Assembly (NCBI GenBank): GCA_016288295.1
Contig: JAEEYV010000048.1
Location: 1-32,596 of the forward strand
Source: Alphaproteobacteria bacterium
Lineage (GTDB): Bacteria > Pseudomonadota > Alphaproteobacteria > RF32 > CAG-239
Direction of reading: 5' to 3'
Length of the DNA: 32,596 nt
Shown here: positions 1-32,596 of the stretch, in pieces
Position numbering within the stretch: the first letter of the stretch is position 1
Layout of the letters: every line of letters starts with the position of its first letter
Program-made: the position numbers and the translations under genes
The notes under the pieces: model-generated
Database searches by the model: none
Told to the model about the DNA's origin: nothing
What the model saw: only the letters and a program-made list of their open reading frames with translations

Positions 1-1
1 A

Positions 2-166
2 AAAGTTAAGCAAATCGCCAGCCCAATCGGTCGTCCGGCAAAACAAAAAGCCATTCTTATCGGACTTGGCTTGAACAAAATGAACAAGGTTGTTGAGTTG
101 GAAGATACTGCGGCAATCAGAGGAATGGTTAATAAAATTCCTCATTTGGTTCAAATCGTAGATTAA
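2..166 (+). CDS. rpmD: 50S ribosomal protein L30, 5' truncated by window
   Basis: Frame from base 2 reads [54 protein letters not shown], typical L30; position before rplO. Confidence 0.93.
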
Positions 167-229
167 TAGTCAGGGCGGTGGTTTTGAGTTCAAGACCACC
201 AAGCCCGCTGAAAATGTTAGGTGAAGAAA

Positions 230-706
230 ATGAAACTTAATGAATTAAAAGACAACTATGGAGCAACCAAAAACCGCATTAGAGTTGGTCGTGGTATCGG
301 AAGTGGTAAAGGCAAAACTTCTAGCCATGGTCAAAAAGGTCAAAAAGCTCGCAGCGGTGTTGCTATCAATGGTTTTGAAGGTGGTCAAATGCCGATTTAC
401 CGCAGACTTCCAAAACGTGGTTTTAAAAATCCGTTTGCTAAACAGTTTGCTGTTGTAAATTTGGATACTTTGCAAACCGCAATTGATGCCGGAAAATTGA
501 AAGCCGATAAAGTTGATTTGGAAGCTTTGAGCAAGGCCGGTATTGTTAACAAGACGTATGATGGCGTTCGTTTGTTGGCACGCGGTGCAGTTACTACTGC
601 GGTTAACGTTTCAGTTAATTCTGCTTCTAAAGCTGCTGTTGCCGCTATTGAAAAAGCTGGTGGTAAAGTTAGCATTATTGCAGTTGAAAAAACTGAAACT
701 AAATAA
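230..706 (+). CDS. rplO: 50S ribosomal protein L15
   Basis: [43 protein letters not shown] is characteristic L15; ATG at 230 preceded by aggtgaag; ORF call at 221 uses an upstream GTG. Confidence 0.96.
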
Positions 707-727
707 GAACTACAAAAAAGTTTTTTC

Positions 728-762
728 AAAAAAGGGTATGGGAATTTCCATATCCTTTTTTT
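728..762 (+). terminator. Rho-independent terminator after rplO
   Basis: aaaaaagggtatgg-gaattt-ccatatcctttttt hairpin with one G-U and T-tract. Confidence 0.8.
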
Positions 763-800
763 GTGCAACAATAAGTAAAATTATATTTCATGTTTTTTTA

Positions 801-856
801 ATTTGAAGGTTCCTTGAATTTTTCGACAGGTTGAAAAATAGAAATGACAGGTTGGG
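801..856. repeat. Degenerate copy of short dispersed palindromic repeat
   Basis: atttgaaggttccttgaatttttcgacaggttgaaaaatagaaatgacaggttggg aligns to the copies at 11016 and 11590. Confidence 0.65.
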
Positions 857-1053
857 TAAATTTTGAAGACAGCTTGCTCAATAGGTTTACTCTTTTGGGG
901 AATGTTGGTTTATTTTTGAGGGAAGTTTTGATGATAAAAATTGAGGATAAAGAGAATTTTGTTGCAAAAAATTAATTTTTGTGTATTAGATTGTTCTCCA
1001 AATGGGCTGTTCGCGCCCAGAATCACGTATTTTAAAATTATAAGGAAATAAAA

Positions 1054-2409
1054 ATGGTATCACTTGCAGAAAAAATGGCTGCTAATCTTGATATGTCGGC
1101 CTTTAGTAAAGCTGAAGAACTTAAGAAAAGATTGTGGTTTACAATTTTAGCTCTAATCGTTTTTCGTTTGGGAACTTTTATCCCATTGCCGGGCATTGAT
1201 CCACATATCTTGGCAGAGATTTTTGATAAAAATTCTAATGGTATTTTGGGTATGTTCAATATGTTTGCCGGTGGTGCGTTGGCTCGTATGACGATTTTTG
1301 CTTTGAACATTATGCCGTACATTTCAGCTTCGATTATATTGCAATTGGGACAGTCAATTATTCCGTCTTTGTCAGCGTTGAAGAAAGAAGGCGAAGCCGG
1401 ACACCGCAAGATGGTACACTATACAAAGGTTTTGACAGTATTTATTACAATTATTCAAGGTTATGGTATTGCTGTAGGTCTTGAGGGTATGACCGGCGGG
1501 TCAAATATGTCAGCCGTTGTTATGCCGGGCTTTGTATTCAGATTTACAACCGTTGTTTCTTTGGTTGGCGGTACAATGTTTATTGTTTGGTTGGGTGACC
1601 AAATTACATCACGTGGTGTCGGTAATGGATCGTCATTAATCATTACGGTTGGTATTATTGCAAATATTCCGAGTGCTTTGGCTCAAACTTTTGAATTGGG
1701 ACGTGTCGGTTCAATGTCAATTTGGTTGATTTTGATGTTGATGGTTATGGTCTTGGCTTTGGTGTATATCATTGTTTTTGTAGAGAGAGCTCAAAGAAAA
1801 ATCGTTATTCAATATCCAAAGCGCCAGATCGGTATGAAAATGACTTCGGCAGAAAGTTCTCATTTGCCGTTGAAGATTAACCCGACCGGCGTTATTCCCC
1901 CGATTTTTGCAAGTTCATTGTTGTTGTTACCGATTACAATCGCAAACTTTTCGGCAAACAACGGACCTTCTTGGGTACAAACTTTGAGTCGCCTGCTCGG
2001 TCATGGTCAGCCACTGTATTTGGCTTTGTATGCATCATTGATTGTTTTCTTTGCATTTTTCTACACGGCGGTTGTGTTTAATCCGGTTGATACTGCAGAT
2101 AATTTGAAAAAGCACGGAGGTTTTATTGCCGGTATTCGTCCGGGTAAAAATACGGCTGAGTATCTTGATTATGTTATTACAAGATTGACGGTATTGGGTG
2201 CTTTTTATTTGACGGCTTTGTGTATTTTGCCGGAAGTGCTGATTGCAAAATTGTCAGTGCCTTTTGTGTTGGGCGGAACAACTTTGTTAATCGTGGTACA
2301 AGTTACAATGGACTTTGTGACTCAAGTTCAAACACATCTTATTGCATATCAGTATGAGGGATTGCTCAAAAAAGCTGCTTTTGTTAATAAGAAAGGCAAA
2401 AGAAAATAA
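1054..2409 (+). CDS. secY: Protein translocase subunit SecY
   Basis: Full-length SecY sequence (FRLGTFIPLPGID, ITSRGVGNGSSLIITVGI, GIRPGKNTAEYLDYVITRLT); many TM segments. Confidence 0.97.
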   Translation: MVSLAEKMAANLDMSAFSKAEELKKRLWFTILALIVFRLGTFIPLPGIDPHILAEIFDKNSNGILGMFNMFAGGALARMTIFALNIMPYISASIILQLGQSIIPSLSALKKEGEAGHRKMVHYTKVLTVFITIIQGYGIAVGLEGMTGGSNMSAVVMPGFVFRFTTVVSLVGGTMFIVWLGDQITSRGVGNGSSLIITVGIIANIPSALAQTFELGRVGSMSIWLILMLMVMVLALVYIIVFVERAQRKIVIQYPKRQIGMKMTSAESSHLPLKINPTGVIPPIFASSLLLLPITIANFSANNGPSWVQTLSRLLGHGQPLYLALYASLIVFFAFFYTAVVFNPVDTADNLKKHGGFIAGIRPGKNTAEYLDYVITRLTVLGAFYLTALCILPEVLIAKLSVPFVLGGTTLLIVVQVTMDFVTQVQTHLIAYQYEGLLKKAAFVNKKGKRK

Positions 2410-3080
2410 TGTTTGTTGGTCATAAAAACGGGATGCATTTGGTTATTACCGGTGCTCCCGGAACCGGTAAAGGAACGCAGGCCGGAGTTTTGAAACGTAA
2501 GTACGGAATCTGCCATCTGTCTGCCGGAGATATGTTGCGTGAAGAAATTAGAAAAGGTACATCTGTCGGTAAAAAACTGGAACCGTTGTTGGCTAAAGGC
2601 AGTTTTGCTCCTGATGATTTGATTATTGAGATGGTTTCTAACCGAATCGATGAAAAAGATTGCAAACAAGGTTTTATTCTGGACGGTTTTCCTCGTACAA
2701 TAAATCAGGCCGGCGCATTGGATAATATGTTAGAGGAAAAAGGTATAAAACTTAATGCGGTACTGGAGATTATGGTACCGGATAATGTTATTATTGAAAG
2801 AATCCTGGGGCGCTATACTTGTGCAACATGCGGAGAAAGTTACAGCGATAAATTTCATAAACCTCGCGTGGCGGGAGTGTGTGATATTTGTGGTGGAAAG
2901 AAGTTTTCTAAGAGACTCGATGATACAAAAGAAACAGTAGAAAAAAGGTTGAAAAAGTATCGCGAACTTACATATCCGACAATAACTTATTATAAAAATG
3001 AAGGGATTTTGCGCGGTGTTGACGGAAACGGAGCCGTTGATGTGGTCGCAAAGAGAATTGACAGCCTTTTGGAAAAATGA
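2409..3080 (+). CDS. adk: Adenylate kinase with Cys4 LID domain
   Basis: GAPGTGKGTQAG P-loop, LDGFPRT, LID with CATC...CDIC; ATG at 2409 overlaps the secY stop, alternative start at 2433 (MHLVITG). Confidence 0.96.
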   Translation: MFVGHKNGMHLVITGAPGTGKGTQAGVLKRKYGICHLSAGDMLREEIRKGTSVGKKLEPLLAKGSFAPDDLIIEMVSNRIDEKDCKQGFILDGFPRTINQAGALDNMLEEKGIKLNAVLEIMVPDNVIIERILGRYTCATCGESYSDKFHKPRVAGVCDICGGKKFSKRLDDTKETVEKRLKKYRELTYPTITYYKNEGILRGVDGNGAVDVVAKRIDSLLEK

Positions 3081-3110
3081 AAAATTTTAACGAAAGCATA
3101 AAGTTAAGGG

Positions 3111-3138
3111 TTGACACGAACAAATATTAGCATATAAT
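3111..3138 (+). promoter_or_regulatory. Sigma70-type promoter for rpsM-rpsK-rpoA
   Basis: TTGACA - 16 bp - TATAAT directly upstream of rpsM. Confidence 0.85.
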
Positions 3139-3203
3139 CCGCTTAATTTTGAAAAGTGGTGATCAACTTTTTAATGTTAATTTTAAATAAATGGAGATGA
3201 AAT

Positions 3204-3572
3204 TTGGCTCGTATAGCTGGTGTAAATATTCCGACTGCCAAAAAAATTGAAATCGCTTTGACTTATATATTTGGTATCGGTAGAAAAAATGCTCAAGATA
3301 TTTGTGCAAAATCGGGAGTCAACCCAGATGCACGTGTTAGCGATATGTCTGAAGAAGATATCGCTAAAGTACGTGAAGTTATTGACCGCGACTACCTGGT
3401 TGAAGGTGAGTTGCGTCGTGAAGTTGGCGTTAACATCAAAAGACTTATGGATCTTGGATGTTATAGAGGTTTAAGGCATCGTAAAGGTTTGCCGGTACGT
3501 GGACAAAGTACAAAGCAAAATGCTCGTACCCGTAAAGGTAAACGTAAGACTGTTGCCAATAAGAAGAAATAG
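3204..3572 (+). CDS. rpsM: 30S ribosomal protein S13
   Basis: [30 protein letters not shown]...[24 protein letters not shown]; start is TTG. Confidence 0.97.
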
Positions 3573-3589
3573 TAAGAGGTAGGTTCCCA

Positions 3590-3973
3590 ATGGCAAAAGC
3601 AACAACTAAGAAAAAAGAAAAGAAGAATATCACTGCCGGTGTAGCACATGTGAATTCTACTTTTAATAATACTCGTATTACAATTACTGACGCTCAAGGC
3701 AATACAGTTTCTTGGGCAACCGCAGGTGCGCAAGGCTTTAAAGGCTCTCGTAAGTCCACTCCTTATGCTGCACAGGTTGCCGCCGAAGATGCTGGTAAAA
3801 AAGCTATGGAATGCGGCGTAAAGACTCTTGAAGTTGAAGTTAAGGGTCCAGGATCTGGCCGTGAATCTGCCATCAGAGCTTTGCAGGTTGTCGGTTTTAC
3901 CATCACAACTATTCGTGATGTTACTCCGATTCCACATAACGGCTGCCGTTTGCGCAAACGTCGCCGCGTATAA
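3590..3973 (+). CDS. rpsK: 30S ribosomal protein S11
   Basis: [30 protein letters not shown]...[18 protein letters not shown]. Confidence 0.97.
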
Positions 3974-4061
3974 TATATCTGGATAGTAGGGCTGCCTATC
4001 AGCCCTGCCGTCTTTTGATTTTCGTAAAATAGCATATGCACTAAAAAATGAGGGTATCCCA

Positions 4062-5072
4062 GTGATTCAAAAGAATTGGCAAGAACTTATTAAACCGACT
4101 AATTTAGAAGTTGTTCCCAGCGATGGCGGAAACAAGGCTAAAATAGTGGTAGAACCATTGGAGAGAGGCTTTGGTCTCACTCTTGGTAATGCATTGAGAC
4201 GAATCCTATTGTCTTCTTTGCAAGGCGGCGCTGTTACCGCCATTAAAATTGACGGTGTTTTGCATGAATTTTCAGTTATTCCCGGCGTTCGTGAAGATGT
4301 TACAGATATTGTGCTGAACGTTAAGTGTTTGGCGGTAGCAGTTCATAGCGAAGGATCTAAGACTATGACTTTGAAAGCTGAAGGTCCATGCGTCGTTACT
4401 GCGGCTATGATTGAAACCGGTCATGATGTTGAAATTATGAATCCGGATTTGGTTATTTGCAACCTTGATGCAGGCGCTAAAATCAATATGGAATTGTTTG
4501 TCGGCACAGGTAAAGGTTATGTTATGGCTAGTCATAATAAACCTTCAGATGCACCTATCGGCCTTATTCCGCTGGATACATTTTATTCTCCGGTTAAGAG
4601 AGTCGCTTACCGCGTTGATAATGCCCGTGTTGGTCAAGATACCGACTACGATAAACTGACTTTGGTTGTTGAAACCAACGGCGTGGTTACTCCGGAAGAT
4701 GCCGTAGCCTTTGCTGCTCGTATTTTGCAAGATCAGTTGAAGCCGTTTATTAATTTCGATGAGCCGGAAAGTGAAGTCGAAGCAGAGAAAGAAGAGTTAC
4801 CGTTCAACAAGAATTTGTTGAAGAAAGTTGAAGAACTTGAACTTTCTGTTCGTTCTGCTAACTGCTTGAAGAATGATAACATCGTTTATATCGGTGATCT
4901 GGTTCAAAAAACTGAGGCAGAAATGCTTCGTACTCCAAACTTTGGTCGTAAATCTTTGAATGAGATTAAGGAAGTGTTGGCTAAAATGGGAATCCATCTC
5001 GGTATGGAAACGCCAGGTTGGCCGCCAGAGAATATTGAGGAGTTGATTAAGAGGGTGGACGACCATTTCTAA
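4062..5072 (+). CDS. rpoA: DNA-directed RNA polymerase alpha subunit
   Basis: [35 protein letters not shown] and C-terminal [16 protein letters not shown]...[19 protein letters not shown] start. Confidence 0.97.
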
Positions 5073-5074
5073 AT

Positions 5075-5250
5075 CAAAATGCAGATAACGGCTTATCTAA
5101 AGCCAAAATTGCAAAGAGAGAAAATTCATGTACTTCTATGTACACTAAAATTTTCTCTCTTTTTATTTTGGCTTTATCTAAACCATTCTTTGCATTTTGT
5201 GAGGGCAAAAGGTGTTTTTTATTATTTGCCTCGTTCTTCGAGTTTTTTCG
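5075..5250 (+). repeat. Long-hairpin repeat element, copy 1 (hairpin 5075-5199 plus tail)
   Basis: Near-60-nt imperfect arms caaaatgcag...catgtac / gtacacta...tgcattttg; related element at 15137. Confidence 0.85.
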
Positions 5251-5269
5251 ATATCGAGGAAAAAGAGAG

Positions 5270-5370
5270 AAATTTTCTCTCTTTTTATTTTGGCTTTATC
5301 TAAACCATTCTTTGCATTTTGTGAGGGCAAAAGGTGTTTTTTATTATTTGCTTCGTTCTCCGAGTTTTTT
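5270..5370 (+). repeat. Direct duplication of right arm and tail of the hairpin element (matches 5148-5248)
   Basis: 101 bp aligned at an offset of 122 bp with two visible mismatches. Confidence 0.92.
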
Positions 5371-5806
5371 AGCGTTCTAGAATAAATGTGACCGGACCAT
5401 CGTTAGTTAAACTTACCTGCATATCGGTTTGAAAAATTCCGTTTTCGGTCGGGACGCCATGGTTTTTGAGTTGAGCGGAAAAATATTCGTATAAGGGTTT
5501 GGCTTCTTCAGGATGGGCGGCATTATCGAATCCGGGGCGGTTGCCCTGGGTACAGTCGCCGGCGAGTGTAAATTGAGAAATAACAAGGGCAGATCCCTTA
5601 ATATCTTTAACAGAAAGGTTCATTTTGCCCTGTTTGTCTTCAAATATACGTAAGTTTGAGGCTTTGCGAGCAAGATAATCAGCCTGTTGTTTTGTGTCAC
5701 CTTTGACAATGCCAATAAAAATGAGTAGCCCTTGTTTGATTTGTCCGACGAGTTCGTTGTTGACGGTAACAGAGGCATTTTTGACACGTTGCAACAGTAG
5801 TTTCAT
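5369..5806 (-). CDS. dtd: D-aminoacyl-tRNA deacylase
   Basis: MKLLLQRVKNASVTVN...GLLIFIGIVKGDT...ALVISQFTLAGDCTQGNRPGFDNAA...GVPTENGIFQTDMQVSLTNDGPVTFILE. Confidence 0.95.
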   Translation of the reverse strand: MKLLLQRVKNASVTVNNELVGQIKQGLLIFIGIVKGDTKQQADYLARKASNLRIFEDKQGKMNLSVKDIKGSALVISQFTLAGDCTQGNRPGFDNAAHPEEAKPLYEYFSAQLKNHGVPTENGIFQTDMQVSLTNDGPVTFILER

Positions 5807-6010
5807 GGCTTTTCTCCTTATGCTTAAGAGTGGCGGAGATTGGTTAAAATATTGTTATAAAAATGCTTGCAAATGTAAAAAATATTATATATATTGCGTT
5901 TACGTCTTGAGGAATCGGGCGTAAAACCGATATGTATGAAGGTAGTATCGGTACGGAATGATCCGCTTTGCCAGTCAAAGCACAACAATGTAAAATGAAA
6001 GGAAAATGCC

Positions 6011-6616
6011 ATGAGACATGGTGATGCACATAGAAAATTTAATATGCCGACCAGCCAGAGAAGAGCTTTGTTCTCTAACCTTACCTGCGCTTTGTTGACA
6101 CATGAACAAATCAAAATTACTTTGCCACGTGCAAAAGAATTGAGAACATTTGCCGATAACATGATTACTTTTGGTAAAAAAGGTGATTTAAACAGCCGTC
6201 GTTTGGCGTTGGCCTTTTTGCGTGATGAAGAAGTTGTTGCAAAATTGTTTTCAACCTTGGCAGAGCGTTACAAAGACCGCAACGGTGGTTATACTCGCGT
6301 TTTGAAAGCTGGTATTCGTTATGGCGATGCTGCTCCGATGGCTATTGTTGAGTTGGTCGACAGAGATGTTAAGGCTAAAGGCGCTAAAGATTTGGCTCGT
6401 GTAGCTGCTGAAAAGGCTGCCGCTGAAGCTCAAGAAAAAGCTGCTGAAGAAGAAGCTAAAAAAGCTGAGAAAAAGGCCGAAAAGAAAGCAGAAAAGAAAC
6501 CTGCTGAAGCAAAAACCGAGAAACCGGCTGCTAAAAAAACAGCTGAAAAGAAACCTGCAGAGAAAAAAGCCAAAGCTCCGGCCAAAGCTAAGAAAACAAC
6601 CAAAACTGCCGAATAA
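6011..6616 (+). CDS. rplQ: 50S ribosomal protein L17 with long Lys/Ala/Glu-rich C-terminal extension
   Basis: [45 protein letters not shown] is L17; tail from about residue 130 is low-complexity [18 protein letters not shown]... Confidence 0.95.
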
Positions 6617-6637
6617 TTCAGTAGATTTTGAAAAACT

Positions 6638-6672
6638 TAAAGGACGACTTCTTGCAGAAGCCGTCCTTTTTT
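6638..6672 (+). terminator. Terminator after rplQ
   Basis: aaaggac...gtcctttttt hairpin with T-run. Confidence 0.8.
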
Positions 6673-6946
6673 AGTTGATTAGAGAAACATATTTATCATA
6701 AAAAATCTTTAAAACTATTGTTTTATTAATGACATTTTAAAAAATGGCTGATAACATTGCTCCGAAGACGAGGCAGTGTGGATTAATTGCTGTTTGGTAG
6801 GTATGTTAGGGTTTTGCAATTACGACTCCGCCGTTATATGTCATAAAGAGTCTACCGGACTATAAACGGAACAGTTTTTACTAATTATTATCTACAGTTT
6901 TTATAGAAATCTTATTATAAACTTTTTTTAAAAAATCATAAAAAAT

Positions 6947-8236
6947 ATGAAACACATTAAATTCTGGTCAATTGGTATGCCGTGTATACTGTTGGCCTCC
7001 GTGATGCTTTACGTAGCATCATGCAGTAGTGATGAGCCGCCGGCTCCTGTTCCTAAGGAGGTTGTTGATGAGTGGGTTGACACTAATGTCACTTCAAAAC
7101 CCTTACCCGGTAGCAGTGGTACCAGCAGTGCTGGTACAGAGTTCTCCTACAAGTCAAGGATCACGCTTCAAAAGGATGCTTCAGGTGGAGCCAGTTATGC
7201 CCCTGCAAGAGGTCCTAAGAATGCGTCATCCAATGATGATGTAGAAATTATTACGGTTACGTTGAAAGATGTATTCCACAACCTTGACACCGCGATTGTC
7301 GTTCGCTCGTTTGATTTTGGACAGCCTACGTCCACCATTACTTATACGACTAACGGCAGGCGTAGTGAGGGATATGTTACTATCACTGATTCCGTAATGC
7401 ACTACAACGTTAATTTTGATGGTTTTTCATTTTGGTATACGCTCGAATATGAGGTTGCCGTCTACGACGATGGCGTTAACCATATTATCATGCCCTACCA
7501 TAAAATTAAAAACCTCAGAGACAACGGATTTAGTGTTGAGGATATGGAATTTGTTCTTGAGCCCAATAGTTCCGGCGGAAAGGATGTCTATCTGCGCAAA
7601 AAGATCAAACACTCCATCACGGTTGAGTTTAACGGCGAGGATTATACCTTGTACGGCAATGTTATCCTGAAAAAACATGTCGGTACTCACCCGTGTATTG
7701 TTGGTAGCGAACTGATTGACAAGGGTGTTTCGGATGTCAACAGTAGCGATATCCATACAACTTATACTACTTGGGCGAATGTAATGCACCGGTACTCTGA
7801 TAACAGTACAAAGATAAGAAAGTATGATGTAGAGATGTGGGGTGACTTAGGTTCCTCGCTACATGATGCAGTAGAACTCAGTTCCAGTGATTTAACTTTA
7901 AGTTCTATAGAAATTAAAGATACAGGTGAGGAACGAGAAGTATATTCTTCCGGCATTGTTTCCGTCCATGAGATTGCGAGGGAATTGGTTGTAACGTATA
8001 ATCAGTTTTCTTCTAAATACTCATTAAGTGAGTGCCGAGCTTCGTACGATGATGGTTTTATTGCATTTGATTTCTCATGTATAGAACACAGCGGTGCTAA
8101 TGTTGATTTTAGTTTACATGAGTATGATCGCGATGATTCTTGGATTTATTATTTGTTTAGGAGTAGAACCGAGATAAAATTTGGTGATGTTTACCATGTT
8201 TGTCGTGAGGAGTTCAACGCCTATCTTAAAAGGTGA
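6947..8236 (+). CDS. Putative surface lipoprotein of unknown function
   Basis: Signal peptide with lipobox YVAS-C followed by CSSDEPPAPVP; no Shine-Dalgarno, A-rich upstream; followed by a strong terminator. Confidence 0.8.
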   Translation: MKHIKFWSIGMPCILLASVMLYVASCSSDEPPAPVPKEVVDEWVDTNVTSKPLPGSSGTSSAGTEFSYKSRITLQKDASGGASYAPARGPKNASSNDDVEIITVTLKDVFHNLDTAIVVRSFDFGQPTSTITYTTNGRRSEGYVTITDSVMHYNVNFDGFSFWYTLEYEVAVYDDGVNHIIMPYHKIKNLRDNGFSVEDMEFVLEPNSSGGKDVYLRKKIKHSITVEFNGEDYTLYGNVILKKHVGTHPCIVGSELIDKGVSDVNSSDIHTTYTTWANVMHRYSDNSTKIRKYDVEMWGDLGSSLHDAVELSSSDLTLSSIEIKDTGEEREVYSSGIVSVHEIARELVVTYNQFSSKYSLSECRASYDDGFIAFDFSCIEHSGANVDFSLHEYDRDDSWIYYLFRSRTEIKFGDVYHVCREEFNAYLKR

Positions 8237-8250
8237 TTAAGTTCTAAGTT

Positions 8251-8283
8251 AAGCGGGGGGACAAGAAATTGTCCCCCCGCTTT
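8251..8283. terminator. Strong GC-rich terminator hairpin after the lipoprotein gene
   Basis: aagcggggggacaa-gaaa-ttgtccccccgctt, 14-bp perfect stem plus ttt. Confidence 0.88.
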
Positions 8284-8339
8284 GTTGATGCCCTGCAAAA
8301 TCCCCGTTACGCACCAAAAGTGCGATCAAACCGCAAGGT

Positions 8340-10781
8340 TTAATAGCTATAACAAGTATCTGTTGTACTTTCTATAAATGGCGTATTATCACAAGAATTA
8401 CTATTTGTGCGACAACTTAATACTTTAACTAATTTATTTTGCGTTATATCGTACGAATAAACGGTATCTTTATACTCCGTACTGTCAGGACAATCTGTCC
8501 GATTCATATTTGAGCAAGTCCATTTTGCTCCCTCTTCAAAATTATTATCACGCGCGTGGGTATAATCGGTGAAGTAGAATACTCCATTAGGTACAATCTC
8601 CGCCACAGGATTGTTACCGCCAGGATAATCTATCCAAAATAAATCTGTAGGAACATTACTAGCACTACGGCGTTTATCCTTATTAATGATTGCACAGTAT
8701 CGCTTTGCAGATGAAGATGCATAGCGAGAATTGATTGATGAATAGGTGTTTGCAAGACCATACCAATTTCCAGCCTCGTTTCGGCTAGGTTGACCGATAA
8801 CACTCGCAGTACAGATATAGAGCTTATCGGTATCTCTCAAGTTAAAGTCACTACGATATAAAGTCATAAAATTTCCAGCTCTAGAACAACGAGCTCCAAG
8901 GTCGGTTATGCTATTGAGGGGCTGGGAAGGACAATATCCCTGATAGTTTGACATCCCATTTTGACAAGTTGCAGTTTTTATACCTTTAGCACCTCCAATA
9001 TTGGTTAGTTTACTTTCTATAACTATATCCTTAAAAGCTATAGCTCCAATTACATATAGTTCATCAGTTTTGAAATTTTTCTTTTCCCATTCATCGGATG
9101 TATAGGGAGTCCCTACACGACGAGTTGATCCTTCAATAGATATTATATTTTTTCGATTTCTTGGATTATTGAGGATTAAAAATCCTGTCAAATCGTAATT
9201 ATAACCTAAAGATCTGAAGGTAGAGGTTTTTGTTGTTGAATCTAATTTAAGTTGTATTTTTCCTTTTACATAAACATTATCAGAATTCGTATTAAATACG
9301 TTCCATGATCCAACACCACTCCAACCAGTTGGGTTGATATCATAGACGACACTATTATTCAAATCTTTTTCAGTGGTGCTGTAGTTTAAATAGACGTCGG
9401 TGTTATAAAAATTCAAAAATTTCAAGTCAATGGAGCAGTTGGTACACTTGAACTTTCCACCGTATACGTTAAACGAGCCGTCTGACTGACGAAGCTTGAT
9501 GCCCGCAAAATGAAAATTCTGATCAGATGAGCCACTATTTGATACGTTACCTGAAAAAGTCAACTGTGAAACCTCGCATTGTTCTTTGATGTCAGATATG
9601 AGAGACTTCTCTGTATTAGGAAGGTTTGATACATTATACATAAGTTCTCCATATAATGCACCGGAGATAACTTTCTTGTTTGCAAAATGCTCAAGATGAG
9701 TATACACAGAGACATTAGCAGGGACAATTACCGTTTTTTCACTATCACTAGATGATATAGCAGCGCCTGTATATAAAACGTAGGTGCTATTTTCCGTACT
9801 TTCGTTGCCATTTTTATATTTCCAGTAATTTTCAATAGCGAGTTTACAACTTTTTTGTATGCATGTGCCGTTTGACAAGGTATATCCATTTTCACATTTT
9901 GTGGGGTAATATTTTACCGTGTCACAATCGCTATGACATTCACCCCATGTGTCAGCATGTTGGACACTGTTTTTGTTTTCGTAAACGGTTCTGTCACCGC
10001 AAGAATCCATGCGGCAGGTTTCATAGAATGTTGTTTCGCCTAGAGTGCAGCGATTGCCACATAACATTCCACCTTGGCAATTACTTTGAGTTTTTGTGTA
10101 ATTACACGTTGCTGTGCATCTATAGTGATGGGAACCGTCAGAAGCGGTACAAGTTTCATATGTTGTGCAATCCTCCGGTATAATATCTGAAGGATATAAT
10201 TCGCTGTCACAAGTACATTTTTTATAGCGTTTTACGGTTTCAAAATCTCCTTCTTCCTCATTGTATTCGGAGATTGAGCAAACATCACTATATATGGTGG
10301 CATTTTCATATGTATTGACACCGTCTGTGCATACTCCAGCATCATTTTTGTAATATTTATATGCAGTGGGGCATTTACATGTAACGTATCTTCCACAGTG
10401 CAATTTTGGGGTAGATGGGGCAGGGCATTCTGTTAAAACAAAGTCAGGAGGGCAACAATGGGTGTATCTGTTGTTCATCGGGCAAAGGGTGGTAGGGGTC
10501 CAGCCGTCATCTTCACATTGGCGTACGGTTACGCATGTGCCTTTGTCGTCAATAGTCCATTCTCCAAAGCCAATATAATTCCAATAATTAGGATTAATCT
10601 GACTGCCATGATTACCACAACAAAGCTCAGCGGTATCTTCGGTAGGTGGTACTGTCGTTTCAGTACGACCTTCACATTCACCATCCGGGAGGAAACATAC
10701 ATTCGCGTTTGCGTGGTAAAACCACAATGTGCCACCGGCAATGAGCAGGATAGCAGCAAGATAAGTATACAATTTTTTCAT
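8340..10781 (-). CDS. Large Cys-rich secreted/surface protein, modular, unknown function
   Basis: Start at 10781 (MKKLYTYLAAILLIAGGTLWFY signal/anchor); the 10844 start overlaps the promoter; many CxC/CC motifs in the N-terminal half. Confidence 0.85.
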   Translation of the reverse strand: MKKLYTYLAAILLIAGGTLWFYHANANVCFLPDGECEGRTETTVPPTEDTAELCCGNHGSQINPNYWNYIGFGEWTIDDKGTCVTVRQCEDDGWTPTTLCPMNNRYTHCCPPDFVLTECPAPSTPKLHCGRYVTCKCPTAYKYYKNDAGVCTDGVNTYENATIYSDVCSISEYNEEEGDFETVKRYKKCTCDSELYPSDIIPEDCTTYETCTASDGSHHYRCTATCNYTKTQSNCQGGMLCGNRCTLGETTFYETCRMDSCGDRTVYENKNSVQHADTWGECHSDCDTVKYYPTKCENGYTLSNGTCIQKSCKLAIENYWKYKNGNESTENSTYVLYTGAAISSSDSEKTVIVPANVSVYTHLEHFANKKVISGALYGELMYNVSNLPNTEKSLISDIKEQCEVSQLTFSGNVSNSGSSDQNFHFAGIKLRQSDGSFNVYGGKFKCTNCSIDLKFLNFYNTDVYLNYSTTEKDLNNSVVYDINPTGWSGVGSWNVFNTNSDNVYVKGKIQLKLDSTTKTSTFRSLGYNYDLTGFLILNNPRNRKNIISIEGSTRRVGTPYTSDEWEKKNFKTDELYVIGAIAFKDIVIESKLTNIGGAKGIKTATCQNGMSNYQGYCPSQPLNSITDLGARCSRAGNFMTLYRSDFNLRDTDKLYICTASVIGQPSRNEAGNWYGLANTYSSINSRYASSSAKRYCAIINKDKRRSASNVPTDLFWIDYPGGNNPVAEIVPNGVFYFTDYTHARDNNFEEGAKWTCSNMNRTDCPDSTEYKDTVYSYDITQNKLVKVLSCRTNSNSCDNTPFIESTTDTCYSY

Positions 10782-10815
10782 GGTATGAGCCCTCCAGAAC
10801 GCAGTAATATAATCT

Positions 10816-10844
10816 ATTGTACGTTTTTTTGCAAAAAAAGTCAA
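10816..10844 (-). promoter_or_regulatory. Sigma70-type promoter for the Cys-rich gene
   Basis: Minus strand TTGACT - 17 bp - TACAAT. Confidence 0.75.
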
Positions 10845-11015
10845 TACTAAAACGCAGTTTATTGTGAGGTGAAAACCTTTAATATATGGTTAAAAAAAGA
10901 TAATTTTGAAGAGAAAAATATGCTTTCAAAAACAAGGAGACAAACGCTTGATTTTATTGATAAAAATCATGTTTTTTGTTTTTGTTTGGGAAAAAGTAGG
11001 AGGACATGTTTTTTA

Positions 11016-11066
11016 AAAATTCGAAGATACCTGGAATTTTTTGCCAGAGGCAAAAATAGGGATGAC
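11016..11066. repeat. Short palindromic repeat, copy A
   Basis: aaaattcgaagatacctggaattttttgccagaggcaaaaatagggatgac; identical to 11590-11640. Confidence 0.93.
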
Positions 11067-11073
11067 TTGGTAT

Positions 11074-11100
11074 TAAAAAAGGCGGTGTGTAAACACCGCC
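11074..11100 (-). terminator. Terminator of the small secreted-protein gene
   Basis: ggcggtgt-gtaa-acaccgcc; on the minus strand followed by TTTTTTAATA. Confidence 0.85.
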
Positions 11101-11124
11101 CGGTAAAGTGTTTGATTATTTATA

Positions 11125-11451
11125 TTATTTTGCGTAAACTTCACACTCTGGATTGCCTGCGCCACAGCCGGCACCACCTTGAGATACAGGGGTGTTTGCA
11201 GGTCTTTCACAAGTGCGTTGTGTAACTGTTGAATAGGTGGCACTAAAAGTGTTTACATTGCCATCGGCAGTGCTTTTATAGGCTTCCGGTGCTGTATAAT
11301 GAGTACGGCAATTTGGGTTCGAGGGTTCCGACAATACTTCGTCTGCCCTTATTATGTCTTTGCTTATTTTTTTTGTTGCCTTTTCTATTTGTGCATTGGC
11401 GCTAAAGCTCCACAGTAGCGTCAACGCTATTATTAAAAGAAGTTTTTTCAT
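11125..11451 (-). CDS. Small secreted protein, unknown function
   Basis: MKKLLLIIALTLLWSFSANAQ signal peptide; aaaggag RBS fits the start at 11451 better than 11457. Confidence 0.8.
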   Translation of the reverse strand: MKKLLLIIALTLLWSFSANAQIEKATKKISKDIIRADEVLSEPSNPNCRTHYTAPEAYKSTADGNVNTFSATYSTVTQRTCERPANTPVSQGGAGCGAGNPECEVYAK

Positions 11452-11514
11452 GGCCATTCTCCTTTAAAATAATTGTTCTAGAACTGATATCACATCTCCA
11501 TTTTTAGTAGCTTT

Positions 11515-11543
11515 ATTATATCACATTTGGTGATATTGGTCAA
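11515..11543 (-). promoter_or_regulatory. Sigma70-type promoter for the small secreted protein
   Basis: Minus strand TTGACC - 17 bp - TATAAT. Confidence 0.85.
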
Positions 11544-11589
11544 GTTTTATCGGCTCTGTTGGGGGTTATAAGAGGAAAGATTGTTTTAT

Positions 11590-11640
11590 AAAATTCGAAG
11601 ATACCTGGAATTTTTTGCCAGAGGCAAAAATAGGGATGAC
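11590..11640. repeat. Short palindromic repeat, copy B
   Basis: 51/51 identical to 11016-11066. Confidence 0.93.
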
Positions 11641-11682
11641 AGGTTGGTTAGAGCAAACGCCGGGTGGTATTTTAAAAATATA

Positions 11683-11711
11683 TTGACGTTTTGTCAAATT
11701 TATGATATATG
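11683..11711 (+). promoter_or_regulatory. Candidate promoter for the membrane-protein pair
   Basis: TTGACG - 17 bp - TATATG. Confidence 0.5.
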
Positions 11712-11744
11712 GTGCGAAGATATGTTATTTTTAATCTATTATTT

Positions 11745-12191
11745 ATGAGAACTTCGAAAATTATAAAAGAAGATTTGAAGCCCCTTGTTAGCGGAATTAA
11801 GGAGCTTGGAAGAACAGTTTTTTTCTTGTGTACGACTTTCTTCGCAATCATTATGATTGTTATTGAAGTGTGCCAGCTTATCAGTGAACCATCAGGTATA
11901 TTGGTGAGCTCTACCGAACTTGTAGCTCTGCACGTCTATGTCCCATTGGGGTTGTTTTTTTCTGCGTATGTGAGCTTAAGAAATGAACGACCTTTCTTTG
12001 AGTGGCCTGATGTATCAATACACGTTATTACCTGGTCGTGGGGGTTGTCTGTTGTTGTACTGCGTATCCTGCCGAATTTGGTGTGGGTGTCCAACTTCAT
12101 CCTGATTGCCCCGGTAGCGGTGCTTCTGGTTGTGTTGGGTAATAAGTACATCAAACACTGGAAAGAAAATCGAAACGAGCCGGAAGTATAG
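11745..12191 (+). CDS. Small multi-pass membrane protein, unknown
   Basis: MRTSKIIKEDLKPLVSG... with several hydrophobic segments; start at 11745 lies downstream of the candidate promoter. Confidence 0.65.
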   Translation: MRTSKIIKEDLKPLVSGIKELGRTVFFLCTTFFAIIMIVIEVCQLISEPSGILVSSTELVALHVYVPLGLFFSAYVSLRNERPFFEWPDVSIHVITWSWGLSVVVLRILPNLVWVSNFILIAPVAVLLVVLGNKYIKHWKENRNEPEV

Positions 12192-12198
12192 TATTTCG

Positions 12199-12662
12199 AT
12201 GATTGAAATTCGCAAAAAAGCCGTGGATAAGAAAAAGGATCTTCCAAAATGCCTTAAATTAGCCTATCTTGCCATGTATGTAATACTTGTTCTATCAGCA
12301 TTTTCGTTGGTAGGTGTGGTAGAGGCTCATATTGAAGGCAGGTTATCGTTGCCAAATTTTCGTTGGTAGGTGTGGTAGAGGCTCATATTGAAGGCAGGTT
12401 ATCGTTGCCAATGCCATTTGCAATAGTGTTGTATGTTGATTTAGCATTAATGGCTGTTCTGCCATGGGGTGACGACAATATATGTACTATGATGGTGGCC
12501 TCTATAGGTGCCTTTTGGTGGTTTGCTGTTTGGGAACTTGAGATTGGTGCTTGGAGTGATTATGTTTGTGGCGGCATTGCTGCTATTCCGGCGGTGGCGA
12601 TAATTGGCTATCTGGCCTTTCGTTTTTGGCAAGTCAATTACAAATACAAGAGAAGAGGCTAA
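12199..12662 (+). pseudogene. Small membrane-protein gene interrupted by 56-bp tandem duplication (two partial ORFs 12199-12369 and 12363-12662)
   Basis: Deleting one 56-bp copy joins MIEIRKKAVDKKK...LSAFSLVGVVEAHIEGRLSLP to MPFAIVLYVD...YKYKRRG in one 136-codon frame. Confidence 0.82.
12300..12411 (+). repeat. Perfect 56-bp tandem direct duplication (12300-12355 and 12356-12411)
   Basis: attttcgttggtaggtgtggtagaggctcatattgaaggcaggttatcgttgccaa occurs twice back to back. Confidence 0.97.
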
Positions 12663-12671
12663 TCTGACGTC

Positions 12672-13857
<1,186 letters not shown>

Positions 13858-13929
13858 TCTTGATTTTTTGAAAAAATTTGGCCGGCAGATTTTTTCTGCC
13901 GGTCTATATTTAAATTAAGGGATAGATAG

Positions 13930-15138
13930 ATGAATTATAGAACAATTGATGATTTGGGAAGTTTGCAAGGTAAAGTTGTTATGTTGCGTGCTGATCTTAA
14001 TGTGCCTATGAATGAAAATTTTGAGGTTACTAATAATGCGCGTATCGTTCGTACCGTACCGACAATTAAAGAGCTGATGAGCAAAGGGGCAAAAGTGGTT
14101 GTGGTTTCGCACTTCGGACGTCCGGAAGGTAAAGGAGATATGAAAAACTCTTTGCAACATATTGTTGCTGATTTACAAAAGGCTTTGGGCAAAAATGTGG
14201 TGTTTGTTGACGATTGTATCGGTGAAAAAGTTAGTGCCGCTGTCGCCAAAATGAGCAATGATGAAGTTTTATTGCTTGAAAATCTACGTTTTTATGACGA
14301 GGAAAAGAAGGGTAATGAAACTTTTGCCAAAGAGTTGGTTAAGCCGGCCGATGTTTATGTTTCTGACGCTTTTTCAACTGCGCACCGCGCCCATGCATCA
14401 ATGGTAGCTGCCGTAAAAGAACGCCCGGCGGCTATGGGACGTTTGATGGAAGAAGAAGTTAAGGCTCTTGAAGGAGCTTTATCAAATCCGACTCGTCCGC
14501 TGATTGCGATTGTCGGTGGTTCAAAAGTTTCAACTAAACTGGATTTGCTTAATAATTTGGTTAAAAAAGTTGATAAGTTGGTTATTTCCGGCGGTATGGC
14601 TCATACTTTTATGAAAGCTAGCGGAATTGATACCGTAAACGAGGCAAACTCTTTGGTACAAATGGATATGATTGATACAGCCAAAGAAATTATAAAGGTA
14701 GCTGAAGCTAATAATTGCGAAATCATTTTACCACAAGACGTCGTGGTTTCTAAAGAATTTAAGCCAAATGCCGAGCATAAAACAGTCGGTTTGGATGAAA
14801 TTCCGGCTGAAGGATGGAGTTTGCTTGATGTCGGTGAAAAAACAATTTCTGCAATCAATGCAAAACTTGATGAGTGCAAAACTCTGGTTTGGAACGGACC
14901 TCTCGGCGTGTTTGAGATGAAACCGTTTGACAACGCTACCAACAAAGTTGCTCAACATGCCGCCGAAATGACATCTGCTGGAAAATTGATGTCGGTAGCC
15001 GGCGGCGGTGATACAGTTTCGGCTTTGGAAAACGCAGGTGTTGCCAAGAAATTTACCTATATTTCTACTGCCGGCGGTGCGTTTTTGGAGTGGATGGAAG
15101 GGAAGGAACTTCCAGGTGTTGCGGTATTAAAAAAATAA
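13930..15138 (+). CDS. pgk: Phosphoglycerate kinase
   Basis: GKVVMLRADLNVPMN, VVSHFGRPEGK, LIAIVGGSKVSTKL, NGPLGVFEMKPF, SVAGGGDTVSALE. Confidence 0.97.
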   Translation: MNYRTIDDLGSLQGKVVMLRADLNVPMNENFEVTNNARIVRTVPTIKELMSKGAKVVVVSHFGRPEGKGDMKNSLQHIVADLQKALGKNVVFVDDCIGEKVSAAVAKMSNDEVLLLENLRFYDEEKKGNETFAKELVKPADVYVSDAFSTAHRAHASMVAAVKERPAAMGRLMEEEVKALEGALSNPTRPLIAIVGGSKVSTKLDLLNNLVKKVDKLVISGGMAHTFMKASGIDTVNEANSLVQMDMIDTAKEIIKVAEANNCEIILPQDVVVSKEFKPNAEHKTVGLDEIPAEGWSLLDVGEKTISAINAKLDECKTLVWNGPLGVFEMKPFDNATNKVAQHAAEMTSAGKLMSVAGGGDTVSALENAGVAKKFTYISTAGGAFLEWMEGKELPGVAVLKK

Positions 15139-15305
15139 AACGCGCATAACCGCTCATCTAAAGCCAAAATTTCAAAGAGGAAAAATTCATGTACTACTGG
15201 GTACACTAAAATTTTTCCTCTTTTTATTTTGACTTTATCTAAACGGTTCTTCGCGTTTTAAGGTAAAGCGTGTCATATTATTTAGGTCATTCTCCGAGTT
15301 TTTTC
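15137..15305 (+). repeat. Long-hairpin repeat element, pgk copy (hairpin 15137-15259 plus tail)
   Basis: Arms aaaacgcgcataaccgctcatctaaagcc...gtac / gtac...ggctttatc-like...cggttcttcgcgtttt; same architecture and tail (ttctccgagttttttcgg) as after rpoA. Confidence 0.85.
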
Positions 15306-15330
15306 GGCATTGAGTTTTAAGTTTGTATAA

Positions 15331-15370
15331 CAAAAAGAGACTGACCAGTAATTTGGACAGTCTCTTTTTG
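15331..15370. terminator. Bidirectional terminator between pgk and the ACP gene
   Basis: caaaaagagact...agtctctttttg, 12-bp perfect stem. Confidence 0.85.
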
Positions 15371-15384
15371 TTAATCAAGAGAAA

Positions 15385-15636
15385 TTAATTCGAATCATTA
15401 ATGACCTCAGTCAACCGTTGTGCGATTTGACCAACTGTCTCGTCTTCCCAATGCACAGTGTCATCTTCTGGTATTTTAATGTTCCACTTGATCTCGCACT
15501 TCATTATGATAGTGATAAGATCTAAGCTGTCGAGGCCACTGTCATAAAGTTTGGTGTTGTTGTCAAAATTGCCAAGGAACTCAGAAAGTATGTCATTGAG
15601 TCCTTCGGTGACTTCTGATAATGTTGCTTTGCTCAT
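15385..15636 (-). CDS. Acyl carrier protein-like
   Basis: MSKATLSEVTEGLNDILSEFLGNFDNNTKLYDSGLDSLDLITIIMKCE; DSLD phosphopantetheine site; start at 15636. Confidence 0.85.
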   Translation of the reverse strand: MSKATLSEVTEGLNDILSEFLGNFDNNTKLYDSGLDSLDLITIIMKCEIKWNIKIPEDDTVHWEDETVGQIAQRLTEVINDSN

Positions 15637-15729
15637 ATGAATAATATCAAGAGAAAATAATAAGTTAATTAATTCTGTTTGTAGCGGTACTATAAATAAA
15701 AAAAATTTTTTTGTCAAATTATTTTTCTA

Positions 15730-16620
15730 TCAGTTCATGTAGTCCTCAATTTTAAATGTTTTGAGTCTTATCAAAAATTTGAAAATAGCAAAGTTTTTGG
15801 AAGAGCCGACTATATCACGTTTGAAAAAATCATCTATTGTATATTGATCAACTGTTCGATCGGCTTTACCTCCCGGAACTTTTTTATTTATATAATATTC
15901 GAGGCTTTTACAATAATAGTGATTTATTTGGATTTCGGGATTTTCAATGTTACAATTTAGTTTTGTAAAAACTTGTGCATATTGCGGGCATATTTTATTG
16001 AAAAATTTCCATCTTGCAAAATGAGGCATTGAAAAATTTTTTATCATTTTAATAAAATGTGTATTTAAAAACATTTTGGGTAAGGATAAGCCGTTTCCGC
16101 AGGATGTAAATCTTTCTATAAGCGGAATCGTATAATCTTCATGAATTATACCGCCGGATGTAAAAGCTTTCCAAAAAGCCAATACGCAAGGGAATTTTTC
16201 ATATTTTTTAAGCCAATCTTTTACGTTATCGTATTTTATCGGTACAATAAATTCATCAGCATCAGCAAATAAAATCCAATCACTTTCATCATGAAAACGT
16301 TCAAGACAATTGTTATATGCGGACATTTGGCCGGCAACTTTATCCCAATTAATTAGTGTTACAAAGCCTTTTTCAATATAGGGTTTTAATATTTTTTGGT
16401 AATTATCTGAAGAAAAATTATTATAAAGATAAAAGTGTTCAAATCCGACAATTAAATGATATTTGATCCATTCATCTAAATACATTGCTTCATTTTTGAA
16501 GATAAGACATATTGATGCGTAATATTTTTTGTTCATTTTAGGTTTGTGAAAAAACAATCGTATGATAATGTTATTGAGCTGCAATCGAATAAATTTGCAT
16601 ATTGCTATTATCTTTTTCAT
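15730..16620 (-). CDS. Glycosyltransferase, GT92/GT2-like
   Basis: YASICLIFKNEAMYLDEWIKYHLIVGFEHFYLYNNFSSD... and DWILFADADEFI; AAGGA RBS upstream. Confidence 0.85.
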   Translation of the reverse strand: MKKIIAICKFIRLQLNNIIIRLFFHKPKMNKKYYASICLIFKNEAMYLDEWIKYHLIVGFEHFYLYNNFSSDNYQKILKPYIEKGFVTLINWDKVAGQMSAYNNCLERFHDESDWILFADADEFIVPIKYDNVKDWLKKYEKFPCVLAFWKAFTSGGIIHEDYTIPLIERFTSCGNGLSLPKMFLNTHFIKMIKNFSMPHFARWKFFNKICPQYAQVFTKLNCNIENPEIQINHYYCKSLEYYINKKVPGGKADRTVDQYTIDDFFKRDIVGSSKNFAIFKFLIRLKTFKIEDYMN

Positions 16621-16646
16621 ATATAGTTTTCCTTGTTATAATTAAC

Positions 16647-16830
16647 AAAAAAAGCCGCTTGATGAGAAGCGACCGGAAGTTGAGAACTATACGAAAGAAT
16701 AGTGCGACATATTGACCGCAAAGGCGTATTTTGCCGCCTTCCGGTCAGTTGACCAGAAGGCATCAAATGCACTTGATGCGAGTGCTTTCGTAGAGGTTCT
16801 CACACCTCGAACAGGCTCATCATCCTGTCT
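16647..16830 (-). ncRNA. Structured RNA locus: small RNA (6S-like?) or switching leader of the glycosyltransferase-ACP pair
   Basis: Promoter TTGACA-17-TAGTAT, nested long-range helices, terminator gucgcuu-cucauc-aagcggcUUUUUUU. Confidence 0.65.
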
Positions 16831-16836
16831 GATTTG

Positions 16837-16865
16837 ATACTATTGAGATGTTTGGATAATGTCAA
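16837..16865 (-). promoter_or_regulatory. Sigma70-type promoter for the structured RNA
   Basis: Minus strand TTGACA - 17 bp - TAGTAT. Confidence 0.8.
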
Positions 16866-16895
16866 TATTTATTAATGTTGCAAAAATTGTATTAG

Positions 16896-16928
16896 AAAAA
16901 AGCACCGTGTTGAAGCGGTGCTTTTTTT
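16896..16928 (-). terminator. Terminator of eno
   Basis: aaaaaagcaccg...cggtgctttttt hairpin. Confidence 0.85.
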
Positions 16929-16946
16929 GATGCGAACCTTGAAAGA

Positions 16947-18251
<1,305 letters not shown>

Positions 18252-18388
18252 CTAGAATAGTAGTCCGCTATTTTGGGGCGTTTGTCAATAGTTGCCTTTA
18301 GTTTTTGTTAAAACTTTGCAAAAAATATTTGCTCTAACTATAAGAAGTATCTACAATTTTTGGTGTAATAACCCGAAAGGAGCAAAAA

Positions 18389-18844
18389 ATGTTTTCGGAT
18401 AAATGGCATTATCGTTTTATGGAATTGGCAAAATTGATTGCCAGTTGGTCAAAAGATACCAGTACCAAAACCGGAGCGGTGGTGGTCGGTCCAGATCGAG
18501 AAATCAGGGCTACCGGTTATAACGGTTTGGTTCGAGGGGTAGATGACAATATTCCAGAGCGATTGGAAAGACCTACAAAATATGACTTTTTTGAACATGC
18601 AGAACGCAATGCTATATACAACGCCTGTCTGACAGGAACCAGTTTGAAAGGTTGTGTGCTTTATGCAACACATCCGCCTTGCACCGATTGTGCGCGGGCA
18701 ATTATTCAGGCCGGAATTAAGATGGTGGTTACTAATGAGATGAAAATTGATGGCAACACCCCCAGCGGCACATGGCGCGATAAACTTTGCTATTCCGAAC
18801 AAATGTTTCAGGAAGCAGGAGTTGAATATAAAATATTAAAATAA
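18389..18844 (+). CDS. dCMP deaminase family protein
   Basis: TGAVVVGPDREIRATGYNG, HAERNAIYNA, PPCTDCARAI. Confidence 0.88.
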   Translation: MFSDKWHYRFMELAKLIASWSKDTSTKTGAVVVGPDREIRATGYNGLVRGVDDNIPERLERPTKYDFFEHAERNAIYNACLTGTSLKGCVLYATHPPCTDCARAIIQAGIKMVVTNEMKIDGNTPSGTWRDKLCYSEQMFQEAGVEYKILK

Positions 18845-18931
18845 AGTTTCAGCGCCTCTTTAAACTCGTTGCATAAGATATTACATCTGTTGCAGATTTT
18901 AGAGCAGATAATAGAGTTTTGAGGAGGTTTT

Positions 18932-19552
18932 ATGAAAGTTTTAATTGCTGATGATCACGCACTTTTTCGTGATGCACTCGGAAAGTTGATCGAAAGTCTT
19001 GATACTTCGGCTACTGTCGTGCAGGCGGCAAACTATCTTCAAACACTAAAAATTTTGAATACTGAACCGCGTTTTGATATGGTGGTTGCAGATTTGGAAA
19101 TGCATGATTCTCCGTCGTGGGAGCAGGGAATCGATGAATTGAAAAAATCTGCCGGAGATGCAAGGTTGGTTGTGGTTTCGGCAGTAGAAAATCCACGCAG
19201 TATTCGTAATGCTTTGGAAAAAGGAGCAAGCGGATACATTAGCAAGCGTTCGGAAAGCAAAATCTTGCTTAATGCATTAAAGTTGATTGTTGAAGGAGGA
19301 ACTTATATTCCGCCGGTTTTGCTAAATAAAGGTTCTCCTGTTTATGAAAAACATACAGCCAGAACATTAACCAATCGTCAAAATCAGGTATTGGGACTGG
19401 TGGCACAGGGATTGTCAAATAAACAGATTGCCTATGAGATGGGGGTGTCGGAAGCTACGGTAAAACTTCATATCAACGCACTCTTGCGTTCGGTTGGAGC
19501 GAACAACCGGACACAAGCTGTGATTACGGCGCAGAAAATGGGAATTATTTGA
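18932..19552 (+). CDS. NarL/FixJ-type response regulator (REC + LuxR HTH)
   Basis: MKVLIADDHALFRDAL, VVADLEM acceptor, LTNRQNQVLGLVAQGLSNKQIAYEMGVSEATVKLHINALLRSVGANNRTQAV. Confidence 0.93.
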   Translation: MKVLIADDHALFRDALGKLIESLDTSATVVQAANYLQTLKILNTEPRFDMVVADLEMHDSPSWEQGIDELKKSAGDARLVVVSAVENPRSIRNALEKGASGYISKRSESKILLNALKLIVEGGTYIPPVLLNKGSPVYEKHTARTLTNRQNQVLGLVAQGLSNKQIAYEMGVSEATVKLHINALLRSVGANNRTQAVITAQKMGII

Positions 19553-20086
19553 TTACCATTTTTCCCAATGAATTTTTTCTGGTTTATAGCGTTCTTCAGG
19601 TTGTGGCGGAATTTCGTCAGGATAGCCCATAATGATTATGGCTACCGGGCGAATATGTTCTGGAAGATTTAGGAGTTTGCGCAGACCTTCAATAACAAGA
19701 GGCATTGGCGAAGCGCCACAAAAACAAGTTCCAATACCTTTGGCATGAGCGGCAAGCATTAAATTTTCGGCAGCAAGAGAGCAATCTATATCAGCATAAT
19801 CCCATTTTTCACCATCTTTATCACGGCTAAAAGTTTGTTCAATATTGCCACAAACGACAATGGCGCATGAGGCATCTTTAGCAAAAGAAGTCCAACGTTG
19901 AACATTGCGAAGAGAAGTCAATGTTTGAGGGTTTTCAATGACTAAAAACTCCCAAGGTTGTTTATTATGAGCCGAAGGTGCGTATTGGGCGGCTTTGATA
20001 ATTTCTTCAAGAATTGGGCGAGAAATTTTTTTATTTTGGTATTTACGAATAGAACGTCTGGTTAGAAGTCCTTGGTATAATTCCAT
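19553..20086 (-). CDS. Nitroreductase family protein
   Basis: MELYQGLLTRRSIRKYQNKKISRPILEEIIKAAQYAPSAHNKQPWEFLVI...GIGTCFCG; start at 20086. Confidence 0.92.
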   Translation of the reverse strand: MELYQGLLTRRSIRKYQNKKISRPILEEIIKAAQYAPSAHNKQPWEFLVIENPQTLTSLRNVQRWTSFAKDASCAIVVCGNIEQTFSRDKDGEKWDYADIDCSLAAENLMLAAHAKGIGTCFCGASPMPLVIEGLRKLLNLPEHIRPVAIIIMGYPDEIPPQPEERYKPEKIHWEKW

Positions 20087-20096
20087 ATTTTTTCTC

Positions 20097-20702
20097 CTAA
20101 TTTGTTTTTGATTGAAGTTGTTCAAATCGGGGTAGAACAAAATTTTCGATAATGAAGGCAATTGAGCGATTGACCATTTTGTCAGTGTGAATAATCGTTT
20201 TAACCAGATTATCAAATTCAGAATTTTTGATATTGCGGTTAGCAAGTTGTTCGTACAAAGTGGCCAAATCAGCAAGAGAATCGAGAATTTGGGCAATATA
20301 ATTAGGACATTTTATGTTTTCACAACCGCCCCAAAAACCCTCAAGCCAGCCATTTTCTACCAATTCACGGCGCTCAATGCAGGTGGCAGTGAGATCAGCA
20401 TCATTCTTTATTTTAAAAGGTGGAAGCTCAATTTTGTTACGTTTTACTTGTTCAAATATGTCGTCCCAAAGTCCCATGAAAAATTTAAAAAACAATTCTG
20501 CTTCTTCTTTGGTTTGAAGGCGAGGCTGCTGATTTTGCGGCCAAAGAGAAGATATTACATCAGTCGGTCGCAAGTCGAGGTTGGGACTACAGATAGCGCC
20601 GGCAAAACGGAGCTTTATCAGTGTCAATTTGGCAGGGCATTGGTAGTGTTCAAGCAATTTTGTGAATTTATCATCACCAATATATTTATTTTGGCTTTGC
20701 AT
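20097..20702 (-). CDS. Hypothetical protein, possibly UPF0149/YgfB-like
   Basis: 201 aa ORF directly upstream of the nitroreductase; NGWLEGFWGG motif is only suggestive. Confidence 0.6.
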   Translation of the reverse strand: MQSQNKYIGDDKFTKLLEHYQCPAKLTLIKLRFAGAICSPNLDLRPTDVISSLWPQNQQPRLQTKEEAELFFKFFMGLWDDIFEQVKRNKIELPPFKIKNDADLTATCIERRELVENGWLEGFWGGCENIKCPNYIAQILDSLADLATLYEQLANRNIKNSEFDNLVKTIIHTDKMVNRSIAFIIENFVLPRFEQLQSKTN

Positions 20703-20747
20703 TTTTTACTTCTTCATATTAAATTGTTAGGCAGTGTTTTTAATGTA

Positions 20748-21077
20748 ATGGAGATTTTAAAATTGTCTAGGGTAAAAATGGTCGTTTTGTGTATGCTGTT
20801 GTTTGCGCTCGGAGCTTGTTCTCTGACAGAGCCTTTCGTGGATCGACGACGAGAGGCAGGACGACCAAAAGACAATTTGTATGTCGGGAGTTCAAAGCCT
20901 GATGCACCGGTGGTGTGTTATAACGGTTTAAGAACCAGTTTTGATGAAGTGCAAAAAATGGCTGATGAAGAATGTGTAAAGTATGATACGGGAACAGCCG
21001 CAAGACTCGACGATGAAGAAGTCTTTGCTTGCCGAATTATGACTCCGACAAAAGCTAAATTTCAATGTGTAAGATAA
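20748..21077 (+). CDS. Small putative lipoprotein
   Basis: MEILKLSRVKMVVLCMLLFALGACSLTEP lipobox LGAC; start may instead be 20778. Confidence 0.65.
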   Translation: MEILKLSRVKMVVLCMLLFALGACSLTEPFVDRRREAGRPKDNLYVGSSKPDAPVVCYNGLRTSFDEVQKMADEECVKYDTGTAARLDDEEVFACRIMTPTKAKFQCVR

Positions 21078-21088
21078 AGAGAAAAAAT

Positions 21089-22819
21089 ATGACTTGTGTT
21101 TTAGATGAAAAAATAAATAAAAAATTAGAAAAAGTTTTTAACGAATTAGGGTTTGATTGCAAATATGCAACAGTAAAGAATTCGGATCGTCCGGATTTGA
21201 GTGATTTTCAGTGTAACGGGGCTCTGGCGTTGGCAAAAATTGAAAAAAAGAACCCTCGTCAAATCGGTGAAATGATTGCGGCAAAACTGTCTGAAGATGC
21301 TGATTTTGAAAAGGTTTCTGTTGATGGTCCGGGGTTTTTGAATTTGACGCTTAAAGATGAAACCATTGCCAAAGTAATGGATGAGATGGCAGGTGATGAG
21401 CGTTTTGGCTGTGCAAAAGTTAAAGAGCCAAAAACTGTAATTATGGATTATGGCGGACCGAATGTGGCAAAAGAAATGCATGTGGGACATTTGCGCTCCG
21501 GCGTTATCGGTGAGGCAATGCGTAGAATCGAGGAATTTGTCGGAAATAAACCGATTTCGGATGTACATTTCGGCGACTGGGGAACGCCAATCGGTATGAT
21601 TTTGGCAGAAGTTATCGAACATGACGGCAATCTTGATAAAATGGAAAGTTATAATATTGCGGAGATTACTGCATTTTATAAAAAGGCTAATATTCGCTGT
21701 AAAGAAGATGAAAAAGCCAAAGAAACAGCCAGAATAATTACCGCAAAATTTCAGGACGGAGATGCCGAATATACAAAAGCGTGGAAGCATATTCGCAAAG
21801 TTTCGGTGGATGCTGTTAAAGAAAATTACAAGGAATTAGGAGTGCATTTTGATTTGTGGTTGGGCGAATCTGATGCACATAAGACATGTTTTGAAATAAA
21901 GAAGATTGCTGAAGAAAAAGGGCTTTTGGAGTTTGATGACGGAGCGTATATTATTCGTCTTGATGAAGAAAATAAGCCGAAACCACCGGTAATTATTGAA
22001 AAATCAGACGGAGGATTTACATACCAAGCAACCGATATTGCGACTATCAAAATGAGGGTTGATGATTTGAAGGCCGATGAAATAGTTTATTTTGTTGATA
22101 AGCGGCAGTCATTGCATTTTGAGCAGGTTTTTGAAACGGTTGAAAAACTCGGAATTGCTCCGAATGTAAAGTTGTTGCATATCGGATTTGGAACAGTAAA
22201 CGGAGCTGACGGAAAACCGTTTAAGACCCGCGACGGCGGAGTAATGAATCTGTCGGATATGATTAAAATGTCAAAAGAAAAAGTTGCAGAATCAATGCCA
22301 AAGGCGGGAGTAGAAAGCGGTTTTAGTCAAGAGGAGCTTGATAGGCTGATTTCGCAAGTGGCAATCGGAGCTATAAAGTTTCAGGATTTGAAAAACAATA
22401 TTGCTTCCGGTTATATCTTTGAGTTGGATGATTTTGCTAATTTTGAAGGTAAAACCGGTCCGTATATACAGTATGCGGTAGCAAGAATTAATTCGGTAGT
22501 GCGTAAAAACTCTGAAATTAAACCGACAAAAATTGTGATTACGAATCAGGAAGAAAGAAATTTGGCTTTGAAAATTGCACAGTTGAGTAATGTGGTTATG
22601 CGTTGTGAGGCAGAAAAAGAGCCAAGTATTATTTCTGATTATGTATATAATTTGGCACAGGTTTTTAGCAGTTTTTATAATACATCGCCGATTAAAGGAG
22701 CCGAAAATGCTCAAATAGCGGGTTCTCGTATGGCATTGGCCAAGTTGACACGTGATATTTTGGTTAAGCTTCTTTTCCTTTTGGGAATTGAAGCACCGGA
22801 AGTTATGCCCAAGGCTTAG
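21089..22819 (+). CDS. argS: Arginine-tRNA ligase
   Basis: DYGGPNVAKEMHVGHLRSGVIGEA HIGH-type motif, DVHFGDWGTPIGM, VNGADGKPFKTRDGGVMNLSD. Confidence 0.96.
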   Translation: MTCVLDEKINKKLEKVFNELGFDCKYATVKNSDRPDLSDFQCNGALALAKIEKKNPRQIGEMIAAKLSEDADFEKVSVDGPGFLNLTLKDETIAKVMDEMAGDERFGCAKVKEPKTVIMDYGGPNVAKEMHVGHLRSGVIGEAMRRIEEFVGNKPISDVHFGDWGTPIGMILAEVIEHDGNLDKMESYNIAEITAFYKKANIRCKEDEKAKETARIITAKFQDGDAEYTKAWKHIRKVSVDAVKENYKELGVHFDLWLGESDAHKTCFEIKKIAEEKGLLEFDDGAYIIRLDEENKPKPPVIIEKSDGGFTYQATDIATIKMRVDDLKADEIVYFVDKRQSLHFEQVFETVEKLGIAPNVKLLHIGFGTVNGADGKPFKTRDGGVMNLSDMIKMSKEKVAESMPKAGVESGFSQEELDRLISQVAIGAIKFQDLKNNIASGYIFELDDFANFEGKTGPYIQYAVARINSVVRKNSEIKPTKIVITNQEERNLALKIAQLSNVVMRCEAEKEPSIISDYVYNLAQVFSSFYNTSPIKGAENAQIAGSRMALAKLTRDILVKLLFLLGIEAPEVMPKA

Positions 22820-22879
22820 GAAAAATATTTTATTAAAGCGGATATTATATTACTATAAGCCAATAATTGAGGAGATGTG

Positions 22880-23596
22880 ATGTTTGAAACAAAAGATACA
22901 GAGCCGATTATTGAGTTAGAAAAAGTCGGAATTCGTTATGGACGAGGACCGGAGGTGCTAAGCAATATAGATTTGTCATTGCAAAGAGGGTCTTTCCACT
23001 TTTTGACCGGAAAAAGCGGTGCCGGAAAAACGTCATTATTGAGCATGATGTATTTATGGCAAAAACCAAGTCGCGGACGTTTGAGTATTTTTGGAAATAA
23101 TGTTAATTTTGCTAATCGTAATTCTTTGTCGTTGTTTAGACGCAGAATCGGTGTGGTGTTTCAAGATTTTAGGTTGTTGGAACATGTTTCGGCGTTTGAT
23201 AATGTAGCATTGCCGTTGCGCGTTAGCGGCATGAGTGAAAAAGAAATTCGCAAACGTGTTAATGAGCTATTGAAGTGGGTTGAAATTGATCGTAGTACGT
23301 CTGCAATTACATCAACTTTGTCAGGTGGTGAAAAACAGCGTGTAGCGATTGCTCGCGCGGTGATAAATCGTCCAGATATTTTGTTGGCGGATGAGCCAAC
23401 CGGTAATGTTGATAATGATATTGCTACAAAATTGATGAAGCTATTTATTGAGCTGAATAAATTGGGAACAACGGTAGTAATTGCAACTCACAATGAAAAT
23501 TTAATTAATGAGTTTAAATATCCGTGTATTTGTCTCAAAAATCACAATTTAAAGATAGTGTCGGCGGGAGAAAGAAAAAATGATATGGAAATTTAA
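22880..23596 (+). CDS. ftsE: Cell division ATP-binding protein FtsE
   Basis: GKSGAGKTSLLSMMY Walker A, LSGGEKQRVAIARAVINRPDILLADEPTGNVD. Confidence 0.93.
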   Translation: MFETKDTEPIIELEKVGIRYGRGPEVLSNIDLSLQRGSFHFLTGKSGAGKTSLLSMMYLWQKPSRGRLSIFGNNVNFANRNSLSLFRRRIGVVFQDFRLLEHVSAFDNVALPLRVSGMSEKEIRKRVNELLKWVEIDRSTSAITSTLSGGEKQRVAIARAVINRPDILLADEPTGNVDNDIATKLMKLFIELNKLGTTVVIATHNENLINEFKYPCICLKNHNLKIVSAGERKNDMEI

Positions 23597-24494
23597 AAGC
23601 TCTCGTCATCAGGAACTGCCATTATCAAAAGACAGTTCAAATTTGTTTTTGAAAATTATGATTTCAATTTCTGTGTTTTTGTTTGCTGTAACATTAGCCG
23701 GGGTATTAGCGATTAATTCAATGTTGGTAAATTGGAATGCCAGTATATTGGGTTCGCTGACGGTGCAAATTGTGCCGGTTAGCAATGCAGATCGCCAAAA
23801 AGCGCAGGAAGAAATACTAAAACAAGAACAGCGCGCTGTGGCGTTGTTAGAGGCAATGCCTGAAGCAAAAAAGGTTACTCCATTAAATGATGGACAACTG
23901 CAGAGCTTGTTGCGTCCGTGGTTGGGTGATGATGTCGATATAAATGAATTGCCAATGCCGAGGTTGATTGATGTTAAACTAAAATCAGGGGCCGAAATTA
24001 ATTTTAAACAGTTGGCGGAAAAGCTGGCAACGGTGGCTCCACAAGCATCGTTGGATAACCATAAATTGTGGCTTAATAAGTTGATAAATTTTGCTGCCGG
24101 TTTGAAAGTGTTGGCATTAGCAGTTTTGTTGTTGGTAATAGGCGTAACTTCAGGTGCAATCTTTTATACAACACAAACAAGCCTGGGCTTGCACAAAGAT
24201 GTAATTGAAATTTTGCATATTATGGGAGCTAAAGATACATATATTGCTCAACAATATGCGGGACGAACTGCGTGGTTAGGCTTGATTGGCGGTATAATAG
24301 GTGTGCTAATTGCTATTCCGATTATATTTTTGATAGCGCACCTTGCCGGACAAATTGAAGGCGGAATTATTGATGAAGCCAGATTGTCAATAGGTTCTTG
24401 GGTGGCGATAGTCAGCCTTCCTCTGTTTTCATCACTTGTGGCAATGCAAACCGCTTATTATACGGTTAAACATACTTTAGAAAGAATGATGTAG
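23580..24494 (+). CDS. ftsX: Cell division permease FtsX
   Basis: Overlaps ftsE; TM plus extracellular domain; VIEILHIMGAKDTYIAQQYAGR typical FtsX. Confidence 0.92.
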   Translation: MIWKFKSSRHQELPLSKDSSNLFLKIMISISVFLFAVTLAGVLAINSMLVNWNASILGSLTVQIVPVSNADRQKAQEEILKQEQRAVALLEAMPEAKKVTPLNDGQLQSLLRPWLGDDVDINELPMPRLIDVKLKSGAEINFKQLAEKLATVAPQASLDNHKLWLNKLINFAAGLKVLALAVLLLVIGVTSGAIFYTTQTSLGLHKDVIEILHIMGAKDTYIAQQYAGRTAWLGLIGGIIGVLIAIPIIFLIAHLAGQIEGGIIDEARLSIGSWVAIVSLPLFSSLVAMQTAYYTVKHTLERMM

Positions 24495-24497
24495 CAA

Positions 24498-25079
24498 ATG
24501 ACTAAAAAACAAATTGTCTTTCTGTTGATATTGTTGCTAGTGTGGGGTGCCGGTTTTGAGGCTTTTAACTACAAAATCAATAGCTATGCTAATGTCAGCG
24601 ATGTTAAGGCAGATGCAATTGTGGTTTTGACCGGTGGGCGAAACAGGCTGAAAGAAGCTGTTAGGTTGCTGAATTCTAAAAAAGCAGAGAGGTTGTTTGT
24701 ATCGGGTGTTTTTAGCGGAACGTCTTTGAAAGAATTGCAGAATCGAGAAGATGTTGAAATTTTTGATTCAGAACAAGTAACGTTGGATAAAAAGTCAACC
24801 AATACGGTTGAAAATGCAAAAGAAACATCTGAATGGATAAAGAAAAATAAAATTAATTCAATTTATTTGGTTACTTCAAATTATCATATGCCTCGCAGTA
24901 TAGCCGAGTTTAGGCGTTATAATCCGAAACTTGATATTATTCCGTATCCTGTTTATTCCGATAAAGTTGCACGCGAGTGGTGGAAAAATTGGCATAGTTT
25001 TTCTTTGCTGGCCAGTGAGTATAACAAGTTTTTGTATGTGTTGATTGTTAAGAGTGTTATCGTAAAAAAAGGAGAGTAG
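24498..25079 (+). CDS. YdcF-like DUF218 membrane protein
   Basis: ADAIVVLTGGRNRLKEAVRLL, NTVENAKETSEW, LVTSNYHMPRS. Confidence 0.9.
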   Translation: MTKKQIVFLLILLLVWGAGFEAFNYKINSYANVSDVKADAIVVLTGGRNRLKEAVRLLNSKKAERLFVSGVFSGTSLKELQNREDVEIFDSEQVTLDKKSTNTVENAKETSEWIKKNKINSIYLVTSNYHMPRSIAEFRRYNPKLDIIPYPVYSDKVAREWWKNWHSFSLLASEYNKFLYVLIVKSVIVKKGE

Positions 25080-25080
25080 C

Positions 25081-25839
25081 ATGCTTTTTGTCCGTTCGCT
25101 GTTGAGTAATATATGGATTTATGGTGTAATAGGGTTTGGCGTTCTTTTTTGCAGTATATTCGGATGGTTTATGCCGCAAAAATGGCATGTTTTTTGGTGG
25201 GGGCGTATGATGTGTCCGGTAGTGATATGGGGTATGAGAGTTTTTGGCGGATTAAAAATTGAAGTGCGCGGCAAACAATATCTCAATAAAAATGCAATTT
25301 ATGCCTGTAAACACGAATCGGCAGCAGAAACATATTTTTTAGCGGCTATTGTGAATAAAGCAACTATGGTGTTGAAAAAAGAACTTACGTATATTCCGTT
25401 TTTCGGTTGGGCGCAGGCAATGTATGGGTGTATTCCGGTTGATCGTTCAGCCGGTGCGAGTGCAATGAAAAAAATGTTGGCTAGTGCCAAAAAAGTGATG
25501 AGTACTGGGCGTCCGTTGATTATTTTTCCGGAAGGGCACAGAGTTCCGGCAGGTACAAGTTTGAAATATAAACCGGGATTTTTGTTTTTGGCACAAAATT
25601 TGAAATTACCCGTGGTTCCGGTGGCTTTGAACAGCGGTATGTTTTGGCCGCGTAGCTCGTTTAAGCATATTCCGGGAAAAATTGTGGTCGAATTTTTGCC
25701 TCCGATTGATATTCAAGGTGATAAGAATGAATGCATTGAAAGAATTCAAAAATGTATTGAAGATAAATGCTATGAATTAAATCACGAAGCAATGCGTGAT
25801 TATCCGGCTTGTAAAGTTAATTATGCCGGAAAAGACTAG
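25081..25839 (+). CDS. plsC: 1-acylglycerol-3-phosphate O-acyltransferase
   Basis: KHESAAETYF, FPEGHRVPAGTS, PVVPVALNSG acyltransferase motifs. Confidence 0.92.
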   Translation: MLFVRSLLSNIWIYGVIGFGVLFCSIFGWFMPQKWHVFWWGRMMCPVVIWGMRVFGGLKIEVRGKQYLNKNAIYACKHESAAETYFLAAIVNKATMVLKKELTYIPFFGWAQAMYGCIPVDRSAGASAMKKMLASAKKVMSTGRPLIIFPEGHRVPAGTSLKYKPGFLFLAQNLKLPVVPVALNSGMFWPRSSFKHIPGKIVVEFLPPIDIQGDKNECIERIQKCIEDKCYELNHEAMRDYPACKVNYAGKD

Positions 25840-26381
25840 TTGTTGAAAGTTAAAAACCAAAATTTGGCAATTCCATAACGACGAGAATCAATAAGTTGCA
25901 GAGGGGAAGGAATGTCTAATTCTTCTTTGGCATTGGTTTCAACTATGCAAATGCCGTTGGGGGCAAGCCAGTTGTTTTTGATTACGGATAATAAAGCTTT
26001 TTCATTAAGACCTTTGTTATAAGGAGCATCCATAAAAATAACATCAAAAATTTGTTGTGGATGCGGCAAAGATGAAGCGTCGGTTTTTATAACGGTTATT
26101 TTGTTTTTTTCATTTGGAAAAAGGTTGATGTTTTTGGTAAGAGTTGAAGTATCAATATCAACCAATGTTACGCTTTGTGCTCCGCGAGAAAGAGCTTCAA
26201 GCCCGAAAGCTCCGGTTCCGGCAAAGATATCGGCAAGATTGATTTGCTTCCACTCTTTATTCAATTTTGAGTTGAGAATATTGAAGACAGATTCACGAGC
26301 TTTGTCGGCAGTAGGGCGGATTGCTTCCGTTTTTGGGGATAAAAGTTTTTTGCCTCGATATAATCCGCCGATGATTCTCAT
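25836..26381 (-). CDS. rsmD: 16S rRNA (guanine966-N2)-methyltransferase RsmD
   Basis: MRIIGGLYRGKKLLSP, RPTADKARESVFNIL, DIFAGTGAFGLEALSRGA, FMDAPYNKGL. Confidence 0.94.
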   Translation of the reverse strand: MRIIGGLYRGKKLLSPKTEAIRPTADKARESVFNILNSKLNKEWKQINLADIFAGTGAFGLEALSRGAQSVTLVDIDTSTLTKNINLFPNEKNKITVIKTDASSLPHPQQIFDVIFMDAPYNKGLNEKALLSVIKNNWLAPNGICIVETNAKEELDIPSPLQLIDSRRYGIAKFWFLTFNN

Positions 26382-27106
26382 AGTTCAAACTTTCCGCCGA
26401 GTTGTTCTTTTAAGACTTTGTGGGGGACTTCTTTGACTTCACCTTTTTTAAGGCTTCCAAGTTGGAACGGACCGTAAGACAAACGGATAAGACGAGCAAC
26501 ATCCAGACCGATATGTTGCATTAGCCGACGGATTTCACGATTTTTGCCTTCAGTTAGGGTTATGGTCAGCCAGGTATTAGAGCCTTGGGTGTTATCAATG
26601 GCAATTTTGACTGGTCCGTAGTTGATGCCATCAATGGTAACTCCGTTTGTCACAGAATCGAGTTTTTGTTGAGTTACGGAACCATGGACTTTGACTTTGT
26701 AACGGCGACTCCATCCGTTTTGCGGTAGCTCAAGAAGCCGGGAAAGTTCTCCGTTATTGGTTAGTAAAAGGAGCCCTTCAGAATTGAGGTCGAGCCTGCC
26801 AACGGATATAACGCGAGGCATATAGTCAGGTAAATTGTCAAATACGGTAGGTCGTGAAGAATCCTTGTGAGAAGTGATTAAACCTACGGGTTTGTAATAA
26901 AGCCAAAGTCTGGTTTGTTCAATTTCAGGAAGCTTTTCGCCATCAATGAGAATTTTGTCTGTAGGTTCAACATTGATTGCAGGTGAGTTTATAACTTGTC
27001 CGTTTAAGGTTACACGTTGTTGTAAAATTAATTCTTCAGCGGCACGGCGTGAGCAGACACCGGAACGGGCGATAAATTTGGCTATTCTTTCACTCATTTT
27101 AAGCAA
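26378..27106 (-). CDS. RluB/RsuA-family pseudouridine synthase
   Basis: S4 domain, SVGRLDLNSEGLLLLTNNGEL, EGKNREIRRLMQHIGLDVARLIRLSYGPF. Confidence 0.92.
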   Translation of the reverse strand: MLKMSERIAKFIARSGVCSRRAAEELILQQRVTLNGQVINSPAINVEPTDKILIDGEKLPEIEQTRLWLYYKPVGLITSHKDSSRPTVFDNLPDYMPRVISVGRLDLNSEGLLLLTNNGELSRLLELPQNGWSRRYKVKVHGSVTQQKLDSVTNGVTIDGINYGPVKIAIDNTQGSNTWLTITLTEGKNREIRRLMQHIGLDVARLIRLSYGPFQLGSLKKGEVKEVPHKVLKEQLGGKFEL

Positions 27107-27156
27107 TCCTCAATAAATTTGTGCTTATGATACATTAGGCAAAGGAAAAAATAAAG

Positions 27157-27624
27157 ATGAATTGTCAAGATTATATGAAAATTGCCCTAAAACAGGCGGA
27201 AAAAGCTTTTATAAAAGATGAAGTTCCGGTAGGAGCTGTGATAGTTGACCCTATTTCGGGAGAGGTAGTGGCAAAAGCCGGAAATTGCGGTGAGCATGGT
27301 AAAGAAGCGTTTGCTCATGCGGAAATTGAGGTTATGCGAAAAGCTTGTAAAAAGCTGAATACGAATCGCTTATACGGCATGGAGCTATATGTTACATTGG
27401 AACCGTGTACAATGTGTGCGGCAGCGATTTCAATGATGAGAATTGCAAAAGTATATTTTGGAGCTAAAGATGAAAAAGGCGGAGCTATTGTGAGCGGTGT
27501 GCGTTTTTATGAGCAGGCGACCTGTCATCATCGTCCGCAGGTCGAGGGCGGTATTTTGGAAAAAGATTGTTCAAAAATATTGAAGGATTTTTTCAAGGCA
27601 AAAAGGTGTAGAAAAAGCGAATAA
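27157..27624 (+). CDS. tadA: tRNA adenosine(34) deaminase
   Basis: DEVPVGAVIVD, FAHAEIEVM, LEPCTMCAAAI. Confidence 0.92.
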   Translation: MNCQDYMKIALKQAEKAFIKDEVPVGAVIVDPISGEVVAKAGNCGEHGKEAFAHAEIEVMRKACKKLNTNRLYGMELYVTLEPCTMCAAAISMMRIAKVYFGAKDEKGGAIVSGVRFYEQATCHHRPQVEGGILEKDCSKILKDFFKAKRCRKSE

Positions 27625-27686
27625 AAAGATAGCATTAAAAAAAACTAGCATTAGCATATTAAAAGGTTTTTTTGCTGAAGGTTACT

Positions 27687-28175
27687 ATGAACTTGAAAAA
27701 AATTGTATTTACTAAAGTTCCGCCGAGTATAAGCAAAACCAACCGTCGTTTTTTTGACCGACATGTACGCAGAGCCTTTGTACAATATGTTGCATATGTG
27801 GGATTGTTTGACGGGGTGCTTACCGAAGAGGAAATTGAAAATGCAAAAGACGGTATTTTACCTAAATATTTGGATGTTCATCATATTGTTCCGTTATCAG
27901 GCTCTACAAGTTTAGACATTAATGCTTTTACAAATTTAACAATTCTTCATAAATCAACTCATACTTATATCAACAGAAAAATTTTTGAACCGCAGTTAAA
28001 AGATTTGCCGGAGGGTAAAAGTCGGGAGATATATATTCCAGAGTTTGCTATGGTTGATGCGGATAGAATTATTGCAATAAAAGCTGGAAAATCAAAAGAG
28101 CAGTTTCGAATAGAGCAGCAGTTTTTGATTGAGCAACAATTACAAAATATGAGAAGATACAAAGGGCGAATGTAA
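27687..28175 (+). CDS. HNH endonuclease-fold-like protein
   Basis: LDVHHIVPLSGSTSLDINAFTNLTILHKSTHTYIN carries HH...N...H HNH spacing; start at 27687. Confidence 0.7.
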   Translation: MNLKKIVFTKVPPSISKTNRRFFDRHVRRAFVQYVAYVGLFDGVLTEEEIENAKDGILPKYLDVHHIVPLSGSTSLDINAFTNLTILHKSTHTYINRKIFEPQLKDLPEGKSREIYIPEFAMVDADRIIAIKAGKSKEQFRIEQQFLIEQQLQNMRRYKGRM

Positions 28176-28230
28176 AAAAATAATTATAAGTTACGAAATG
28201 TTAATAAAAATGGTCTTATAATTCCAGTTT

Positions 28231-28560
28231 ATGGAGATTATGGCTATTATGGGACTGTTACAAGACATAAAGTATCGTTTGAAAAGATCAGGGCTGCTGA
28301 TATTTTTTGTTATGCTTTTCTTCTATTTTTGTTTTAACGGGTTTTATGGCGATCGGGGATTTCAAAAATATATGTATTTGAAAAAAGAAGTTGCGTATGC
28401 TCATGAAATTGCGGACCAATATCGGCATCAAAAAGAGGAATTAAATGAAAAAGTTAAGCTTTTGTCTCCGGGAAGCCTGGATTTGGATATGCTTGATGAA
28501 AGAGCCAGGGAAGTCTTGAATATGGTCGGTTCCGGCGAATTGATTTTGTTAGATGAATAG
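28231..28560 (+). CDS. FtsB/DivIC septum formation initiator-like
   Basis: Single TM followed by a coiled coil and DERAREVLNMVGSGELILLDE ending. Confidence 0.82.
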   Translation: MEIMAIMGLLQDIKYRLKRSGLLIFFVMLFFYFCFNGFYGDRGFQKYMYLKKEVAYAHEIADQYRHQKEELNEKVKLLSPGSLDLDMLDERAREVLNMVGSGELILLDE

Positions 28561-28655
28561 CCTTAATGACGGCAAATTGTAGATAGTGTAAAAAAATACT
28601 GTATTTTTTGTTTTTTTCTTGCTATATATGTTTTCCTGATAGGGAATTATATGGT

Positions 28656-29882
28656 ATGAAAAAGTTACCTAAGAAAATAAATCGTGAGCCAATGCGTTAC
28701 TCTGAAAAGAAACCGTTCTTTTCGAGCAAGGAGATTATATTCAGAAGCAACGGTCGTGCCAGGGTTTGGCATATATCGTCAAAAATGCAGATAATAGCCT
28801 TGTTGCTGATTGTTTTGACAGCATTTTGGGGAGTGCATTCTTCTCATATGTATCATCGTTCGGGACGAATCCTTAACCGTAAGAACAATGAGCTTACGGC
28901 AACCAGGGATGCTTATATGGATTTAATGGGAGATTTTGTGGCATTGCAAAGCAACATTGCAATGATGATTCAAAATCTCGACAATGCCGATAAGAAAAAA
29001 GTTGATGTTGAGGAATATAAGCAACAGGCATCTATGGTGGAAGAAAGAGTTAAACAGATTACAAGTCATCCGGAACTGATCGATGCGGAAAAATTGGAAG
29101 AAAAAACCAGTTTGAATGAAGTATCGTTGCAACGTGATATTGCCGTTTCTGAGCGTAATGAATTACGTAAACAGTTAGTCGATTTGCAACAAATGGTTGA
29201 GGATATGCGTGCTGCCGAAATGAACGTACTCGATAAAGTGTCGCAAATTGCCGGAAATGAGATGAATAAAATTAAAAATGCAATTAATTCAATCAATTCA
29301 TCTTTGAAAAAACGCGGAATGTATTTTAATGCACTTGCAAACAATAAAAAACAGCATGGTAGTGGCGGACCATATATTCCGGAAGAAAACAAATTTTTAC
29401 AAGAAAAAAAGGTTAATGATAAGGTCAGTCGTTTGTATAAAACTGTGGACGATGTTGCCTATCTGCGCGAAGTGTTGAATTATGTGCCTTTGGGAAAGCC
29501 GGTATGGAGTATGTGGGTGTCTTCTCCGTATGGTGGGCGTAGCGACCCATTTAAAAAATCAAAGGCATATCACAAAGGTGTTGATTTAGCCGGTAGAACC
29601 GGAAATAAAATTAAGGTTATGGCTAAAGGAAAGGTGATTAAGTCAGAATATAATTCCGGTTATGGAAATGTAGTTGAAGTTGATCACGGTAATGGTTTCG
29701 TGACCAAGTATGCGCATTTAAACAAATCATATGTTAAAAGAGGACAACGTCTGGAAATCGGTGATGCCATAGGGGAAATGGGTTCTACAGGACGCTCAAC
29801 CGGTCCGCATTTGCATTATGAAGTATTATATAAAGGAAAAGATGTAGATCCAATGCCGTTTATTCGGGCAAAATCGTCTTAA
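28656..29882 (+). CDS. M23 family metallopeptidase
   Basis: N-terminal TM, coiled coil, SPYGGRSDPFKKSKAYHKGVDLAG...GNGFVTKYAHL...STGPHLHYEV. Confidence 0.93.
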   Translation: MKKLPKKINREPMRYSEKKPFFSSKEIIFRSNGRARVWHISSKMQIIALLLIVLTAFWGVHSSHMYHRSGRILNRKNNELTATRDAYMDLMGDFVALQSNIAMMIQNLDNADKKKVDVEEYKQQASMVEERVKQITSHPELIDAEKLEEKTSLNEVSLQRDIAVSERNELRKQLVDLQQMVEDMRAAEMNVLDKVSQIAGNEMNKIKNAINSINSSLKKRGMYFNALANNKKQHGSGGPYIPEENKFLQEKKVNDKVSRLYKTVDDVAYLREVLNYVPLGKPVWSMWVSSPYGGRSDPFKKSKAYHKGVDLAGRTGNKIKVMAKGKVIKSEYNSGYGNVVEVDHGNGFVTKYAHLNKSYVKRGQRLEIGDAIGEMGSTGRSTGPHLHYEVLYKGKDVDPMPFIRAKSS

Positions 29883-29893
29883 AGGAGTAAAAA

Positions 29894-30328
29894 ATGAAAA
29901 AATTCAGAAGAATTATCTATTTAAAAATTGCTCGTTTGATGGGGCGTGGAAAAAATGGCAACGAAGTGCCGACGATTGTTGCTGAAAACAGTGTTCTCAA
30001 GGGTGATGTGCTGTCAGCAGGAACTTTGCATGTTGATGGAACGATTGATGGTGATGTAAATTGCGATGAGTTGATTATCGGAGTAAAAGGTGCTGTTAAT
30101 GGTGCTGTTAAAGCTCAGAGCATATATTTATACGGTTCTTTGAATGGTGAAGTAAAGGCTGATAGTTTGTTTATTGCACAAACAGCTCGTTTGATTGGTG
30201 ATATAAGTCATAACAGTATTGCTATTGAGCCTGGAGCTTATATTGAAGGACGTTGCATTAAAAATAAGCCAACCCTTACCGTGGTTGAAGGAAAAGCTAC
30301 GGTTAAAAAATTGAAGGCTGCGGAGTAA
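29894..30328 (+). CDS. Bactofilin
   Basis: SVLKGDVLSAGTLHVDGTIDGDVNCDELIIGVKGAVNGAVKAQSIYLYGSLNGEVKAD. Confidence 0.92.
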   Translation: MKKFRRIIYLKIARLMGRGKNGNEVPTIVAENSVLKGDVLSAGTLHVDGTIDGDVNCDELIIGVKGAVNGAVKAQSIYLYGSLNGEVKADSLFIAQTARLIGDISHNSIAIEPGAYIEGRCIKNKPTLTVVEGKATVKKLKAAE

Positions 30329-30329
30329 G

Positions 30330-30812
30330 ATGCCAACAAAAAAAACAAAGTCCGATTTTATTTCAACTGGAAACGTGGCACAGAATCGCCGTGCCACGTT
30401 TGATTATTATATAACCGAGCGTTTTGTTGCCGGACTTGAATTGATGGGAACAGAAGTTAAGTCTTTGCGGCAAGGGCATGCAAATATTAATGATGCTTTC
30501 GGTATTGAAAAGGGCGGAGAGCTTTATATTTCAAATATGTTTATTGCAGAGTACAGCAACAAAGGATATGCAAGCCATGCCGAAAAAAGAGATCGTAAAT
30601 TGTTGCTGAAGAAAAAAGAAATAAACGATATTATCGGCTCAATCGCTAAAAAAGGAACGACGCTTGTGGCAATTAGGCTGTTTTTTAATGAAAAAGGTCG
30701 TGCAAAGTTAGAGATAGGTCTCGGTGTCGGTAAAAAACTTTATGATAAACGTGAAACTGAAAAAACACGTGATTGGAATCGCGAGAAAGCACGAGTAATG
30801 GCAAGATATTAA
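30330..30812 (+). CDS. smpB: SsrA-binding protein
   Basis: [39 protein letters not shown]...[32 protein letters not shown]. Confidence 0.96.
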
Positions 30813-32596
30813 TCGCCGTTTATGTATATGGTGTTGTCATAGATACGCATAGCCAATAATTCAAGAGATTTTATTTTATCACGATAAATGACTGCTTGTT
30901 CAAACTCAAGGTTGGTTGCGGCTTCTTTCATTAATTTAGTGTATTCTTTAATTTGTTTTTCTATGTCTTTGGCATCGCCGGCGCTAATCGGTTCTTCTTT
31001 AGCAAAATCGGTTTCGCTCATCTCACGCAGGGTTGAAGAGATACTCTTTTTAATCGTTTGCGGAGTTATGCCGTGTTCAATGTTGAATTTTAACTGTTTT
31101 TCGCGGCGACGAGCAGTTTCTTCCAGGGCTTCTTTGATGGAGCCGGTCATTTTGTCAGCGTATAAGATTACGCGGCTTTGAGCATTACGTGCGGCACGTC
31201 CGATGGTTTGAATAAGCGAACGAGTGGAACGTAAAAATCCCTCTTTATCGGCATCAAGAATGGTCACAAGAGAACATTCCGGAATATCTAAACCTTCACG
31301 TAAAAGGTTAATTCCGACCAATACATCAAAAACACCAAGGCGTAAATCGCGGATGATTTCTATGCGTTCCAAGGTGTCAATGTCGGAGTGCATATAGCGG
31401 ACTTTAATACCGTTTTCATTAAGATATTCAGTCAAATCCTCAGCCATTTTTTTGGTAAGAGTGGTGACCAATATACGCTCTTTTTTGAGAATGGTTTTGC
31501 GACATTCTTTCATAAGGTCGTCAATTTGATTTTCAACCGGTCTTACCAAACAAATCGGATCAGCCAACCCAGTGGGGCGGATAACCTGTTCGGCAAAACT
31601 GCCATGACTCTGTTCCAATTCCCAATCGCCGGGAGTGGCTGAAACAAAGATGGTTTGCGGACGCATTTTATTCCACTCTTCAAATTTGAGCGGGCGGTTA
31701 TCCAGGCAAGACGGAAGCCTGAATCCATATTGTGCCAGAGTTGATTTACGATTGCGGTCGCCGCGAAACATACCGCCGATTTGAGGTACGGAAATATGGC
31801 TTTCGTCAATAAAAAGCAAGGCATCGTCAGGCAGGTATTCAAATAATGTCGGAGGTGGTTCGCCGGCGGCTCGTCCGGTAAGATAACGCGAATAGTTTTC
31901 GATGCCTTTGCAATGTCCGGTGGTTTCCAGCATTTCCAAATCAAACCGAGTGCGCTGTTCCAAGCGCTGCGCCTCAAGCAACTGATTGTTTTCTCGATAT
32001 ATTTGCAACTGGTCCTGAAGCTCTTTTTTGATATTTACAATGGCTTGTGAAAGTGTGGGGCGCGGAGTAACGTAATGACTCGCCGGATAAACCACAACCT
32101 TTTCAAGGTCGGTAATGCGTTTTCCGGTCAGGGCATCAAATTCGTAAATATTTTCAATTTCGTCGCCGAAAAAGGATATGCGCCAAGCCCGATCCTCAAG
32201 GTGGGCGGGAAAGATGTCCAAAGTATCACCTTGAACACGAAATGTGGTGCGGATAAAGTTTTGTTGATTGCGCTCATACTGAAGTTCGGATAATCTGCGG
32301 CAGACATCGGGCATTTCAATATTGTCACCGATTTTTAGTTCGCAAGTCATGGCTGAATATGAGGCGACATCGCCCAAACCGTAAATACAAGAAACAGATG
32401 CAACAATAATTACATCGCGATTTTCCAAAATGCTGCGGGTGGCAGAGTTACGCATGCGGTCAATCTGCTCATTGATGGCGGAGTCTTTTTCAATGTAAGT
32501 ATCGGTTTTGGGAACATAGGCTTCGGGCTGATAATAATCATAATATGAAACAAAGTATTCAACGTGATTGTTGGGAAAAAACTCTTTCATTTCGCT
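30809..32596 (-). CDS. uvrB: UvrABC system protein B, N-terminus beyond window
   Basis: [80 protein letters not shown] open to window end. Confidence 0.97.

Follow-up and report, generated by a model that had tools for sequence, protein, structure and literature searches.

The pgk and rpoA regions of the window

The window, i.e., the whole stretch of 32,596 nucleotides that was analysed, belongs to genome G000 (1.47-Mb assembly, contig 62) and carries complete copies of a long hairpin element behind two of its genes, pgk and rpoA. Here and below, gene function names represent our own reading of the translations and not database annotations. Behind pgk, the following features were found:

13930..15138, plus strand: pgk coding sequence, with a TAA stop codon (15136-15138) that forms the outermost pairing of the element
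15136..15260, minus strand: complete copy of the hairpin element, a 125-nt imperfect palindrome
15185..15212, minus strand: conserved tip of the pgk copy, ATTCATGTAC-N6-GTACACTAAAAT
15265..15315, minus strand: 3'-arm remnant of a type A element (second subtype)
15323..15378, strand unassigned: separate near-perfect hairpin with A/T-rich flanks

The preliminary description had placed the start of the hairpin in the pgk stop codon, and this was confirmed, as T15136, the first base of the TAA, forms the outermost pair with A15260. The covariance-model match of this copy (CM R1, 15135-15262) reaches 129.5 bits on the minus strand vs. 57.1 bits on the plus strand. Its RNA fold has a z value of -9.9 on the plus and -12.4 on the minus strand, and neither the fold of the pgk hairpin nor that of the rpoA hairpin is reached by any of 200 dinucleotide shuffles. 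On the minus strand, the conserved tip forms a stem interrupted by a single 2-nt bulge, and on the plus strand it has a 2x4 internal loop. The type A element, left here as a remnant, is complete in the related genome G012 (L157), where it lies directly behind pgk and rpoA, at stop codons. The near-perfect hairpin further downstream probably serves pgk and a convergent acyl-carrier-like gene as their native, bidirectional terminator.

The rpoA region shows a similar but longer succession of features:

4062..5072, plus strand: rpoA coding sequence
5074..5201, minus strand: hairpin element behind rpoA, complete (129.4 bits on the minus and 59.0 bits on the plus strand)
5202..5254, minus strand: 3'-arm remnant of type A, following the rpoA copy
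5256..5323, minus strand: second rpoA-type copy, truncated, 3' half
5324..5380, minus strand: second type A 3'-arm remnant

The rpoA copy starts 1 nt past the stop codon. It shares 84% identity (compared over 5071-5198) with the pgk copy, and the arms of the two differ by changes on both sides, AAAATGCA/TGCATTTT being replaced by AAAACGCG/CGCGTTTT and AGAGAGAAAA/TTTTCTCTCT by AGAGGAAAAA/TTTTTCCTCT. Both of these had been read as compensatory before, and pairing is indeed kept in each case. A covarying small tail stem had been described as well (TCGA/TCGA vs. CCGA/TCGG). It falls outside the pgk hairpin, the stretch 15265-15315 being the 3' arm of the type A element, and a third such tail in the window, near 5365, shows no pairing (CCGAGTTTTTTAGC).

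Further observations in the window include a second dispersed repeat, a small GCCAGAGGC-type hairpin (GGAATTTTTTGCCAGAGGCAAAAATAGGGATGAC) located at 792-848, 11010-11066, and 11584-11640, with two of its copies being 96% identical. Moreover, a perfect 56-bp direct duplication lies at 12300-12411, within or close to the gene for a predicted membrane protein, and the region 8340-10844 encodes a large, cysteine-rich predicted surface protein of 834 aa.

Distribution, covariation and folding strand of the family

Both copies belong to a family of dispersed, rigid and non-coding hairpins of 127-131 nt (125 nt in the pgk copy), which in G000 also comprises a tandem pair behind ppdK and a copy behind ftsH. 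Twenty-one diverse copies were used to build a covariance model. It matched 20 of 21 genomes from the same order, with up to at least 64 matches per genome, and none of 12 genomes from other families of Alphaproteobacteria; when 142 genomes were sampled across the class, matches outside the order were restricted to two families. The exact tip pattern was scanned over 84,980 species, and among the matches listed, nearly all were uncultured Alphaproteobacteria or Rhodospirillales assemblies, several of them named for deer, sheep or rumen samples. Two tip-pattern matches from other sources (L329 and L339) were confirmed by the covariance model; both lie at stop codons, the latter between groES and groEL. 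The single pattern hit in Flavobacteriaceae (L268) gave no covariance-model match and is attributed to chance, and no exact tip pattern was found in viral contigs. The element is typical of one order of uncultured, largely gut, Alphaproteobacteria. No Rfam family matched at gathering score, the scores at a loose threshold being far below it, and within a non-exhaustive search of open papers the family is apparently undescribed, with ERIC, REP and MITE papers being the only literature returned on the same phenomenon.

That the hairpin is kept by paired substitutions, as proposed from the two window copies, is borne out across the family. Among the 21 diverse copies, 31 of 43 pairs are changed on both sides and 94.5% of the cells pair. 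Double-changed cells amount to 156, compared with 45 +/- 6 in shuffled and 17-58 in slid structures; the slid control flatters the structure, as the latter was derived from the same sequences, but the margin is nonetheless very large. Even the outer stem is variable, with eight of nine pairs changing on both sides and no conserved terminal inverted repeat sequence.

Of the two strands, the one antisense to the upstream gene gives the better fold in 136 of 140 copies under RNA parameters and in 139 of 140 under DNA parameters, and due to the latter result selection probably acts on the bottom-strand hairpin. Mismatches on the gene-sense strand, scored symmetrically, are mainly C.T (701 vs. 44 A.G) and A.C (341 vs. 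144 G.T), although such fixed mismatches may represent shared ancestry and much of the asymmetry may have been inherited from one ancestor. Single changes between copies of more than 93% identity show no strand bias (50 vs. 58). Among less similar copies, changes that fit the antisense fold are in excess, both at 85-93% identity (56:34) and at 75-85% identity (163:80). Double changes dominate in the more diverged comparisons, with single Watson-Crick changes being outnumbered by double ones at 75-85% identity. Of the double changes, 38-45% are transversions. Presumably, resident copies drift neutrally and the antisense hairpin is selected in those lineages that spread.

Placement at stop codons and apparent mobility of copies

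Placement was evaluated in two independent samples of arrays, i.e., 110 arrays picked by model score (sample 1) and 83 arrays picked by the exact tip pattern in other genome records (sample 2). A same-strand gene is the nearest one upstream in 93 of 107 callable cases of sample 1 and 69 of 75 of sample 2 (87-92%). By the definition used, convergent regions are blind to orientation and the clean test is therefore the one between co-directional genes, where the ratios were 57:5 and 30:3, respectively. The fixed orientation relative to the upstream gene, noticed before at pgk, is accordingly strongly non-random genome- and order-wide. Random orientation and a lack of paired substitutions, the picture that would have spoken against a maintained hairpin, were looked for, and both the pairing and the orientation hold.

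The distance between stop codon and first element is at most 6 nt in 51 of 83 regions of sample 1 (expected 8.0, simulated maximum 20) and in 28 of 46 regions of sample 2 (expected 6.3, simulated maximum 16), the expectation being based on 20,000 simulations with every intergenic TA treated as equal. In a further group, the gene ends at -15 or -26, where TATAA or CTAG of the element itself serves as stop. Truncation of genes does not account for this placement in the cases checked, as pgk, tuf, the moxR-type ATPase gene and the gene in front of lpxD end as they do in element-free relatives. Stop codons of the TGA type are rarer at elements (2/54 vs. 24/174), in keeping with a requirement for TA. 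Symmetric TA ends occur in 52 of 125 copies, and clean cases are found at moxR and mutL; a strictly TA-duplicating insertion, which had been expected, is consequently borne out in part only and is not general.

A restriction to highly expressed genes, also considered in the preliminary description, was not supported, since the carriers are heterogeneous and include mutL, the moxR-type ATPase, a recJ-like gene and others. In addition, copies are located inside the operons groES-groEL, rpsC-rplP, fusA-tuf, and moxR-DUF58. As a separate observation, genome G016 contains a large family of paralogous genes (MKYVLFLIAILFSSQA..., with products of about 340-400 aa; L092, L099, L100, L103-L105, L107, L108, L110, L112-L116). 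Most members are preceded, at a distance of 130-410 nt, by a near-identical copy of the hairpin in the same orientation, which contrasts with the location at stop codons found elsewhere. In genome G018 (L118-L130), a short motif, GTGCCARAGRTTGAG, is repeated just behind many of the element arrays and is possibly the remnant of another repeat.

Filled and empty sites are present in relatives at the pgk, moxR and lpxD-upstream loci. Of 13 genomes of the genus, four have the element behind pgk, and the eight genomes examined from other genera of the order all lack it there. In element-free pgk loci, the stop codon is mostly followed by the terminator after a few tens of bases, and at the four filled loci a terminator is still present behind the element. 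Likewise, the siblings G018 and G060, which are 94-100% identical at most of the compared gene ends, feature different arrays at the same stop codons. The gap between the moxR-type ATPase and DUF58-type genes, for instance, holds four tandem mixed-type copies in one sibling vs. one copy in the other, and in other members of the genus it is element-free and about 16 nt long. Behind pgk, rpoA and ftsH, the same stop codon bears different subtypes in related species. Tandem mixed-type arrays arise from repeated events at one stop codon, as shown by this comparison of sequences. Owing to the filled and empty sites, the differing arrays of siblings and the copies within core operons, the element is probably mobile DNA rather than the terminator of the genes it follows.

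Copies that have remained in place are unusually conserved. Between G000 and G002, the pgk hairpin is identical at 124 of 124 nt, compared with 72.7% identity at third codon positions, and the adjoining noncoding sequence matches in 39 of 61 aligned columns. The ppdK copies are identical at 123 of 130 positions (95%) vs. 75-80% at third positions. Such conservation of orthologous copies may indicate a function in place for the host. In G012, a truncated copy shows the same degree of conservation (97.7% over 88 nt), and this points to recent arrival or conversion no less than to selection.

Interpretation and related elements

The reading moderately favoured here is that of a small, non-coding, MITE-like and apparently mobile palindrome, which is placed at the TA of stop codons, stacks there and is selected as an antisense hairpin. 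New copies would settle in a single orientation at or beside the stop-codon TA, and the stop codon would either be kept or be replaced by in-frame stops of the element. Selection would most likely act on the hairpin formed by the antisense strand (relative to the upstream gene), with its conserved G.A and G.T positions, and this hairpin may act as single-stranded DNA that the mobilising enzyme recognises. Any effect on host mRNA would be secondary.

Several other explanations were weighed against this. A cis-acting element of mRNA 3' ends, the sense hairpin of which protects the transcript or uncouples downstream genes and is selected locus by locus, appears unlikely. It would suit the fixed orientation and the contact with the stop codon, the high stability of the RNA fold on the sense strand (z -9.9 and -12.2), the higher conservation of orthologous copies relative to third codon positions and the host genes in G000 (pgk, rpoA, ppdK, ftsH), all of which are expected to be highly expressed. 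Nevertheless, the sense strand is the worse folder in nearly all copies and gains fewer compatible G.U changes with divergence; orthologues without the element, the differing sibling arrays and the heterogeneous carriers likewise disagree with it. The preliminary description had also proposed a terminator, which is not supported as the main role, given that the native terminator of pgk persists downstream, is the only one there in element-free relatives, and that copies occur inside operons. Least probable of all is that ordinary intrinsic terminators, being long A/T-flanked palindromes, simply resemble a family. Many copies do end in an A-run and a T-run and are located behind genes, but native terminators still follow downstream, the four operons named above contain copies, and the tip sequence is conserved and the length rigid. 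A terminator scan assigned no score to the main hairpin, although its short-loop rule would miss such a long stem.

An antisense small RNA transcribed from the minus strand of the element is improbable, even though it is this strand that has the constrained fold, which features tandem G.A, G.U and one bulge: a promoter-like site was not found in the region, copies reside in co-directional operons where no convergent gene could be the source of a transcript, and siblings vary in copy number and place. Very improbable, too, is quasi-palindrome correction, i.e., template switching that copies one arm to the other and generates paired changes without selection. The excess of double Watson-Crick over single changes and the share of transversions among the double changes would be compatible with it; however, conserved C.T mismatches persist with the strand bias given above, copies of more than 93% identity already show mostly single, uncorrected changes, and the placement at stop codons is left unexplained. 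A doubtful but more tenable alternative is a new mobile class, in which a single-stranded hairpin would be inserted specifically at stop codons, in a single orientation and more than once at the same genes, by unrecognised or host-encoded machinery, creating an integron-like site without an integron.

The attC sites of integrons are gene 3'-end hairpins of fixed orientation, with structure conserved over sequence and a bottom strand that folds better. The bottom-strand hairpin at the gene 3' end and its fixed orientation are found here as well, whereas core chromosomal genes as carriers, a conserved tip and tandem hairpins without genes in between set the present elements apart. The attC R box (RYYYAAC/GTTRRRY) was found in 1 of 236 element copies, and no integron integrase was detected in several carriers beyond their two tyrosine recombinases. 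These two, the only ones in each of G012, G013, G015, G032 and G060, are presumably XerC and XerD. The sequence AGTGCGTATAAC resembles a XerC half-site, for which reason a dif/Xer origin had been suspected; this was rejected, with dif-like pattern counts being overall no higher than in a reversed control.

None of the candidate mobilisers, i.e., Y1/RAYT, IS630, reverse transcriptase or tyrosine recombinase, tracks the element. An IS630-type DDE transposase (PF13358) was found in none of 15 genomes and a Y1 transposase (PF01797) is absent from the carriers G000, G002, G012, G016 and G018. Reverse transcriptases occur in 4 of 15 genomes, are absent in G060, G002, G012, G019 and G030, and have no element near their genes. 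Those with GLPIGNLTSQ/YVDD motifs in G013 and G018 (L231, L233, L234) lie away from hairpin elements.

Small palindromic repeats are common, and it has long been asked how attC-like hairpins come to be attached to the ends of genes. In the non-exhaustive search of open papers, no small palindromic repeat was found described as lying exactly at stop codons, in one orientation and repeatedly, and this placement raises the question of how insertion at the ends of genes can be so precise. A targeted insertion would mean that gene ends are recognised by something; if selection sorts the copies instead, they provide hundreds of natural experiments on stop-codon hairpins inside operons.

Among the repeats described previously, GTAG and CGTC REPs are palindromic and mostly located downstream of coding regions, the CGTC type being common in Alphaproteobacteria without a transposase (PMC3733652). 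This location is shared by the elements studied here, but REP stems measure 5-13 bp and bear a GTAG or CGTC tag, whereas the present stem is about 55 bp long and such tags occur in 4-6 of 236 copies. Rickettsia palindromic elements (RPEs) have about 100-150 bp, and QMITE2 of Coxiella is found mostly in 3' untranslated regions (PMC2229807, PMC10969869). Compared by description, the former are alike in palindrome size and the latter in its 3' untranslated location; RPEs differ in being known for insertion within genes.

The family is best filed among small palindromic mobile elements, closest to ERIC-like MITEs. ERIC (IRU, RU-1) sequences of Enterobacteria are MITE-like palindromes of 127 bp, which are TA-flanked, often located at gene 3' ends and co-transcribed (PMC2759123, PMC2229807, PMC10969869). 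Exposure of an RNase E site in ERIC reportedly depends on the ribosome, with orientation being crucial for the effect (PMC2229807, PMC10969869), and in single cases a 3'-end fusion with loss of the normal stop has been described (PMC2759123). Length, imperfect palindrome, dozens of copies, location at gene 3' ends and the occasional supply of a stop codon make this the closest kind. Nevertheless, ERIC sequences have a recognisable sequence and TA ends, whereas the outer ends vary here but stay complementary, and in the present alphaproteobacterial hosts most copies touch the stop codon, and tandem stacking occurs.

Follow-up and report, generated by a model that had tools for sequence, protein, structure and literature searches.

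The C4 antisense RNA of phages P1 and P7 (RF01695), found with c4-a1b1 (RF03163, listed in PMC2864571), has a known tripartite layout; it is processed by RNase P and acts on targets (PMC5320573). IsrK (RF01394), at anrP-antQ of Gifsy-1, is a promoter-proximal small RNA with a terminator, a translationally inactive read-through mRNA and alternative structures (PMC4825925). A third RNA, sRNA-Xcc1 (RF02221), was detected as a single band of ~100 nt with RACE ends that give 88 nt (PMC2996969), and lies upstream of symE in integron cassettes (PMC12444791). Our literature search, which did not extend to a 2011 paper on sRNA-Xcc1 and HrpG, returned no paper linking sRNA-Xcc1 to C4.

Here we describe an RNA on the minus strand of a 32,596-nucleotide stretch of alphaproteobacterial DNA (hereafter the window) that has points in common with all three. 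Its parts follow the same order as those of C4 with c4-a1b1, namely a 5' hairpin with a pairing loop, a second strand, a core carrying both complements, and then a gene. The likeness to IsrK lies in being a promoter-proximal small RNA with a terminator and alternative structures; an Rfam scan finds no homology between the two (15.0 bits, threshold 50), and the action in trans known for IsrK as an activator is only a possibility for the window RNA. The closest kinship is with sRNA-Xcc1, as detailed below.

Transcription unit and candidate identities

The RNA precedes a gene for a glycosyltransferase of family 92 (GT92; 15730-16620, minus strand, 296 aa, PF01697, E 2.9e-22), which is followed in the same unit by a gene for an acyl-carrier-protein-like product (15385-15717, minus strand, 110 aa, PF00550, E 5.9e-7). 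An initial annotation, made from the DNA letters, had proposed a minus-strand promoter of the form TTGACA-17-TAGTAT, and this promoter is present at 16837-16865 (TTGACA at 16865-16860, 17 nt, TAGTAT at 16842-16837) with a consensus score of 10/12. Among aligned relatives, T/TA..T is enriched at -34/-33 and at -12/-11/-7 relative to the RNA start. An initial count of -10 boxes was no higher than in shuffles (35 vs 36.2), although the box positions nonetheless cluster at -12/-11, and the promoter signal is clearer in the aligned composition than in this count.

The whole leader RNA (16648-16831, minus strand) matches positions 1-189 of R1, a covariance model built from an alignment of 22 copies, all from the gut family, with 168.8 bits. 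The intrinsic terminator, GUCGCUU..AAGCGGC followed by seven U residues (16647-16673, minus strand), had also been read from the letters and was recovered by a terminator scan, which places the hairpin at 16674-16653 ahead of the U-tract. The minimum free energy of a 193-nt transcript is -71.3 kcal/mol compared to -48.1 +/- 3.9 kcal/mol for shuffles (z -5.9), and none of 200 shuffles folded as well. The GT92 start codon does follow the U-tract closely, as had been claimed, with a measured spacing of 26 nt in place of the 27 nt given before.

The RNA had been put forward as new, and no Rfam family reached its threshold in a scan of the window, the RNA included. 6S RNA had been named as the main known alternative, and the length and the rod-like minimum-energy fold do resemble it. 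The genome, however, carries its 6S RNA on another contig (C24:17871-18024, 50.3 bits), the 6S model (RF00013) finds no match at the RNA locus even at E 10, and the RNA occupies a multi-copy leader position. We therefore exclude 6S as the identity of this RNA and regard it as wildly improbable. We set aside GcvB and several other sub-threshold Rfam matches, which either overlap the terminator of eno or fall on the opposite strand. The C4 model matched nothing near the RNA at E values up to 10, nor anything in the genome that carries the RNA. With looser limits, sRNA-Xcc1 is the model that best matches the RNA, with 30.8 bits against a threshold of 53.

Conserved helices and their competing partners

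From its 5' end, the RNA opens with the P1 hairpin (16810-16829, minus strand as are all helices below; 16824-16829 with 16810-16815; fitted helix 1), whose loop UGAUGAG (16816-16822) pairs with the terminator loop (16660-16666; z 10.5). The P2 hairpin (GAGG/CCUC, 16793-16808; fitted helix 2) presents the loop UGAGAAC (16796-16802, "a1"), which pairs with GUUCUCA (16681-16687, strand S or "a prime"; z 30.6) in a pseudoknot helix, PK1, that is 99.3% paired with 110 double-change cells. Next to it, the X strand UACGAAAG (16785-16792, "b1") pairs with the P6 loop CUUUCGUA (16690-16697, "b prime"; z 40.2). The P4 hairpin (16781-16785 with 16769-16773; fitted helix 3) has a loop, GCAUCA (16774-16779), that pairs with UGAUGC (16760-16765; z 12.2), the whole spanning 16760-16785. 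The core is closed by P5 (16671-16746), formed by GACCGGAAG (16738-16746) and CUUCCGGUC (16671-16679), which is fitted helix 4 and is 99.5% paired, with double changes in seven of its nine pairs. Within the core lie an arm made of P7 (16733-16737 with 16704-16708) and P8 (16723-16725 with 16715-16717), fitted helices 5 and 6 (16704-16737), with a conserved AAAAUA/CAAUAU internal loop of invariant alignment columns, and the P6 hairpin (CUAU/AUAG, 16687-16702; fitted helix 7), whose loop is the partner of X.

Pairing in the eight fitted helices reaches 97.1% across 70 distinct aligned copies, with 466 double-change cells compared to 113 from shuffles, and sliding the helix partners abolishes their covariation. 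As the alignment had been fitted to these eight helices, five unfitted interactions were tested separately by comparing the best contiguous duplex within each copy to that formed with partners from other copies, using 109 non-redundant copies; the resulting z values account for relatedness through the thinning of similar copies only. For all five interactions, each of 500 shuffles stayed below the observed value, while four unrelated segment pairs used as controls gave z values of -0.8 to 1.0. The three long-range helices of the initial annotation, among them the one that joins the 5' UGAUGAG to the terminator loop, are thus conserved with covariation in relatives.

The alternative helices are likewise conserved in the alignment of homologues. 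The 5' strand of P5 (16738-16746) has two conserved and mutually exclusive partners, the 5' strand of H1 (16750-16761) and the 3' strand of P5 (16671-16679). H1, a hairpin of GCCUUCUGGUCA and UGACCGGAAGGC (16736-16761; z 13.6), is present in the minimum-energy fold and excludes P5. Two partners had been proposed for UGACCGGAAGGCG, and of these the upstream one (16750-16761, H1) held up while the downstream one (16713-16726) is weakly supported (z 3.9). The strongly conserved downstream partner is instead the 3' strand of P5 (z 23.8), P5 being among the fitted helices. The last three nucleotides of this strand also form the base of the terminator, as its lower three pairs, so P5 and the full terminator are mutually exclusive and P5 is a candidate antiterminator. 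The extended terminator is itself 94.4% paired with 65 double-change cells. In the window copy, H1 together with the full terminator is the lowest-energy fold, at -71.3 kcal/mol, and forcing P5 gives -58.1 kcal/mol, a cost of ~13 kcal/mol with pseudoknots not counted.

The RNA thus has the features predicted for an attenuator leader, a terminator in a 5' UTR with a conserved competing helix. Of the riboswitch or attenuator-type leader first suggested, the attenuator part is well supported by sequence comparison, since the position ahead of a gene, the terminator, the exclusive helices and an anti-Shine-Dalgarno strand are all conserved. A new class of metabolite or ion riboswitch, with the pseudoknotted body as aptamer and P5, H1 and the terminator as expression platform, would also account for the complex conserved fold, for the highly conserved unpaired AAAAUA/CAAUAU and CAC nucleotides, for exclusive helices that resemble such a platform, and for the tandem copies and many different but functionally related downstream genes found in relatives. 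We nevertheless judge a riboswitch quite unlikely, as the core is related to sRNA-Xcc1, whose loci show a pairing logic of antisense type rather than a ligand, and as the controlled genes are diverse, with no common pathway that would name a ligand.

Copies, controlled genes and kinship with sRNA-Xcc1

In a DNA search, 26 of 58 genomes had matches, often several each, and all of these genomes belonged to the same family. With R1, three strong copies were detected in the genome of the window, and matches were found in 133 of 141 family genomes (1-18 copies each) as well as in the single searched genome from another family of the order. Across the class, R1 matched 27 of 296 genomes, four in the same family and 23 in other alphaproteobacterial families, mostly small genomes. 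The named records that carry the RNA are mostly gut or rumen metagenome-assembled genomes labelled Alphaproteobacteria, proteobacterium, Rhodospirillales or Azospirillum. A mobile or phage element was rejected as the identity of the RNA, since its core pattern was absent from the viral contigs searched and blastn of the RNA against phage records returned no match. Copies also appear in two assemblies labelled Gastranaerophilales (L126, L198), possibly mislabelled or contaminated bins. At three loci (L127:2396-2834, L082:1185-1641 and L121:6696-7890), two copies lie on the same strand ~70-800 bp apart, like tandem leaders; the upstream copy in L082 has no obvious gene start directly after it.

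A start codon lies 10-39 nt past the element in 130 of 168 distinct copies, and for some copies the open reading frame starts ~200 nt away or the terminator is not clear. The controlled genes encode outer-membrane beta-barrels, opacity-like porins, PEGA lipoproteins, pilin-like proteins, glycosyltransferases and helix-turn-helix regulators, and many others have no family assigned. All three copies in the genome of the window precede polysaccharide genes (GT92, RgpF and RgpF). One sub-set stands before pilin-like SMVEMLGV proteins (L094, L104, L115, L129, L164, L167, L170 and others), where the predicted start is ~200-230 nt past the element and the stretch in between is unexplained.

By two reciprocal models, the 3' half of the RNA is a relative of sRNA-Xcc1. 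Six more copies among 20 further loci scanned match sRNA-Xcc1 on the core, the best with 43.5 bits (E 0.00018), and full-length matches of R1 in turn occur at three RF02221 loci (best score 34.8 bits, E 1.8e-6, R1 E-values being rough). Both the window copy and this best relative fall short of the RF02221 gathering score of 53 bits. The alignments span positions 1-87 and preserve the 9-bp closing stem, two arms and 6-nt linker of RF02221, so that the window core, in the order P5-P7-P8-P6-S-P5', aligns to the whole 87-nt model. The likeness extends outside the Rfam model, as sRNA-Xcc1 loci also contain the pairings of the P2 hairpin loop with S and of X with the P6 loop. The two differ in that the window RNA has a terminator after the core and no repeat of the P6-loop target at the ribosome-binding site, and in that its relatives often precede envelope genes, whereas sRNA-Xcc1 precedes antirepressor-like phage genes. 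An integron attC site was considered for the RNA, because sRNA-Xcc1 is integron-borne, and inspection by eye revealed no R''/R' boxes.

RF02221 itself occurs in 58 of 399 Pseudomonadota genomes. At its loci, the pairing strands are matched both upstream (S, z 10.8; P6 loop, z 4.0) and downstream (S, z 6.7; P6 loop, z 9.3), the downstream repeat being found here and lying outside the Rfam definition. Several of the proteins encoded downstream look like phage antirepressors of the Bro-N, Rha and KilA-N types, as judged by eye from their sequences and not by family search. With pairing segments matched both ahead of the RNA and at the ribosome-binding site of the following gene, often an antirepressor-like one (L250-L279), sRNA-Xcc1 appears to be an antisense RNA of the C4 type. 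C4 loci share with RF02221 loci the matching of both pairing segments upstream and downstream, and they share with the window family the complementarity of the a1 and b1 leader segments to a' and b' in the core. R1 matched none of the three C4 loci searched.

Ribosome-binding-site complementarity and a putative gate

The ribosome-binding site of the GT92 gene (16622-16634, minus strand) consists of AAGGAA (16629-16634) and AACUAUA (16622-16628). The second of these, positioned past the Shine-Dalgarno sequence and ahead of the start codon, has its complement in UAUAGUU (16685-16691) of the window copy. Across copies, S together with the P5 3' strand is complementary to the ribosome-binding region of its own gene above that of other copies (z 9.1), and the same holds within two sub-groups (z 4.1 and 5.3). 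Segments of the 5' half, and the loops, gave z values near zero against their own ribosome-binding site, and the strand intervening between P4 and P5 gave a weaker 2.8. Among controlled genes, 51% carry GGAAG, the complement of CUUCC, in the ribosome-binding region, compared to 9% of other open reading frames at the same loci. Shared descent could explain part of this Shine-Dalgarno correlation. Unlike C4 and sRNA-Xcc1, the window family has no second target set at the ribosome-binding site: no copy of the P6-loop target was found there (Y against the downstream region, z -0.7, alphaproteobacterial set), which leaves antisense action in the C4 manner unsupported for this family, and a search of the coding region revealed no C4-like second target.

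Comparative sequence evidence thus places the P5 3' strand in P5, in the terminator base and in pairing with the ribosome-binding site of the next gene. We propose that the RNA is probably a cis-acting leader that gates the next gene and is related to phage-associated RNAs of the C4/sRNA-Xcc1 type. When H1 forms, the P5 3' strand would be free and the terminator complete; in any read-through RNA, the P5 3' strand and S could cover the ribosome-binding site, so that expression would be OFF at two levels. When P5 forms, the terminator would be shortened and the ribosome-binding site free, giving the ON state. In the window copy the lowest energy belongs to H1 with the terminator, so OFF is likely the default, with the direction of switching taken from energies that ignore pseudoknots. 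Candidate ON triggers would include a trans copy of the short RNA (as for IsrK or C4), a protein, a small molecule, or RNase P processing on the 5' side of P5, and the output would often be an envelope-related gene.

The RNA could also be a stand-alone trans-acting small RNA of the C4 or IsrK kind, in which the ~185-nt RNA or a processed core pairs with the ribosome-binding sites of other mRNAs and the nearby gene is one target among them. It has its own promoter and terminator, the short forms of sRNA-Xcc1 and the RNase P processing of C4 provide precedents, and a gene for RNase P RNA is present in the genome. Most copies, however, lie directly before a start codon with complementarity tuned to their own ribosome-binding site, pointing to cis action, and the loop codes differ among the copies inspected, which makes this explanation unlikely.

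If the cis-acting leader is correct, it adds an abundant unannotated class of regulatory RNA to the Alphaproteobacteria of animal guts, and sRNA-Xcc1, so far regarded as trans-acting with only predicted targets, gains a testable target in the ribosome-binding site of the next gene. The RNA looks like the switches of phage antirepressors, as if a phage-style gate now stood on bacterial surface genes. More tentatively, an antisense architecture of the phage-immunity type may have been domesticated into genome-wide cis leaders (up to 18 per genome) that use private pairing codes to set which surface proteins and polysaccharides are displayed by a host-associated bacterium, possibly with cross-talk among copies or with incoming phages; this would be a reuse of phage immunity-RNA logic on bacterial surface genes.

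The module of RNA, GT92 and acyl-carrier-protein-like genes (15139-16946) separates eno from pgk. Two congeners (L311, L312) have these two genes side by side, with ~220-330 bp and no RNA in the interval, and in a third congener an RNA with 93% identity, again near eno, precedes a PEGA lipoprotein gene. With RNA-free eno-pgk intervals in two congeners and different cargo in a third, the RNA and its cargo gene look like a movable or exchangeable unit. The PEGA lipoprotein that is the controlled gene in G001 was sought in the genome of the window, and this search, run without a positive control, found none. At two places elsewhere in the window (5079-5380 and 12130-12662), the translations of overlapping or neighbouring open reading frames share 15-26 residues, which points to short direct repeats in the DNA.
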